Made by a program: the position numbers and the translations under genes | Shown here: positions 1-64,000 of the stretch, one piece after another | Position numbering within the stretch: the first letter of the stretch is position 1 | Layout: the number at the start of each line of letters is the position of its first letter | NCBI RefSeq assembly: GCF_001475935.1 | Contig: NZ_LDQA01000028.1 | Coordinates: forward strand, 186,001 to 250,000 | Source: Aureimonas ureilytica | GTDB taxonomy: Bacteria > Pseudomonadota > Alphaproteobacteria > Rhizobiales > Rhizobiaceae | Length of the DNA: 64,000 bases | Direction of reading: 5' to 3' | Notes under the pieces: model-generated | Databases searched by the model: none | Told to the model about the DNA's origin: nothing | The model's input: only the letters and a program-made list of their open reading frames with translations

Positions 1-138
1 ACTCCCGGCGTGATACTGCGGGCTTCCCTGCCGTGCGTACCGCCATTCGAACGAGCCGGTGCGGCAACGAACGACCGTTTGGTTCGAACCATAGCCCGCG
101 CCACCACCGACGCGAATCTGAACACCTGCCTCGCTCAT
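1..138 (-). CDS. Hypothetical protein, N-terminal 46 codons (truncated by window edge)
   Basis: An open frame begins with ATG at 136-138 on the minus strand and runs uninterrupted off the left edge. It is preceded by a GGAGAC ribosome-binding site about six bases upstream. The visible N-terminus starts MSEAGVQIRVGGGAGYGSNQ and is rich in Gly, Arg and Thr; I do not recognise a family. It is transcribed divergently from alpA across the AT-rich repeat region, so it probably belongs to the same element. Only the open frame and the ribosome-binding site support it. Confidence 0.5.
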   Translation of the reverse strand, partial: MSEAGVQIRVGGGAGYGSNQTVVRCRTGSFEWRYARQGSPQYHAGS

Positions 139-311
139 AACTGCGTCTCCAAATGTAGAGGTGCCCTGTCGGTCTTACGATCCCTGTATTCTCAGCCCGA
201 TTTAGAATGCGACACTCATACCATCAAGTTGAATATAAATCTTTTTATATTTACGTTTTTTACTTGGCAATTTAGATGGTTTCCACGACGCTGGGACAAT
301 TTAGGATGCAC

Positions 312-410
312 CCCTGACCTCACTGACCAAAAACCTCTTACCCTGACCATTAATATCATTATATATCAATGACTTAATAAGAATGGTCAGGGAGGTCAGA
401 GTGGTCAGGG
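312..410. repeat. Cluster of inverted TGACC/GGTCA repeats around an AT-rich core
   Basis: CCCTGACC occurs at 312-319 and 341-348 and CTGACC at 323-328. Their reverse complement, GGTCAGGG, occurs at 385-392 and 403-410, with GGTCAG at 394-399. Three units in each orientation thus flank a 36-bp AT-rich core (349-384). Further copies lie at 507-521 and 556-580. The layout resembles iterons beside an AT-rich unwinding region, fitting an origin for the primase-helicase at 1975-4425. An operator array for the divergent genes is the alternative. Confidence 0.6.
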
Positions 411-693
411 TACATTCTCCGTATGCGCAATGGGATAGAAAAAGTCACAACGGACGATCAGAAAAATTCGTTATCCATTGCGTGTATACGAATTTCCAAA
501 ACCAACTTGACCACCCTGACCACTATGAAAATCTCTGATTCCATTAAGAAAATTTGGTCAAGGCGCGAAGCGCGGTCAGCGCTGGAACCTTGACTGCGCT
601 TCAGATCGAGCTATTGCGTCCATTTGGGCAATGTATGACACTCAGAAAGTAACGCGTTTGAGATATCCCATGTAATCAACAATGGGTTGAATT
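411..693. other. Intergenic region upstream of alpA
   Basis: No coding frame is supportable here. The segment is AT-rich and contains additional TGACC-type units (TTGACC 507-512, CCCTGACC 514-521, GGTCAAGG 556-563, GGTCAGC 574-580), so the repeat cluster continues toward alpA. Any promoter for alpA must lie here, but I cannot assign one. Confidence 0.5.
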
Positions 694-906
694 ATGTCGA
701 ACGGAACACCGAACAACGATTGGGCGAGCAAGGTAACGTTCATACGACTGCGCGACATTATCGAAATAGTACCGATAAGCCGCGCAACCGTGTACCGCCT
801 CGCTAAAAATGGGCAATTTCCAAAACCGATCAGGTTGGGTTCGTCTTCGCTTTGGGTCGAGGCCGAGGTGCAAGCGTGGCTGTCGGAAAGAATGGCGAAC
901 CGCTAA
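694..906 (+). CDS. AlpA-family helix-turn-helix regulator
   Basis: A 70-residue protein with the usual AlpA layout: a short lead, then a winged-helix DNA-binding domain. The recognition-helix region (ISRATVYRLAKNGQFPKPIR, residues about 28-47) and the trailing SLWVEAEVQAWL are typical. AlpA proteins act as transcriptional activators or excision factors in P4-like prophages and islands, so regulation of the integrase or of element genes is the likely job; this is inferred from family and context. The ribosome-binding site is weak. It lies just downstream of the TGACC repeat cluster. Confidence 0.85.
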   Translation: MSNGTPNNDWASKVTFIRLRDIIEIVPISRATVYRLAKNGQFPKPIRLGSSSLWVEAEVQAWLSERMANR

Positions 907-1009
907 TCTGAAGCGAGCCTAAACCACCACATCAACGCCGGCTGCCAACAAACCGGTGCGTGGCACTGGATCGAAGAGTAGTTGCTAAATCGTGCGAGGG
1001 TGCTCGCGT

Positions 1010-1294
1010 TTACTCGCGGCGCTTTTTAACGGCCGACTGCTCTGAGTCTGAGCCAAGCAGATCTTCAAACATCGTATCCATGCGCGATTTCATATTCGTC
1101 TCGACACTATCAAGAATCTTCTGAATCAGGGCCTCATAGGGGCTAGCGAGTTCTTGCGGCGCTTCGAAGCTTGCCTCCAGGCGAGCTATGATTTCGGCAG
1201 TCATAGATCTTCGGTTTTCAAGAGAAGCCTTCTCAACTTGCTCTTTCAAAGACTCCGGTATTCGCAGCCGGAAATGCAAATCTTCTCGCGCCAT
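1010..1294 (-). CDS. Arc-like ribbon-helix-helix DNA-binding protein
   Basis: 94 residues. The N-terminal half (residues about 4-45) has the Arc/MetJ-type pattern: a beta strand with FRLRIPESLKEQVEKAS, then helices ending in MTAEIIARLEASF. The C-terminal half is predicted helical and charged and may aid oligomerisation. Such proteins are small repressors. It is divergent from the HTH gene at 1393, and the 100-bp gap between them holds a duplicated motif and a palindrome that could be its operator. Whether it controls lysogeny-like functions or its own expression is inference. Confidence 0.75.
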   Translation of the reverse strand: MAREDLHFRLRIPESLKEQVEKASLENRRSMTAEIIARLEASFEAPQELASPYEALIQKILDSVETNMKSRMDTMFEDLLGSDSEQSAVKKRRE

Positions 1295-1369
1295 GCCCCA
1301 CCAATGCCACTAATTGCTCTTGACCGCCATGCCCCACCCATGACACACAGTCAATGACACACCGTGTGT
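1289..1369. promoter_or_regulatory. Divergent control region with duplicated motif and palindrome
   Basis: CGCCATGCCCCACC occurs twice (1289-1302 and 1325-1338), the first copy overlapping the start of the Arc-like gene. TGACACAC occurs at 1341-1348 and again in a dyad ACACAC-C-GTGTGT at 1357-1369. The position between two divergent small DNA-binding proteins suggests operator sites. Confidence 0.5.
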
Positions 1370-1392
1370 TATCTTCAAGTAGGGTTACATTG

Positions 1393-1593
1393 ATGGCCAA
1401 GGAAGCACATCAAAGCATAGATCTCGTTTGGGGAATCAGTGGGATCGCTAAGGTCATCGGTCGAACTGACCGGCAGACCTATTCGATGCTCACAGCAGGG
1501 CAGCTGCCCGCTCGGCAGGTCGGTGAGCGGTGGGTCGCTTCCCGTGAGAAGCTCGTCGCCTTCTTCGACGAGCCAACAAGCACGGCAAACTAA
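1393..1593 (+). CDS. Small helix-turn-helix DNA-binding protein
   Basis: 66 residues from ATG 1393, preceded by AGGG eight bases upstream; an in-frame ATG at 1354 lies inside the putative operator and is less likely. The protein reads as a MerR/excisionase-like winged helix: GISGIAKVIGRTDRQTYSML forms the HTH and is followed by LPARQVGERWVASREKLVAFF. Genes of this kind often precede primase genes in alphaproteobacterial integrative elements. It could be an excisionase or a replication regulator; sequence alone does not decide. Confidence 0.7.
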   Translation: MAKEAHQSIDLVWGISGIAKVIGRTDRQTYSMLTAGQLPARQVGERWVASREKLVAFFDEPTSTAN

Positions 1594-1660
1594 CGTACGA
1601 TACCGAGCAACCGACCACGTCGGATTCCTATCCCAATCCCTAGAATTCGGAGTCCCTAAA

Positions 1661-1909
1661 ATGATTGACCTATCGAACACAGTCTCTCCGCAGCTCGAAC
1701 TTCCCCCCGCATCGGATGACTGGTCCGCTGACAACAGGGCGGGACATTGCTACGCCGATCGCATCGTTGGCGCGATGAGGGAGAAGGAAGCTCCGATCTA
1801 TCTGGCGCAGGTCGTCGAGAACCTGATTGCGGCATCCCGGTATGACGGCGTGACCGTTGGCTTTTTTCACCGCATAGCTGAGTACGCAATCGGCGCACAC
1901 AGGGTTTGA
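1661..1909 (+). CDS. Hypothetical protein of the mobile element
   Basis: 82 residues starting MIDLSNTVSPQLELPPASDD. ATG 1661 is chosen because CGGAG lies about eight bases upstream and because the longer frame would overlap the preceding gene. The C-terminal half looks alpha-helical (IVGAMREKEAPIYLAQVVEN). I do not recognise the family. It lies between the small HTH gene and the primase on the same strand, so it is probably co-transcribed with them. Confidence 0.6.
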   Translation: MIDLSNTVSPQLELPPASDDWSADNRAGHCYADRIVGAMREKEAPIYLAQVVENLIAASRYDGVTVGFFHRIAEYAIGAHRV

Positions 1910-1974
1910 ACGCATCTTGGCGGTTACTCCTTCGTGAGCCCCCGCCCGCCAAGGGGTAACCTAGTCAGCAGGTC

Positions 1975-4425
1975 GTGATGCTCAAAGACATTGGACACCT
2001 GGTCAGCGCCGGGTTCGCCATTCATCGCCTACATCCGAAATCCAAGAGGCCCATCGGGGACGATTGGAGCACCAAGCCTGTTTTGACACTTGATAAGCTC
2101 AAAGCGTCATATCGGGCCGGTGAGAACGTCGGCTTGCGGCTCGGCCAATGGTCCCGTGTCGGCGGCGGCTATCTGCATGTCCTCGACTTGGACATCCGCG
2201 ACCCCAAGCGCGTCGAGGAGGCTCGTGCGCGCCTCAGTTCCATGTTCCCCGAGTGGAAGAACCTGCCGACCGTCATCTCGGGCTCGGGCGGCGCCAGCCG
2301 ACACTTCTATCTGATCACCGATAAGCCGTTCCCCTCGAAGAAGCTCGCGCACAGCGCCGACAAGATCAACGGTGCAGACGGCAAGGCGCATTGGGCTTGG
2401 GAGATCGAGCTATTCGGGACCGGCAAACAGGTTGCCATCCCCCCTTCCATTCATCCCGACACCGGCAAGCCCTATCGTTGGGAGAGCCCGTTCGATTTCT
2501 CGATGCTGGACCTCGGCATCGGACCCTTCATCGCCGCACCGCGCATCGAAAAGCTCATTGGCGAGGACGACCGGCCGGCCGATGCCGGTGATGAGCGCAG
2601 CGCGCCGCTCGGTTTGTCGGAAAACGAGATCAGGGCCACGCTCGCGGGCATCCCAGCCGCCACCTATTGCGATGATCGCGACGGCTGGCTCACGGTCGGC
2701 ATGGCGCTTCACCACGAGTTCGGCGGATCGGACAAAGGCTTTGAGCTCTGGTGCGAGTTCTCGAAGCGCTCAGACAAGTTTGACAAGCGCGACCAGAAGC
2801 GCGTCTGGCGCTCATTCAAGGGCAAGAACAAGCCTGTGCGGATGGCGACTCTCGTCACCGCAGCTCGCGAAGCCCGGCTTGAGGCAGAATTCGAGAACCT
2901 GGACGACAACGAGTTCGATGATCTCGGTGAGGAAGAGTCGGACCAGCCTTCGGGTATGTTCGATGAACTCCTGGGCGGTGAACCCGAGAAGCGCAAAATC
3001 TCGAAGCGCGAGCAGAAGCTCAACAAGGCCAACGTGGAGCACGCGCTCGGCCATGTGCCGCCAAAGGTCGCCCGCATCAACCGCAAACACGCTGTCGCCT
3101 TCATTAACGGCAAGACGGTGATCATCACGGAGAACCGGGACAGCACCGTTTCCTACGGCACGGTCGGAGATCTCCACAATTTCTATGAGAACGATCGCGT
3201 CAACACCGAGAAGGCAACCGAGCCGGTCACAAAGGCATGGCTGCGCCATAAGGCGCGCCGCGAATATCCGAATGGCGTGGTCTTTTCGCCGGGTGAGGAC
3301 GTCGAGGGCGCGTATAACCACTGGCGCGGGTTCGCCGTCGAGCCTGATGAAAGCGGGTCGTGCGAACTGATCCTCGCCCATATCCGAACGGTGCTCTGCA
3401 ATGGTAACGAGGAATCGTACAGTTATTTCATCGGCTGGCTCGCGCACATGATCCAACGGCCGGCCGATAAGCCAGGCGTGGCAGTTGTGCTGCGAGGTTT
3501 GAAGGGAACGGGTAAGGACACATTAGGCGACTATATCGGCAGTCTGTTTCCGAACCACCACGTTAAAATCGCTAACCAAGATCAGCTTGTCGGTCGATTC
3601 AATCAGCATCAGGAAAAAGCACTCTTGCTGCATGTCGAAGAAGGCTTCTGGGCCGGCAACAAGCAGGCTGAAGGCACCCTCAAACACCTCATCACCTCTG
3701 AAAAGGTTTTCATCGAGCCCAAGGGCTTAAACGGTTTCCACGTTCGAAGCGTTTTACGGCTCTTCATTTCCTCAAATGAAAAATGGGTTGTCCCTGCCAC
3801 CGAGGATGAGCGGCGGTATTTCGTTTCAGATGCCAGTGATAAATATAGCGTTAGAAAAGCCACGCCTCAGCAGCGCAAGAGATACTTTGACGCAATTCGA
3901 GATGAGATGAACGGCACAGGACGGGCAGCACTACTGCATTTCCTGATGAACTACGATCTTTCGAAGTTTGACATCCGCGACGTACCGAACACTAGCGCTC
4001 TGGCAGTCCAGAAGACGGAAGGACTGAAGAACGTTAAGCTCTGGTGGTTCAACATACTCCAGTCGGGCGAACCGGATTTCGAGGTTTTGGATGGTGATCG
4101 GGGCTGGTTTCATGAACCGATCGCCGTCACCAAAAGCGAACTGCGGGATGCTTACGGTAGATGGATGAGAACTCGCCGCTACGAGGGCAACGAAGTCTCC
4201 GCCGAAGCTCTTGGAAAGGAGTTGGTCGAACTTTGCCCGACGCTCCTCATGCCGCGCCCTCGGATCGCGGGCAGACGGGTGACAACTTACCGGTTTCCCA
4301 CCCTTCCGGACTGCCGATCGCAGTTCGAAGGCTGGATCGGATCAACACTAGAATGGGAGGACATCGCCGATGATAGTATGGAAGAAACCACGAACTACGA
4401 CGACCTCGCAGACCAATTAAACTAA
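1975..4425 (+). CDS. Primase-polymerase fused to SF3/D5-like helicase
   Basis: 816 residues with three parts. Residues about 1-190 resemble the archaeo-eukaryotic primase-polymerase fold: the DLDIRDP acidic motif near residue 75, SGGASRHFYL with the conserved His, and a later strand with GKQVAIPPSIHP. Residues about 215-300 look like the primase C-terminal (PriCT-2) domain. Residues about 490-640 are a helicase ATPase, with Walker A GLKGTGKD, acidic Walker B LLHVEEGFW and sensor-like LFISSNE. It should prime and unwind DNA at the element's own origin, as P4 alpha protein does. Start is GTG 1975 or ATG 1978; no strong ribosome-binding site decides. Confidence 0.88.
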   Translation: MMLKDIGHLVSAGFAIHRLHPKSKRPIGDDWSTKPVLTLDKLKASYRAGENVGLRLGQWSRVGGGYLHVLDLDIRDPKRVEEARARLSSMFPEWKNLPTVISGSGGASRHFYLITDKPFPSKKLAHSADKINGADGKAHWAWEIELFGTGKQVAIPPSIHPDTGKPYRWESPFDFSMLDLGIGPFIAAPRIEKLIGEDDRPADAGDERSAPLGLSENEIRATLAGIPAATYCDDRDGWLTVGMALHHEFGGSDKGFELWCEFSKRSDKFDKRDQKRVWRSFKGKNKPVRMATLVTAAREARLEAEFENLDDNEFDDLGEEESDQPSGMFDELLGGEPEKRKISKREQKLNKANVEHALGHVPPKVARINRKHAVAFINGKTVIITENRDSTVSYGTVGDLHNFYENDRVNTEKATEPVTKAWLRHKARREYPNGVVFSPGEDVEGAYNHWRGFAVEPDESGSCELILAHIRTVLCNGNEESYSYFIGWLAHMIQRPADKPGVAVVLRGLKGTGKDTLGDYIGSLFPNHHVKIANQDQLVGRFNQHQEKALLLHVEEGFWAGNKQAEGTLKHLITSEKVFIEPKGLNGFHVRSVLRLFISSNEKWVVPATEDERRYFVSDASDKYSVRKATPQQRKRYFDAIRDEMNGTGRAALLHFLMNYDLSKFDIRDVPNTSALAVQKTEGLKNVKLWWFNILQSGEPDFEVLDGDRGWFHEPIAVTKSELRDAYGRWMRTRRYEGNEVSAEALGKELVELCPTLLMPRPRIAGRRVTTYRFPTLPDCRSQFEGWIGSTLEWEDIADDSMEETTNYDDLADQLN

Positions 4426-4441
4426 CTAAAAGGGAGATAAA

Positions 4442-4906
4442 ATGCATTTCTTAGAATTTTCCGACGATAACGGCACCGTCCATATCGCAGAAAATCAAAT
4501 TAGATCAGTCTTCACGCCAAACGACACACACAAGCCGGCGGTCGTAACAACACTGGATGACGCCAGATACCGTATCCGTCGCAACGACGCGGCTCGGATC
4601 AAGGGGGGAAGACCGAAACTGATACCTGCCACGCAAGGCGAAATAACCCTAGTGCCCAACTTCCCGTTCAACCACGGAGCGGACGTAAACGAGTTTTTCA
4701 CCAGTTATCCGATCGTAGCATGGTCAATCGACCAACATGGTATCGCATCACCCATTCCGTTCGTCGGTATCGGCGGCTGCTTGGAAGAGACGGAGTACGG
4801 GGTCCTGTTCGCATCTGGAATCGTTGTTTCACACGACGGCCGGCCGTTCACATCCGCCTTGGATTATAAGATTCACCTGGTCGACACATCAGGCCCAAGT
4901 TCTTAG
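4442..4906 (+). CDS. Hypothetical protein downstream of the primase
   Basis: 154 residues with a strong ribosome-binding site (AAGGGAGATAAA before ATG 4442), 16 bases after the primase stop, so almost certainly in the same operon. The sequence is beta-rich and soluble, beginning MHFLEFSDDNGTVHIAENQI and ending with HLVDTSGPSS; no signal peptide or membrane segment is seen. The N-terminal 35 residues could form a small SH3- or PH-like barrel, but I cannot name a family. Possible roles include phage-host interference or replication accessory functions; none is shown. Confidence 0.7.
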   Translation: MHFLEFSDDNGTVHIAENQIRSVFTPNDTHKPAVVTTLDDARYRIRRNDAARIKGGRPKLIPATQGEITLVPNFPFNHGADVNEFFTSYPIVAWSIDQHGIASPIPFVGIGGCLEETEYGVLFASGIVVSHDGRPFTSALDYKIHLVDTSGPSS

Positions 4907-4960
4907 GCGAACCGGCGAAAACCCATTCTACAGCGGGTTCGCGGGTTTTCGTCGGTTCGC
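4907..4960. repeat. Long inverted repeat after the hypothetical gene
   Basis: Arms 4907-4924 and 4943-4960 are complementary over 17 of 18 positions, separated by an 18-base loop. It starts at the stop codon of the preceding gene, so it may terminate the operon, but no T-run follows. It could instead be a protein-binding or recombination site. Confidence 0.7.
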
Positions 4961-5017
4961 TAGGATATTGCATCGATGCTCTGACAGTCTCTCTCCCAGA
5001 TATCTTAGATACGCAGC

Positions 5018-5139
5018 ATGGACATTCGCCCTATGCGCACGGACGAGGATACCCCTCCCTGACCGAGATCGGGCGCCTATGGAATGCCGATGTCAGAACG
5101 CCCGAGGGCGAACGTCTGGATGTTTTCGCGACACGGATT
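5018..5139 (+). pseudogene. Remnant of a HigA2-type HTH antitoxin N-terminus
   Basis: ATG 5018 opens MDIRPMRTDED and stops at 5060-5062. A second frame from about 5056 continues as SLTEIGRLWNADVRTPEGER and LDVFATRI. Together they match the consensus start of HigA2-like antitoxins as I recall it (MDIRPIRTxADYxAAL, AEIxRLW, GTPEGDRLxVLATL), with a frameshift and the HTH part missing. The second frame runs without stop into the integrase frame. No matching toxin gene remains upstream. It is read as a decayed toxin-antitoxin locus. Confidence 0.55.
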
Positions 5140-5307
5140 GGGGCCAGCGCTCCAACTCGCAGGCCCCGATTGAGGCTCCCGATCCGGTCGCGTGTGTCGG
5201 AGGTGGTCGGCCGCCGGCGCGCCTTACGATCAACACGGTCCACAAGATTTCCACGCAACGCCGTGATGCGGCAAGCCAACAGCCCATACCTTTTTAATGG
5301 ATGTTCC

Positions 5308-6543
5308 ATGAGCGTTCGCAAACGAGAATGGACGACGCCGGCCGGCGAAACGAAAACCGCGTGGGTCGTCGACTATATGGACGGCACCGGCAAACGCCGC
5401 CTCAAAACCTTTCGGCTCAAGAAACAGGCCGACGCCTTCGCTGCTACGGCCACGGTCGAGGTTCGACAGGGCGTCCATGTAGCCGATAGCGCGAGCACGA
5501 CTATAGCGGCGGCCGGGAACCTCTGGCTGGCGAGCGTCGATGCAGCGGGGCTGGAGCGCACCACATACGCCAGCTACGAGGGCCATCTTCGGCTTCACAT
5601 CAGGCCTTTCATCGGCGCATCCAAGATTTCCACCCTTACAATACCAGCCGTTCGGGCATTCGAGGATCAGCTTCGCGCGGCCGGGCGCTCGCCGGCGATG
5701 ATCAAGAAAGTTCTGGTGTCTCTTGGAACGCTCCTAGCGGACGCCCAGGAGCGGGGCCTGACGAACCGCAATGTGATTCGCGACGTGCGCGGCCGACGCG
5801 GCGGGAGCGAGCGCCGGCAGGAGAGACGGCAAAAGGGCAAGCTCAAGATCGGCGTGGACATTCCGACCCGCGACGAGATCAGGGCGCTCGTCGGCGCGCT
5901 GGAAGGCCGCTGGCGTCCTGTGCTTCTTACGGCAATCTTCACCGGCCTGCGCGCATCCGAGCTGCGCGGCCTGCGTTGGGAAGACGTGGACCTGGACCGC
6001 CGCGAAATCCGCGTCCATCAGCGGGCCGACCGCTTCAACGAGATCGGCGCTCCCAAATCCTCTTCAGGCGAGCGCACCGTCCCTGCCCCGCCGATCGTCA
6101 TCAACACGCTTCGGGAATGGAAGCTCAAATGCCCGCGCCGCGCCACGGGCAAGCGCAACGCAGACGGCGAACCGATCTTTGTCTTGGACCTCGTGTTCCC
6201 AAATGGGTCGGGCAAGGTCGAACAATTGAACAACATCGTCCGACGCGGCCTCCAGCCGGCTTGGATCGCAGCCGGCGTGACGGTGGAGACCGACGAACTG
6301 GACGAGGACGGCCTCCCGGTGCTGGCCGCGAAATACACAGGGATGCACGCCCTGCGGCATTGGTTCGCATCGTGGTGCATCAACAGGCGCGAAGACGGCG
6401 GCCTCGCGCTGCCACCGAAGACGGTGCAGGATCGCATGGGCCATTCCACGATCGCATTGACCATGGACCGCTATTCGCACCTGTTCCCGAAGGCCGACGA
6501 CGCCGATGAAATGGCGGCGGCCGAGGCCAGCCTACTCGGCTAG
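5308..6543 (+). CDS. int: Tyrosine recombinase (integrase)
   Basis: 411 residues from ATG 5308; the frame is open further upstream, but that part is antitoxin debris. The N-terminal portion (about 1-60) is an AP2-like arm-binding region, followed by a SAM-like core-binding domain (about 70-160). The catalytic domain carries Arg in TGLRASELRGLRW, the His-x-x-Arg box in HALRHWFASW, a second His in MGHSTIALTM and the nucleophile Tyr in DRYSHLF. It would integrate and excise the element at the tRNA site at 7216-7260. It lies about 670 bp from that site, with a toxin-antitoxin pair between. Confidence 0.93.
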   Translation: MSVRKREWTTPAGETKTAWVVDYMDGTGKRRLKTFRLKKQADAFAATATVEVRQGVHVADSASTTIAAAGNLWLASVDAAGLERTTYASYEGHLRLHIRPFIGASKISTLTIPAVRAFEDQLRAAGRSPAMIKKVLVSLGTLLADAQERGLTNRNVIRDVRGRRGGSERRQERRQKGKLKIGVDIPTRDEIRALVGALEGRWRPVLLTAIFTGLRASELRGLRWEDVDLDRREIRVHQRADRFNEIGAPKSSSGERTVPAPPIVINTLREWKLKCPRRATGKRNADGEPIFVLDLVFPNGSGKVEQLNNIVRRGLQPAWIAAGVTVETDELDEDGLPVLAAKYTGMHALRHWFASWCINRREDGGLALPPKTVQDRMGHSTIALTMDRYSHLFPKADDADEMAAAEASLLG

Positions 6544-6550
6544 GCAAAAG

Positions 6551-6829
6551 TCAGGCTACAGCCTTCGCCACCATGTCCGGCTGCGCGCCGATCACCCGCA
6601 TGTAGGCTATCGCGAAGTCCGGGGCCGTCGCTCGCGCCTGTTCCCAATCCCGCAAGGTGCCGACTGGAACGCGAAAGCGGCTGGCGAACTCAGCTTGCGA
6701 AAGGCCGAGCCCTGTGCGGATTTTGCGAATCAGGCGCGCCCGCTGCCCCCGGTCCAGGGCCGCCGACGTTGCGTCGAAATCCTGATCATCGGCCGGATCA
6801 GCCGGCAGAACGGTATGCTCGCTCTTCAC
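6551..6829 (-). CDS. Helix-turn-helix antitoxin paired with BrnT
   Basis: 92 residues. Residues about 30-85 form an HTH_3/XRE domain: RLIRKIRTGLGLSQAEFASR then VPVGTLRDWEQARATP-like spacing. The N-terminal 28 residues are acidic and probably bind the toxin. Its start overlaps the end of the toxin gene by 32 bp, giving toxin-first order and translational coupling. It should neutralise the toxin and repress the operon, probably through the palindrome at 7078-7098. The stop lies only 7 bp from the integrase stop, in convergent orientation. Confidence 0.75.
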   Translation of the reverse strand: MKSEHTVLPADPADDQDFDATSAALDRGQRARLIRKIRTGLGLSQAEFASRFRVPVGTLRDWEQARATAPDFAIAYMRVIGAQPDMVAKAVA

Positions 6830-7070
6830 CTGTGTTGCTCCTTCTCACCGATATGAAGCGGGGCAGTTCACCCCGCCAGACGAAGACGGCTGTGAACAGT
6901 TTCTCGTCCACGATCCCGACCACCTTGAACCGCTCTTCGCCGTCAATCTCGCGGATTGAGGGAATTACGAGATGGTCGGCATCTTCGAAGATGCGATCAC
7001 CGAAGGCCAATGGCAGGCCGTGTTTCTGCCGATTGGTGATATCCTTGGCCGGATCGAACCTGTCTTCCAT
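6798..7070 (-). CDS. brnT: BrnT-family toxin
   Basis: 90 residues from ATG 7070, the BrnT family length. Hallmarks are FDPAKDITNRQKHGL (the N-x-x-KHG motif near residue 13), the strand pattern FKVVGIVDEKLFTAVFVWRG, and the C-terminal FISVRRSNTGEERAY with the conserved Arg-Arg and Glu-Arg. BrnT is a ribonuclease of the RelE/ParE fold that inhibits translation. Codons upstream of 7070 overlap attachment-region repeats and are not part of the gene. Its neighbour is an HTH-type antitoxin rather than the classical BrnA ribbon-helix-helix protein. It probably stabilises the element in its host. Confidence 0.82.
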   Translation of the reverse strand: MEDRFDPAKDITNRQKHGLPLAFGDRIFEDADHLVIPSIREIDGEERFKVVGIVDEKLFTAVFVWRGELPRFISVRRSNTGEERAYRSAG

Positions 7071-7077
7071 AGCCCAC

Positions 7078-7098
7078 CTATACGGGATTTCCGTATAG
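7078..7098. promoter_or_regulatory. Palindromic operator upstream of brnT
   Basis: Perfect 8-bp arms CTATACGG (7078-7085) and CCGTATAG (7091-7098) are separated by five bases and end seven bases before the toxin start. The TATACG/TATAGG arms also resemble a -10 element, so binding would block transcription. This fits autoregulation by the antitoxin. Confidence 0.7.
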
Positions 7099-7157
7099 TT
7101 GAAAAGAGCTTCGCTATGGGTCTGGAAGGCGCGAGGGGAGCCGTTCGGCGAAATCGA

Positions 7158-7192
7158 TGCAACATGCTTGCAACATGAGGGTTCAAAACCCT
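7158..7192. repeat. Direct repeats and small dyad next to the attachment site
   Basis: TGCAACATG is repeated at 7158-7166 and 7169-7177, followed by a dyad AGGGTT-CAA-AACCCT at 7178-7192. The position 25-60 bp inside the presumed attR core is where integrase arm-type or accessory sites are normally found. Confidence 0.45.
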
Positions 7193-7215
7193 TACTTTCG
7201 GCCTTCCTGATCGTC

Positions 7216-7260
7216 TTCATAACCCGAAGGTCGGTGGTTCAAGTCCACCCACCGCCACCA
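7216..7260 (+). other. attR: 3' half of a CAT-anticodon tRNA gene
   Basis: The sequence matches the 3' part of a tRNA: anticodon loop TTCATAA (7216-7222), stem strand CCCGA, AGGTC, T-arm GGTGG/TTCAAGT/CCACC, acceptor strand CACCGCC, then ACCA. The spacing is canonical, but the 5' half (acceptor strand GGCGGTG, D arm, 5' anticodon strand TCGGG) is absent upstream. It is therefore a truncated duplicate left by integration into a tRNA-Met-type gene, with the crossover in the anticodon loop. The intact tRNA should be at the other end of the element. Confidence 0.85.
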
Positions 7261-7427
7261 TTCAAACTTCCACCCCCTGCTTATCCATGACAAGATGATG
7301 CGAGTTCATGCCGATCGCATGTGCTGAATCATCTGGCATTTCCTCACCTGCACGGCCAATAGAGACTCATGCGATGCCGCGCGAAGGCGCGGGGTCGGTG
7401 CAGATGCAGCGCATGAGGACATCCATC

Positions 7428-8384
7428 ATGACCATTCGGATCGCCGTGATCGGCTGCGGCCAGTGGGGGCAGAACCATGTTCGCACCCTCAAGGAGATCG
7501 GCGCCCTCGCCGCCCTGTCGGACGGCAATCCCGAGCGGGCCGCCGCCCTATCCGAGCGATTCGACGTTCCGGCGCGCTCTACCGACGACATTCTGGCCGA
7601 CGAGACGATCCAGGGTCTCGTCCTCGCCCTGCCCCCGCGCCTGCATGGGCCGACGGCGCGGCGCGCCTTTCAGGCGGGCAAGGATGTGCTGATCGAAAAG
7701 CCGATCGGGCTCGACCTGTCGGATGCCGAGGAGACCGCGCGGGTCGCCAAGGTCGAGGGCCGGCTTCTCATGGTCGGCCATGTCCTGCGCTTTCATCCCG
7801 TGTTCGAGGCACTGGACACGCTGGTGCGCGGGGGGGCGATCGGCGAGCTGCGCCATATCCTCTCGACCCGCCTCGGGCTCGGCCGGTTCCTCGGCATGGA
7901 TGCCGTCTGGGATCTCGCGCCGCACGATCTGTCTCTGGTTCTGCATATGGCGGGCGGCGCGCCGGAGTGTGTCGAGACGCTGCGCCGCACCGTGCTCAGC
8001 GACGAGACGGACGCCGCCGACATCGCGCTTCGGTTCGCGAACGGCCTGACCGGCGAGATCCATGTCTCGCGCGTCTCGCCCTATCGCGACCGGCGCTTCT
8101 CAGTGATCGGAACGGAGGGGATGCTGACCTTCGACGATCTGGCACCGGAAGGGCAGAAGCTCGCGCTCTACCGACACAAGGTCTGGCGGGACGGCGCGCA
8201 TTTCGCCTTCCAGGGCGCGGACGCTGATTACCAGCAGACCGAGCCCGGCCTGCCGCTCGACCGGGAACTGCGTCATTTCATCGACTGCATCGCGACGCGC
8301 GCCGAGCCGCGCACGGGCGCGGCGGAAGCGGTCGAGACGGTGCGTATCCTCAACCTCGCCTCGCCCCGCGCGCCGGCGGCCTGA
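7428..8384 (+). CDS. Gfo/Idh/MocA-family NAD(P)-dependent oxidoreductase
   Basis: 318 residues from ATG 7428, which has AGGA nine bases upstream; a longer frame starts near the attachment site but adds only non-conserved sequence. The N-terminal Rossmann fold has the glycine motif IGCGQWGQNHVR and the family motif EKPIGLD near residue 90, followed by GHVLRFHP. The C-terminal alpha/beta domain carries WDLAPHDLSLVLHM, where the His is catalytic in relatives. Members oxidise or reduce sugars and inositols; substrate cannot be told. It is the first backbone gene beyond the element and stands tail to tail with mnmA. Confidence 0.85.
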   Translation: MTIRIAVIGCGQWGQNHVRTLKEIGALAALSDGNPERAAALSERFDVPARSTDDILADETIQGLVLALPPRLHGPTARRAFQAGKDVLIEKPIGLDLSDAEETARVAKVEGRLLMVGHVLRFHPVFEALDTLVRGGAIGELRHILSTRLGLGRFLGMDAVWDLAPHDLSLVLHMAGGAPECVETLRRTVLSDETDAADIALRFANGLTGEIHVSRVSPYRDRRFSVIGTEGMLTFDDLAPEGQKLALYRHKVWRDGAHFAFQGADADYQQTEPGLPLDRELRHFIDCIATRAEPRTGAAEAVETVRILNLASPRAPAA

Positions 8385-8391
8385 CGCGCCC

Positions 8392-9546
8392 TCAGGCCGC
8401 GCGCGACGCCGCCGATACGGGCTCGGTGCGCGCGATGACGCCGCCGCCCAGAACCTCAACGCCGGCCCCTTCGCCGTCGTAGAAGACGCAGGCCTGCCCC
8501 GGCGAGACGCCCTCTTCGCCAGCGGCGAGTTCCACGAAGACCTCACCGCCACCCAGCCCGAGGCGGGCCGGCGCCGGTGGGCGGGTGGAGCGAATCTTGA
8601 CGAAGAGCGACCGCTCGCGCGCGGCCGCCTCGTGCAAGGGCTCGCCGCCCAGCCAGTTGACGTCGCGCAGCGCCAGACGGCGCGTGGCCAGCGCCTCGCG
8701 CGGGCCGACGGTGACGGTGCGCGTCCGGGCGTTGATCGCCACGACGTAGAGCGGCTCGCCGGAGGCAAGACCCAGGCCCCGCCGCTGGCCGATCGTGAAG
8801 TTCACGATGCCCGCATGTTCGCCGAGATGACGCCCGTCCACATGCACGAGATCGCCCGGCGCGCCCGCATCGGGCTTCAGCTTGGCGATCACATCGCTAT
8901 AGCGCCCCTTGGCGACGAAGCAGATATCCTGGCTGTCGGGCTTGGATGCGACACCCAGATCGAAGCGGGCCGCGATCTCGCGCGTTTCCGGCTTGGTGAG
9001 ACGGCCGAGCGGAAAGCGCAGAAAATCGATCTGCTCCTGCGTCGTCGCATAGAGAAAATAGCTCTGATCGCGGTCGAGGTCGGCGGGGCGATACAGGCTG
9101 CGGTGCGCCCCGTTCAGCCGCGACTCGATATAATGCCCGGTCGCCAGAGCGTCGGCCCCCAGATCCCGCGCCGTCGCGAGAAGATCGCGGAACTTCACGG
9201 TCTGATTGCAGGCCACGCAGGGGATGGGCGTTTCGCCGGCCAGATAGCTTTCCGCAAACGGATTGATCACCGACTGACGAAACTTGTCCTCGTAATCGAG
9301 GACATAGTGCGGAATTCCCAGAATCTCGGCCGTGCGCCTTGCATCGGCGATATCCTGTCCCGCGCAGCAGGCGCCGGCGCGCTTGGGCGTCGCGCCGCCA
9401 TCATAGAGCTGCAAGGTGATTCCAACGACGTCGTATCCCTCCGCCTTGAGAAGGGCGGCGGTGACGGACGAATCGACGCCGCCCGACATGGCGACGACAA
9501 TTCGTGTCTCGGCGGGCGCCTTCGGAAGATCGAGGCTGTTCAGCAT
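8392..9546 (-). CDS. mnmA: tRNA 2-thiouridylase MnmA
   Basis: 384 residues from ATG 9546, chosen over an upstream TTG. It catalyses 2-thiolation of U34 in tRNA Lys, Glu and Gln. Visible features are the PP-loop [12 protein letters not shown] near the N-terminus, the catalytic Cys in the [10 protein letters not shown] segment, and a second Cys in the conserved [16 protein letters not shown] block. A C-terminal beta-barrel contains [14 protein letters not shown]. The length is normal. It is a single gene convergent with the oxidoreductase. Confidence 0.96.
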
Positions 9547-9800
9547 GGCGAAGACTCTCGCGAAGTTCCGCGCGTGGCGGCCAGTCAAAGCCCGTATGTA
9601 AAGGCTGCGACCGCCCCTGCCAACCGCCTGATCGGGAATGGCTTTTCACCCATTCCGAGAGACCGCCCAGGCAGGCCATCCTTGCGCCGGACTTGAGACA
9701 ACCTCTTATCAAAGTGTTTCAAGGGGCTTAGCGGATTTTTTAGATGCTCAGGGCTAACTTACGACAGCGATTAGGTCTTTGCGTGAGTGTAGAGAGTTCA

Positions 9801-10091
9801 ATGACCGATCAGGTTAGACCAAGAGTGAAATACGTCATCGGGCCCGACGGCAGCCCCCTGACGATCGCCGATCTGCCGCCATCCAACACTAGACGTTGGG
9901 TGATCCGTCGCAAGGCCGAAGTCGTGGCAGCGGTTCGTGGTGGGCTTCTCAGCCTCGACGAAGCCTGCTCGCGTTATACGCTGACCGTGGAAGAGTTCCT
10001 GTCCTGGCAGGTGTCGATCGACAGTCACGGCCTGGCCGGGCTGCGCACGACGCAGATTCAGGAGTACCGCAAGAAGGCCGATCTCCACTAG
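9801..10091 (+). CDS. sciP: SciP-like CtrA inhibitor (DUF1153)
   Basis: 96 residues from ATG 9801; upstream in-frame codons are not conserved in kind. The sequence matches the DUF1153/SciP family closely: KYVIGPDGSPLTIADLPP, then RRWVIRRKAEVVAAVRGGLL and a helix-turn-helix with EACSRYTLTVEEFLSWQ. In Caulobacter, SciP binds CtrA and blocks its recruitment of RNA polymerase at early-cell-cycle promoters. It lies 1 kb from ctrA with fliJ between, so the regulator and its inhibitor are neighbours. A strong terminator follows at 10131-10155. Confidence 0.9.
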   Translation: MTDQVRPRVKYVIGPDGSPLTIADLPPSNTRRWVIRRKAEVVAAVRGGLLSLDEACSRYTLTVEEFLSWQVSIDSHGLAGLRTTQIQEYRKKADLH

Positions 10092-10130
10092 GGAGACGAG
10101 CCCCTTCCCTCATGATGAGGCAGGACGACG

Positions 10131-10155
10131 GGACTGGCGAAAGCCGGTCCTTTTC
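10131..10155 (+). terminator. Rho-independent terminator of sciP
   Basis: Stem GGACTGGC/GCCGGTCC with a GAAA tetraloop (one G-T wobble), followed by TTTTCGTTTTT. Confidence 0.9.
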
Positions 10156-10273
10156 GTTTTTGCCCTCGAGGGTTTTCGCATGTGACGCGCGACGAAGTCC
10201 TCGGACGGCGGTTTTGCACGGCCTTCGTCTCGCTGGTGTTTAGAGTCGCAAGCTTGCTTCAGGCTTGAACACG

Positions 10274-10306
10274 AAAAAAGGCCCGCGCCGGAGCGCTAGG
10301 CCTTTG
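10274..10306 (-). terminator. Rho-independent terminator of fliJ
   Basis: On the minus strand a GC-rich stem beginning AAAGGCC and closing GGCC is followed by TTTTTT. It lies 29 bp after the fliJ stop, facing the sciP terminator. Confidence 0.8.
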
Positions 10307-10334
10307 TAACGCGATCGAAGGCTCGCCTTGAATG

Positions 10335-10694
10335 TCAGGCGACGGCGGAGCGCCGATCATCGGTCGATTCGCGCTGTTCGAGTTTTTCGGCATTGGCGTA
10401 TTCCGCCTCCGCCTCTTCCAGCGAGATTCGGGCGGCGTTCATCTGAATGCGCAGGTCGCCTACGGAATTCATCAGATTGTCGCGGCGGGTCCGGGCGGCC
10501 TTGGCGAAGGTCGGATAGGCGAAATGGGCCATATCCGTGATGCCGGACTTCTTTTCTTCGTTGCTGATCTGAGCGTCCAGTTCGGCCGCCATGCGCTCGA
10601 ATTCATTGAGCATCAGTTGGAGCTGCTCCACCTGCCGCCGCTTCTCCGTCACCTTGAAGCGGCTCAGGCGCATGATATTCTCACGTTTCGGCAT
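10335..10694 (-). CDS. fliJ: FliJ-like flagellar export protein
   Basis: 119 residues from ATG 10694, with GAGGAGAG about nine bases upstream and a GTG one codon before. It is almost entirely alpha-helical with coiled-coil heptads (LSRFKVTEKRRQVEQLQLML, and later RISLEEAEAEYANAEKLEQR), as expected for FliJ, the stalk that couples the FliI ATPase to the export gate. FliJ is poorly conserved, so the call leans on the N-terminal pattern seen in rhizobial FliJ and its place next to ctrA. A CtrA-type box lies 93 bp upstream. FliI is not in this window. Confidence 0.72.
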   Translation of the reverse strand: MPKRENIMRLSRFKVTEKRRQVEQLQLMLNEFERMAAELDAQISNEEKKSGITDMAHFAYPTFAKAARTRRDNLMNSVGDLRIQMNAARISLEEAEAEYANAEKLEQRESTDDRRSAVA

Positions 10695-11068
10695 CACGCT
10701 TCACTCTCCTCTTCCATAGGGCCTCTCACATGTGGCCCCGTGACGCGTCGCGAGGTGAGGTTTCGGGCAAGCCTCGAAAGCTAGCTTTAACCACCTGTTT
10801 ACGCGCACCGTTAATCATATGGGGCGAGGATTTAAGGCCCAGTAAATCGAACGGTTCAAACACACGTCTTCTTTGTTTCTCAGCTCGCAGTTTGTGGCTT
10901 CAAGGTAACACCGGCGATCTTAAGCAAAAGCTGCCACAACAATTCGACAGGAAGCCAGAAATTGAAGCGATTGTTAACCATTCGATGCGAAGCTCGATCC
11001 AGCAGAACACGAACTCCAACCTCGTCGGTTTCAAGGCGATCGACTGGGCTGACGCAGAGGAATAGATG
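10695..11068. promoter_or_regulatory. fliJ-ctrA divergent control region
   Basis: There is no supportable gene in this 374-bp gap. It holds a near-full CtrA box at 10787-10802 (TTAA-N7-TTTAC against the known TTAA-N7-TTAAC), a TTAAT at 10811-10815 and a half-site TTAACC at 10974-10979. This suggests CtrA controls its own gene and fliJ. I see no GANTC methylation site close to the ctrA start. Confidence 0.6.
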
Positions 11069-11764
11069 ATGCGCGTTCTTTTGATCGAGGATGACAGCGC
11101 GGTCGCGCAAAGCATCGAACTCATGCTGAAGTCCGAGAGCTTCAACGTGTATACGACCGACCTGGGCGAGGAAGGCGTAGATCTCGGCAAACTGTATGAT
11201 TACGACATCATCCTGCTGGATCTGAACCTCCCCGACATGTCCGGCTATGAAGTTCTTCGGACGCTTCGTCTGGCCAAGGTCAAGACGCCGATTCTCATCC
11301 TGTCCGGCATGGCGGGAATCGAGGACAAGGTTCGCGGCCTCGGGTTCGGCGCGGACGACTATATGACCAAGCCCTTCCATAAGGACGAGCTGGTTGCCCG
11401 CATTCATGCGATCGTGCGCCGCTCCAAGGGCCACGCTCAGTCGGTGATCGTGACCGGCGATCTGACGGTGAATCTCGATGCCAAGACCGTCGAGGTCAAC
11501 GGCCAGCGCGTCCACCTGACGGGCAAGGAATATGCAATGCTGGAGCTGCTTTCGCTCCGCAAGGGCACGACGCTCACCAAGGAAATGTTCCTGAACCATC
11601 TCTATGGCGGCATGGACGAGCCGGAACTGAAGATCATCGACGTCTTCATCTGCAAGCTGCGCAAGAAGCTGGCGACCGCGACCGACGGCAAGAACTATAT
11701 CGAGACAGTCTGGGGTCGCGGCTATGTGCTGCGCGAGCCGGACGCAGATACCCGCGCAGCCTGA
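11069..11764 (+). CDS. ctrA: Cell-cycle response regulator CtrA
   Basis: 231 residues, the usual length. ATG 11069 is preferred over the adjacent ATG 11066 because AGAGGA then has better spacing. The receiver domain (1-120) has acidic EDD at 8-10, the phosphoacceptor in [14 protein letters not shown], and [13 protein letters not shown] with the conserved Lys. The C-terminal OmpR-type winged helix includes [20 protein letters not shown] and [13 protein letters not shown]. CtrA is the master regulator of division, chromosome replication and flagellar genes in alphaproteobacteria. ChpT, encoded 750 bp away, is its phosphodonor in the CckA-ChpT-CtrA relay. Confidence 0.98.
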
Positions 11765-11789
11765 TTTCTCCAGGCCTGCCGCCGACAAC

Positions 11790-11826
11790 AAAGCCCGTGA
11801 GCCCATGAGGGGCCGCGGGCTTTTTG
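11790..11826 (+). terminator. Rho-independent terminator of ctrA
   Basis: Stem AAAGCCCG ... CGGGCTTT followed by a T-run, 25 bp after the ctrA stop. Confidence 0.88.
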
Positions 11827-12030
11827 CTGTGCCCGCTCATGGGTCGATCAGCTTCGGAAGGATCGCGTGCGACGGCCTTTGCGCCCTGCTTCGAGCGCAC
11901 GCGTGCTGGCAGCCGGCGCGGAAGGCGAGACGACTTCGAACGCCATCGACGCCCCGTTCCAAGCCTCGCACCCGAATCACGCCGTCCGTTTGTCAGGACA
12001 GGCCTTCATCGCTTGGGAGCTGCCGGAGCC

Positions 12031-12405
12031 TCAAGCGGCCACGGGGAGATAGGGCTGGACCCAGGCCGTCAGCGTCGCGCGATCGAAGGGACGAAACAGG
12101 AAACCGCTGGCGCCCGCGCGCTTGCTGCGGGTCATCAATCCGAGATTCGATTCCACCAGCGAAACGAGAATCGGTGCTCTCGGCACCGCGCCGGCGCGCA
12201 AGGTTCGCAGCGCCACATCGACCGGCATATCGGGCATGGTGGCCGACAGGAGAACCAGATCGAACCCATTGCTTCTCTGAGCGAGAGCCGCCAGCGCCTC
12301 GTTCATGTTGAGGGCGCCCACCGTCTCCGCACCCAGGCCGGAAAGAACGCGGCTGGCGACCTTCAGGACGATGTTGTTCTCGTCGATCACAAGACAGGAG
12401 GGCAT
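12031..12405 (-). CDS. Receiver-like protein without phosphoacceptor Asp
   Basis: 124 residues from ATG 12405. The fold is a stand-alone receiver: CLVIDENNIVLKVASRVLSG opens it, with the acidic pair as Asp-Glu. The strand that normally ends in the phosphorylated Asp reads DLVLLSATMPDMP, with Ser in place of Asp, and the conserved Lys of the K-P-F motif is Arg (FLFRPFDRATL). It is thus probably not phosphorylated and may act as a protein-binding pseudo-receiver. It sits 113 bp downstream of chpT on the same strand. It is not CpdR, which keeps its Asp. Confidence 0.78.
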   Translation of the reverse strand: MPSCLVIDENNIVLKVASRVLSGLGAETVGALNMNEALAALAQRSNGFDLVLLSATMPDMPVDVALRTLRAGAVPRAPILVSLVESNLGLMTRSKRAGASGFLFRPFDRATLTAWVQPYLPVAA

Positions 12406-12518
12406 GGCGCGGGACTCTCGGCACGGGGGCAATACCCCACCCTAGAGCCTCGCGCTTTTCCGTTCGGTTCCCAAACGCGGCGAAGGAAGCGTAAAGGAAA
12501 CCGGAAAAATGAGGGCGA

Positions 12519-13154
12519 TCAGTCGCGCTCGACGCTGAACACCGCCGTTTCGCCTTCCTGCGCCAGGGTGATCGTCGCCCCGCACTCGCGAGCCAGAAGC
12601 AGCGTGTAATATTGCTGGACGCCATGGGCGTCGATCGGCTCGGCCATGGTCTCGCCGCCGAGCAGCGCGCGGAAGGTCGCCGGCACGCGCAAGGGCTTGC
12701 CACTGGCCGTCAGATTGATGCGAAGGCGCGGCTCCAGTTCCTCGACGCGCACCGTGACGGTGCGGCCGCGCGGCACGGAAGCGTTGGCGATCACGATCAG
12801 ATTGAGAACCAGCTTGGCGACGTTTTTCGGAACATAGGCGCGCTGGCCTTCCCAATGGAGTTCCGCCTTTTCGAAGGACATGAAGCCTTCGGCCACCGTC
12901 TTGGCGTCGCCCATATCGATCTGGGCGACGGTGGAGCCCGACGAGCCGTAGGCGATCCGCGCGAACTGGAGCTTGGCGACGGCGCTCTGCGTCGAACGCC
13001 GCACCAAGGCCATGGCCTCGGGATCGTTCGGCATCTCGTCCAGAAGTTCCAGACCGGCCTGCACCGCACCGACGGGAGAGATGATGTCGTGGCACAGACG
13101 GCTGGCGAGAAGAGCGGCCAGATCCGCAGCGGACAAGTCGGGCAGGTGCGTCAT
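12519..13154 (-). CDS. chpT: Histidine phosphotransferase ChpT
   Basis: 211 residues. The N-terminal dimerisation helices contain the phosphorylated His in ASRLCHDIISPVGAVQAGLE, the ChpT hallmark. The C-terminal part is a degenerate Bergerat-like domain (LVLNLIVIANASVPRGRTVT, later AHGVQQYYTLLLARECG) that does not need ATP. ChpT passes phosphate from CckA to CtrA and CpdR, linking the two key outputs of the alphaproteobacterial cell cycle. It is transcribed toward the pseudo-receiver gene and convergently with ctrA. TTAAAA at 13178 may be part of a weak CtrA half-site upstream. Confidence 0.93.
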   Translation of the reverse strand: MTHLPDLSAADLAALLASRLCHDIISPVGAVQAGLELLDEMPNDPEAMALVRRSTQSAVAKLQFARIAYGSSGSTVAQIDMGDAKTVAEGFMSFEKAELHWEGQRAYVPKNVAKLVLNLIVIANASVPRGRTVTVRVEELEPRLRINLTASGKPLRVPATFRALLGGETMAEPIDAHGVQQYYTLLLARECGATITLAQEGETAVFSVERD

Positions 13155-13442
13155 CTCGGCTCCGTGCGTCCTGATGGTTAAAATTGTCTGATACGCCGCC
13201 TAACATGTGGCGGGCCGCCACACGAGGGCGGATCGCGGCTTCCTCCCATTTCCGCCGCTCGCGTGCGGTAACGGCAACAGGCTAGCCCGCCGCGCGGATG
13301 CCGCTCTTCGTCGTTCGGGCACTCAGCACACGGCTTTTGCGCTTTTGTTCCGCCATCTTAGGATTTCGGAAACCATGTCAAATCTAGGCTGTGCCGAACA
13401 TGCGCAGCCGCACGCGCCCGCTCGTTCCGAGGGATACGATCC

Positions 13443-14036
13443 ATGCAGCGCCTCCTCCGGCCACTCCGCCTTCTGTCTCTCGCCGCTCTGACGATGGGAG
13501 CCACTCTGTCGCCCCCGCTTCTCGCGCCGGCCTCGGCTCAGCAGAAATCGGGCGGTGGCTATACGATGCAGGAGATCGTCACCGAAGGGCACCGCTTCTT
13601 CGGCGCGACCGCAGGGGGCCTTGCCACCGTCATCGAGCGAGCCTTCCAGGAGCGCGGCCTGCCGAACGGCTATATTCTCGGCGAGGAAGGCTCGGGCGCC
13701 TTCATCGGCGGCCTGCGCTACGGCGAGGGCACGCTCTTCACCAAGAACGCGGGCGAGCATCACGTCTATTGGCAAGGTCCGTCGATCGGCTTCGATGCCG
13801 GGGGCGACGGGGCGCGCACCATGATGCTGGTCTATGATCTGCCCTCGGTGAACAGCCTCTACGGGCGCTATGCCGGTGTGTCGGGCAATGCCTATCTCGT
13901 GGGGGGCGTCGGCATGACCTTGCTCCAGCGCGATTCCATCACGCTCGTTCCGATCCGCACGGGGCTCGGCGCGCGTCTGGGCGTCAATATCGGCTATCTC
14001 AAACTGACGCCGGCGCCCACCTGGAACCCGTTCTAA
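13443..14036 (+). CDS. eipA: DUF1134 periplasmic protein (EipA-like)
   Basis: 197 residues. A signal peptide with Arg-rich start and LAPASASA-type end (cleavage near AQQKS, residue 33) precedes a DUF1134 core: MQEIVTEGHRFFGATAGGLA, then IGFDAGGDGARTMMLVYDL and GVGMTLLQRDSITLVPIRTG. In Brucella the homologue EipA is a periplasmic protein needed for envelope stress resistance; here the role is inferred. It lies 288 bp beyond divergent chpT. The symbol is assigned by family resemblance only. Confidence 0.82.
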   Translation: MQRLLRPLRLLSLAALTMGATLSPPLLAPASAQQKSGGGYTMQEIVTEGHRFFGATAGGLATVIERAFQERGLPNGYILGEEGSGAFIGGLRYGEGTLFTKNAGEHHVYWQGPSIGFDAGGDGARTMMLVYDLPSVNSLYGRYAGVSGNAYLVGGVGMTLLQRDSITLVPIRTGLGARLGVNIGYLKLTPAPTWNPF

Positions 14037-14198
14037 ACCGCTACCCGAAGCCAATCCGGCTGCCATATAACGACGTCTAGTCAATGCGGCGGGGCTCGGC
14101 GTAGAAGGCCTCGGCCGGCTGCGTCGCGGCCTGCGCCAAGCCCATTCGTTCCCTTTCCGAGGGACAAGGCCTGCGCGCCGGGGAGCGCTGGGATAGTG

Positions 14199-15293
14199 AT
14201 GATCGCGACAGCCCTTATCTTTCTGCTCGGCGCGCTGACGGCGACCTTGATCCTCCTCCTGCTGATCCCGCTCGTCTGGCGGCGGGCACAGCGGCTGGCC
14301 CGACGCGAATTCAATGCCACGATCCCCACCAGCGTAAACGAAATCCGCGCCGAGATGGATCTGGTGCGCGCCACCTCCGCCTTCGACATCCGGCGCGAGG
14401 AGCGCCGCGCGCAGGAGTTGATGGAGCAGGCCGTGCGCGAGCGCGGCGAAGCCGGGCGGGTGATCGTCGAGAACGGCCACCTCGTCACGCGCGGTCGGGA
14501 GCTGGAAGGCCATCTTGCCGAGCGCGACAGGACGATCGCCAAACTCGAAGAGCGTCTGCACACCGTGATCGTCGAGCGGGACGAGCTGGTGCAGCATCGC
14601 CACGACCTGCGCGCCAAGCTTCAGGCGCGGGCCGAGGAGATGGAAGCGCTGGCTTTGCGCCATCAGGCTCTCAAGGAACGCTCCGACGAACAGCGCCGGC
14701 ATATCGCCGCGGCCGATGCGCGCGTGGTGGACCTGTCGGAGGCGCTGCGCGTCGCGCGCGAACGCGTGCCTGCACGCGCCTCGCAGCCCGAAGGCGCAGT
14801 CCCTCCAGTCCCCGCTCCGATCGCCGCCGTCGAGCCCGACGCGGCGCTCGCAGCCATGGCGACGTCAAACGCCCGCCCCAGCGGCAGCGCCCGTCTTCGA
14901 GCCGTGTTGCAGAGCAATCAGGCGACCACCGACATCAAGTCTGGCCCGGAGCGCGGCGATGGGAGTGAGAACGCCGAGATTCGCGAGCGGATCAGCGACA
15001 TCGCGGCGCGCGTCATCCAGAAAGAAATCGAGGCCGAAGGGCCGAACTCGCGCTTGCGCGAGATGATCGAGCGGCCCGAGCCTCCGCGCGAAGGTGGCGT
15101 GCCCAGCCTGGCAGCCCGCGTCCGCTCGCTTCTCTCCGACACGCCCGCAATCTCGCCGACGCCCGTTGCGAACGCGCCTGCCATGGCGGCGACATCGCCT
15201 GCAGAACCCGACCCCGCTCCGGCGGTCAGCTCGGCTCGAACCGCCGGGAAAAGAAATGGTGGAGCGCGATCGCGGCCGAAGTCGCGACGTTGA
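14199..15293 (+). CDS. Membrane-anchored coiled-coil protein, unknown function
   Basis: 364 residues from ATG 14199 (GTG 14196 directly precedes). One N-terminal membrane helix (ALIFLLGALTATLILLLLIP) is followed by about 150 residues of heptad-like coiled coil rich in Glu, Arg and Leu, then a low-complexity Pro/Ala linker. The tail contains ERISDIAARVIQKEIEAEG and ends in a basic KRNGGARSRPKSRR. This layout suits a scaffold or tether, but I know no family. The last 68 bp overlap the end of the oppositely oriented methyltransferase gene. Confidence 0.72.
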   Translation: MIATALIFLLGALTATLILLLLIPLVWRRAQRLARREFNATIPTSVNEIRAEMDLVRATSAFDIRREERRAQELMEQAVRERGEAGRVIVENGHLVTRGRELEGHLAERDRTIAKLEERLHTVIVERDELVQHRHDLRAKLQARAEEMEALALRHQALKERSDEQRRHIAAADARVVDLSEALRVARERVPARASQPEGAVPPVPAPIAAVEPDAALAAMATSNARPSGSARLRAVLQSNQATTDIKSGPERGDGSENAEIRERISDIAARVIQKEIEAEGPNSRLREMIERPEPPREGGVPSLAARVRSLLSDTPAISPTPVANAPAMAATSPAEPDPAPAVSSARTAGKRNGGARSRPKSRR

Positions 15294-16050
15294 GACTGTC
15301 GAGACCGGGCGCCATGGCGATGCGCAGCGAGCGCACGTCGCTGAGAAAGGCCGGGTCGAGCCCCTCGCCTTCCGTGCCCAGGAACAGAGCCCGCGCCCGG
15401 TGGGTGCCCAGTTCATGCAGGGCGATGTCGCCGGCCGGCGACAGGCACAGGCATTCGAAGCCCAGGCCCGCCAGCCAGGCGTGAATGGCCCGCACCCCCT
15501 CCATCCGCCGAAACGGGATGGTGAGGACCGAGCCGACGGAAACGCGGATGGATTTGCGATACAGCGGGTCGCAGGCCATCTGGTCGAGGATCACGGCGCC
15601 CACACCGAACGCATCGCCATTGCGAAACAGCGCTCCCATATTGTCGTGGTTCGACAGGCCGCAGGCGACGACGACAAAGCCCCTATCGCGCTGGATCGCG
15701 GATAGACGAGCATTCCAGTCCGCGTCGGTTTCTAGCTCGGCCGCGACACCATAGGCCAGAACGCCGCGATGAACCGGAAAGCCGGCGATCGCGTCGAAGA
15801 CTTCCGAATCGGCCACATAAATGGGCACGTCCGGCCCGAAGCTCGCCAAGCGTGGCTCCAATCCCGCCAGGCGATTGCGCAGGATGAGAAGCGCGCCCGC
15901 CCGAAAGCGCTCCGAGCGCGCGAGCTGATCCAGCACCACGCTGCCTTCCGCCATGAACCCGTCCCGCCCACGCAGGTCGCGGTCACGCACATCGCGAAAG
16001 GGCTCGATCCGTGGATCGGTGGGGTCGAAGATCTCGATGATGGGGGGCAT
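15226..16050 (-). CDS. TrmH/SpoU-family RNA methyltransferase
   Basis: 274 residues from ATG 16050; the longer open frame upstream is not coding. The N-terminal substrate-binding part is followed by an SPOUT domain with the three motifs of the family: NHDNMGALFRNGDAFG (motif 1), FLGTEGEGL (motif 2) and SLNVATSAAIALHHF (motif 3), which form the trefoil knot binding S-adenosylmethionine. It should 2'-O-methylate a ribose in rRNA or tRNA; target unknown. Its 3' end overlaps the 3' end of the coiled-coil gene. Confidence 0.9.
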   Translation of the reverse strand: MPPIIEIFDPTDPRIEPFRDVRDRDLRGRDGFMAEGSVVLDQLARSERFRAGALLILRNRLAGLEPRLASFGPDVPIYVADSEVFDAIAGFPVHRGVLAYGVAAELETDADWNARLSAIQRDRGFVVVACGLSNHDNMGALFRNGDAFGVGAVILDQMACDPLYRKSIRVSVGSVLTIPFRRMEGVRAIHAWLAGLGFECLCLSPAGDIALHELGTHRARALFLGTEGEGLDPAFLSDVRSLRIAMAPGLDSLNVATSAAIALHHFFSRRFEPS

Positions 16051-16149
16051 GGCTGTGCCGTCTTCCCTTGTGCTGCGACAGGGCGACGCGCCTTGGCCGG
16101 AGCCGAAAGGCGGGTGCCACGGCAAGGCTTGTCCTGTATGCGGGGGCGC

Positions 16150-16872
16150 ATGTCCACTGCGCCTGCCGCCATCGGCGAAACCGCCCTGTATCTGCCGGTC
16201 AAACGCTTTCTCGAAACGCTGGGCTTCAGCGTGAAGGGCGAGATTGGTTCCTGTGATCTTCTGGCGTTGAAGGACGGCGAGCCGCCCATTGTCGTGGTCT
16301 GCGAGTTGAAGCTTCAGTTCAATCTCGAACTCGTGCTGCAGGGCGTCGACCGCGCGCCCATGGCCGACGAAATCTGGCTGGCCGGCCCGTTGTCGGCACG
16401 CGGCAAGGGGCGCGAGGGCGATCGGCGTTTTCGCGATCTGTGCCGGCGGCTTGGCTTCGGCGTGCTGGCGGTGGATGGCAACGGCGGCGTCCATGTTCTC
16501 CTGTCGCCCGAATCGCCCGCCCCCCGCCGCAATGCCAAGCGCCGCTCGCGCCTCGTCGCCGAGCATCGACGCCGGCGCGGCGATCCGGCGACCGGCGGTG
16601 CCACCCGCCAACCGATCATGACGGCGTACCGGCAGGAGGCGCTGCGCTGTGCGCTGGCGCTCGAAAACGGCCCGAAGCGGCCGAAGGACCTGCGCCCCGC
16701 CTGTCCCAACGCGCAAAAAATCCTGCATCGAAATGTCTACGGCTGGTTCTCCAGCCCCGCGCGCGGCACTTACGAGCTGACGCCGGCCGGCTTCGAAGCG
16801 CTGAAGCGCTGGCCGCAGGAAGGAGACGGCGCCCCGAACGAAGCGCCGGCCAGCGCGTTGCAGGAGCCATGA
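16150..16872 (+). CDS. DUF2161 protein with nuclease-like fold
   Basis: 240 residues from ATG 16150 (another in-frame ATG at 16138). Residues 1-110 match the DUF2161 pattern: ETALYLPVKRFLETLGF, a strand with Asp in GSCDLLALKDGEPPIVVVCE followed by LKLQ. Asp ... Glu-x-Lys is the signature of PD-(D/E)XK nucleases. The C-terminal part, QEALRCALALENGPKRPKDL onward, looks like a winged helix. Function is not established. Its stop overlaps the start of the next gene (ATGA), implying translational coupling with the metallophosphoesterase. Confidence 0.78.
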   Translation: MSTAPAAIGETALYLPVKRFLETLGFSVKGEIGSCDLLALKDGEPPIVVVCELKLQFNLELVLQGVDRAPMADEIWLAGPLSARGKGREGDRRFRDLCRRLGFGVLAVDGNGGVHVLLSPESPAPRRNAKRRSRLVAEHRRRRGDPATGGATRQPIMTAYRQEALRCALALENGPKRPKDLRPACPNAQKILHRNVYGWFSSPARGTYELTPAGFEALKRWPQEGDGAPNEAPASALQEP

Positions 16873-17396
16873 TCTTCTTCACCGCCGACACGCATTTTTC
16901 CGATCCGCGCATTCTGCGCTTGGACAAGCGCCCCTTTCCCAACCTCGCCGCACATGACGACGCGCTGATCGAACAATGGAACGCGGCGGTCGGACCGGAG
17001 GACGAGGTCTGGCATCTCGGCGATTTCGCCAAAGGAACAGCCGACGAAAAGGCCACCCTTCTCGCTCGGCTCAACGGGCGCAAGCATCTCGTTGCGGGCA
17101 ACAATGACGACGAGGCGACGCTGAGCCTCCCCGGCTGGAGCAGCGTCTCGTCCTATCGGGAACTGGTGGTGGACGGCCGAAAGCTGGTGCTCTGCCACTA
17201 CGCGTTTCGAACCTGGAACGGCAGCGGCAAGGGAGCGCTCAATCTCCACGGCCATTCGCACGGCAAGCTGATGCCGATGTCCGGTCAGTATGATGTCGGG
17301 GTGGACGTGTTCCCGTTTCGGCCCGTGACGCTCGGCGACATTCTCATATCGCGACGGCGGCGAAAGCCGGAAACGACATCAGTGGGCGAGTTTTGA
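16869..17396 (+). CDS. Calcineurin-like metallophosphoesterase
   Basis: 175 residues. Metal-binding motifs are in order: FFTADTHFSDPR (D-x-H), WHLGDFAKG (GD), AGNNDDEATL (GN-N/H-D), CHYAFRTW and NLHGHSHGK (GHxH). It is a compact single-domain phosphoesterase of the type found in phage and bacterial DNA-repair or RNA-processing clusters; substrate unknown. It is coupled to the DUF2161 gene by a four-base overlap, so a joint nucleic-acid function is plausible but inferred. The last 18 bp overlap the convergent response-regulator gene. Confidence 0.88.
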   Translation: MIFFTADTHFSDPRILRLDKRPFPNLAAHDDALIEQWNAAVGPEDEVWHLGDFAKGTADEKATLLARLNGRKHLVAGNNDDEATLSLPGWSSVSSYRELVVDGRKLVLCHYAFRTWNGSGKGALNLHGHSHGKLMPMSGQYDVGVDVFPFRPVTLGDILISRRRRKPETTSVGEF

Positions 17397-17768
17397 GGAG
17401 ATGTTCCGCAGCGCCTGCACGATCGAGGCCGGCGGATAAGGCTTGGCGAAGAAGAGCCCGTTTTCCGGCAGATCTTCGTCCGTCACCTTCACATGGCCCG
17501 ATGCGATAAAGATCGAGACCGGAGGCCAACGGTCGCGCACCGCTTGGGCGAGCTTCAATCCGTCCATGGAACCAGGCATATCGACATCGGTGAAAAGGAC
17601 GCGGATGTCGGAATGACGCTCCAGAAGCCGGATCGCCTCGTCTGCGTTCGACGCCGCATAGGCCTTGAACCCTGCCTCCTCCACGAGATCGACCGCGTCC
17701 CACAGCAGAAGAGGTTCATCTTCCACGACGAGTACGGCGAAATGGTTCGGGTCGAAGGATTGGGCCAT
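17379..17768 (-). CDS. Stand-alone response regulator receiver
   Basis: 129 residues, a single receiver domain. The acidic pocket is VVEDEPLLL, the phosphoacceptor Asp is in LFTDVDMPGSMDGL, the Thr/Ser position is FIASGH and the conserved Lys is LFFAKPYPPASI. No output domain follows, so it acts by protein contact or as a phosphate sink, as is common in rhizobial HWE-kinase systems. No kinase is adjacent. It overlaps the metallophosphoesterase gene at the 3' ends. Confidence 0.9.
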   Translation of the reverse strand: MAQSFDPNHFAVLVVEDEPLLLWDAVDLVEEAGFKAYAASNADEAIRLLERHSDIRVLFTDVDMPGSMDGLKLAQAVRDRWPPVSIFIASGHVKVTDEDLPENGLFFAKPYPPASIVQALRNISSKLAH

Positions 17769-18171
17769 GATGAGAAAATGCTTAGAACGGAGGCTCTGGT
17801 TCAGGACGCAGTGACGGACGATAGAAGGATTTCAAACTGAGCCTTCAAAGGCGTAAACACGGTGCTGTCGCAAGTCCCGCGAGGGATCTTTCAAACAGGA
17901 ATATGAGCAGCCAACCATGCGCCTCCCAGGAAGAGCGGGCCCGATCTTCCTGGGAGGCGCATGGGCATCCTCCCCTTTTCAAGCTTCTGCCTCCGTCGCT
18001 CTCACGTTTGACAACGGGCGTGATCTAATCGTGATCTTTCGCGAAGCGACCATCTGTCTTTCACTTATTCGTGAAATCCAGAGAGAAGGTGAGGATTCCA
18101 GCCCCTCGGAACAAGAGGCTGACTTGGGATCGAAGACGGGATTGCCGGGGACGAAACTTTGCCGACCATCA
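17769..18171. other. Intergenic region without recognisable gene
   Basis: About 400 bp between the response regulator and ybaN contain no supportable coding frame. The only structure I see is the perfect palindrome at 17915-17964. Confidence 0.55.
17915..17964. repeat. Perfect 20-bp inverted repeat with 10-base loop
   Basis: Arms 17915-17934 and 17945-17964 are perfectly complementary over 20 bp; the loop is GCGGGCCCGA. No T-run follows either arm, so it is not a classical terminator. It may be a palindromic repeat element, a protein site or a structured RNA. Confidence 0.85.
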
Positions 18172-18645
18172 TCACGCGGACGGCCGCGTCACGAGATAGG
18201 ACGCCACGCAGACGAGAATGAGACCGATGGTCCAGAGCGCGAGAGCCGGCGCACCGCTGACGAACAAGAGCGCGTAGCTCAGCGCCATTGAGCCGACCGC
18301 AAGACATTTGGCCTTCACGGGCACGGCGCGCCGCTCGCGCCAATTGCGCAAGGTTGGCCCGAAACGCGGATCGCGCTCCACGCGCGCGGCCCATTCCGGA
18401 GAGCCACGACCGAAGGCCCAAACGGAGAGAAGGGCAAAAGGCGTGGCGGGCAGGCCCGGCAGCACCACACCCGCGATCGCCAACCCCAGGCTGACAAATC
18501 CCAATGTCCGATAGGCCATTCGCGCAGCCCGGCCGACGACATGGGTGGACGTGAGGGTCGCAGTATCTGCGCAGACCGCCTCGTCGGCCGGCATGGCGAG
18601 CGCTGGCGCGGGATTGTGATGGGGGATCATTTTCTCCGCCAGCAT
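18172..18645 (-). CDS. YbaN-family inner membrane protein (DUF454)
   Basis: 157 residues. After a 45-residue lead come three to four hydrophobic helices: RTLGFVSLGLAIAGVVLPGL, PFALLSVWAFGRGSPEW, and a C-terminal pair around ALSYALLFVSGAPALALW. VLPGLPATPFALLSVWAFGRG is the DUF454 signature; the RNWRERRAVP loop is also typical. The cellular role of YbaN proteins is unknown. It stands alone on the minus strand. Confidence 0.85.
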   Translation of the reverse strand: MLAEKMIPHHNPAPALAMPADEAVCADTATLTSTHVVGRAARMAYRTLGFVSLGLAIAGVVLPGLPATPFALLSVWAFGRGSPEWAARVERDPRFGPTLRNWRERRAVPVKAKCLAVGSMALSYALLFVSGAPALALWTIGLILVCVASYLVTRPSA

Positions 18646-18886
18646 ACGCCTTCCGTTCCTTTCCGCGCATCATTCGCCCCGCTTGGTTCTGATCCATCGA
18701 ACCACGCAGAGGAACAAGCTTGGAAGACGTTTCGACCGAGGGGGGTTCCCGTTTCGTGTCGAAGCCTATGAATCCTGTTCGGATTTTGAAGACGATTTCG
18801 CGAAAAAGAAGGAGACGGGGTCGATTTCGCTCGTTAACCTCCCTTGCGTCATCTGCCCTCACCGGGCCAGCCAAGAGGATGTCAAC

Positions 18887-19012
18887 GTGGAGTTCACGCT
18901 GCTCGCTTCCGTCGCAACCGCCTGTCTCGGCGCATCGGCGCTCGTCTGGATCGCCCGCTCCCGCATGGAGACTGCCCGCGTAGCGGTGCGAGCGCGCAAA
19001 GCCCGCCGCTGA
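18887..19012 (+). CDS. Possible 41-residue single-membrane-span protein
   Basis: GTG 18887 has AGAGGAT about eight bases upstream. The 41-residue product starts MEFTLLASVATACLGASALV, a membrane helix, and ends in a strongly basic Arg/Lys tail (RVAVRARKARR) that would sit in the cytoplasm. A longer frame from 18683 has no better start. TTAACC at 18835-18840 is a CtrA-like half-site. I do not recognise it; the case rests on ribosome-binding site, helix and tail. Confidence 0.35.
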   Translation: MEFTLLASVATACLGASALVWIARSRMETARVAVRARKARR

Positions 19013-19442
19013 CGCGGCGAGCCACCCAGAGAGGAAAGGGCGCGGCGCGATCGGTTCGGTCGCCCGGCGTGGTAGGCATCCCATATGGGACGATGCGGAC
19101 GTGCCGAAGCGGCCATCGGCTCACCGGCTATGGGCTGCATTGTGTTTCCTCGATATAGTCCGAGTGGAATGGGCTGAGCACGCAGAGCCGTCGAGACAGG
19201 CGCGACTATGCGACCGGCCTATTCTCTTGTCTCTCGTGGAAACGCGTGCGAGCCGAAACCTCAGCCGTCAAGCAAAGCGCCAGACCTGGCGCGCCGGAGC
19301 CCACCCCGTGCGTCTGACTCCGCGACATATGGCGAGCGAGACTTGATCGGCTGTCGCCCATCGCAATGATGACGGACACGAGCACACGTCAAACCGCAGA
19401 CGGTTTGGCTTTCGTCGATCGCTCATTTTGAAGATATCAAAC
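19013..19442. other. Intergenic region upstream of the tRNA genes
   Basis: A 430-bp stretch in which I see no credible coding frame, RNA structure or repeat. It lies downstream of the first tRNA-Glu gene on that gene's strand. Confidence 0.5.
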
Positions 19443-19517
19443 TGGTACGCCCAAGGGGAATCGAACCCCTGTTTGCGCCGTGAGAGGGCGCCGTCCTAAC
19501 CGCTAGACGATGGGCGC
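19443..19517 (-). tRNA. tRNA-Glu (CTC anticodon), copy 1
   Basis: The minus-strand 75-nt sequence begins GCGCCCATCG and ends TTGGGCGTACCA. Acceptor, D arm, anticodon stem GCGCC/GGCGC with loop CTCTCAC, and T-arm with GTTCGATTC are all intact. The anticodon CTC reads GAG. CCA is encoded. Confidence 0.96.
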
Positions 19518-19778
19518 GAACCAGTGAGGGGCTGTATAGCGGCAGCGGGCTTGGGCCGCAAGCCCTATTTCAAATGGGCTCACAAACCTGCCGCCCTACG
19601 GCAAACGGCAGGCGACATGCCCCGGCCCGATAGGCATTCTACAGCTTGCCGTCCCCCAAAAGGCATAAGAAACGAGCGAAACCGCCGCCTGTCGTCAGCA
19701 GGCAGCAACGACCACAGCCAGAAACGCGAGCGCCACAGCGTTGCGCGTCCGAACATCAAGGAAGGAGAGGATTTCTAT

Positions 19779-19853
19779 TGGTACGCCCAAGGGGAATCGA
19801 ACCCCTGTTTGCGCCGTGAGAGGGCGCCGTCCTAACCGCTAGACGATGGGCGC
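19779..19853 (-). tRNA. tRNA-Glu (CTC anticodon), copy 2
   Basis: Identical over all 75 nt to the copy at 19443-19517, with a few matching bases beyond the 5' end. A recent tandem duplication with a 261-bp spacer explains this. There is no open reading frame of interest between the two. Confidence 0.96.
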
Positions 19854-19903
19854 GAACCAATGAGAGCCGTATAGCTGCGGCGACCGGTAGCCGCAAGCCC
19901 TTT

Positions 19904-20269
19904 TTAGGGCGCGGAGGAATTCGTGGCGCCCAAGTCGGCGCGGATGGGATAGCGAGACACGACCTCCCCCGTCGCGCGGCTGACGAGAAGAATCTCCTGC
20001 CTTCCGCCGGCTTCGACCCGCAGGAGGATCGCGTCCGCGCCGAGGCTCGATTCGAGAATGCGAGCGTCCGCAGGCAGGTGGATCGGCGCGCCGCGCTCGG
20101 CTAGGGCCGTGACGGTCGGACCCGAGCTGCGATAGACAACGGCGCTCAGAACCGCGATAAGACCCACGAACAGCACGGCGATCGACAGCGCCAGAAGCCG
20201 CACCATCTTGCGCCGGATCTTTTCGAAGGCCGGGTCCAGGGGGGGCTGCGCACCCGTCTCGTCGTTCAT
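19904..20269 (-). CDS. Small inner-membrane protein (DUF6476-like)
   Basis: 121 residues from ATG 20269 (ATG 20305 in frame is possible). A short acidic lead is followed by one membrane helix (LLALSIAVLFVGLIAVLSAV) and a periplasmic part with ARILESSLGADAILLRVEAG and GRQEILLVSRATGEVVSRYP. Small proteins of this shape are found divergent from rluD-type genes in Rhizobiales; the DUF6476 label is from memory of that context. The start overlaps the divergent pseudouridine synthase start. Confidence 0.7.
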   Translation of the reverse strand: MNDETGAQPPLDPAFEKIRRKMVRLLALSIAVLFVGLIAVLSAVVYRSSGPTVTALAERGAPIHLPADARILESSLGADAILLRVEAGGRQEILLVSRATGEVVSRYPIRADLGATNSSAP

Positions 20270-21341
20270 GACTGTCTTGTCCGGTTTATCGTGGGAGGTT
20301 GCCATTCCGGCTGTTGGTACAAGCGGATCGGAAGCGGACGCAAGCTGCTTCCTCGTGTCGGAGGAAGATGCCGGCAAGCGTCTCGACCAGTTTCTGGCCC
20401 AAGCGCTGGATGGCGAATTGTCGCGTTCGCGCATCCAGTCGCTGATCGAGGCGGGGCAAGTCTGCATCGACGAAGCCCCCGTCCTCTCTCCCAAGCGGCG
20501 AATGCAGCCGGGCGAATCCGTGTCGCTCGAAATGCCCGAACCCGAGGCGCCCGAGCCCGAGCCCGAGAATATCCCGATCACGATCCTTTATGAGGATGCC
20601 GATCTCGTCGTGATCGACAAACCGGCCGGGCTCGTCGTGCATCCCGGCCCCGGCAACTGGACGGGAACCCTCGTCAACGCCCTCCTCTATCATTGCGGCG
20701 ACACACTTTCCGGCATTGGTGGCGTGCGCCGGCCGGGCATCGTGCATCGGCTGGACAAGGACACGAGCGGCGTCATGGTGGTGGCCAAGAACGATCTGGC
20801 TCATCGTTCGCTGGCCGATCAGTTCGCGGCTCACGGCTCGGACGGGCGCATGGAGCGGGCCTATCAGGCGGTTGTCTGGGGCATTCCGCTGCGCCCGATC
20901 GGCACGGTGGACGCGCCGCTCGGCCGCTCCAACACCGACCGCACCAAGCGGACCGTGGTGAAGGAAGGCCGCGCCGACGCGCGCCATGCGGTGACGCATT
21001 TCGAGGTTCTGGAGCGCTACGGCGAGGGTGCGACCAGCGCCTCGCTCGTCGCCTGCATTCTGGAAACGGGGCGCACGCATCAGATCCGCGTCCACATGTC
21101 CCATATCGGCCATCCGCTGGTCGGCGACGAAACCTACGGCGCGCGTCTGAAGACCAAGGCCAAGAAGTTCGGCTCGGCGGCCGAGGTGATCGGCGCGTTC
21201 CCGCGTCAGGCGCTGCATGCCTTCCGTCTGGTCTTCGAACATCCGACCACGGGTGAGCCGATGGAATTCGAGACGGATCTGCCTGATGATCTAGAGGAAC
21301 TTGTGGAAGCCCTCAGGCATTTCACCCCCGACGCCGCGTAA
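20268..21341 (+). CDS. rluD: 23S rRNA pseudouridine synthase, RluA/RluD family
   Basis: 357 residues from ATG 20268. An S4-like RNA-binding domain (RLDQFLAQALDGELSRSRIQ) precedes the synthase domain with the catalytic Asp in the signature HRLDKDTSGVMVVAKN, then GRTHQIRVHMSHIGHPLVGD. The enzyme isomerises uridines in 23S rRNA helix 69 if it is a true RluD; RluA/RluC specificity cannot be excluded. The N-terminus is about 25 residues longer than the conserved start. It is upstream of rpoH on the same strand with a 208-bp gap, so probably separate. Confidence 0.9.
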   Translation: MTVLSGLSWEVAIPAVGTSGSEADASCFLVSEEDAGKRLDQFLAQALDGELSRSRIQSLIEAGQVCIDEAPVLSPKRRMQPGESVSLEMPEPEAPEPEPENIPITILYEDADLVVIDKPAGLVVHPGPGNWTGTLVNALLYHCGDTLSGIGGVRRPGIVHRLDKDTSGVMVVAKNDLAHRSLADQFAAHGSDGRMERAYQAVVWGIPLRPIGTVDAPLGRSNTDRTKRTVVKEGRADARHAVTHFEVLERYGEGATSASLVACILETGRTHQIRVHMSHIGHPLVGDETYGARLKTKAKKFGSAAEVIGAFPRQALHAFRLVFEHPTTGEPMEFETDLPDDLEELVEALRHFTPDAA

Positions 21342-21549
21342 AGGATAGCGGATCGCCGGTCTCTCGAAACGACCCGCTCCGAGCGTCAATGGTGGGTGAA
21401 CGATTTGTAACCTCGTTCGCCCTCATGAGGCCGTGCAATACGGCTATCGGATCACCATATCGGAGTGGAAGGGTTTGCGCCTGCGGGGCAGACCATCAGG
21501 CGACCGGCTCGGCCACGAGCGATCGCCGACAGAGAAGGAGGGTTCCCTT

Positions 21550-22461
21550 ATGGCGAGAGCCAATCTTCCGAGCATTGCGTCGGGCGAAGGCGGTCTGGCG
21601 CGTTATCTCGATGAGATCCGCCGGTTTCCCATGTTGGAGCCGCAGGAAGAATACATGCTGGCCAAGCGCTATGCCGAGCACGACGATCGTGGCGCGGCGC
21701 ATCGACTGGTGACGAGCCATCTGCGTCTCGTGGCGAAGATCGCCATGGGCTATCGCGGCTATGGCTTGCCGATCGGCGAAGTCGTGTCGGAAGGCAATGT
21801 CGGTCTGATGCAGGCGGTGAAGCGCTTCGATCCCGATCGCGGCTTCCGTCTCGCGACCTACGCGATGTGGTGGATCAAGGCTTCGATCCAGGAATATATC
21901 CTGCGGTCGTGGAGCCTTGTGAAAATGGGCACGACGGCCAATCAGAAGCGCCTATTCTTTAATCTGCGGAAGATGAAGAGCCGCATTCAAGCGCTGGACG
22001 AGGGCGACCTTCGCCCTGACCAAGTGCAGCAGATCGCGACCCAGCTCGGCGTCAGCGAGGAAGAGGTCGTCTCGATGAACCGCCGCCTGTCCGGCGACGC
22101 CTCGCTCAACGCGCCCATCCGCGCGACCGAGGGCGAAAGCGGCGAGTGGCAGGATTGGCTGGTGGATCAGTCCGAAAGCCAGGAAGACATCCTGGTCGAG
22201 CAGGACGAGCTGGATCAGCGGCGGGGCATGTTGCGCTCGGCCATGAACGTGCTCAACGACCGCGAGCGCCGCATCTTCGAGGCGCGCCGCCTCGCGGAAG
22301 ACCCGATCACGCTGGAAGCTTTGTCCGGAGAGTTCGACATCAGCCGCGAGCGCGTGCGCCAGATCGAGGTGCGCGCCTTCGAGAAGGTCCAGAAGGCCGT
22401 GAAGGACACGGCCGAGGCCGCGCGTCGCCAGTTGCGGGTCGTCTCCGAAGCGACGGCCTGA
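21550..22461 (+). CDS. rpoH: RNA polymerase heat-shock sigma factor RpoH
   Basis: 303 residues from ATG 21550 with GGAGG nine bases before. Region 1.2/2 is normal (YLDEIRRFPMLEPQEEYMLA, RLATYAMWWIKASIQEYILR), and the RpoH box is present as QKRLFFNLRKMKSRI, which separates it from RpoD. Region 4 ends with SRERVRQIEVRAFEKVQKAV. It directs heat-shock genes such as chaperones and ftsH, which is also in this window. A terminator follows at 22486-22516. Confidence 0.97.
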   Translation: MARANLPSIASGEGGLARYLDEIRRFPMLEPQEEYMLAKRYAEHDDRGAAHRLVTSHLRLVAKIAMGYRGYGLPIGEVVSEGNVGLMQAVKRFDPDRGFRLATYAMWWIKASIQEYILRSWSLVKMGTTANQKRLFFNLRKMKSRIQALDEGDLRPDQVQQIATQLGVSEEEVVSMNRRLSGDASLNAPIRATEGESGEWQDWLVDQSESQEDILVEQDELDQRRGMLRSAMNVLNDRERRIFEARRLAEDPITLEALSGEFDISRERVRQIEVRAFEKVQKAVKDTAEAARRQLRVVSEATA

Positions 22462-22485
22462 TCGGGCATATGACCATGAATGAAC

Positions 22486-22516
22486 GAAGCCTCCGGTTCC
22501 GCCGGGGGCTTTTTCT
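22486..22516 (+). terminator. Rho-independent terminator of rpoH
   Basis: AAGCCTCCGG ... CCGGGGGCTTTTT hairpin with T-run, 24 bp after the rpoH stop. Confidence 0.88.
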
Positions 22517-22608
22517 TTGCCCAAATGGCCGCGCGTAAAAAGGTGAAGGAGTGCTTGCGATCAAGAGCCCGATCCACGACATTCCGGCGCGACGATGCGG
22601 AGTTTCCC

Positions 22609-24489
22609 ATGCCAGATCCCGGACGCGCAGCCGCGCGCTCCAGCGCCACTGATGCCCTGTTCTCGGAGGCCGGCGCCTCGAACAACGACCCGACCCATAT
22701 TCTGCAAACCGTGTTCGGCCATCCGGGCTTTCGCGGCCAGCAAGGCGCGGTCGTGGAACAGGTCGTCTCGGGCGGCGATGCGCTGGTTCTGTTTCCGACC
22801 GGCGCGGGCAAATCGATCTGCTATCAGGTGCCGGCCCTCTGCCGGCCCGGTGTCGCCATCGTCATCTCTCCCTTGATTGCCTTGATGCGCGATCAGGTTC
22901 AGGCGCTGCGCCAGCTCGGCATTCGCGCGGCCTCACTCAACTCCGCACAGAGCGAGGACGAGCGCAACGCCATCTGGCGCGATCTGACGAGCGGCCAGCT
23001 CGACCTTCTCTATGTCACGCCCGAGCGGATGACGGCCGAGGGCTTTCGCCGCACCTTGTCGCGCCTCGACATCTCGCTCTTCGCGATCGACGAAGCCCAT
23101 TGCGTCAGCCAATGGGGCCATGATTTCCGGCCGGAATATCGCGAGTTGGCGAGTCTTGCCGACGAGTTCCCCCATGTGCCCCGTGTCGCGCTGACGGCGA
23201 CCGCCGATGCCGCGACGCGGGCCGACATTGCCGAGCGGCTGCGCCTCGAACATGCACCGGTCTTCGCCACGTCCTTCGACCGGCCCAATATCCGCTATGC
23301 GATTGTCGAGCGCGACAATGCGCGCAAGCAGCTTCTCCAGTTCCTTCAGGGGCATAAGGGCAATAGCGGCATCGTCTATTGCCTGTCGCGCCGCAAGGTG
23401 GAGGAAACGGCCGAGTGGCTGAACGCGCAAGGCATCTATGCCCTGCCCTACCATGCCGGCATGGAGCCGGAGGTGAAGGCGCGCCATCAGGACGCCTTCC
23501 TGCGCGAGGAAAACCTTTGCCTCGTCGCGACCGTCGCCTTCGGCATGGGCATCGACAAGCCGGACGTGCGCTTCGTCGCCCATCTCGACCTGCCGTCCTC
23601 GGTCGAGGCCTATTATCAGGAAACGGGGCGCGCGGGCCGCGACGGCCAGCCCTCCGAAGCCTGGATGGCTTATGGCTTGCAGGATGTCGTCCAGCGGCGG
23701 CGGATGATCGACGAGAGCGGCTCGGAGGAAACGATCAAGCGGGTGGAGCGCGGCAAGCTCGACGCGCTGCTCGGCATCTGCGAGACGCCCGAATGCCGGC
23801 GCGCGGCGATCCTGCGCCATTTCGGCGAGGCGCATGACGGGCGTTGCGGCAATTGCGACACCTGCCTTTCGCCTGTCGAAACCTGGGATGGAACGGACGC
23901 AGCGGTCAAACTCATGGCCGCCGTGTATCGCACGGGCGAGCGCTTCGGCCTCGCCTATGTCATCGACGTGCTCACCGGCAAGGCGAGTGACAAGGTGCGC
24001 CAGAACGGGCACGACACGATCCCCGTCTTCGGGCAGGGGCGCGATCTCGACGCGCGCGCCTGGAATTCCGTTGCTCGGCAGCTGACGGCGGCCAGCCTGC
24101 TCTTGGTAGATCACCAATCCTATGGCGCGCTGTATCTCGGCGAAGGCGCGCGCGCGGTCTTCAAGGGCGAGCGGCGCATCGTCCTGCGGAAGGACCGCAC
24201 GCGCAAGGCGACCGAGTTCCGCCGCTCCGCTCCGGTGGCGGACGGACTGAGCCAGGAAAGCGCCTTCATCTTCGAAACCTTGCGCAAGCTGCGCTCGCGC
24301 TTGTCGCGGGAACAGAGCCTGCCCGCCTATATGGTCTTTTCCGACGCGACGCTGCGCGCCATGGCGGAGCTGCGACCGGGCACGTTGCGCTTGATGGGAA
24401 AGGTTCCGGGCGTCGGCGCGGCCAAGCTGGAGCGCTATGGCGAGCTCTTTCTCCAGGCGATCCGCGACGCCGAAGAGGCCATGCCCTGA
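22609..24489 (+). CDS. recQ: ATP-dependent DNA helicase RecQ
   Basis: 626 residues from ATG 22609, which has CGGAG eight bases upstream; the frame upstream runs through the rpoH terminator. The helicase domain has Walker [15 protein letters not shown], the DEAH box [19 protein letters not shown] and [12 protein letters not shown] (motif VI). The zinc cluster ([21 protein letters not shown]), a winged helix and a C-terminal HRDC domain ([20 protein letters not shown]) complete the standard RecQ form. It unwinds DNA 3' to 5' in recombination and fork repair. Confidence 0.97.
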
Positions 24490-24511
24490 CATCGGAGTCT
24501 CCCGCCCACTG

Positions 24512-24541
24512 AAAAAGGCCCCTCCGGAGGAAGGGCCTTTT
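24512..24541. terminator. Bidirectional terminator between recQ and the yfdX gene
   Basis: AAAAAGGCCC and GGGCCTTTT form a strong stem with T-runs on both strands between convergent genes. Confidence 0.9.
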
Positions 24542-24559
24542 GAGCCGACGCGTCACGGG

Positions 24560-25351
24560 TCAATCGACCTTGGTGGCTGGCTGGGTGTTCGTCTTGCTGG
24601 GCGTGTGTGCCTCGGCCGTCTTGGTGGTCTTGGCCTTGTAGGGCTGGCCGTAAATGTCCACGACATTGATCATGGCCTGATCGGTCGTGTCCTTCAGGAC
24701 GGCGTTCGCCTCGTAATAGTGGCCCTGATCGATCAGGTCGGCGGCCTTGTTCACGTCGCTGATCGTATGATCCAGCGGCAGAACGGCGGTCGCGAACTGC
24801 ACATCCACATCGGCCAGCGCGAGTTTCTCGAGTGCGCCTTGGCGATCGTCCGTCTTGAGGTGCTGGCTGGCGTTCGTCACGGCGGCGATCTTTTCAGGCG
24901 TCGCCTGGAAGGCCTCGCCCAGCGACATCTGCGAGTCGACCGGTAGCCATGCGATGACCTTGCCCGCATCCGCCGGCTTCGCATCGGCCTTCGCGTCAGT
25001 CGAAACGGGCTGCGCCTTCATCGGTGCTTCCAGTTCCGAGGCGGCCTTCATGAAGACCGAGTCGTCCTTCGCCGCTTTCTGCAATTCGTCCTTCGCCTTA
25101 TGGATAAAGGTCTTGGCCTGATCCGTTTGAGCATTGAAGATCGCGAACCGCGCGGCCTGAATATCGCTCAGCGCCTGAGCGCCATCCGTGGACAGCCGCC
25201 CGACATCCTTGTCGACCGCCCGTTCCAGACGAACCTCCTGCTTGGTTTGCGTGGGCGCCGGCGCCTGGGGCACCGCGTCGGCCGCATAGGCGACACCTCC
25301 CAGAACAGTACTGGCAACCAGAAGAGCAGCAAATCCCTTGTAGACCCTCAT
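24560..25351 (-). CDS. YfdX-family periplasmic protein
   Basis: 263 residues. A signal peptide (MRVYKGFAALLVASTVLGGV, cleavage after AYAADA) precedes a helical domain matching YfdX: DVGRLSTDGAQALSDIQAAR, FIHKAKDELQKAAKDDSVFM, and GHYYEANAVLKDTTDQAMIN. YfdX proteins are periplasmic and linked to stress and acid responses in enterics, but a molecular role is not settled. The tail is low-complexity Thr/Lys. It is a single gene with a 273-bp upstream gap. Confidence 0.88.
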   Translation of the reverse strand: MRVYKGFAALLVASTVLGGVAYAADAVPQAPAPTQTKQEVRLERAVDKDVGRLSTDGAQALSDIQAARFAIFNAQTDQAKTFIHKAKDELQKAAKDDSVFMKAASELEAPMKAQPVSTDAKADAKPADAGKVIAWLPVDSQMSLGEAFQATPEKIAAVTNASQHLKTDDRQGALEKLALADVDVQFATAVLPLDHTISDVNKAADLIDQGHYYEANAVLKDTTDQAMINVVDIYGQPYKAKTTKTAEAHTPSKTNTQPATKVD

Positions 25352-25563
25352 TTTACTTCTCCATCATTCGATATTATCATCGACAAGGTTTTTTCCTTGT
25401 TGTGATGACAGTATAACGCCATCCCGGTGGGGCTGTTGCGTTACAAACTCGTCATGACGAAGGCTTAATGTTGCGGGAGGGAGCCTCCTTCCAGTGTCCC
25501 GGGGCGACTCCTGACGCTGCGGAATGCGATGCCGCGATGACCGTTCGCCGCCCCCAGACGCGC

Positions 25564-25594
25564 AAAAGGCCGGAGATGCGATCTCCGGCCTTTT
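25564..25594. terminator. Bidirectional terminator after the 25627-27585 gene
   Basis: A perfect stem AAAAGGCCGGAGAT/ATCTCCGGCCTTTT with a tiny loop, 33 bp beyond the stop of the minus-strand gene. Confidence 0.92.
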
Positions 25595-25626
25595 CGGGTT
25601 GGGGTTCGATCCGTCCTGCGTGTCGG

Positions 25627-27585
25627 TCAGTTCTTCTTGGCGGCCCAGGCGTCCAGCGCCTGCTTGAACACCCGTGCGCCGGGTATCCCCTTCTCGATCG
25701 ACATGAGCGCCCGCTGGCCGCTGTTGTAGGCCAAGGGAATGTCGATCCATTCCTCCTTGCCGAGCAAGGCCAGATTGCTGCGCACGGCTTCGGGCAGATC
25801 GTTCAGCGCGATGATGAAGAACCCGTCCGAAATCTTGCCGGAAATGCCGATCAGCGGCTCGCCGCGCGCCTGCTCGGTGGGCTTCAGCGCCAGTCGCTGG
25901 ACATTTTCGATACCGCCACCCGGCGCGCCGTTTGGCGTATCGAACATGACTTCGATCACATGGCTGGCAGGCAGCGTCTGATCCGCGTTGCGGCGGATCG
26001 TCATGGTCATCTTCATGCCCGTCGAGGGAATGTCGGCGACCGCCTGGATCGCAGGCTCGGCGGGTTTGCCCTCGGCCGGCGGCTCCTGCACGAGGCTCCA
26101 AACGACGTTTCCGTCCTGCTGGGTGCCTTCGCGATTGGCCGAGCGCTCTTCATAGAACACCGCCCGCTGGCCGACGGGGATCGCCCCTTGAGCCGGAGTC
26201 TGGGTTGGTGTCGTGGGAGCGGGCTCGGCCGCTGTGGGCGGCGGCTGCGTTGCGGCCGGATTGATCTCGGCCGCCACCACGTTGGTGCCCTCCTCCAGCG
26301 GATTGACGCCGCCGACGCCGGGGCCTTCGTCCACTTCGCTGCCATCGGGCAGAAGCCGCTGCGTGAACTGGCGCGCCGTGGACGTGTTGGTCGCCGGCGA
26401 GGTGGCGGCCGGCGCGGTGTCGTTGACCGCCCCTTGCGGCGCGGCAGCCGTTGCCGGCGTCTCGTTGGCGGGAACGCTGGCCGGGGGTTCGGCGGAATCC
26501 GTCGTGTTGGACGAATTGGACGCGACCTGGCCCGAGCCGCCGCCTGTGACGAGCGAGCGGATGTCGTCGAGATAATAGGTGCCGAGCCCGCCCAGGAGAA
26601 CGATCGCGCCGATCGCAACGCCGAGGCTTAGCCGCGAGCGGTCCTTGCCTTGCGCGCGGCGCGCGGGATAGCGCGGCGCGGCGAGATCGGGCTCGGGAAT
26701 GCCGGCATAGGGCGGTGCTCCGCCGCCCGAGCGCTCCGCCGTCGGCAGCGGCAGCGAGGCCGGCCGCAGCTGCCGAGACGCGCGCGGATCGACCGGCGCG
26801 GGCGGGGCCGGCTCAGTGGGGCCGACTTCGCCGACGCGCGGCAGCTCGGTGTCTGCGCGCTCCAGCCCGCCGGGCAGCACCGTCCGCTCCGGGCCGGAGG
26901 ACGGCGCGCGAACCGGCGGGAGCGAGCCGGGGAAGGCCGGGCGCATGGCCGGCGTCTCGCCGGGACGCGCAGAACCCACCGTCTCGTTCAGCGGTGCGCG
27001 CGGCGTGGGCGGCAGCGGAGGCGGGCGGGTCGTGGGCGTCGCGCGCGGCGTAAAGACAGGCGGCAAAGGACGCTCCGCCGCCGGCTGCGGCGGCAGATCG
27101 CGGCGCGGCTCTTCGATCCGCACGGGTGCGGACCATTCCTCGGCCGGCTCCTGCGGCTCGGGAATGATGGGTGGCGGCGACGGCTGATAGCCCGGCACAG
27201 GCGGCAGCGGGCGCGGCGCGGCAAACCCCGGCGGCGGGGCCTGCGGCAAGGCGGGCGCGGGTGGCGCCGGGACCGCCACAGGGGCCGGCTCGGCTCGCAC
27301 CGGCTCGAGCGCCGGCGTCTCGGCTCTCTCCGGCGCACGGGCGTCTAGCTCGGCCGGAGGCACCTCGTCCTGAGGCGGGTTATAATGCGCCTCGGTTTCG
27401 CGGATCGCGTCTTCCAGAACGCGATAGCGCGCTTCCACGACATGATCTTCGAGCGGCGGGTTCGCCGCTTCGATCTGCCGTGTGATCGCAGCTCTCGCCT
27501 TTTCGTAAACCTTCGCGCGCAGCTGCGGCGACGCGTTGGGCAATCCGTCGATCGTCTTGCGGAGAACGGCGGTCAGGTTCGCCAT
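25627..27585 (-). CDS. Large proline-rich single-span membrane protein, unknown function
   Basis: 652 residues from ATG 27585 (GTG 27597 possible). The N-terminal 65 residues are a helical cytoplasmic domain (GLPNASPQLRAKVYEKARAA ... VLEDAIRETE). About 230 residues of Pro/Ala/Arg-rich linker follow, then one membrane helix (LGVAIGAIVLLGGLGTYYL near 340) and a periplasmic part ending in a compact domain (GKISDGFFIIALNDLPEAVR ... VFKQALDAWAAKKN). The layout resembles envelope-spanning adaptor proteins and has a TonB/TolA-like feel. I know no named family; it seems restricted to alphaproteobacteria by style. Confidence 0.78.
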   Translation of the reverse strand: MANLTAVLRKTIDGLPNASPQLRAKVYEKARAAITRQIEAANPPLEDHVVEARYRVLEDAIRETEAHYNPPQDEVPPAELDARAPERAETPALEPVRAEPAPVAVPAPPAPALPQAPPPGFAAPRPLPPVPGYQPSPPPIIPEPQEPAEEWSAPVRIEEPRRDLPPQPAAERPLPPVFTPRATPTTRPPPLPPTPRAPLNETVGSARPGETPAMRPAFPGSLPPVRAPSSGPERTVLPGGLERADTELPRVGEVGPTEPAPPAPVDPRASRQLRPASLPLPTAERSGGGAPPYAGIPEPDLAAPRYPARRAQGKDRSRLSLGVAIGAIVLLGGLGTYYLDDIRSLVTGGGSGQVASNSSNTTDSAEPPASVPANETPATAAAPQGAVNDTAPAATSPATNTSTARQFTQRLLPDGSEVDEGPGVGGVNPLEEGTNVVAAEINPAATQPPPTAAEPAPTTPTQTPAQGAIPVGQRAVFYEERSANREGTQQDGNVVWSLVQEPPAEGKPAEPAIQAVADIPSTGMKMTMTIRRNADQTLPASHVIEVMFDTPNGAPGGGIENVQRLALKPTEQARGEPLIGISGKISDGFFIIALNDLPEAVRSNLALLGKEEWIDIPLAYNSGQRALMSIEKGIPGARVFKQALDAWAAKKN

Positions 27586-27810
27586 GAAGGGCTGCACTCG
27601 CTAAGCTTGAAGGCCACACCATTCGAACCGTCATGGCTCATGCATCGATCCGCACCCAACCGCGGGCCTTGGATCGCGCCCGTACGCCCCGAAGCTGGCG
27701 TCCATCTGAATCCCCTCGCGGAGACATGGGATGGAACCGCCGCCGGGGCGTAGCGCCCGAAGCTTCGCCCGAAAAATCGAACGGTGCGGAGAACTTATAT
27801 CAACCCTTCC

Positions 27811-29103
<1,293 letters not shown>

Positions 29104-29400
29104 GAATGCTCCTTGGCAGCCCGAAGGCCCGTTCCGCGCGCCATCGACCCAAGCGAGGACGCGCCAAAACGCGCGGAACCTCTCCGATTCCGACGCAAAA
29201 TTCCCTCGGACTATAAAGAAGCCGCGCGCGACATGCGAGGGCGCAATCCCCGATCTTTCCCCGCTTTTCCCAGAAACATCCGCCCGGCCTCGCGCACCCG
29301 CCTACGGGGAAGTTGGTTTCCTGAAGGCTGCGAAGAGCGCTAAGGAAAGGCGAAGCCCGCATGGGCTCACTGACGATCCGCTCGCCATGGAATTCCACAG

Positions 29401-30318
29401 ATGCTCTCCCGCCTCGGCCATCCCTACATGCTGCTCGGCCTGACCTCGCTGATCTGGGGCGCCAACGCCGTGGCGGGCAAGCTTGCCGTCGGCCACGTCT
29501 CGCCGATGATGATGACGCTTCTGCGCTGGGCACTGGCGAGCCTCGTTCTCCTGCCCTTCGCCTGGCCGCATCTCCAGCGAGACCGCGCGGCCCTTCGCGG
29601 GCAGGCGGGCTATTTCGTCCTGGCCGGGCTCCTGGGTTTCACAGGCTTCAACTCGATCTTCTATCTCGCCCTCAACTACACGACCGCGATCCATTCGATG
29701 ATCGTTCAGTCCTCCATGCCGCTCGTCGTCTTCGCGGGCATGTTCCTGGTGTTCCGGGCGCGAACCTCGCGGCTCCAGCTTCTGGGCTTCGGCCTCACGC
29801 TGGTCGGCGTTCTTCTGACCGCCGCGCACGGCGATCTGACGACGCTCCTGCATCTGGAGATCAATCGCGGCGACGGGTTGATGGTTCTCGCCGTCCTCTC
29901 GTTCGGTGCCTACACGATCCTTCTGTCACGCAAGCCCAAGGTGCATTGGCTGACCTCGATCTTCCTGATCTCGCTGACGGCCACCCTCACTTCGATCCCC
30001 GTGGCACTGGCGGAATCCGCGATGGGCTACACGCAATGGCCGGACTCGCAGGGCTGGGCCGTGCTGGCCTTCTCGGTTCTCCTGCCCTCGATCGCCTCCC
30101 AGAGCCTTTATATCCGGGGCATCGAGATGATCGGCGCGAACCGGGCCAATCTCTTCGTCAATCTCGTCCCGATCTTCGGCACGCTTCTGGCCGTCCTGAT
30201 TCTCGGCGAGCCGCTGTTCGCCTATCACGTCGTGGCGCTGACCCTGGTTCTCGGCGGCATTCTTCTGGCTGAAGTCGGCAAGCGGAACCAGCGGGTCGTG
30301 GGTCGCCCGAAGGCCTGA
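29401..30318 (+). CDS. EamA-type DMT-superfamily transporter
   Basis: 305 residues made of two EamA repeats, about ten membrane helices in total. Clear segments include MLLGLTSLIWGANAVAGKLA, GYFVLAGLLGFTGFNSIFYL and, in the second half, LAVLSFGAYTILLSR and LVPIFGTLLAVLILGEPLF. The GEP-containing helix 9 end is the family signature. Substrate is unknown; relatives export amino acids or metabolites. It stands alone, with a bidirectional terminator shared with serA. Confidence 0.88.
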   Translation: MLSRLGHPYMLLGLTSLIWGANAVAGKLAVGHVSPMMMTLLRWALASLVLLPFAWPHLQRDRAALRGQAGYFVLAGLLGFTGFNSIFYLALNYTTAIHSMIVQSSMPLVVFAGMFLVFRARTSRLQLLGFGLTLVGVLLTAAHGDLTTLLHLEINRGDGLMVLAVLSFGAYTILLSRKPKVHWLTSIFLISLTATLTSIPVALAESAMGYTQWPDSQGWAVLAFSVLLPSIASQSLYIRGIEMIGANRANLFVNLVPIFGTLLAVLILGEPLFAYHVVALTLVLGGILLAEVGKRNQRVVGRPKA

Positions 30319-30331
30319 CGGAGCCTACGAA

Positions 30332-30363
30332 AAAGGGCAGAGCGGTCGCCCGCCCTGCCCTTT
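30332..30363. terminator. Bidirectional terminator between DMT gene and serA
   Basis: AAAGGGCAG ... CTGCCCTTT stem with flanking A- and T-runs lies between the convergent genes. Confidence 0.88.
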
Positions 30364-30387
30364 CGCAATTTGAATCGTCCGATAAGA

Positions 30388-31980
30388 TCAGACGTCGAAG
30401 GTCAGCATCTTGGCCTGACCGATGGCATTGAGGCCACGGATCTCTTCCAGGAATTCCTCGCTCAGCGGGCCATCGAGATAGATGATGGCGATGGCGCTGC
30501 CGCCCTGCTCGTCGCGGCCGAGGTGGAAGTTCGCAATGTTGATGCCCGCTTTGCCGAAGGCGGTGCCGAGCTGGCCGATGACGCCCGGAACGTCCTTGTT
30601 GGCGGTGTAGAGCATGTAGCGGCCGACATCGGCCTCCATGTTGATGCCCTTGATCTGGATGAAGCGCGGCTTGCCGTCCGAGAAGGTCGTGCCCGCCACC
30701 GAGCGCGTCTGCTTCTTGGTCTTCACCGTCACCATGACATAGCCGTCGAACACGCCCGACTTGTCGCGGCGCACTTCGGTGACGGCGATGCCGCGCTCCT
30801 TGGCCATCAAAGGCGCGGAGACCATGTTGATCGTCTGGACCTGCGCCTTCAGAAGACCGGCAATGGCGGCCGCCGACAGGGCGCGGGTGTTCATCGTGCC
30901 CGGCGCGCCATCATACAGAATCTCGATCGCGTCGATCGGCTCGTCGGTCAGCTGGCCCGCGAAGGAGCCGAGGATTTCGGCAAGCTTCACATAGGGCGTC
31001 AGGATCGGCGCTTCCTCGGCGGTGATCGAGGGCATGTTCAGGGCGTTCGACACCGCGCCATTGACGAGATAGTCGGCCATCTGCTCGGCCACCTGAAGCG
31101 CCACATTCTCCTGCGCTTCCGTGGTGGAGGCGCCCAGATGCGGCGTGCAGACGACATTCTCGAGGCCAAACAGCGGGGAGTCGGTCGCCGGCTCGACCTC
31201 GAACACGTCGATGCCCGCGCCCGCCACCTTGCCGGCCTTGATCGCGTCGGCCAGATCCTGCTCGACGATCAGCCCGCCGCGCGCGCAGTTGATGATGCGC
31301 ACGCCCTTCTTCATCGTCGCAATGGCTTTCGCGTCGATGATGTTCTTGGTCTTGTCGGTCAGCGGCGTGTGCAGCGTGATGAAGTCGGCGCGCTTGAACA
31401 GGTCTTCCAGTTCGACCTTCTCGATGCCGAGTTCACGGGCGCGCTCCTCCGACAGGAACGGATCGAAGCCGATGACCTTCATGCGCAGGCCGACGCCGCG
31501 CGAGGCGACGATGGAGCCGATATTGCCGCAGCCGATGACGCCCAGCACCTTGCCGGTGATCTCGACGCCCATGAAGCGGTTCTTCTCCCACTTGCCGGCC
31601 TGGGTCGAGGCATCGGCGGCGGGCATCTGGCGGGCCACCGCGAACATCATCGCGATGGCATGCTCGGCTGTGGTGATCGAATTGCCGAAGGGCGTGTTCA
31701 TCACGATGATGCCCTTCCGGCTGGCGGCCGGAATATCGACATTGTCGACGCCGATGCCGGCGCGGCCGATAACCTTCAGATTGGTGGCGGCGTCGATGAT
31801 CTTCTCGGTCACCTTGGTCGCGGAACGGATCGCGAGGCCGTCATACTGGCCGATGACTTCGAGAAGCTTGTCCTTGTCCTTGCCGAGATCGGGCAGGTAA
31901 TCGACCTCGACGCCGCGATCCTTGAAGATCTGGACGGCCGTGGGAGAAAGCTTGTCGGAAACGAGAACGCGGGGTGCCAT
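30388..31980 (-). CDS. serA: D-3-phosphoglycerate dehydrogenase
   Basis: 530 residues, the long form. The N-terminal substrate domain and NAD-binding domain hold GVIGCGNIGSIVASRGVGLR, the catalytic Arg in NCARGGLIVEQDLADA and the His in CTPHLGASTTEAQENV. A middle ASB domain and a C-terminal ACT domain (NKDVPGVIGQLGTAFGKAGI) follow; the ACT domain allows feedback by serine. It makes 3-phosphohydroxypyruvate, which SerC transaminates. It lies downstream of serC on the same strand, with 215 bp between. Confidence 0.98.
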   Translation of the reverse strand: MAPRVLVSDKLSPTAVQIFKDRGVEVDYLPDLGKDKDKLLEVIGQYDGLAIRSATKVTEKIIDAATNLKVIGRAGIGVDNVDIPAASRKGIIVMNTPFGNSITTAEHAIAMMFAVARQMPAADASTQAGKWEKNRFMGVEITGKVLGVIGCGNIGSIVASRGVGLRMKVIGFDPFLSEERARELGIEKVELEDLFKRADFITLHTPLTDKTKNIIDAKAIATMKKGVRIINCARGGLIVEQDLADAIKAGKVAGAGIDVFEVEPATDSPLFGLENVVCTPHLGASTTEAQENVALQVAEQMADYLVNGAVSNALNMPSITAEEAPILTPYVKLAEILGSFAGQLTDEPIDAIEILYDGAPGTMNTRALSAAAIAGLLKAQVQTINMVSAPLMAKERGIAVTEVRRDKSGVFDGYVMVTVKTKKQTRSVAGTTFSDGKPRFIQIKGINMEADVGRYMLYTANKDVPGVIGQLGTAFGKAGINIANFHLGRDEQGGSAIAIIYLDGPLSEEFLEEIRGLNAIGQAKMLTFDV

Positions 31981-32195
31981 GGGAATGGTCCTTTGAACGA
32001 GAGCGCCGGCCGCAGCGGGGCCGCGCGTGAAAGGGGAAATCGCGAGGCGAGGCGCGCGGCACTCAAGGGCCGGGCGCAGGACCGGCGCGCACGGAGGGCA
32101 CTGCCGATCGATCGTCAGGAAGCTGTCACGCCATCAGGAGCGACAGCTCCACGCGGAGACGGACCCCCTCCCCGAACGGGAGGGGCAAGAACGCG

Positions 32196-33371
32196 TCAGG
32201 CCGCGTGAGCCAGCGATGCCTTCTGCGTCTCATAGGCATAGGCGAGCCAGGGCATCAGCGCTTCGAGATCAGCCGTCTCGACGGTCGCGCCAGTCCAGAT
32301 GCGCAGGCCCGGAGGGGCATCGCGATAGGCTGATATATCGAGGGCGACGCCCTCCTTCTCCAGAAGCGAGGCGACGCCCTTGGCGAAGGCTTCCTGACTT
32401 TCCTTCGGCAGAGCCGTCAGCGCCGGATCGGTGAACTGAAGGCAGACCGACGTGTTGGAGCGGATGTCCGGCGTCTTGGCGAGGAAACCAATCCAGTTGT
32501 TGGCTTCCACGAAACGCTCGATCACAGCGAGGTTCGCATCGGCGCGCGCCTTCAGGCCTTCCAGTCCGCCGACCGACTTGCCCCATTGGAGCGCATCCAG
32601 ATAGTCCTCGACGCAGAGCATGGAGGGCGTGTTGATCGTCTCGCCCTTGAAGATGCCCTCGATCAGCTTACCGCCCGAGGTCAGGCGGAAAATCTTCGGC
32701 AGCGGCCAGGCCGGCTTGTAGGTCGTCAGGCGCTCCACGGCGCGGGGGCTCAGGATCAACATGCCATGGGCCGCCTCGCCGCCCATGACCTTCTGCCAGG
32801 AGAAGGTGACGACATCGAGCTTGTCCCAGGGCAGGTCTTGCGCGAAGGCGGCCGAGGTCGCGTCGCAGATGGTCAGGCCCTGGCGATCGGCCGGGATCTT
32901 GTCGCCATTGGGAACGCGCACGCCCGAGGTTGTGCCGTTCCAGGTGAAGACGACGTCATGATCGAAATTCACGTCAGCGAAATCGACGATGTCGCCATAG
33001 CCCGCTTCCAGAACGCGGGCGTCGCTCAGCTTCAGCTGCTTGACGGCATCCGTCACCCAACCCGAACCAAAGCTTTCCCAGGCGACCATATCGACCGGGC
33101 GCGCGCCGAGCAGCGACCACATCGCCATCTCGACTGCGCCGGTGTCGGACGCGGGAACGATGCCGATGCGATAATCGTCGGGAACCTGAAGAATTTCGCG
33201 CGTGTCCTCGATGGCCTGGGCCAGCTTGTTCTTGCCAAGCTTGGCGCGGTGCGAGCGGCCGAGAGCGGCATCGCTCAGGGCATCCAGCGTCCAGCCGGGA
33301 CGCTTGGCACAAGGACCAGAGGAAAAGCGGGGGTTTGCCGGACGCGTGGTCGGCTTGGTGGCATTGGCCAT
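32196..33371 (-). CDS. serC: Phosphoserine aminotransferase
   Basis: 391 residues, the alphaproteobacterial type. The N-terminus [20 protein letters not shown] is characteristic. The PLP-binding Lys is in [20 protein letters not shown], and [14 protein letters not shown] carries the Asp that holds the pyridine ring. It converts 3-phosphohydroxypyruvate and glutamate to phosphoserine. It forms the serine pathway with serA just downstream and has a structured 5' leader at 33372-33420 that would sequester its ribosome-binding site. Confidence 0.97.
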
Positions 33372-33420
33372 CTGAAGCTACCCTTACAGATAGAAGCACC
33401 TCGTTGGGGAGGTGTGTCCC
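33372..33420 (-). ncRNA. serC-type RNA leader element
   Basis: The 49 bases before serC hold two hairpins on the minus strand. Hairpin 1 is CACCTC/GAGGTG (33397-33414); hairpin 2 is CTATC/GGTAG (33378-33392), and the ribosome-binding bases AAGGG fall within it. The serC RNA motif described upstream of serC-serA operons in alphaproteobacteria has this arrangement, with the final stem overlapping the ribosome-binding site. It should control serC translation; the signal is unknown. Confidence 0.75.
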
Positions 33421-33512
33421 GCTCATGGGGATAGGCGCGAGACATCGCGCAGTCAAGTGACATCGTGATGAAGCCGGTCTCGACGGCGCCTTCGCCGTGA
33501 AGAAGGTGAATG

Positions 33513-33539
33513 AAAAAAGGGCGACTTGCGCCGCCCTTT
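33513..33539 (-). terminator. Rho-independent terminator of the first Omp gene
   Basis: AAAGGGCG/CGCCCTTT stem with a run of six T residues on the minus strand, 30 bp past the stop at 33569. Confidence 0.88.
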
Positions 33540-33568
33540 CGATCAACACCGCGAGATAATCTGCGCGC

Positions 33569-34351
33569 CTACCAAAGACTATAGCGCAGACCAGCTGAAA
33601 TCGTGTGCCGCTCGAAGCCGCCGTCCGATCCTGTCATCGACCAGCCGGGGCGGCCCGACGATGCGCCGTCGAACTTGTAGACGTCCCCGCCTTCGGCGTT
33701 CAGGTAGCGATAGCCGATGTCAAGCGCCAGGTTCTTGCTGACATCATAGGCAACGCCGCCGGAAAGCGACCAGGCGAAACGCCAGCTCTCCTGCCCCGGT
33801 GCACCGCTGACAGAGCAGAGCGCCGAGTTGCAGACATTGAGCTTGGTATCGTCATATCCGACATGCACCGCGCCGAGACCGCCGCCGATGTAGGGCGTAA
33901 AGCCCGCCACGGTTCCGAGATCGACATAGGCATTCGCCATGACATCCCACATCGCCGCTTCCGTGCGCTCGCCGATGGCGCATTGGGTCGTACAGAAGAT
34001 CGAACTGTTGGTGGCCGAGCCGAAATCGGCCTTCGAATAGCGCGCCGTCACATCCGCGCGCAGCATGTCGGTGAAGCGATAGCCGATACCTGCACCGCCG
34101 CCGAACGCCTCATCGAGGCTCGCCTGGTTGTAGGATTCGGCCACCGAACCGGACGGCCAGCTGACGCGGCGGTCTCCGTCGAGGTCGGAGCGAAAATCAT
34201 AGGTCACGTCGCCGCGCAGATACCAGCCCGTGCCGATCTCGACCGGCACCAGTTCGGGCGCCTCGCGGTAGATCGGTCCCAGATCGGCTGCGGACGCGGC
34301 AGAAGACAAAAGCACGGCTGTGCCGAAAAGAAGAAGGGTCTTGAGTTTCAT
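33569..34351 (-). CDS. Outer membrane beta-barrel protein (Omp25/RopB type)
   Basis: 260 residues from ATG 34351. Signal peptide MKLKTLLLFGTAVLLSSAAS with cleavage at ASA-ADLG is followed by alternating beta strands that fit an eight-stranded barrel: GIGYRFTDMLRADVTARYSK, FTPYIGGGLGAVHVGYDD, LALDIGYRYLNAEGGDV, and a C-terminal strand RHTISAGLRYSLW ending in aromatic Trp. Three Cys pairs in extracellular loops are unusual for the family. It is a paralogue of the next gene, which has the same strand plan and the same orientation. Confidence 0.87.
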   Translation of the reverse strand: MKLKTLLLFGTAVLLSSAASAADLGPIYREAPELVPVEIGTGWYLRGDVTYDFRSDLDGDRRVSWPSGSVAESYNQASLDEAFGGGAGIGYRFTDMLRADVTARYSKADFGSATNSSIFCTTQCAIGERTEAAMWDVMANAYVDLGTVAGFTPYIGGGLGAVHVGYDDTKLNVCNSALCSVSGAPGQESWRFAWSLSGGVAYDVSKNLALDIGYRYLNAEGGDVYKFDGASSGRPGWSMTGSDGGFERHTISAGLRYSLW

Positions 34352-34527
34352 CGCGCTCGACCTTGGGAAACGGGAAGCCTTGGAAGCGGACGCTGCCCCG
34401 TCTTCCGACATTAACCATGACGCAGGATGCTTAATGTCGGGTTAACCGTGTTTCTTAACTTCTCGAGGCACGTGTTCGGCCCTGAGTGCCCGGCCCTCTC
34501 GAGCGGACGCCCCTCCCTTCATCCAAA

Positions 34528-34558
34528 CGAAAACCGCCGACCCTTGCGGGCCGGCGGC
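34528..34558 (-). terminator. Rho-independent terminator of the second Omp gene
   Basis: Minus-strand stem CCGCCGGCCC/GGGTCGGCGG with TTTTCGTTT behind it, about 40 bp past the stop. Confidence 0.82.
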
Positions 34559-34597
34559 TGGCAGTCATGACTGGGCGCGCTCGAAAGCGCGTGGCGC

Positions 34598-35398
34598 TCA
34601 GAAGAACGAGTAGCGCAGACCCGCACGAACCGTGTGGATATTGAAGCCGTTGTCGCGGCCCTGCACGCCCGTCGCGCCCGCGGCGCGGTCGCTGGCGTCG
34701 AAGCGGAACGCATCGCCCTCGAACACGCGGGTGTAGCGATAGCCGACATCCAGAGCCAGCGAATGGGTCAGATCCACGCTCGCACCCGCCATGAGCGAAG
34801 AGGCGAAGCGCCAGGAATCCACGCCCTCGTGGACGCCGTAATAGTTGTTCGGATCGCCGCAGGTGACCGAGCAGATCTCGTTGCGCATGTCGCCGTAGTT
34901 GACGTTGGCGACGCCGACGCCCGCGCCGAAATAAGGGGTGATCGGGCCGAAATAGGGCAGATCGACATAGGCATTGGCCATGACGGTCCACAGGCCCGCG
35001 TCGGAATGATCGTTGAAGCGGCAATCACCGCTACCGAACGAGTAGGCGCAGGCGCTCGTGCCCTTGATGTCGAAATCGTAGTAGTCGGCCGTCAGATCGG
35101 TGCGGAAATGTTCGGCCCAGCGATAGCCGACGCCGCCGCCCACAGTGTAGCCGTTCTGAAGCTCGATCGAGGAGTAGCGGAAGTCATCGCCGTAAAGGCC
35201 GGTCTGCGCGCTGAAGAAGCGGAACGAGCCGGACGTTTCCGACGAGAACATGTAGCCGGCATCGGCGCGGATATACCAGCCGCTGTAATCGGCGGGCGCT
35301 TCTTCCACGACCGGAACGGGCTCGATGATGTCGGCGGCGCGAGCCGCGACGGGGGCAAAGGACGCGCTGGCCAGCAGAACGACGACAAGCCGGTTCAT
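34598..35398 (-). CDS. Outer membrane beta-barrel protein, paralogue
   Basis: 266 residues. Signal peptide MNRLVVVLLASASFAPVAAR with cleavage at ARA-ADII; a short Pro/Glu segment is followed by YSGWYIRADAGYMFSSETSG and barrel strands such as GVGYRWAEHFRTDLTADYYD and LALDVGYRYTRVFEGDAFRF, closing with HTVRAGLRYSFF. The terminal aromatic fits outer-membrane insertion. It shares strand order and loop cysteines with the gene at 33569-34351. Each has its own terminator, so they are separate units. Confidence 0.87.
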   Translation of the reverse strand: MNRLVVVLLASASFAPVAARAADIIEPVPVVEEAPADYSGWYIRADAGYMFSSETSGSFRFFSAQTGLYGDDFRYSSIELQNGYTVGGGVGYRWAEHFRTDLTADYYDFDIKGTSACAYSFGSGDCRFNDHSDAGLWTVMANAYVDLPYFGPITPYFGAGVGVANVNYGDMRNEICSVTCGDPNNYYGVHEGVDSWRFASSLMAGASVDLTHSLALDVGYRYTRVFEGDAFRFDASDRAAGATGVQGRDNGFNIHTVRAGLRYSFF

Positions 35399-35566
35399 AT
35401 CAAAGATCTCCAGACTTCGAATTCACAGCGGCTCGGGTTCCGCGTTCGATCGAAATCTAAAGATTAATGATTAACTGGAGATTACCTCCCGCTGGGGAAG
35501 AGGGTAAACCTGTGACGATTGTGTTACAGTTGCTCAGCCAGATGACACAGTCATCCTCGAGCCACC

Positions 35567-35596
35567 GATCCGCGCACAGCCGCGCGGATCTTTTTC
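35567..35596 (+). terminator. Plus-strand hairpin terminator downstream of glmM
   Basis: GATCCGCGC/GCGCGGATC with a six-base loop is followed by TTTTT on the plus strand. Both neighbouring genes are on the minus strand, so it either acts weakly in reverse for glmM or ends an unannotated plus-strand transcript. Confidence 0.7.
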
Positions 35597-35632
35597 GTGA
35601 AGCGTTCAGCCCCACTATTGCCTCATGGGTGC

Positions 35633-36982
35633 TCAGGCCGCGCTGCGACGAAGCACATCCACGATGTCATCCACGACATCGGACACGAGCCGGGCATCGT
35701 CTCCTTCCGCCATGACGCGGATCAGCGGTTCCGTGCCCGATGGGCGAATGACAAGGCGACCCGTATCGCCCAGGCGTTCGCGACCGATATTGATGATTTC
35801 TTGAACCTTCGGAAGTTCCAGAGGTGCGCCGCCGCTATGGCGCACGTTCTTCAGGATTTGCGGCACGGGCTCGAACTTGCGGCAGACCTCCGACACGGTG
35901 CCGCCGGCTTTGCGCACCACCGCCAGTATCTGAAGCGCCGACACGAGCCCGTCGCCCGTCGTGCCGAAATCCGACAGGACGATGTGACCGCTCTGTTCGC
36001 CGCCGACATTGTAGCCGTGCTGGCGCATATGTTCCACGACATAGCGGTCGCCGACCTTGGTGCGGGCAAGCTGCAATTGCCGATCGTTGAAGAAGCGCTC
36101 CAGACCGAGGTTCGACATGATGGTGGCCACCACGCCGCCTGCGGCCAGCCGCCCATCCTCGGCCCAGGCTTCGCCGATCACGGCCATGATCTGGTCGCCA
36201 TCCACGATCTCGCCGCGCTCGTCGACGATCAGCACGCGGTCGGCGTCGCCATCCAGCGCGATACCGATGTCTGCGCGCACTTCCTGCACCTTGGCCCGCA
36301 GAGCCTCAGGGCTCGTGGAGCCGCAATTCAGGTTGATATTGGTGCCGTTGGGCTCGACGCCGAGCTTGACAACCTCGGCTCCCAGTTCCCAGAGAACGTC
36401 GGGCGCCACGCGATAGGCCGCGCCATTGGCGCAATCGATGGCGACCCTCACGCCATCGAGCGACAACTCGCGGGGCAAGGTGCGCTTGGCGAATTCGACG
36501 TAGCGGTCGCGCCCACCATCGTCGTAACGCTTGGCACGTCCCAGATGCGAGCCGACCGCCAAGCGCGGTGCCAAGTCCTCGTCGATCAGACGGTTGATCT
36601 CGGCCTCCAACTCGTCCGACAGCTTGTAGCCATCCGGACCGAAGAGCTTGATGCCGTTGTCATCATAGGGATTGTGCGAGGCGGAGATCATCACGCCGAT
36701 GTCCGCGCGCATGGAGCGCGTCAGCATGGCGACGGCCGGCGTCGGCATGGGGCCGAGCATCAGGACGTCCATACCAACGGCCGTGAAGCCGGCACAGAGC
36801 GCAGGTTCCAGCATATAGCCGGACAGGCGCGTGTCCTTCCCGATAACGACGCGGTGCCGATAGTTGCCGCGCTTGAAGGCAAGGCCCGCCGCCATGCCGA
36901 CCTTCATCGCGATCTCGGGCGTCATCGGATGGCGGTTGGCTCGGCCTCGAATGCCGTCCGTGCCGAAATAGGATTTCGCCAT
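35633..36982 (-). CDS. glmM: Phosphoglucosamine mutase
   Basis: 449 residues, normal size. [18 protein letters not shown] starts the fold; the phosphoserine is in [15 protein letters not shown]; the metal loop is [16 protein letters not shown]; the sugar loop [20 protein letters not shown] follows, and the C-terminal phosphate loop is [17 protein letters not shown]. It converts glucosamine-6-phosphate to glucosamine-1-phosphate for UDP-GlcNAc, thus peptidoglycan and lipid A. It follows ftsH on the same strand, as is common, but a terminator lies between. Confidence 0.98.
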
Positions 36983-37145
36983 AATACCCCTCGAAACTGA
37001 ATGGATGGGCCGTATCAGCGTCAGCGCCGTCGAGAAAGCCCGAAACAGACGGCCAGGCGATCATCAGGCCATATGATGAACGGGCCTGCATTGCGCGGAG
37101 CCGGTTTCGGATCGAAGACGAAGCTTGCCGCGAAGCCCGCGTTAT

Positions 37146-37173
37146 AAAAAAGGCGGGCTCGAAGCCCGCCTTC
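37146..37173 (-). terminator. Rho-independent terminator of ftsH
   Basis: Minus-strand stem AAGGCGGGC/GCCCGCCTT followed by TTTTTATA, 20 bp past the ftsH stop. Confidence 0.9.
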
Positions 37174-37194
37174 CCATCATGTCTTGGTCGTGTT

Positions 37195-39132
<1,938 letters not shown>

Positions 39133-39167
39133 TATCCGTCCTGGAAGTGCGCTCGGGCAACCATGCG

Positions 39168-40583
39168 TCATACAACGTCGGCGGCTTTGACTTGCCTGCG
39201 AATGTAGGTGGACGCCACCCCCTTGCCAACAGGTTCACCGCGATTTGCGGCATTTTGGAGCCCACAGGTTAATGTGAGGCCAGCAGGAAGAACCAAATCG
39301 GCCGCAAGGCGCCACGCAACCCGACACGAAAGCGAGAGCGCGGGAGGTTGAGGCGCGGTCTTGAAGCGCAAAAGCGGATGGGCGGCTAGGATCTCGCCGG
39401 ACGCCCCGAGCGCTACGGGCAGCGTGCGGTGGGCGAGTGGCCCCCTCCCCCATCGCCCATAGGGAGCCAGGGTACTCCAATCGCTCGACCCCGTCTGACG
39501 GGGAACGTCGAAGCGTCCGTCGAAGCAAGCCGAAGCCTGCCTGTCGTCCCAATCGAGCGTCGGGGGACCCGCACGACCATATTCGCGCGCAAGCCGCAAC
39601 AGGCCGCTTTGCCAACGCAGGAGGCAGCCGCCCAATGTCGCGGCTCCTTGCTCATTTGAATGAATCTGCTGAGCCAGAGCGTCGATGCTGAGGCGCGTGG
39701 GAGGAACCGAGGCGCCAGCCACAGCTGTTACGGCGCGGGACAGAAGAGCGGGATCGATTGCGCCATCGTCCAGAAACAACGAGATGTCGCCGGATGGCGA
39801 GACATCGAGCCGCCCTTCGGTCGCAAACTTCGCCAGAATCGAGGTGATGCGATCGTCCTCGTCCTGTCGCTGCACACGTGCGGCCTGGATGGTCTGCTCC
39901 GCCAGCGCGTCCTCGGCAGCAGTCAGCCCCTGCAGTCGCAACCGCGCGCGAGCAAAACGCGGATTGCGGTTGGATGGATCATCCGCCGCTCGCACGCCCG
40001 CCTCAGCCACGAAAGCTTCCAGCGCCCGCTTGCGCCAGCCGAGCAGTGGCCGAACGAGAACGAGACCGGGTTCCAGATCGCGCCAGACTCGCATTCCCGC
40101 GAGTGCGGCGCCGGATGCTCCGCGCTGAACGGCGAGCCGATGGGTTTCGATCTGGTCGTCATGGTGATGGGCTGTTGCGAGCAGCCCCGCACGGAGGCGG
40201 CGCGCTTCATCGGCCAGAAGGCGGTAGCGCGCCTCACGGGCGGCGCCCGAAACATTCCCCTCGATCTGCCCGGCATGGTGCCAGACGAGAATGCGATGAG
40301 GAACGCCCAGCGCGCCGCATAGACGCGCGACCTCCTGGGCCTCCGCCGCGCTGCCGCGCCTCAAAGCATGATCGACGGTCGCGACATGGAGCGGACGGGC
40401 GAGGCGCCCCGACGATCGCAACTGCGCGGCAGCCAGAAGCAGAGCCAGCGAGTCCGGCCCGCCGGAGACACCCAAGAGCAGCGCCCCCTCCCCCCGCCCG
40501 GCCGGCAGGGCCCCAAGGGTGCGCAAGATATCCTCGCGAAGAGCCGAGCCCGGATCGCCGCCACGCTCTGCATCGCCCGGCAA
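39168..40583 (-). CDS. tilS: tRNA(Ile)-lysidine synthase
   Basis: 471 residues if the TTG at 40583 is the start; no better start lies before the catalytic core. The PP-loop is [34 protein letters not shown] and [20 protein letters not shown] are the other N-type ATPase motifs. A helical linker and C-terminal tRNA-binding region follow. It converts C34 of tRNA-Ile(CAU) to lysidine, allowing AUA decoding. It sits between cpoB and ftsH, with 17 bp to cpoB, so it probably reads from the pal/cpoB side. Confidence 0.95.
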
Positions 40584-40600
40584 GGCGAGACTCAGGGATA

Positions 40601-41605
40601 TCAGCTACAGCGCGCCGTTTTTTCCTCGGCCTGAAGCTTGCGTTTCACGTTGGCGCTCATCGTGGGATAGCGCTTGCCGATCTCGGCATAGGTGATGCAG
40701 GCCGTCTCGCGATTGTCGAGATGCACCAGCGACATGCCGAGCTTCAGCATCATCTCCGGCGCCTTGGGTGCCTGGGGATGCGCCTTCTGCGCGTTCAGGA
40801 AGACCTCCGCCGCCTCGCGATACTTCGCTTGTGCGTAGAGACTCTCGCCCAGCCAATATTGCGCATCGGCCGCGTCGCCCGAATTCGGGTAGGTCTGCGT
40901 GTATTGACGGAAGGTCTGCTCGGCGAGCGCGTAATCGCCCGACAGCATGTGATTGTATCCGAGCCCATAGAGCTCGCCCGGCCCGTTCGCCTTGATCGAG
41001 GCGGTTTTGACATTGGGCTGCGGCGCGGCAGCAGGCGCGGCAGCGGGTTTGGCGCTCTCGTTGCCGAAGCCCTCCCCGATCAACGCGCCGATCTCGTCGC
41101 CCCCTTGCGCGCTGGCCGGAGCGGCGCTGGCAGACGGCGTGGGCCGCGCGGCCCCCTCATTCATCGTGGAGGGCGTGGCCGAAGCCACGCGCGAGGACGC
41201 CTCGCTCGCCGGTGCGCCGGCTGCGGGAAGCGCGGGCTGCGCTTCGGAGCGCCGCTGCGGCGTGGTCTGCGAGGCGCCGCCGGACTTGCCGCCCTTTTCC
41301 AGATCCTGGAAGCGGAACTCGTTGTCTTCCTGCGTCTTGCGCAGCTGTTCCTGCAATTGCAGAACCAGGAAGGACAGCTCTTCCACCTTGCCGGTCAGCC
41401 GGCGCATTTCCTCTTCCATCTGGCTGATGCGCACGCTGGAATCGCCCATCTGCGCCATCAGCACGGGCGGCGCGGTCTCGCGCGGCTGGCTTTGCACTTG
41501 CCGGCCGCCGAGGCCGAACGGCAGGTCGAGCGCATGAGCCGGGCCGGCCAGAGCCCCGGCCGCAACCGTCATTGCGAGAAAGCGCGTGAGAAGCTTGCCA
41601 GCCAT
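40601..41605 (-). CDS. cpoB: Tol-Pal system protein CpoB (YbgF)
   Basis: 334 residues. Signal peptide MAGKLLTRFLAMTVAAGALA ends at AHALDLP. A trimerising coiled coil (VRISQMEEEMRRLTGKVEEL, LQLQEQLRKTQEDNEFRF) is followed by an Ala/Pro-rich linker and C-terminal TPR repeats (YNHMLSGDYALAEQTFRQYT, DAQYWLGESLYAQAKYREAA). CpoB links peptidoglycan synthesis to Tol-mediated outer-membrane constriction. It is the last tol-pal member, after pal, with a terminator between them. Confidence 0.94.
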   Translation of the reverse strand: MAGKLLTRFLAMTVAAGALAGPAHALDLPFGLGGRQVQSQPRETAPPVLMAQMGDSSVRISQMEEEMRRLTGKVEELSFLVLQLQEQLRKTQEDNEFRFQDLEKGGKSGGASQTTPQRRSEAQPALPAAGAPASEASSRVASATPSTMNEGAARPTPSASAAPASAQGGDEIGALIGEGFGNESAKPAAAPAAAPQPNVKTASIKANGPGELYGLGYNHMLSGDYALAEQTFRQYTQTYPNSGDAADAQYWLGESLYAQAKYREAAEVFLNAQKAHPQAPKAPEMMLKLGMSLVHLDNRETACITYAEIGKRYPTMSANVKRKLQAEEKTARCS

Positions 41606-41748
41606 CCGAGAATCCCTTCCGGGCGCCGAAGGTGGGCCGCGATCCCGGCCGGATGCGTCTTCGGCGCCGTGTCGATGTCCACTTGTTTACGGGGTGTGAA
41701 CGCGTCCAAAATTTGTCCGCTTCTATCATGCCGCCGGGTTCGGGAACG

Positions 41749-41772
41749 CAAAACGGCCCCGGAGGGCCGTTT
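41749..41772 (-). terminator. Rho-independent terminator of pal
   Basis: AAACGGCCC/GGGCCGTTT stem with TTTT on the minus strand, 28 bp past the pal stop. Confidence 0.88.
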
Positions 41773-41799
41773 CGACTGGAGGATTGTTGCCGAAATGCT

Positions 41800-42363
41800 T
41801 CAGGAGCCGCTGCCCGAGAGCACGGTGACCGCGCGGCGGTTCTGCGACCAGCAAGAGATGTCGTCGCAAACGGCGACCGGACGTTCCTTGCCGTAGGAGA
41901 TCGTGCGCATCCGGTTGGACGACACGCCCTGCGAGGCCAGGAAGTCGCGCGTGGCGGCGGCGCGGCGCGCGCCGAGCGCCAGATTGTATTCGCGCGTGCC
42001 GCGCTCGTCGGCATGGCCTTCGACGACGATCTGATAGCGCGGATACTGGTTGAGCCACTGGGCCTGGCGGCTCAGCGTCTGCTGCGCGTCGGCGCGGATC
42101 GAGGTCGAGTCCGTATCGAAGAAGATGCGGTCGCCGACATTGACGGTGAAGTCCTGGCTCGTGCCGGGAGCGGCCGAGCCGCGGCCATTGGCGCCGTTCG
42201 CGCCATAGCCACCGGCTCCGCCGGCACCACCCGCGCCGCCGAGGCCGAGGCCGGCCGCGTTGTCGGGAAGGGCGTTGTTCTTCTTGGCGCAGGCCGAGAG
42301 CGCCAGCGCAGCGACCAGCGCGAGGGCGATTCGACCATGGACCCCAGTAGCGATGCGGCGCAT
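41800..42363 (-). CDS. pal: Peptidoglycan-associated lipoprotein Pal
   Basis: 187 residues. The lipobox is ALALSACAKK with Cys 25. A long Gly/Ala-rich linker (residues about 38-63) is followed by the OmpA-like domain: RIFFDTDSTSIRADAQQTLS, VEGHADERGTREYNLALGAR and ISYGKERPVAVC. The Asp and Arg that bind meso-diaminopimelate are present. Pal is pulled to septa by TolA/TolB. Two Cys in VCDDISCW near the C-terminus could form a disulfide, unlike E. coli Pal. Confidence 0.96.
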   Translation of the reverse strand: MRRIATGVHGRIALALVAALALSACAKKNNALPDNAAGLGLGGAGGAGGAGGYGANGANGRGSAAPGTSQDFTVNVGDRIFFDTDSTSIRADAQQTLSRQAQWLNQYPRYQIVVEGHADERGTREYNLALGARRAAATRDFLASQGVSSNRMRTISYGKERPVAVCDDISCWSQNRRAVTVLSGSGS

Positions 42364-42451
42364 GGCCGTCTCCTTCGGTCAGTGGATAAGGATAGGGTCA
42401 TTTACCATTTTCAGGGTTAACGACCGGTCAACAGAACGTTGATTGTTAAGT

Positions 42452-43786
42452 CTATTCGAGCGCCGGCGACCAAGCGGGGTCGGACGCGAAATTGGGTGTC
42501 GCGACACGCTGCTCGTTGCGCCCGGTCAGGTCGATCGAGAAGAGTTGCGGACCGCCGCCCTGATCCCGGAAGAACATGATCACGCGCCCGTTCGGCGCCC
42601 AGGTCGGGCCTTCGGCATGGAAGGACGAGGTCAGAATGCGCTCGCCCGAGCCGTCCGGCTTCATGACGCCGATCTGGAACTGGCCGCCCGACTGCTTGGT
42701 GAAGGCGATGAGATCGCCGCGCGGGCTCCAGACGGGCGTGTTGTAGCTGCCCTGTCCGAAGGAAATGCGCTGCTGGCCCGAGCCGTCGGCGTTCATCGTG
42801 TAGATCTGCGGCCGGCCGCCCCGGTCCGATTCGAAGACGATCTTCGAGCTGTCCGGCGAATAGGACGGCGAGGTGTCGATCGCGTTGGTGGAGGTCAGGC
42901 GCGTGGTCGCGCGCGAGCGCAGATCCATGGCGTAGAGATTGGCGTTGCCCTCCTGCTGAAGGCTCATCACCACCTTCTGGCCATCGGGCGAGAAGCGCGG
43001 CGCGAAGGTCATGCCGGGGAAATTGCCCACGACCTCGCGCTGTCCGGTTTCCAGCTGAAGGAGATAGACGCGCGGCTCCCCCTTGCCGAAGCTCATATAG
43101 GTGATTTCCTGCCGGTTGGGCGAGAAACGTGGGGTGAGCACGAGGTCGCCGCCTTCGGTGAGATAGCGCACATTCGCGCCGTCCTGGTCCATGATGGCAA
43201 GGCGCTTGCGGCGCTTGTCCTTGGAACCGGTCTCGTCCACGAAGACGATGCGCGTGTCGAAATAGCCCTTCTCGCCCGTCAGACGCTCATAGATCGCGTC
43301 GGCGATGATATGGGCGATGCGGCGCCAATTGTCGGGGCTGGCATAGAACTGCTGCCCGTCGAGCTGCGTGCCGGCATAGGTGTCCCACAGGCGGAATTCG
43401 ACGCGCAGACGCCCGTCCGCTTCCGGCGTAACGCGGCCCGAAACGAGGGCCTGCGCGTTGATCACCGTCCAGTCCTGGAAGCGGGGCGTGGCATCCGGCG
43501 ACAGGTCCTTCTGGATGAAGGCGGTCGGATTGATCGGCGCAAAGAGGCCGGAGCGCTTCAGGTCGGCGGCGACGACTTCCATGAGCTTGGCGCCCAGGCC
43601 ATCGCGCGACTGGAAGGCCGGCAGCGCGATCGGCAACGGCTGCACATTGCCCTGATTGACGTTGATCTCGACCTTCGCATGAGCGGGCAAGGACGCGCCA
43701 AGACAGGCTGCGGTGGCGGCGAGCGCGAGGCCGAGGGTCCGCAGGCTGCGGCGAAGGGTCGAAGAGGTCGTGCTGGGGCGAGTCAT
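42452..43786 (-). CDS. tolB: Tol-Pal system beta-propeller protein TolB
   Basis: 444 residues from ATG 43786; the frame upstream is non-conserved. A signal peptide ends near AHAKVEI. The N-terminal domain ([20 protein letters not shown]) carries the TolA-binding part, and six PD40 blades follow, e.g. [20 protein letters not shown] and [20 protein letters not shown]. It is periplasmic and hands off between Pal and TolA. It lies between tolA and pal, as in other proteobacteria. Confidence 0.97.
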
Positions 43787-43900
43787 GGGATGGAACCTTC
43801 CCGTTCGGTCATCGGGCCTGTGTCGCGCTGTCAGGCGCACCCGTTGTCTCGGAAGCGATGGACGAGAGGACGGCCGAAACCGTCCCGAGGGATTGGAGGC

Positions 43901-45073
43901 TTAGAACATCTGGCTCGGGTCGAAATTGACGGTGACTTCGGACCAGGTCTCGTATTTGTCGGCCGGCAGGTTGTAGGGTGCGCAGCGGCGAACCGCGCGA
44001 ACCGCCGCCTCGGCCGCCGCGCGCTGGGCCGGGGACGAACCGCTGCCGGATTCGATCTGCGGCATGCCCTGCACCGCGCCGGACGGATCGAGCTGCATCG
44101 AGATCTTCACCTGGAAGGACCCGGCGTCGGAATTGCCGGCGGGCGGATTCCAGCATTTGGAAATCTGCCCGCGCAGGGCGTCCATCTCGCTTTGAGACAG
44201 AGTGCCGCCCGTCTGCGTCTTGCCACCGAGCGAAGCGTGCTGGGTCGACCGCTTGGCACCGCCGCCAGTCGTTTCCTGCGTGTTCTTGAGAGCGGCCAGA
44301 ACCGCGTCCTCAAGAGGATCGTTCTGCGAGTTGCTCTTGCCCGGCTTCTTCGCTTCCTTGACCTTCTCCTTGGAGGTCTCGGCGGACTTCGCCTTCTCGG
44401 TCGCCTTCGCCTTTTCCGGCGGCTTTTCCTTCACCGGCTCGGGCTTGGGCTCAGGCTTCGTCTCGGCGACCTTCACAGGCTCCGGCGGCTTGGGCTTCAC
44501 CTGCGGCGCGGGCACGTTCTTAGGGGGCGCGGGCGGCTTTTCGGCCTCAGCCTTGGCGATCTCGGCGGCCAGCGGGTCGATCTCGGGCGTCGTGTCCTCC
44601 TCGGCCGAATCCTCTTCCGGCTCGGGCGGCTTGGGCTCGGGCGGCGGCGGGGTCGGCTCGGGCACGCGAGCGGGCGCGGGCTTCGGCTCGGGCTTGGGTT
44701 CCGGCTTCGGCTCAGGCTTGGGCTCGGGCGGCTGGGCGGCCGGCGGGGGCGGCGGCGCGTCGTCCACCTTGGTCTTCTGCGTTTCGCGCGGCGCGGCTTT
44801 CGGCGCAGGCGGCGTCGGGAGATCGACTTCGTTGTCGCCGACATTCTGGGCCGGCATGGGGAGCTTTTCGGGCGTCTTGGTCGGCTGGGGCGCCGGCTTG
44901 TCGGTCTGCGGCGCCTTTTCGTCGCCGATCATCGACTGGCTGACCTCAGTCACCAGTTCCACGGGCACGGCTTCGCTGCCCATGTCCAGCTTTTCGGGCG
45001 CGCCCAACGACCAGAGCCCCCATGTGAGCACGAGGGCATGGACCGCAACGGAGGTGGAAAGCGACGACTTCAT
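43901..45073 (-). CDS. tolA: Tol-Pal system protein TolA
   Basis: 390 residues. An N-terminal membrane helix (STSVAVHALVLTWGLWSLGA) anchors it; a long Pro/Glu/Lys-rich spacer with EPKPEPKPEPKPEP repeats (about residues 115-165) spans the periplasm. The C-terminal TonB-like domain runs from about 275: TLSQSEMDALRGQISKCWNP, then MQLDPSGAVQGMPQIESGSG and CAPYNLPADKYETWSEVTVN. TolA connects TolQR in the inner membrane to TolB/Pal. It starts six bp after tolR and shares its operon. Confidence 0.94.
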   Translation of the reverse strand: MKSSLSTSVAVHALVLTWGLWSLGAPEKLDMGSEAVPVELVTEVSQSMIGDEKAPQTDKPAPQPTKTPEKLPMPAQNVGDNEVDLPTPPAPKAAPRETQKTKVDDAPPPPPAAQPPEPKPEPKPEPKPEPKPAPARVPEPTPPPPEPKPPEPEEDSAEEDTTPEIDPLAAEIAKAEAEKPPAPPKNVPAPQVKPKPPEPVKVAETKPEPKPEPVKEKPPEKAKATEKAKSAETSKEKVKEAKKPGKSNSQNDPLEDAVLAALKNTQETTGGGAKRSTQHASLGGKTQTGGTLSQSEMDALRGQISKCWNPPAGNSDAGSFQVKISMQLDPSGAVQGMPQIESGSGSSPAQRAAAEAAVRAVRRCAPYNLPADKYETWSEVTVNFDPSQMF

Positions 45074-45079
45074 GATGCG

Positions 45080-45568
45080 TCAGCTCTTCGCCCCTGGCTT
45101 CGGCGCGCCTGCGTGAGAGGCCGCCTTTTCCTGGGATGTGACAAGTCCGATATTCTTGAAGCCGGCGGCCGAGATTCGGGCCATGACCTGCATGACCGTG
45201 CCGTAACTCGCCTCGCCATCGGCGCGCAGGAAGATGCGCTCGTCATAGCCCGCTTCCGCGATGGCCTTGAGCTGCTCCACCACCGCATCCGCCTGGACCG
45301 GGGTTTCCTGAAGATAGATTTCGCCGCCGCGCTGCACCGAGATGGTGATGGGCTGCTTGTCGGCGCTGAGCGCCTTGGCGGCCGTCTTCGGCAGTTCCAG
45401 CGGCACGCCGACGGTCATCAGCGGCGCGGCCACCATGAAGATGATGAGCAGAACCAGCATGACATCCACCATGGGCGTCATGTTGATTTCGGCCATCGGC
45501 TGCCGGCGCTTGCCGCGGCGGCGTCGTGATCCTCCGCCCGATGATGCGGCGCCCGTCGACATGCCCAT
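45080..45568 (-). CDS. tolR: Tol-Pal system protein TolR
   Basis: 162 residues. A basic, Gly/Ser/Arg-rich lead (RRRRGKRRQP) precedes AEINMTPMVDVMLVLLIIFM, the ExbD/TolR membrane helix with the essential Asp that takes part in proton flow. The periplasmic domain follows (SVQRGGEIYLQETPVQADAV, RADGEASYGTVMQVMARISA). With TolQ it forms the proton-driven motor. The order tolQ-tolR-tolA with gaps of 44 and six bp indicates one operon. Confidence 0.96.
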   Translation of the reverse strand: MGMSTGAASSGGGSRRRRGKRRQPMAEINMTPMVDVMLVLLIIFMVAAPLMTVGVPLELPKTAAKALSADKQPITISVQRGGEIYLQETPVQADAVVEQLKAIAEAGYDERIFLRADGEASYGTVMQVMARISAAGFKNIGLVTSQEKAASHAGAPKPGAKS

Positions 45569-45612
45569 AGTGTCTGATCCCCTCGTCTATTCTGGCCAAA
45601 GGCGCGGCGCGA

Positions 45613-46332
45613 TCAGCGGCCGGCGCTCGCCTTCTCGTCGATCTGACGCGACAGGATGGAGGAAAATTCGTCCGCGAAGGCTTCGAGCCGCATGCCGAGC
45701 TTGCCCGCGTCCGCCGAAAGCTTGTTGTAGGCAATGACGGCCGGGATCGCGGCGACGAGGCCGATGGCGGTGGCGAGCAGCGCTTCGGCGATACCGGGTG
45801 CGACGACGGCCAGACTCGTCTGCTCTGAGGCGGCGATGCCCTGGAAGGCCGTCATGATGCCGACCACCGTGCCGAACAGGCCGATGAAGGGCGAGGCCGA
45901 GCCGACGGTGGCCAGGAAGCCCAGGCGCGATTCCAGCTCGTCCATCTCGCGCGCCATGGTCACGTCCATGGCCTTCTCGATGCGGGTCTGAAGGCCGATG
46001 GGCGAACGGGCGCCCTTCTCGAAGCTCTTTTTCCATTCGCGCATGGCGGCGACGAACAGCGCGCCCATGCCCGACGTCTTGCGGTCGGACAGGGTGTGAT
46101 ACAGCTCTTCCAGCGACTGGCCGCTCCAGAAGGTGCTTTCGAACGTGTTGAGCTGGCGGCGGAAGCGGCCGAACCGCGCCCATTTGTCGAAGATGATGGC
46201 CCAGGACCAGACCGACGCCGACAAGAGACCCAGCATCACGAACTTCACGACGAAGCCGGCCTGCCAGAAAAGTCCCATCAGAGACATGTCGCTGCCATGG
46301 GCGGCGAGCGCAGTCTGTGCGACGTCGTTCAT
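45613..46332 (-). CDS. tolQ: Tol-Pal system proton channel TolQ
   Basis: 239 residues from ATG 46332 with AGAGGA adjacent; upstream frame is not coding. Three membrane helices: WQAGFVVKFVMLGLLSASVW, then FLATVGSASPFIGLFGTVVG and EALLATAIGLVAAIPAVIAY, the latter two with the conserved Thr/Ser and Gly-Thr-Val-x-Gly motif of MotA/TolQ/ExbB proteins. It energises TolA through proton flow. It is the first tol gene here; ybgC lies 270 bp upstream on the same strand. Confidence 0.97.
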   Translation of the reverse strand: MNDVAQTALAAHGSDMSLMGLFWQAGFVVKFVMLGLLSASVWSWAIIFDKWARFGRFRRQLNTFESTFWSGQSLEELYHTLSDRKTSGMGALFVAAMREWKKSFEKGARSPIGLQTRIEKAMDVTMAREMDELESRLGFLATVGSASPFIGLFGTVVGIMTAFQGIAASEQTSLAVVAPGIAEALLATAIGLVAAIPAVIAYNKLSADAGKLGMRLEAFADEFSSILSRQIDEKASAGR

Positions 46333-46602
46333 TCCTCTGTCCCTCGAATTCGTGGGGCCGGCGATCGTCCGCGCAGCGGCGCCCTTTCGCACCCGCACGG
46401 TGCCGGCCTGACGGGCAGCGGCCCCGACGCGCCATTCCCCAAGGGCTCTTTCGCCGGGGATTCCGGTAAAAGAATGGCGCGACAAGGGTTTCGCCGCGAT
46501 CCCATGAAGCACCGTTAGGGTTAACAATTCGTTTCGCAGGCGTGAGGAATAGCAGATTTCCCCTCGCGCTTCCGAATTTTCTACCGCAGTGCGGCGTGGA
46601 TA

Positions 46603-47058
46603 TCAGGCCTCGCCCGTGCTTGGCGCCGGCGTCAAGCGCTCGGCCACCGCCGGCGGCATCCGGCGCGGCTTACCGTCGGGCGAGATCACGGCGACCTTCA
46701 CCCGCGCCTCGATCAGAAGCTCCTCGCCTTTCAGGATGCGCTGGTCGAGAACCACGCGAGCGCCGCCCATAAGCGCCGTGCGGGTCTCGACGGTCAACAC
46801 ATCGTCGATCCGCGCCGGGCGCAGGAACTCGATCTCCATGCGCCGGACGGCAAAGGCCATGGGCTCGCCGAAAGCCCCGTCCATCAGCTCGCGATGGCCG
46901 ATGCCGTGCAGGCGAAGATAGTCCGTGCGCCCGCGCTCCAGAAAATGCAGGTAGCGGGCGTGGTACACGACGCCGGAAAAATCCGTGTCCTCGAAATAGA
47001 CCCGCACATCGAGGCGGTGGCCGAATTCGGTGAGCCGGCCTGCAAGTTGTTCGTTCAT
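46603..47058 (-). CDS. ybgC: Acyl-CoA thioesterase YbgC
   Basis: 151 residues from ATG 47058. Hot-dog fold with the signature VYFEDTDFSGVVYHARYLHF, where the Asp-Thr-Asp and Tyr-His are the catalytic region of 4-hydroxybenzoyl-CoA-type thioesterases. YbgC is the usual first member of tol-pal operons and is thought to act on acyl-ACP/CoA in phospholipid metabolism. The 270-bp gap to tolQ is longer than usual. Confidence 0.95.
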   Translation of the reverse strand: MNEQLAGRLTEFGHRLDVRVYFEDTDFSGVVYHARYLHFLERGRTDYLRLHGIGHRELMDGAFGEPMAFAVRRMEIEFLRPARIDDVLTVETRTALMGGARVVLDQRILKGEELLIEARVKVAVISPDGKPRRMPPAVAERLTPAPSTGEA

Positions 47059-47198
47059 GCCGGCCTCATAGCGATCTTGTGATCGGGATGCCAGCGCGGC
47101 GGCCATCTGTCATCGCGCCGTCATGGACATGTCACCCCGCCGTCATGCCCGGATGCTTGACCGCGCGGGACGTCAGACCATCGGAACCGGAGTGTCCC

Positions 47199-49400
47199 AT
47201 GCCGACCCGTCTTGCCATCTCGTTGGCGCTTCTCGCCTCGACGGCGCTGCCCGCTCTCGCCGAGCCCGTCTTCAACCGCGTCGCCGCCTTTCCGGTCGCC
47301 GCCAACCTGCCGAAGGAAACGGCGGGCGAGCTCCCGACATCGGCCGAGATCGTCACCGCCTCCGAAGACGGCATGACCCTCGTCTATTCCGACAGCCCGC
47401 ATGGCGGCATCGGCTTCATCGACATCACGGACGCCCATGCGCCCAAACCCGCCGGCTATCTCAAGCTCGACGGCGAGCCGACCTCGGTGGCGGTCGCGCG
47501 CGGCAACGTTCTGGTGGCGCTCAACACCTCGGAGAGCAAGGCCAATCCGAGCGGGCGTCTCGTCGCGGTCGATCTGGCCGGCCATGCGATCGGCGCGGCT
47601 TGCGATCTCGGCGGCCAGCCCGACAGCGTCGCCGTGTCGCCCGACCGCAGCTTCGCGGCCGTCGCGATCGAGAACGAGCGGGACGAGAAGCTCAATGACG
47701 GCACCCTGCCCCAGATGCCGGCCGGATACCTCGCACTCGTGCCGCTGAAGGACGGCACGCCGGACTGCGCCAACCTGCGGCGCGTCGACATGACGGGCCT
47801 GGCCGCCATCGCGCCCGAAGACCCCGAGCCCGAATTCGTCGACATCAACGACCAGAACGAAGTCGTCGTCTCGCTTCAGGAAAACAACCACATCGTCATC
47901 GTGGACGGGGCGAGCGGCAAGATCAAAGGCCATTTCCCGGCCGGCAGCGTGGCGCTGGAAGGCGTCGATGCCGAGAAGGACGGCAAGCTCGACTTCACGG
48001 GCAAGATCGAGGCGCGCCCGCGCGAGCCCGACGCCGTGAAATGGCTGAAGGACGGGCGGATTGCCGCCGCCGACGAGGGCGACTGGAAGGGCGGCACGCG
48101 CGGCTTCACCATCTTCAACCATGACGGCAGCGTGTCCTACGAGTCGGGCGCGACGCTGGAGCGCGAGGTCGCGCGCATGGGCCACTTCCCCGAAAAGCGC
48201 GCCGACAAGAAGGGCATCGAGCCCGAAGGTCTCGCCAAGGGCACGTTCGGCGGGCAGGACTATCTCTTCGTTCTGGCCGAGCGCGGTTCGGTGGTCGCCG
48301 TCTATCGCGACACCGGCGCCGCGCCGGAACTGATGCAGATCCTGCCGTCCGGCATCTCGCCCGAAGGCGCGGTGACGATCCCCTCCCGCAACCTTCTCGT
48401 CACCGCCAACGAGGCCGATCTCGGCAAGGACGGCGGCGCGCGCTCGCATGTCATGATCTACGAGCGGGCAGAAGGCGAGAAGGCCTATCCGACCATCGTC
48501 TCGATCGACGACAAGGCCGGCAACCCGATCGGCTTCGGCGCGCTTTCGGCGCTCGCCGCGATCGAGGGCAAGCCGAACCAGTTCTGGTCGGTCAGCGATA
48601 GCGTCTACGGCAAGATGCCGCGCATCTACACGATCGACGCCGCGACCAAGCCCGCGCGCATCGTCTCGGCCCTGAACGTGACGCGGGACGGCAAGCCCGC
48701 CGCCAAGCTCGACCTGGAAAGCCTGACGCCGGACGGCAAGGGCGGCTTCTGGCTCGGCAGCGAAGGCAACCCGGAAAAGGAGGTGCCGCACCTTCTTCTC
48801 CACGTGGACGGCAAGGGCGCCATCCTCGAAGAGATCGCCTTCCCGGAAAAGCTTCTGGAGTCGCAGACGCGCTTCGGCGCGGAGGGTGTGGCGCTCGCCA
48901 ACGGCAAGGTCTGAGTCGCCATCCAGCGCCCCTGGAAGGACGATCCCAAGAACGAGACCAAGCTTCTTGCCTATGACCCGGCGACCAAGGAGTGGGGCGC
49001 GGTGCTCTATCCCCTCGACAAGCCGGCCGATGGCGCCTGGAACGGCCTGTCGGAGATGACCGTCCACGGCGACCATGCCTATTTCATCGAGCGCGACAAC
49101 CAGATCGGCGACAAGGCCAAGCTCAAGGCCGTGACGCGCGTTCCCCTGTCGGAACTGAAGCCCGCCCCGCTCGGCGACAAGCTGCCCGTCGTGAGCAAGG
49201 AGACCGTGCGCGATCTCGTGCCCATCCTCGCCGAGGCGACCCATGGCTATGTCGTGGACAAGGTCGAGGGTCTGGCCATCGACGCCCAAGGCGAGATGAC
49301 CATCGTCACCGACAATGACGGCGTGGACGAGTCCTCGGGCGAGACGCTGTTTCTCAAGATCGGCAATGTCAACGACAAGGCCGCCTCGCTCAAGAAGTGA
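47199..49400 (+). pseudogene. Phytase/esterase-like secreted protein interrupted by one in-frame TGA
   Basis: ATG 47199 opens a signal peptide (RLAISLALLASTALPALAEP) and a large propeller-like protein of the esterase-like-activity-of-phytase family. The frame reads through 571 codons, meets TGA at 48912-48914, then continues in the same frame to 49400 for another 161 residues, with family-like motifs on both sides (KGGFWLGSEGNPEKEVPHLL before; DKVEGLAIDAQGEM and VTDNDGVDESSGETLFL after). The stop follows GKV and precedes VAIQRPW, where Trp (TGG) is usual. It is a point nonsense mutation, a sequencing error, or readthrough; the whole would be 733 residues. A terminator follows. Confidence 0.82.
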
Positions 49401-49423
49401 GGTCGAGGCCCGCGAGGCAAAGG

Positions 49424-49450
49424 GGCCGGCAGATCACCCGCCGGCCTTTT
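49424..49450 (+). terminator. Rho-independent terminator after the phytase-like gene
   Basis: GGCCGGC/GCCGGCC stem followed by TTTT, 24 bp past the final stop. Confidence 0.85.
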
Positions 49451-49460
49451 CGTGGGGCGC

Positions 49461-50264
49461 TCAAACGCCGCTGAGCAAGATCACGGTCGGCGCCTTCGGC
49501 AGGGTGCGGGCGGAAAGCGTCAGCGAATCCTCGGCCCGCCGATCCACGACGAAATCCGGGATCTGCTCCAGAAAGCGCTCGATCGGCGTCCGGAAGCGGT
49601 GCATCGGCAGCACGACAGACGAATGGAGCCGCGCGGCGATCTCTCCCATGCCCTTCTGACTCATGGTCCAGGACCCGTCCACCGGCACCATCAACACGTC
49701 GAGCCGGCCGATCGCGGCATAATCGTCTTCGGTCAGCTGATGGTGGAGATGTCCGAGATGGCCGATGCACAGGCCCGCCACCTCGAAGATGAAGATGGAA
49801 TTGCCGTCCGCCTCGAACGTGCCGAAGCGGTTGATGTCGGTCGGCACGTTGCGGATCAGGACATCCCCCACCGTGACATTGTGCTGGGCCGGCCCGCCGG
49901 CCGGGTTCCAGCCGCGCAGCACGGTCGCGATGCCGGGGTCGGGAAACTCGGTGTAGTGGGTCGAATGCGCCTTGTTCATCGTCACGACGTCGGGCACGCG
50001 GCCCTCGCCGGCAAAGCCGGCATAGTCGGTGGCGACGCGTATCCCCTCCCCGCTCTCGATCAGATAGGTCGCGTGGTGGACATAGGTGATGCGCACCTCG
50101 CCCCGCTCGCGCGCGGCCAGGCGATAAGGCGCGTCCAAGGAGGCGTAACGGACACCGGCGCGCTTGGCGATGGCAAGGCAGGTGCTCGGCGTCTCCTCCC
50201 GGTCTTGAGCCATCGCGCCCGAAGGCAGCCAGAGAAGGGGCAGAGCCAGAAGAAGCCGTCGCAT
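49461..50264 (-). CDS. Exported MBL-fold metallohydrolase
   Basis: 267 residues. Signal peptide MRRLLLALPLLWLPSGAMAQ. The fold resembles UlaG-like metallo-beta-lactamases: VRITYVHHATYLIESGEGIR, MNKAHSTHYTEFPDPGIATV, IGHLGHLHHQLTEDDYAAIG and VVLPMHRFRTPIERFLEQIP. The usual HxHxDH motif appears altered (KAHSTHYTE), so metal binding may be weaker or different. Substrate unknown. It is convergent with the phytase-like gene. Confidence 0.82.
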   Translation of the reverse strand: MRRLLLALPLLWLPSGAMAQDREETPSTCLAIAKRAGVRYASLDAPYRLAARERGEVRITYVHHATYLIESGEGIRVATDYAGFAGEGRVPDVVTMNKAHSTHYTEFPDPGIATVLRGWNPAGGPAQHNVTVGDVLIRNVPTDINRFGTFEADGNSIFIFEVAGLCIGHLGHLHHQLTEDDYAAIGRLDVLMVPVDGSWTMSQKGMGEIAARLHSSVVLPMHRFRTPIERFLEQIPDFVVDRRAEDSLTLSARTLPKAPTVILLSGV

Positions 50265-50431
50265 CGCGTCACCTTTCGGACGGAGGCATTTGCTTCTGCG
50301 AGCTTATCGCTTGGGATATCCCGGCCAAGTCATATTCCCGCGAGCGGGCCTCTTGCCGAAGCTGGACGATGGCGGCTCGAAAACCTATAGAACCTTCATT
50401 CATCTGAAATCTTGACGAGACAGGTGCCCCG

Positions 50432-51181
50432 ATGGCCGGTCATTCCCAATTCAAGAACATCATGCATCGCAAGGGCCGGCAGGACGCCGTGCGCTCCAAG
50501 ATGTTCTCCAAGCTGGCGCGCGAAATCACGGTGGCGGCCAAGAGCGGCACGCCCGATCCCGACATGAACCCGCGTCTTCGCCTGGCGATCAACAACGCCA
50601 AGGCGCAGTCCATGCCCAAGGACAATATCCAGCGCGCCATCTCCAAGGGCTCGGGCGCCGACACCGAGAACTATGACGAGGTCCGCTACGAGGGCTATGG
50701 CCCGGGCGGCGTCGCCGTCATCGTCGAAGCGCTGACCGACAACCGCAACCGCACCGCCTCCAATGTGCGCTCCTACTTCACCAAGTCGGGCGGTGCGCTC
50801 GGCGAAACCAATTCGGTCTCCTTCCTGTGGGATCGCATCGGCGAGATCGTCTATCCCGCCAAGGTCGGCGATGCCGACAAGGTGATGGAAGCGGCGATCG
50901 AAGCGGGCGCGGACGATGTTCAGTCCGACGAGGACGGCCACCGCATCCTCACCGCCTTCGCCGATCTCGGCGACGTGTCGGCCGCTCTCGAAAAGACGCT
51001 GGGCGAAGCCGAGAGCGTCAAGATCATCTGGCGTCCGCAGACCGGCGTGCCGGTGGACGAGGAAAAGGCGCAGAGCGTCCTGCGCCTCATCAACAATCTC
51101 GAAGACGATGACGACGTGCAGAACGTCTACGCCAATTTCGAAGTGGACGAGGAGGTCATGGCGAAGCTCTCCGCCGCCTGA
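50432..51181 (+). CDS. yebC: YebC/PmpR-family regulatory protein
   Basis: 249 residues with the family start [20 protein letters not shown]. Domain 1 is basic and helical; [20 protein letters not shown] and [20 protein letters not shown] are hallmarks, followed by [20 protein letters not shown]. The family acts as transcriptional regulator and, in recent work, as a ribosome-associated factor easing polyproline translation. Placed just upstream of the ruv genes, as in many proteobacteria, with one serine hydrolase between. Confidence 0.96.
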
Positions 51182-51201
51182 CGTCTTCCGCATGCGAGTT
51201 C

Positions 51202-51237
51202 AAAGGCCGCGCCGGCTCCACGCCGCGCGGCCTTTTT
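51202..51237 (+). terminator. Rho-independent terminator of yebC
   Basis: AAAGGCCGCGC ... GCGCGGCCTTTTT stem, 20 bp after the stop. Confidence 0.92.
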
Positions 51238-51243
51238 CGTGGC

Positions 51244-52341
51244 TCAGCTTTTGGGCGGCGTCGGCGTGAGCCGCGCTTGTGCCGCAGGCACGATCGTCTC
51301 CGACACGAGCCGATGAAGATCGGCCACATAGCCCGAGCGCGCCGAGGGCTGGCCTTCGTCCGAGGTGATGGCGACGGTCAATTGAAGGTCGGGGATGACA
51401 TAGATCATCTGCCCGCCATAGCCCCAGCCATAGAAGCCGTCATGACCGGCGAAACGGTCGATGAACCAGCCATAGCCATAGCGCCCGTCATGGAAACGCG
51501 AGGTGGTGCGCGGCGTCCAGCTCTGCTCGATCCACGCCTCCGACAGGACTCGCTCGCCGGACACGTTCACCCCGCCGCGCCGGTAGAGTTCGCCGAAGGC
51601 CAGAAGCGAGCGCGGCGTCATGGCCATCTGGTTGCCGCCGAGATAGATGCCTTGCGGATCGCGCTCCCAATCGCTCACCCGCACGCCCGCCGGCCCCAGC
51701 CAGTCGCGCGACAATTGAAGCGTCGAGCGGCCGGTGGCCTTGGTCAGGATCGCCGAGAGAAGATGGGTGGAGCCGGTGGAATAAAGCATCGGCCCGCCGG
51801 GATCGGTGACGAAGGGTCGGCGCAGCGCGTCGCGAACCCAGTTGCGCGAGGCAATCCAGGCGCCGTAATTCCCGCCCGAAGTGCGCTCCAGCCCGGCCTG
51901 CATCGACAGGAGATGGCCGACCGTGATCTGGTTCAGGCGCGGATCGGGATCGGCGGGAAAGTCGGCCCGCAGAAAATCCGCGATCGGCTGGTCCGTCCCT
52001 TTGATCGCGCCCTTGTCGATGGCGATGCCGACGAGTGCGGCGACGACGGATTTCGACGCCGATTTGATGTTGGTCGCCCGGTCGGTCCGGTTGCCACGAA
52101 AACCCTGATCGACCAGGGTCTCGCCGCCCTGCGCGATCAGCAGCGTTTCGAGCGGCTCGAGCGCCTCGGCCCGTATCCGCACCGCTTCGAAGCTCGGGGC
52201 GGACGGGTCCGGCGGCACAGCGCCTCGCGCATCGGCAGGTACGGCCGAAGGCTCGGAGCCCGGCGGCCTCTCCTGCGCAAGGGCGGGTGAGGAAAGAAGC
52301 CCGCCAGAGAGAGCGAGCGCCAAAGCGATTTTCGAGATCAT
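51244..52341 (-). CDS. Exported serine hydrolase, beta-lactamase class C fold
   Basis: 365 residues from ATG 52341. Signal peptide with [17 protein letters not shown]. The Ser-x-x-Lys motif is [13 protein letters not shown]; the Tyr motif is [14 protein letters not shown]; the third box is likely the [12 protein letters not shown] segment, a His-x-Gly variant. Such periplasmic hydrolases may act on peptidoglycan or D-amino peptides or esters; antibiotic resistance cannot be claimed. It is inserted between yebC and ruvC on the opposite strand. Confidence 0.85.
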
Positions 52342-52482
52342 GTTCGTCAGATGGAGACGGGTGGACCTGCCCAACAGGGCGCGTCACCGCAACTTGATCC
52401 CGGAGCCGTTCCGCTTCGTTTTCGATCCGTTCACTCTTTGTCTTTAAATCCAGAATCCGTTAAGCAAGGCGGAGACAGGATC

Positions 52483-53001
52483 ATGCTGCAGGAGCGGACC
52501 ATCAGGATCATCGGAATCGATCCCGGCCTTCGCCGCACCGGCTGGGGCGTGGTGGAAACGGTGGGCAACTCGCTGCGCTTCGTGGCGAGCGGCACGGTCA
52601 CGTCGGACGCCAAGATGGACCTCGCTTCCCGCCTGCGGCAGCTCTACGATGGGCTCTCGGCCGTGATCCATCATCACCTGCCGGACGAGGCGGCGGTGGA
52701 GCAGACCTTCGTCAACAAGGATGCGGTCGCGACCCTGAAGCTCGGTCAGGCACGCGGCATCGCCCTGCTCGTTCCCGCGCTCGCCGGCCTGCCTGTCGCC
52801 GAATATGCGCCGAATGCCGTGAAGAAGGCCGTGATCGGCGTCGGCCATGGTGAAAAGGCGCAGATTCATATGATGGTGAAGGTGCTGATGCCTCGCGCTA
52901 CGTTCGACGGCGACGACGCCGCCGACGCGCTCGCCATCGCCATCTGCCACACCCATCATCGCCAGTCGGCGCAAGCGCGCGCGGCCTTCGCGGGCCTGTG
53001 A
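52483..53001 (+). CDS. ruvC: Holliday junction resolvase RuvC
   Basis: 172 residues from ATG 52483 with GGAGACAGG upstream. The RNase-H-like core has the four acidic residues: Asp in [14 protein letters not shown], Glu in [20 protein letters not shown], and the C-terminal pair in [19 protein letters not shown]. It cuts Holliday junctions after RuvAB migration. It is separated from ruvA by a VapBC pair, which is unusual since ruvC-ruvA-ruvB are normally adjacent in Rhizobiales. Confidence 0.97.
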
Positions 53002-53032
53002 TGTTCTTGACTTGTTCACTCCGCCATTATAG

Positions 53033-53052
53033 GTAATACCTCAAGGTATTAC
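53033..53052. promoter_or_regulatory. Palindromic operator upstream of vapB
   Basis: GTAATACC-TCAA-GGTATTAC, perfect 8-bp arms (53033-53040, 53045-53052), 17 bp before the vapB start. It is AT-richer than its surroundings and fits VapBC autoregulation. Confidence 0.8.
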
Positions 53053-53069
53053 TCGACGGAGAGTCGATC

Positions 53070-53339
53070 ATGCGCGTGACGGAAAAGGGGCAAGTGACGA
53101 TCCCCAAGCCGATCCGGGACAAGCTCAGCATCGGTCCTGGGAGCGAAGTCGCTTTCGTGGATCGCGGTGACTTCGTCGAGCTTGTGCGAGGTGAAGCTGT
53201 TCACGACTCGCAAGGCCGTCGGGAAGAAATCAGCAAGGCGATAGCCGCCATGCGTGGATCGCGCGATTTCGATGGGCTGACGACGGATGAGTACATGGAC
53301 ACAATCCGGGGACCGCGTGACGATCTCGACCCTCGTTGA
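53070..53339 (+). CDS. vapB: VapB-type antitoxin (AbrB/SpoVT swapped-hairpin)
   Basis: 89 residues. The N-terminal 45 residues are a swapped-hairpin AbrB domain: RVTEKGQVTIPKPIRDKLSI then GSEVAFVDRGDFVELVRGE. The C-terminal part is acidic and helical (REEISKAIAAMRGSRDFDGL), suited to wrap the toxin. It should neutralise VapC and repress at the palindrome 53033-53052. The toxin's GTG start lies inside its last codons, giving a 23-bp overlap. Confidence 0.9.
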   Translation: MRVTEKGQVTIPKPIRDKLSIGPGSEVAFVDRGDFVELVRGEAVHDSQGRREEISKAIAAMRGSRDFDGLTTDEYMDTIRGPRDDLDPR

Positions 53340-53742
53340 TTCCAACATCCTGATCGACATTCTCAATCCGCGCTCCCGGCCGGAGCATCAGGACTGGTCG
53401 GCCACGTATCTGCACGACGCGGCGCTGCGCGGCCCTCTCTACATGAGTGCCGTTGCTTGGGCGGAAATCTCGCAGCCATATCAGGACGAACAGATGCTCG
53501 TGACCATTCTGCGTCCCTTCGGCTTCGTCTATGAGCCCTTCCCGTTCGAAGCCGCCTATCCCGCAGGGCAGGCTCAAACGCTTTACCGCCGACGCGGCGG
53601 ACGACGCGACCGCACCCTGCCCGACTTCCTGATCGGCGCTCATGCCCAAACCGCCGGTCATCGCCTCCTGACGCGCGATGCCAGCCGCTACCGCGCCTAT
53701 TTTCCCGACCTCACCATCATCTGCCCGGAGACGCATCCTTGA
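53317..53742 (+). CDS. vapC: VapC-type PIN-domain ribonuclease toxin
   Basis: 141 residues from GTG 53317. PIN-domain acidic residues are all present: Asp in [16 protein letters not shown], Glu in [13 protein letters not shown], Asp in [17 protein letters not shown] and Asp in [14 protein letters not shown]. VapC toxins cleave tRNA or rRNA when freed from VapB. The toxin's stop TGA (53740-53742) overlaps the TTG start of ruvA, tying ruvA translation to it. Confidence 0.92.
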
Positions 53743-54359
53743 TCGGCAAGCTCAAAGGCACCGTGGACGAAGCGGATGAGGAAAGCGTGACGGTGGACGT
53801 GCACGGTGTCGGTTATGTGGCGTTTTGCGGCGCGCGCACGCTGGCGCAACTGCCTGGGCGCGGCGAGGCGGCCGAACTCTTCATTGAAACCTATGTGCGC
53901 GAGGACATGATCCGCCTCTATGGTTTCGCCACCAAGGCCGAACGCGAATGGTTCCGCCTGCTCCAGAGCGTGCAGGGTGTCGGCGCCAAGGTGGCGCTGG
54001 CGGTCGTCGGCACGCTGACGCCGGGCGACCTCGCCAATGCCGTCGCCTTGCAGGACCGCGCGACCGTCTCGCGCGCGCCGGGCGTCGGGCCGAAGGTCGC
54101 CGCGCGCATCGTCGCCGAACTCAAGGACAAGGTGCCGGCCTTTTCGGGCGCGGCGGGTGAGGAGTCGCTCGGCCTCAAGCGCGAGATCGGCGAGGGTGTC
54201 GCGCCCGCCCCCGTGGCGGATGCGGTGTCGGCGCTGGTCAATCTCGGCTATTCGCGCGAGCAGGCGGCGAGCGCCATCGCGACGGCCCTCAGGGAAGCCG
54301 GCGAGGGCGCAGCCTCCACCTCCCTGATCCGGCTCGGCCTGAAGGCGCTCAGCCGCTAG
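53739..54359 (+). CDS. ruvA: Holliday junction DNA helicase subunit RuvA
   Basis: 206 residues starting at TTG 53739 ([20 protein letters not shown]); CGGAG lies eight bases before. An N-terminal OB fold is followed by helix-hairpin-helix motifs ([40 protein letters not shown]) and a C-terminal UBA-like domain ([20 protein letters not shown]) that binds RuvB. It recognises the four-way junction. The start codon overlaps the vapC stop, so its expression may depend on the toxin-antitoxin transcript. Confidence 0.97.
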
Positions 54360-54496
54360 GGCGCCGGTTGACCGGAGCGATCCGGGGCCTTTGATTTTAC
54401 CGCATGATCCGATGGCGGGGTCCTACCGCCCGCCCGGACATGCCCTCATCGCAAGCCCGCCCTACCCTTCAGGCCGAGGCGGAACGGACCCGACCC

Positions 54497-55540
54497 ATGA
54501 GCGACAACCGCCTGATCACTCCCGAAAAGCGCGGCGAAGACGTCGATAGCACGCTGCGGCCGCAGCGGCTGGACGATTTCGTCGGGCAGGCGGCGGCGCG
54601 CGCCAACCTGAAGATCTTCATCGAAGCGGCCAAGACGCGCGGCGAGGCGCTCGATCACGTGCTCTTCGTCGGCCCGCCGGGCCTGGGCAAGACGACGCTG
54701 GCGCAGATCATGGCCAAGGAACTCGGCGTCAATTTTCGCTCAACCTCCGGCCCGGTCATCGCCAAGGCGGGCGACCTCGCCGCGCTTCTGACCAATCTCG
54801 AAGAGCGAGACGTTCTCTTCATCGACGAGATTCACCGGCTGAGTCCGGCCGTGGAAGAAATCCTTTATCCCGCCATGGAGGATTTCCAGCTCGATCTCAT
54901 TATCGGTGAAGGGCCGGCGGCACGCTCGGTGAAGATCGATCTGTCGAAATTCACGCTGGTGGCGGCGACGACGCGTCTCGGCCTTCTGACCACGCCCTTA
55001 CGCGATCGCTTCGGCATTCCCGTCCGCCTGAACTTCTACACGGTGGACGAGCTCGAACATATCGTGAAGCGCGGCGCGCGGCTGATGAGCCTTCCCATGA
55101 GCGAGGACGGCGCGCGGGAGATCGCGCGGCGCGCGCGCGGAACGCCCCGCATCGCCGGCCGTCTGCTGCGCCGCGTGCGCGATTTCGCAACCATGGCCGG
55201 CGCCGAGATCGTGGACCGGCGCACCGCCGACGAGGCGCTCACGCGGCTGGACGTGGATTCGCTCGGGCTCGACCAGCTCGACCGGCGCTATCTCGACCTG
55301 ATCGCCCTGAATTTCGGCGGCGGCCCGGTCGGCATCGAGACCATCGCTGCTGCCCTGTCGGAACCGCGCGACGCGATCGAGGACATCGTGGAGCCCTATC
55401 TTCTTCAACAGGGCTTCATCCAGCGCACCCCGCGCGGACGCCTCCTGACCCAGCACGCTTTCCGGCATCTCGGGCTGGCGGTCCCGGCGACCTATCAGGG
55501 CGTGCAGTCGAGTCTGTTCGAAAGCGGCGACGAAGACTGA
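54497..55540 (+). CDS. ruvB: Holliday junction DNA helicase motor RuvB
   Basis: 347 residues from ATG 54497. AAA+ motifs: Walker [21 protein letters not shown], Walker [21 protein letters not shown], sensor [20 protein letters not shown], and the arginine-finger region; the C-terminal winged helix ends [12 protein letters not shown]. It drives branch migration with RuvA. It follows ruvA by 137 bp; RecQ, also in the window, works in a related pathway. Confidence 0.98.
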
Positions 55541-55656
55541 GACGGGCAAGGCGTCAACGCGGAGCCGGGTTCGCTCGACGGGACGCGGAGGCCAGTGCCC
55601 GAGAAACAGCGGCGGATTCGTACAGCCCAGCAGGGCAGTTTGAGGTCGCCTGCCCG
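55541..55656. other. Short intergenic stretch after ruvB
   Basis: Nothing recognisable. If the small frame at 55657-55887 is not real, the gene-free gap extends from 55541 to 55998. Confidence 0.4.
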
Positions 55657-55887
55657 TCACCCTTCGGTTTCGCGGGCGTTGGGATCATCGTCCCGCTCTT
55701 CGCGGTCCCGCTCGAACAAAGCCGCTCCCGGCTCGCGGTCCACATCGTCATCGAGTTGCACGACGGCGGACGGGCGGAGCTTGGCGCCGGGATGGAGATG
55801 CAGATGCAGCGCGCCGGGGGTCGAGGTCGCGAACCCGACCCCAGCCAGCAACAGACCCACGACATGATGACGACGTTTGAATGGCAT
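55657..55887 (-). CDS. Possible small exported protein
   Basis: 76 residues from ATG 55887, with a G-rich stretch a few bases upstream as possible ribosome-binding site. A basic lead and hydrophobic core (RRHHVVGLLLAGVGFATSTP) look like a signal peptide; the rest is acidic, with LQLDDDVD-like and EERDDDPN-like stretches. No family known. It overlaps no other gene, but codon bias alone cannot confirm it. Confidence 0.4.
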   Translation of the reverse strand: MPFKRRHHVVGLLLAGVGFATSTPGALHLHLHPGAKLRPSAVVQLDDDVDREPGAALFERDREERDDDPNARETEG

Positions 55888-55998
55888 AGACCCCCGGCCA
55901 CAAAACGTACGGGCGCTGCCGCGCCTCTGTCCCGCATTGCACAAGACACGGCGTTCGGGGCGCCAATAGGGCGCTCCCGCCCAAGGGCTGCCGCTTGG

Positions 55999-56820
55999 CT
56001 ACCAGAAGCTGGGGACGACCTCTTCGAGCCTCGGCCCGATCCGCACGGCCGAAACCTTTTCGGCAAGCCCCGTGCGGTCGGAAATCTCCACCGCGAGGCC
56101 GCAGATCGTCGCCGGGCCGCTCGCCGCCTCGAAGCGCCCGCGCGGAATGCGCGTCAGAAAGCGGTTCAGCGGCTCTTCCTTTTCCATGCCGAGCGACGAA
56201 TCATAGTCACCGCACATGCCGGCATCCGATTGATAGGCCGTGCCGTTGACGAGGATCTGGTGATCGCCCGTCGGGACATGCGTATGCGTGCCCACCACGA
56301 CCGACACGCGCCCGTCGAGATAATGGCCCATGGCGAGCTTTTCGCTCGTCGCCTCGGCGTGCATGTCGATGATGATGGCGTCGGCTTGCTCGCCGAGCGG
56401 ACAGGCCGAGACGATCTCGCCCGCCGCGCGGAACGGGTCGTCCAGTTCGGGGTGCATGAAGGCGCGGCCCATGAGATTGGCGACGAGCACGCGAGCGCCG
56501 TTGCGCGCCTCATAAAAGCCCGAGCCCTTGCCGGGTGTGCCGGGCGGATAATTGGCCGGGCGCAGGAAACGGTCCTGCCGCGCGGCGAAGACCAGGGCCT
56601 CGCGCTGGTCGAAGACATGGTTGCCGGTCGTCATGACATCGGCGCCCGCGCTGATCGTGTCCTCGAAAATATCTTCCGTGACGCCGAAGCCGCCGGCTGC
56701 ATTCTCGCCGTTCACGACCGTGAAATCGAGCTTCCAGTCGGCGATCAGCCCCGGAAGCTTTTCGAAAACCGCCATGCGGCCGGTGCGGCCAACCATGTCA
56801 CCCAGAAACAGAAATCTCAT
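55999..56820 (-). CDS. YmdB-type metallophosphoesterase (TIGR00282)
   Basis: 273 residues from ATG 56820. Motifs: FLFLGDMVGRTGRMAVFEKL, VVNGENAAGGFGVTEDIFED, GADVMTTGNHVFDQREALVF, DMHAEATSEKLAMGHYLDGR and GTHTHVPTGDHQIL. Relatives such as YmdB of Bacillus hydrolyse 2',3'-cyclic nucleotides; the role in alphaproteobacteria is unclear. Its start overlaps the end of the glutathione-transferase gene by four bases, so the two are coupled. Confidence 0.9.
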   Translation of the reverse strand: MRFLFLGDMVGRTGRMAVFEKLPGLIADWKLDFTVVNGENAAGGFGVTEDIFEDTISAGADVMTTGNHVFDQREALVFAARQDRFLRPANYPPGTPGKGSGFYEARNGARVLVANLMGRAFMHPELDDPFRAAGEIVSACPLGEQADAIIIDMHAEATSEKLAMGHYLDGRVSVVVGTHTHVPTGDHQILVNGTAYQSDAGMCGDYDSSLGMEKEEPLNRFLTRIPRGRFEAASGPATICGLAVEISDRTGLAEKVSAVRIGPRLEEVVPSFW

Positions 56821-57464
56821 GCGTTGGACGCCCTTTCGGCGGCAGCGAGCTTGGCATCCTGCAATCGGGCGAGAGCCGCCTTCACGGCCGGCCGCGCACC
56901 GACGCGCTCGACCCAAGCGGCGAGCGCGGGAAAGCGCGAAGCGGCGTCGAGGTCGCGCAGGCCCGAGCGGGCCCAGCTCCAGTTCATCATGTCGGCGATG
57001 GAATAGTCTCCGGCGAGATAGTCGGCCTGCGACAATCTCGCATCGAGAACACCCAGCAGCCGCTCGCTTTCGCGCTCGAAGCGGCGGATCGCGAAATCGC
57101 TGCGCTCCTCGGCATTCTTGAAATAATGGATCTGCCCGATCATCGGGCCTGTGCCGCCGGCCTGAAAGAAGGTCCAGGCGAAGGCTTCCGATCGTGCGGG
57201 GCCGGACGCGGCCAAAAATCGGCCGGTCTTTTCGGCAAGATGCACGAGGATCGCGCCGGACTCGAAGACCCGGTGCCCCTCTCCCGCCTCGCGATCCACG
57301 ATGGCGGGAATGCGCCCGTTCGGATTGATCGCAAGAAAGCCGGATTCTTTTTGTTGTCCGGTCGAAATATCGACGAGGCGCAGGTCGTAGTCGAGCCCGC
57401 ACTCCTCCAGCATGATCGCAGGCTTTTCGCCGTTCGGCGTGGTCCAGGTGTACAGCTCGATCAT
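56817..57464 (-). CDS. Glutathione S-transferase family protein
   Basis: 215 residues from ATG 57464. The N-terminal thioredoxin-like domain has LYTWTTPNGEKPAIMLEECG, the cis-Pro in NPNGRIPAIVD and the Glu-Ser of VFESGAILVHLAEKTGRFL. The C-terminal helical domain includes YLAGDYSIADMMNWSWARSG. The Thr-Pro-Asn-Gly-Glu-Lys pattern is that of the YfcG/Ure2p-like Nu class. It is upstream of and coupled to the YmdB gene. Confidence 0.92.
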   Translation of the reverse strand: MIELYTWTTPNGEKPAIMLEECGLDYDLRLVDISTGQQKESGFLAINPNGRIPAIVDREAGEGHRVFESGAILVHLAEKTGRFLAASGPARSEAFAWTFFQAGGTGPMIGQIHYFKNAEERSDFAIRRFERESERLLGVLDARLSQADYLAGDYSIADMMNWSWARSGLRDLDAASRFPALAAWVERVGARPAVKAALARLQDAKLAAAERASNA

Positions 57465-57597
57465 GAGCACGCTCCGATTTCCCGATACTCGATCAGCTAG
57501 CGCAGGATCGGGCAAAGGGGGAATGATTTTTGACGAAAACCATCCCGGCGGATTCATCACCGGGGCGACGCCCCTTCGGGCATGAAAGAGAATTTGC

Positions 57598-58152
57598 GTG
57601 ACGACCCGTTTCTCCCTGCCTGTGATCGCCGTGCTCCTGAGCGGCCTCGCCCTTTCGGGCTGCGTCACCGCCAAGCCGGTGGACACCAGCCAGACGCAGC
57701 CGGCCGCCATCGGGCGCGACCAAGCGCTGGCCCTCGTCAATGATTTCCGCGCCAAGAACGGCGTGAAGCCGCTGCGCATCAACGAGAAGCTGATGCAAGC
57801 CGCCGCCTGGCAGACGGCCGCCATGGCCGAGCGCAACAAGATGGACCATCAGGTGGCCGGCGCGCTGCCGGGGCGCGTCGCGCGCTTCGGCTACCAATGG
57901 AGCACGGTGGCCGAGAATATCGGGCGCAACTATGCCGATTACGGCGCGGCCATGGTCGGCTGGATCAACTCGCCCGGCCACCGTAAGAACCTCCTCAACC
58001 CCAACGTCACCGAAATCGGCTTCGCGGGCGGACGTCTGCGCGAGGGCGGCCCGGCCTATTGGACGCAGATCTTCGGCGCGCCGAAGCCTGACGCGCCCCG
58101 GCTGGTCAGCCAGAAGCCGATGCGCTGGGGTCCAGAACTCCGCTTTCCCTGA
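57598..58152 (+). CDS. CAP/SCP-domain lipoprotein
   Basis: 184 residues from GTG 57598. The lipobox LALSGCVTAK places Cys 20 as lipidated. The CAP domain follows: ALALVNDFRAKNGVKPLRIN, AAAMAERNKMDHQVAGALPG (His), VAENIGRNYADYGAAMVGWI and NSPGHRKNLLNPNVTEIGF (His). Bacterial CAP proteins are envelope proteins of unclear, possibly protease-like, function. Its 3' end overlaps the 3' end of the convergent cyclo-ligase gene by 47 bp. Confidence 0.9.
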   Translation: MTTRFSLPVIAVLLSGLALSGCVTAKPVDTSQTQPAAIGRDQALALVNDFRAKNGVKPLRINEKLMQAAAWQTAAMAERNKMDHQVAGALPGRVARFGYQWSTVAENIGRNYADYGAAMVGWINSPGHRKNLLNPNVTEIGFAGGRLREGGPAYWTQIFGAPKPDAPRLVSQKPMRWGPELRFP

Positions 58153-58684
58153 CGATCCGATCCAGGAACCGATCCCCCGCCGTCATCGGCACGGCGGGCA
58201 CTTCCTGCACGTCGAAGGCGAGGCCCCAAGTCTCCACGGGGGCAAGGCGCGCGATGGCGCGGTCGTAGAAGCCCTTGCCATAGCCGATGCGCCCGCCGCG
58301 CCGGTCGAAGGCGAGCAAGGGCACGAGAAGAAGGGTGGGGTTGAGGTCCGGCGCGTCCTCGCCCGGCCCGTGCGTGCCGAAGCCCTGCGGCACGAGCGGC
58401 GCGCCGCGCACGAGTTCGCGGAACACGAGATCACCTGCCACGATACAGGGCAGCGCCAGACGCGCGCCACGATCCTGCAACCGAGCCATGAGCGGGCGGG
58501 CGTCGATCTCGGAGCCGATGGGCAGAAAGCCGCCGATGACCGTTCCCGGCTCGAAATGCAGGGCCGCATCGGCGTGATCGGCGATCGCGAGCGAGGCCTC
58601 GATGCGTGCGCTAGCGGGCATCGCATCGCGCAGCGCCATCATGCGCCGGCGCAGAAGGCGCTTGTCGATCATGCCGTCGCTCAT
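58106..58684 (-). CDS. 5-formyltetrahydrofolate cyclo-ligase
   Basis: 192 residues. Basic N-terminus DKRLLRRRMMALRDAMP; GTVIGGFLPIGSEIDARPLM contacts folate; LLVPLLAFDRRGGRIGYGKG and FYDRAIA form the ATP-binding signature. It converts 5-formyl-THF to methenyl-THF. In proteobacteria this gene (ygfA/fthC) lies just downstream of the 6S RNA gene; the same order is seen here, which supports both calls. Confidence 0.94.
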   Translation of the reverse strand: MSDGMIDKRLLRRRMMALRDAMPASARIEASLAIADHADAALHFEPGTVIGGFLPIGSEIDARPLMARLQDRGARLALPCIVAGDLVFRELVRGAPLVPQGFGTHGPGEDAPDLNPTLLLVPLLAFDRRGGRIGYGKGFYDRAIARLAPVETWGLAFDVQEVPAVPMTAGDRFLDRIVRESGVLDPSASASG

Positions 58685-58802
58685 TCCTGCCTCCCTTTTG
58701 ATAGGCCAGAAGGCTTTAGCAGCCTTCCGATGAGCGGGCCAAGAGCGCGCGCGTCTCGGGCATGAGACAGAAGCGGAGGAGAAAGGGAGGAAGTGGCGAG
58801 CC

Positions 58803-58957
58803 GCCTCGGCCGATGAGAAAGTCGATCCCGGGAACCTACAAAGTAGGTGGGCGCCGTGTGCCGCAGTCCACGGACCGCAGCAGGGACAGCTCCCTAAGGG
58901 ATGAGTAAGGCCCCGGGGAATAAGTTATCCCTGTCGAACCGCACAGCCCGCCGAGAC
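58803..58957 (-). ncRNA. ssrS: 6S RNA
   Basis: On the minus strand a 155-nt unit closes with GTCTCGGC/GCCGAGGC. Inside it has two long imperfect stems around an open central bubble, with bases CGGGGCCTTA and GGGAGCTGTCCCTGCTGCGG, and a hairpin CACCTACTTTGTAGG before the stretch CCCGGGATCG, which agree with alphaproteobacterial 6S RNA as I recall it. A TATATT -10-like box is at 58960-58965. It lies between zapA/bluB and the 5-formyl-THF cyclo-ligase gene, the classic ssrS position. It binds sigma-70 RNA polymerase. Confidence 0.85.
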
Positions 58958-58997
58958 CGAATATAGGCCGCCGCCGGCGCGAGCGCCAGAGGCGCGA

Positions 58998-59627
58998 TCA
59001 CCGATAAAGAAGCTTTTCCGGCAGACGCCGCCGGGTCTCCCAGCCCGCGCGCTGAAGCTCGGGGGTGTCGCTTTCCAGCATGGGAAATCCCAGGCAGAAA
59101 TAACCGATGAAGCGCCAGGATTCCGGCACGTCCAGAACATCGCGCAGGGTCGCGGGATCGAGGATCGACACCCAGCCGAGGCCCAGTCCCTCGGCGCGCG
59201 CGGCCAGCCAGAGCGTATGGACGGCCAGCGCCGCGCTATAGGTGGCTGTCTCCGGCATACTCCGCCGGCCGAGCCCGTGGCCCTGTTCGGGATCGCCTTC
59301 GGCAAAGACGGCGAACTGCACGGGCGCCGCTTCCATGCCCTCGAGCTTCAGCCGGGCATAGAGCGCCGCGCGCTCGGCCGTTTGGGCGCAGGCGGCTTGC
59401 GTATTGCAGCGCTGGAAGTCGGCGCGGATCGCGGCGCGCCTGGTGGGATCGGCCACCACCACGAAACGCCAGGGCTCGCTGAGACCGACGGAGGGTGCGA
59501 GCGTCGCGATTTCGAGAAGGCGCTCCAGCGTGCCATCCGGCAAGGCATCGGGGCGGAAATGCCGGACATCGCGCCGCCACTGGAACAGTCGCAGAAGCTC
59601 GGCCCGGAAGCCGGCGTCGAAATTCAT
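58998..59627 (-). CDS. bluB: 5,6-dimethylbenzimidazole synthase BluB
   Basis: 209 residues of the nitroreductase fold. RRDVRHFRPDALPDGTLERL and the loop APSVGLSEPWRFVVV are the BluB-specific flavin-binding signatures; LGLGWVSILDPATLRDVLDV is typical. It cleaves FMN to form the lower ligand of vitamin B12. It stands apart from cob genes, three bp from the zapA stop, so it may be read with zapA. Its place between zapA and the 6S RNA gene is unusual. Confidence 0.94.
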   Translation of the reverse strand: MNFDAGFRAELLRLFQWRRDVRHFRPDALPDGTLERLLEIATLAPSVGLSEPWRFVVVADPTRRAAIRADFQRCNTQAACAQTAERAALYARLKLEGMEAAPVQFAVFAEGDPEQGHGLGRRSMPETATYSAALAVHTLWLAARAEGLGLGWVSILDPATLRDVLDVPESWRFIGYFCLGFPMLESDTPELQRAGWETRRRLPEKLLYR

Positions 59628-59629
59628 GG

Positions 59630-59995
59630 TCAGCGCCCGGTCTCCAGCCGCTCGGCGATACGCTCCACGATCTCGCTGACCCCCAGGAGATGCTCCACCA
59701 GCCGCTGGTCCCCCGTGGCGGCAGCCCGCAGGGCCGCCTGCTCTTCGGCCACATGGAGGCGCGCCACTTCGGCTTCCAGTTCGGCCACGCGCCGGCGCTG
59801 CTCGGACAGTTCGTCATTGACCATGATCGCGGCCATGACCGACAGGCGCAGCTCGCCGATCTCGCCGAACGAGCCGCGCAACTCGTTGATGCGCGCGTCG
59901 ATATCGGCGGCCAGCGAGGTCAGATGCGCTTCCTCGCCCTCGGCACAGGCCATCCGGTAGGTCTTGCCATCGATGGTAACGACGATCTGGGGCAT
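59630..59995 (-). CDS. zapA: Cell division protein ZapA
   Basis: 121 residues from ATG 59995. The N-terminal globular part (VVTIDGKTYRMACAEGEEAH, LTSLAADIDARINELRG) is followed by a long coiled coil. RLSVMAAIMVNDELSEQRRR is the family core. ZapA bundles FtsZ. It lies with the DUF4164 gene upstream (47 bp gap) in the arrangement seen in Rhizobiales, and bluB directly downstream. Confidence 0.93.
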   Translation of the reverse strand: MPQIVVTIDGKTYRMACAEGEEAHLTSLAADIDARINELRGSFGEIGELRLSVMAAIMVNDELSEQRRRVAELEAEVARLHVAEEQAALRAAATGDQRLVEHLLGVSEIVERIAERLETGR

Positions 59996-60042
59996 GTCTG
60001 TCCTTGGGTGGGCGCGAGGGTCGGAAGGAGACGGCGGCCGCG

Positions 60043-60324
60043 CTATCCCCGGCGCTGGGCCAGAACGTCGCGAATGGTCTCCATGGCGGCGACGAGACGG
60101 CGCGAGACTTCGCGATTGGCCGCATCGAGACGCGAGGCGCGCGTCAGCGCCGTGTCCAGCTCGCCGGCGAGGCGCGAGCGGTCGGCGGTCATGCGCTGCA
60201 CCTCCTCCTCGGCGGAAATCACGACATGGTCGCGCGACAGACGGCGATCCACCGCGCGCTCCAAACGTTCCAGAGACGCTTGCAGGCGATTCGTGGCGTC
60301 GGTCAGCGGCCCCGCGTCCGGCAT
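60043..60324 (-). CDS. DUF4164 coiled-coil protein
   Basis: 93 residues from ATG 60324 with AAGGGG upstream; an in-frame start at 60375 is less well served. Nearly all coiled coil: RLQASLERLERAVDRRL, ISAEEEVQRMTADRSRLAGE, ASRLDAANREVSRRLVAAME. DUF4164 proteins accompany zapA in rhizobia and are thought to be division-related; role unproven. It is likely the first gene of a DUF4164-zapA-bluB unit. Confidence 0.85.
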   Translation of the reverse strand: MPDAGPLTDATNRLQASLERLERAVDRRLSRDHVVISAEEEVQRMTADRSRLAGELDTALTRASRLDAANREVSRRLVAAMETIRDVLAQRRG

Positions 60325-60758
60325 GAAAACCCCTTTTCCCGTCGTGCTTCCAACCTCTTGCACGCTCGGCTTCATTCACAGAAGCCAAGCTGCCGAACCG
60401 CTTTAACGGGAACGCAAGGGCGTGAAAAGCTTTTCCACCGCCGGAGCTTCGCGTTGCGCCAATTGACATGCGCGAAGAACCTATGATGAGTGCGCGCGAA
60501 CGCGCCGTGCCGCTTCGGCAGGGCGCATCGGGAGGACGTTAAATCCATGCCTTTCGCCCAGAGGCCCGCTTCCCCCTCGCGCCCGGCCGCAAGCCGTTTG
60601 AGCGCGTTCGGCGCGCCCGGTGCGGCGGGCATCGCCTTCTCCTGACCTCGTTTTGCCCGGCGCCCGCCGGCGCCACGCCATCTCAGCCCGCCGCGCTCTC
60701 CGGAGCGCCGGCGAATTCGGACGAAGCTTCCCGCCTCGTCCTTCAGGAAAGGAAGACC
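60325..60758. other. Intergenic region between the zapA unit and gap
   Basis: A 434-bp divergent gap. Rhizobial genomes often have tkt (transketolase) here, between the DUF4164 gene and gap; no trace is visible. A 32-codon frame at 60548-60646 has GGGAGG upstream but no recognisable content. Promoters for gap and the DUF4164 gene must lie here; I cannot place them. Confidence 0.5.
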
Positions 60759-61772
60759 ATGGCAGTACGTGTCGCCATCAACGGATTCGGCCGCATCGGC
60801 CGCAACGTTCTCCGCGCCATCGTGGAGTCGGGCCGCACCGACATCGAGGTCGTCGCGATCAACGATCTCGGCCCGGTGGAAACCAACGCCCACCTCATCC
60901 GCTACGATTCGGTCCATGGCCGCTTCCCCGGCACGGTGAAGGTCGACGGCAACACGATCGACGTCGGCCGCGGCCCGATGCGTGTGACCGCCGAGCGCGA
61001 TCCCAAGAATCTCCCCTGGGGCGAGATGGGCATCGACATCGCGATGGAATGCACGGGCATCTTCACCGATCCGGCGAAGGCCTCGGCCCATCTCGAAGCG
61101 GGTGCCAAGAAGGTGCTGATCTCCGGCCCGCTGACCAACGCGGCCGACGAGAAGACCGTGGTCTTCGGCGTCAACCACGACACGCTGACGGCCAACGATA
61201 AGATCGTCTCCAACGCGTCCTGCACGACCAACTGCCTCGCGCCGGTCGCCAAGGTGCTGCATGAAGCGATCGGCATCGACACCGGCTTCATGACGACGAT
61301 CCATTCCTACACGGGCGACCAGCCGACGCTCGACACGATGCACAAGGATCTCTACCGCGCCCGCGCGGCGGCCCTGTCGATGATCCCGACCTCGACCGGC
61401 GCGGCCAAGGCGCTCGGTCTCGTCCTGCCCGAACTCAAGGGCAAGCTCGACGGCTCGTCCATCCGCGTGCCGACCCCGAACGTTTCGGTGGTGGACTTCA
61501 AGTTCGTCGCCAAGCGCGCCACCACGATCGAGGAAGTGCAGAACGCCATCCGCGCGGCCGCCGACGGCCCGCTGAAGGGCATTCTGGGCTACACGCTCGA
61601 CCCGAACGTGTCGCACGACTTCAACCACGACCCGCATTCCTCGGTCTTCGCGATGGACCAGACCAAGGTCATGGACGGCACCTTCGTGCGCATCCTCTCC
61701 TGGTACGACAACGAGTGGGGCTTCTCCAACCGCATGTCGGACACCGCGCTCGCCATGCACAACGCGGGCTGA
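60759..61772 (+). CDS. gap: Glyceraldehyde-3-phosphate dehydrogenase
   Basis: 337 residues. NAD-binding [20 protein letters not shown]; the catalytic Cys is in [18 protein letters not shown] and the His in [32 protein letters not shown] and [13 protein letters not shown] complete the classical form. It is the glycolytic/gluconeogenic dehydrogenase. It leads an operon-like run with a DUF1089 gene and pgk (five and 45 bp gaps), so it and pgk are probably expressed together. Confidence 0.98.
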
Positions 61773-61777
61773 AACCC

Positions 61778-62338
61778 ATGAGCTTCCAGCCCCTTCTCGC
61801 GCGCGATGTCCGCTGGGCGCCCGTGTCCGGGGCGGGGCTGGAGCATCTGCATCTGACGACGACGCCGGACGGCGTCGTCGCTCGCTCCGTCGTGATCGGT
61901 GAGCGTGGCGGCCGGCCGTACGGCGTATCGTATGAGCTTCGCCTCGATGCCGAATGGCATGTCCAGAGCTTCGATATCCGCGCCGCGCATGGCGACCGGC
62001 TGGCGCTGACGCAGAGCGCGCCGGGCTTCTGGATCGGCTCTGACGGCACCGAGCGCGCGGACCTTGCCGGCTGCATCGACATCGACCTTGCCGGCACGCC
62101 CTTCACCAACACGCTGCCGATCCGGCGCCTCGGCGAGCGCTTGACGGAGCCGACCGAGCTTCGAATGCTCTACGTGCCCTTCGACACGTTCGAGCCAGTT
62201 GTGGACGAGCAGCGCTACACCGAGATTTCCGAGCGCCTGTTCCGCTACGAGGCAGTGGATCGCAGCTTCGCGGCGGAGCTACCCGTCGATGAGGACGGGC
62301 TCGTGCTCGACTATCCGACCCTGTTCAAACGCCTCTAG
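61778..62338 (+). CDS. Putative glycolipid-binding family protein (DUF1089)
   Basis: 186 residues from ATG 61778, five bp after gap. The protein is beta-rich: RWAPVSGAGLEHLHLTTTPD, YGVSYELRLDAEWHVQSFDI and FWIGSDGTERADLAGCIDID are typical of the PF06475 family; FTNTLPIRRLGER and ELRMLYVPFDTFEPVVDEQR follow. The family name is based on a structural similarity; its function is not established. Placement between gap and pgk is not usual. Confidence 0.82.
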   Translation: MSFQPLLARDVRWAPVSGAGLEHLHLTTTPDGVVARSVVIGERGGRPYGVSYELRLDAEWHVQSFDIRAAHGDRLALTQSAPGFWIGSDGTERADLAGCIDIDLAGTPFTNTLPIRRLGERLTEPTELRMLYVPFDTFEPVVDEQRYTEISERLFRYEAVDRSFAAELPVDEDGLVLDYPTLFKRL

Positions 62339-62383
62339 AATTCACGCGTCCGACCACGCTTTTCCTTGCTTTGGAGCCATGAG

Positions 62384-63577
62384 ATGACCCTCTTCAAGAC
62401 GCTCGACACTGCCGACCTTCAGGGCAAGCGCGTTCTCGTGCGGGTGGATCTCAACGTTCCCATGAAGGACGGCAAGGTGAGCGATGCCACGCGCATCGAC
62501 CGCATCCTGCCGACCATCCGCGAAATCTCCGACAAGGGCGGCCGCGTTCTGCTTCTCGCCCATTTCGGCCGGCCCAAGGGCAAGGTCGATCCCGAGCAGT
62601 CGCTCGGCCCCATCGCGCCGGTTCTGGCGGAAAAGCTCGGCCGCCCGGTGGGCTTTGCGGAAGACTGCGTCGGCCCGGTGGCGGACGGGATCGTCGCCAA
62701 TATGCAGGATGGCGACGTCCTGCTTCTGGAAAACACCCGCTTCCATGCCGGCGAGGAAAAGAACGACGAGGCTTTCGTCTCGCAGCTCGCCTCGCTGGGT
62801 GATGTCTATGTGAACGACGCCTTCTCAGCTGCGCACCGCGCCCATGCTTCGACCGAAGGCCTCGCCCATCACCTGCCCTCCTATTGCGGGCGCACGATGC
62901 AGGCCGAGCTGGAAGCGCTCGAAAAGGGCCTCGGCAACCCGGAAAAGCCCGTGATCGCCATTGTCGGCGGTGCCAAGGTCTCGACCAAGATCGACCTTCT
63001 CCAGAACCTCGTCGCCAAGGTGGACTGCCTTGTGATCGGCGGCGGCATGGCCAACACGTTCCTGGCGGCCCAGGGGATCGATGTCGGCAAGTCGCTCTGC
63101 GAGCATGATCTCGCCGACACCGCCCGCCAAATCCTGGAAAAGGCCAAGGCGGCGAACTGCACAATCCTGCTGCCGACCGACGCGGTCGTGGCGCGCGAGT
63201 TCAAGGCCAATGCCGCGAACGAGACGGTGTCTGTCTCCGCCGTTCCGTCCGACGCCATGATCCTCGATGTCGGCCCCGCCAGCGTCGAGGCGATTTCGGC
63301 CTGGATTGACAAGTCGAAGACCCTCGTCTGGAACGGCCCGCTCGGCGCCTTCGAAATCGAGCCCTTCGACCGCGCCACCATGGCAGCGGCGCGCCATGCG
63401 GCCGACCGCACGGCGGCCGGTCAGCTCGTGTCGGTCGCTGGCGGCGGCGATACGGTGGCCGCGCTCAATCAGGCCGGCGTGGCCGAGCGCTTCACCTATG
63501 TATCGACGGCGGGCGGCGCCTTCCTGGAATGGATGGAGGGCAAGGCCCTGCCGGGCGTCGAAGCGCTCAAGGCCTGA
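62384..63577 (+). CDS. pgk: Phosphoglycerate kinase
   Basis: 397 residues from ATG 62384 with GGAG seven bases before. N-terminal [20 protein letters not shown]; the basic patch [12 protein letters not shown]; the hinge [16 protein letters not shown]-type segment; the nucleotide loop [17 protein letters not shown] near the C-terminus. It makes ATP from 1,3-bisphosphoglycerate, or the reverse in gluconeogenesis, following Gap in the pathway and in the operon. Confidence 0.98.
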
Positions 63578-63602
63578 TTCACTCGAGAAAGGGGCGTTTT
63601 TC

Positions 63603-64000
63603 GTGAAGGATACGCTTCTCTCCTGGCTGCTCCTGCCGGTCTATATCTGGCAGGGCATCGGCATTCGCCGCCGCATCGAGCGAATGCCGCCGGCGGCCGG
63701 CCCCCATAGCGGGCAGGTCGGCGCGGGCGAGGACGCGCCCGCCATTCGCCTTCTCCTGATCGGCGATTCCTCGGCGGCCGGCGTCGGCGTGGACCGGATC
63801 GAGCAAAGCCTCGCGCCGCGTCTGGCCGAGCGCCTCTATGCGCTGACGGGCGCGGTGGTCGCGTGGCGTGCGGCAGGCTCGAATTCGGCGGTCTGCGCCG
63901 AAGTGCGCGATTTCGTTGTGCCCAATATCGCGCGCGAGGGTTTCACCCATATCGTCTTGTCGATCGGCACGAACGACGTGAAGAATTTCCACTCGGCGCG
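63603..64000 (+). CDS. SGNH/GDSL-type hydrolase (truncated by window edge)
   Basis: An open frame from GTG 63603 runs off the right edge after 132 codons, 25 bp after pgk. A short hydrophobic start (LLSWLLLPVYIWQGIGIRRR) is followed by block I of SGNH hydrolases, LLLIGDSSAAGVG with the nucleophile Ser, the Gly-containing strand WRAAGSNSAVC and block III SIGTNDVKNF with the Asn. Substrate unknown. The catalytic Asp-His pair must lie beyond the window. Confidence 0.85.
   Translation, partial: MKDTLLSWLLLPVYIWQGIGIRRRIERMPPAAGPHSGQVGAGEDAPAIRLLLIGDSSAAGVGVDRIEQSLAPRLAERLYALTGAVVAWRAAGSNSAVCAEVRDFVVPNIAREGFTHIVLSIGTNDVKNFHSA

Follow-up and report, generated by a model that had tools for sequence, protein, structure and literature searches.

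A receiver-like protein between chpT and ctrA of Aureimonas ureilytica: a CheY lacking its phosphoacceptor aspartate, probably left from a chemotaxis operon and possibly kept for motility

Among the closest described counterparts of the protein considered here are receiver-like proteins that work without being phosphorylated. The Cle proteins are derived from CheY, act on the motor and interact with FliM; their phosphorylation residues are dispensable and an arginine of helix 4 is needed (PMC5677366), and a C-terminal arginine-rich extension, with the tandem motif [YF]xGP[DE][RK]R, binds c-di-GMP (PMC5677366). Osp of Rhodobacter sphaeroides functions unphosphorylated and is tied to the CckA–ChpT–CtrA relay and to swimming (PMC9430884); it is CtrA-activated, its neighbours are a tetR-type and a hypothetical gene, and CckA has been shown experimentally to be its partner (PMC9430884). 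Pseudo-receivers that are still functional also include FrzS of Myxococcus and a domain of ShkA of Caulobacter (PMC1974792, PMC7010744). In Sinorhizobium meliloti, SMc00653 carries the annotation of a putative two-component receiver domain protein (PMC12542648) and lies one locus tag from ctrA, SMc00654 (PMC4433202). Clr, a cyclic-nucleotide receptor, activates its promoter in the presence of cyclic nucleotides (PMC10127613), and Clr lowers motility in that species (PMC5498481). By tag order and annotation we take SMc00653 as a putative orthologue of the gene studied here. The Brucella locus as published comprises picC, ctrA, chpT, eipA and bspD, the excerpt naming no receiver gene (PMC11580434). 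Among open-licence papers, as represented by the excerpts retrieved, we found no study of the pseudo-receiver protein, SMc00653 being merely mentioned, and none of an operon of che genes in the chpT–ctrA interval.

The gene lies in a 64 000-nucleotide stretch of the A. ureilytica genome, the whole of which was analysed and is referred to as the window. The features on which the argument depends are as follows.

11066–11764, plus strand: ctrA, convergent with the pseudo-receiver gene (NCBIfam NF045991, 427.1 bits, cut-off 350).
12031–12405, minus strand: pseudo-receiver gene, 124 amino acids, probably descended from a cheY whose che operon was deleted (translation, Pfam, structure model, tree and gene order).
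12091–12093, minus strand: codon for Arg105, where receivers have a conserved Lys (CheY Lys109; alignment).
12112–12156, minus strand: residues 84–98, running from the loop that precedes helix 4 through the helix to the next AG, rich in the best-conserved positions of the Asp-less clade (conservation counts).
12157–12159, minus strand: codon for Leu83, where receivers have a conserved Thr/Ser (CheY Thr87; alignment).
12244–12246, minus strand: codon of Ser54, at the phosphoacceptor Asp position (CheY Asp57; alignment).
12379–12384, minus strand: codons of D8 and E9, the acidic pair, its first Asp still conserved (alignment).
12519–13154, minus strand: chpT, histidine phosphotransferase, upstream of the pseudo-receiver gene across a gap of 113 bp (NCBIfam NF046018, 282.3 bits, cut-off 240).
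13443–14036, plus strand: eipA, envelope integrity protein, divergent from chpT; a neighbour outside the proposed mechanism (domain search).

The pseudo-receiver gene is an uninterrupted ATG-started frame of 124 codons plus stop, overlapped in this GC-rich stretch by other long frames. Its product belongs to the PF00072 receiver family, scoring 41.1 bits with Response_reg (cut-off 30.2, E 2.2e-10) and showing a CheY-like alpha/beta fold in a structure model of mean pLDDT 94.4 that was built with a 51-row alignment. In both structure comparisons Vibrio CheY4 provided the top two solved matches to the model, and the profile found 131 distinct chains of solved structures at E 1e-12 or better; CheY is the majority among the 60 best of these, the first being a designed protein. 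Since the VIA list for the model also includes Spo0F, DivK, PleD and others, the fold indicates a receiver and nothing narrower. With the NCBIfam CheY model the protein scored 36.3 against a cut-off of 189, which is no test of CheY function, because the intact CheY of locus L193 in the order-level sample described below misses the cut-off too (82.6). Three PHROGs matched the protein, all of them without a name, and a scan of viral contigs found no relatives.

The first-pass annotation had described a receiver-like protein with Ser in place of the key Asp and Arg in place of the conserved Lys, and both replacements are present (Ser54 and Arg105). It had overlooked a third catalytic loss, Leu83 at the position of CheY Thr87, so that Asp, Thr/Ser and Lys, the residues of a phosphorylatable receiver, are all replaced. 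The Mg-binding acidic pair is present (D8 E9), D8 being found in 26/26 and 42/43 of the two sets of clade copies introduced below. The suggestion of the first-pass annotation that the protein cannot be phosphorylated draws support from these residues and from the fixation of the Asp loss throughout a clade; as judged from the residues, switching by Asp phosphorylation is almost certainly excluded.

Several other elements of the surroundings were recorded. A FliJ-like small protein adjoins ctrA (10335–10682, minus strand), scoring 29.4 bits with the Pfam FliJ model (cut-off 28.4) and falling below the cut-off of the NCBIfam FliJ model (43.8 vs 50.45). A second single-domain receiver, encoded at 17379–17768 on the minus strand, keeps both Asp and Lys and weakly resembles the CpdR and CckA receiver models. 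CtrA-type boxes with one mismatch or fewer occur seven times in the whole window against 1.5 expected: three, each with one mismatch, lie at 10787–10977 upstream of ctrA, four are far off and none is near chpT or the pseudo-receiver gene. Upstream of the orthologues, TTAA-N7-TTAA with at most one mismatch was found in 16/103 cases as against 20/515 letter-shuffled sequences, a weak excess over a crude control. The Clr-type box, scanned for in its commonly known form, had no exact match upstream of the 103 orthologues and, with two mismatches or fewer, was not enriched (19/103 vs 140/515 letter-shuffled). Upstream of the window gene there was neither a Clr-type nor a CtrA-type box, and no sigma-70-like promoter was found in 11700–13500.

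Orthologues were sought in 121 genomes of the GTDB family with a profile built from 51 relatives; the GTDB genus of the window, g1, is Aureimonas, and A. leprariae (L228), which bears the name 'Aureimonas', falls outside it. The profile matched 97 of the 121 genomes at E 5.7e-29 or better, and none of the other 24 gave a match better than 1.3e-21. Altogether 130 loci were examined in the family, the window and L031–L159. A receiver gene is present at 103 of these, in 96 cases between convergent ctrA and upstream chpT; four of the remaining gene-bearing loci have ctrA but no chpT in the stretch, two have chpT alone and one has neither, and in 98/103 the gene follows chpT in the same orientation. 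Four of the 27 gene-less loci come from genomes that carry the gene elsewhere (G014, G027, G050 and G107), and 20 of the 27 retain ctrA and chpT, with frame ends 73–212 bp apart in 16 and 458–2961 bp apart in four. In one genome without the receiver gene at this place (G017; L069, 908–1618), a 225-amino-acid frame that looks acetyltransferase-like by eye fills a chpT–ctrA gap of 716 bp; this genome has the flagellum and CheA markers despite the missing gene.

Residue counts across the family were made on 103 rows, 26 inside an Asp-less clade (16 Aureimonas and 10 other Aurantimonadaceae-like) and 77 outside it. The Asp position holds Ser in 16/16 Aureimonas of genus g1, and Ala in seven and Ser in three of the ten other clade rows; outside the clade it holds Asp in 74, Glu in two and Thr in one. 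These separate changes outside the clade are Glu in L135 (G036) and L121 (G099) and Thr in L147 (G095); G036 is also without FlgI, and Glu at this position could mimic the phosphorylated state. A further set of 43 loci from named clade genera (Aureimonas, Aurantimonas, Jiella, Consotaella, Mangrovicella, Antarcticirhabdus, Fulvimarina and others), which were found with Asp-less queries and overlap the family genome set, has Ala in 21, Ser in 17 and Gly in five. By the position rule chpT is upstream in 41/43 of them, with ctrA as well in 33 of those; L249 has a chpT outside the position rule, and L233 has neither chpT nor ctrA in the stretch. The Lys position is Lys in 77/77 rows outside the clade and in 10/10 of the clade rows outside Aureimonas, and Arg in 16/16 Aureimonas; the Thr position is Thr in only 11/77 family rows outside the clade. 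At position 102, which corresponds to CheY Tyr106, the ten non-Aureimonas rows of the clade have F, Y or I, a point against the explanation favoured below. The first-pass annotation had regarded orthologues that retain Asp as a sign of a local mutation: such orthologues do exist outside the clade (74/77), but none exists inside it (0/26 and 0/43), and both a local mutation and a sequencing error at this position were rejected because the change is clade-wide.

The position beside chpT has a probable explanation in an operon that now survives in other families. At order level 31 loci were sampled (L160–L190), and 16 were extended, 14 of them chosen for having a receiver close to ctrA, which leaves the extended sample biased towards che genes. 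In ten of these 16 (L191, L192, L193 and L196–L202, from eight families) the order is chpT-cheA-cheW-cheY-cheB-cheR followed by convergent ctrA; for L193, Pfam confirmed CheB, CheY, ChpT and a CheA that carries a receiver at its C terminus, and CheW and CheR were read from frames. Four others (L194, L195, L203 and L204, of families f6 and f16) have chpT-cheY in a stretch that contains no cheA, cheW or cheR and no separate cheB, and their lone chpT-adjacent cheY has intact Asp and Lys. L206 has che genes with no chpT detected, and L205 has none of these genes. Among the 31 short stretches eight contained chpT; a receiver gene stood beside it in three (L163, L164 and L168), and five had chpT near ctrA with no receiver beside it (L178, L182, L185, L187 and L188), so retention of cheY by chpT is no rule.

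A receiver tree of 96 rows and 112 columns, made by a quick search and carrying a long-branch warning, with inner forks that are weak owing to the few columns, placed the window-type proteins, the che-cluster CheYs and the chpT-linked CheYs in one group of 63 rows (SH-aLRT 98). Twenty-one CheYs encoded at other places in family genomes, including two in the window's own genome, stood apart (support 92). Within the group, 48 window-type rows held together (94), as did the 18 sampled Asp-less rows (99), from which it follows that a single loss of Asp, at the base of the Aurantimonadaceae-like clade, probably founded that clade. The 12 outgroup CheYs, eight from operons and four chpT-linked, have Asp in 12/12, Lys in 12/12 and Thr in 10/12. 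On the strength of the tree support of 98 and the shared place downstream of chpT, the window gene is CheY by descent, and we regard it as almost certainly a vertically inherited cheY, the remnant of a chpT-linked che operon. Its adjacency to chpT would then be inherited from the operon formerly at that spot. We infer that the che operon was deleted rather than inserted, and its position between chpT and ctrA suggests an old physical link of chemotaxis with the CtrA relay.

The gene is under purifying selection. Among close Aureimonas pairs dN/dS values were 0.014/0.186, 0.062/0.551 and 0.110/0.479, with 0.183/1.000 for the window against L031; the ratio is about 0.07–0.4 in the closest pairs, two less close ones reaching 0.35–0.40, and higher in distant pairs, which are near saturation. 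Over 120 Aureimonas pairs the median pN/pS was 0.56 for the pseudo-receiver, 0.41 for chpT and 0.04 for ctrA. The distribution of conservation along the protein was assessed on the 26 family Asp-less rows; the 43 named-genus loci were left out of this test, having been found via the helix-4 pattern, and a version including them, with 47 distinct rows, is partly circular. Helix 4 had a mean entropy of 0.56 bits in the Asp-less rows, as against 1.43 in the other family rows and 0.96 among the 12 outgroup CheYs; the corresponding values for the loop before helix 4 were 0.67, 1.87 and 0.36 bits. The Asp-less clade is younger than the outgroup set, and its entropies are generally lowered thereby. 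Of the 30 most conserved positions in the Asp-less rows, 12 fall in residues 84–98 where 4.0 are expected (p 4.6e-6); the same count is six in the rest of the family and one in the outgroup, and the helix-4 result holds with the 23 rows obtained through ctrA alone. By these alignment counts constraint in the Asp-less clade is concentrated on helix 4. The loop after the Asp site has an entropy of 2.08 in Asp-less rows, 2.12 in Asp-keeping relatives and 0.66 in the outgroup; because it is equally free in the relatives, its erosion preceded the loss of Asp and is no mark of it. Position 95 is K or R in 76/77 family rows outside the clade and 26/26 inside, and L, M or I in 12/12 outgroup CheYs. 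K95 is a derived residue that the other family members share, and N87 and T92, also derived, are close to fixation in the Asp-less clade. R93 and R96 of helix 4 are invariant in alignment A2, and K15 and R19 of helix 1 are likewise conserved. CheY binds its partners, including FliM, through the alpha4-beta5-alpha5 face, and we consider the helix-4 face of the pseudo-receiver a putative partner-binding surface.

As a marker of flagella we used FlgI, which is absent from 22/121 family genomes; FliM had been tried and was rejected, the Pfam model having missed the window's own genome and matched only 23/121. Presence of the pseudo-receiver gene goes with flagella, imperfectly. In the family FlgI is absent from 14/24 gene-less vs 8/97 gene-bearing genomes (Fisher p 3.9e-7), which leaves 10/24 gene-less genomes that have FlgI, and 89/97 gene-bearing genomes with it and eight without. 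In Aureimonas it is absent from 5/5 gene-less and 0/16 gene-bearing genomes, but the five gene-less genomes form one clade and so count as one event. On a species tree of 125 genomes made from CtrA and ChpT, two short proteins (13/121 family genomes absent, two pruned), presence and absence of the gene required 13 changes by parsimony. Of the 14 gene-less groups on the tree nine were wholly without FlgI, four had it and one was mixed, and thirteen were without CheA throughout; six gene-bearing groups were without FlgI. In a test of correlated evolution the dependent model beat the independent one for the gene and FlgI (LR 26.8, p 2.2e-5), the order of gene loss and flagellum loss not coming out of the correlated model; for the gene and CheA the values were LR 27.6 and p 1.5e-5. 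A sign test restricted to well-supported branches had three or four independent pairs and was far from significance. CheA was rejected as a marker, since it is absent from 22/24 gene-less but also from 36/97 gene-bearing genomes, a weak match in G067 (E 4.7e-4) being counted as present. In Aureimonas it is absent from 5/5 gene-less and 1/16 gene-bearing genomes, G275 having the gene and FlgI without CheA; FlgI fits better than CheA within Aureimonas, and the two fit about equally family-wide.

The explanation that we favour, to which as a whole chain we assign a probability of about 0.58, is that the pseudo-receiver is a CheY remnant that cannot be phosphorylated on Asp and is kept for a function in motility. 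Our working hypothesis is that cheA, cheW, cheB and cheR were deleted in the lineage of the window's family and that cheY alone remained next to chpT. The lone cheY lacks the switch Thr in most lineages and has in helix 4 a basic K95 that is absent from the operon CheYs; the ancestor of the Aurantimonadaceae-like clade probably lost the phosphoacceptor Asp, once, and in Aureimonas the Lys is gone too. The resulting protein would escape Asp switching and work via a helix-4-centred surface on the alpha4-beta5-alpha5 face, providing a phosphorylation-independent input to motility by binding the switch complex in competition with true CheY, much in the way of the Cle proteins, and not by sequestering ChpT. 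Since presence of the gene goes with flagella, a motility input is the likeliest job, and a role in motility rather than the cell cycle is, taken by itself, somewhat more probable than its opposite; that the protein acts at the flagellar motor, by putative binding there, is a more tentative proposal to which we give rather less than even odds. Motility genes are CtrA targets, and the motility link is therefore also compatible with an action on the CckA–ChpT–CtrA relay.

Such an action, corresponding to the decoy or modulator of ChpT that the first-pass annotation had argued from adjacency, is the strongest of the alternatives, and we consider it unlikely. The pseudo-receiver would attach to ChpT at its DHp-like part, or to CckA at the transmitter, accept no phosphate and lower the phosphorylation of CtrA and CpdR, in the manner of Osp. 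Osp, a single-domain receiver-like protein, is a precedent: it inhibits CckA directly and still functions with the D51N change (PMC9430884). The residue pattern of the window protein is unlike that of Osp, in which Asp is kept and the acidic pair and Lys are absent. Its gene keeps the same-strand place downstream of chpT nearly throughout the family, convergent ctrA being usually there as well, and families f6 and f16 also keep cheY alone beside chpT; the adjacency, however, existed before the phosphorylation residues were lost and the operon accounts for it, so the argument from position is weakened. It is weakened further by the tendency of the gene to vanish with flagella, chpT and ctrA mostly staying together, as they do at most gene-less loci. 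Receivers contact their phosphotransferase mainly by helix 1 and the active-site loops. The conservation of the Asp-less proteins sits instead at helix 4, a weak point against the modulator, as helix 1 also has conserved residues in K15 and R19.

ChpT might also have been involved in a different manner. The cheY of the chpT-che-ctrA cluster could have been a third receiver client of ChpT, besides CtrA and CpdR, that once wired CckA–ChpT to the motor, the Aurantimonadaceae protein being its end state, a constitutive or ligand-gated brake that binds the motor. If true, this would account for cheY standing alone beside chpT in families f1, f6 and f16, and a motor brake with a new helix-4 motif would be a class of CheY-derived motor effector distinct from Cle. 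We regard this as a speculative and rather improbable extension, made less likely by the five order-level chpT loci that have no adjacent receiver.

A little less probable again is that the protein regulates some other process, with a ligand or the protein's own abundance as the switch, and that flagellated habitats are a mere correlate. The six gene-bearing groups without FlgI would fit this, and the Clr-activated promoter of SMc00653 (PMC10127613) means that amount may be the input; but Clr also lowers motility in S. meliloti (PMC5498481), which fits a motility function equally, the Clr-type box is not enriched upstream of the 103 orthologues, and SMc00653 is equated with the window gene by locus-tag order and annotation, not by sequence. 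That the gene is a functionless relic in decay is very improbable: its active site has been eroded stepwise, it evolves faster than chpT and ctrA, and there are the 14 gene-less groups on the tree, but the frame is open in all 26 + 43 Asp-less copies examined, dN/dS is low in the closest pairs, conservation of helix 4 exceeds that seen in the outgroup CheYs, and the gene is found in 16/16 FlgI-bearing Aureimonas.

The derivation from cheY supplies an origin for a widely shared and seemingly little-studied gene between the two best-known cell-cycle genes of the family, and would offer a stepwise example of a chemotaxis switch protein that sheds phosphorylation and still has a job. It is also a caution that function should not be read from adjacency to chpT where that adjacency is inherited from an operon no longer there. 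Contact with the motor, with ChpT or with CckA becomes directly testable.

Set beside known systems, the window protein differs from the ShkA pseudo-receiver of Caulobacter, a domain in a larger protein, in being single-domain; the FrzS pseudo-receiver is also part of a larger protein, and to our knowledge neither has a link with chpT or with cheY descent. Osp resembles it in being receiver-like and single-domain and in having a broken catalytic set, but by its published description Osp keeps Asp and is without the acidic pair and Lys, a pattern unlike the one found here. With the Cle proteins it shares descent from CheY, and the phosphorylation residues that are dispensable in Cle are lost in it; Cle has a C-terminal extension that binds c-di-GMP, whereas the window protein stops right after helix 5 (residues 109–119) at residue 124, and by eye neither a Cle-type C-terminal arginine-rich region nor [YF]xGP[DE][RK]R is present in it. 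The CheY of the chpT-linked operon, its probable ancestor type by gene order and tree, shares K15, R19 and D8 with it and is of nearly equal length. The outgroup CheYs differ in always keeping Asp and Lys and in having L, M or I, not K, at position 95, and the operon CheY, unlike the window gene, is accompanied by cheA, cheW, cheB and cheR.
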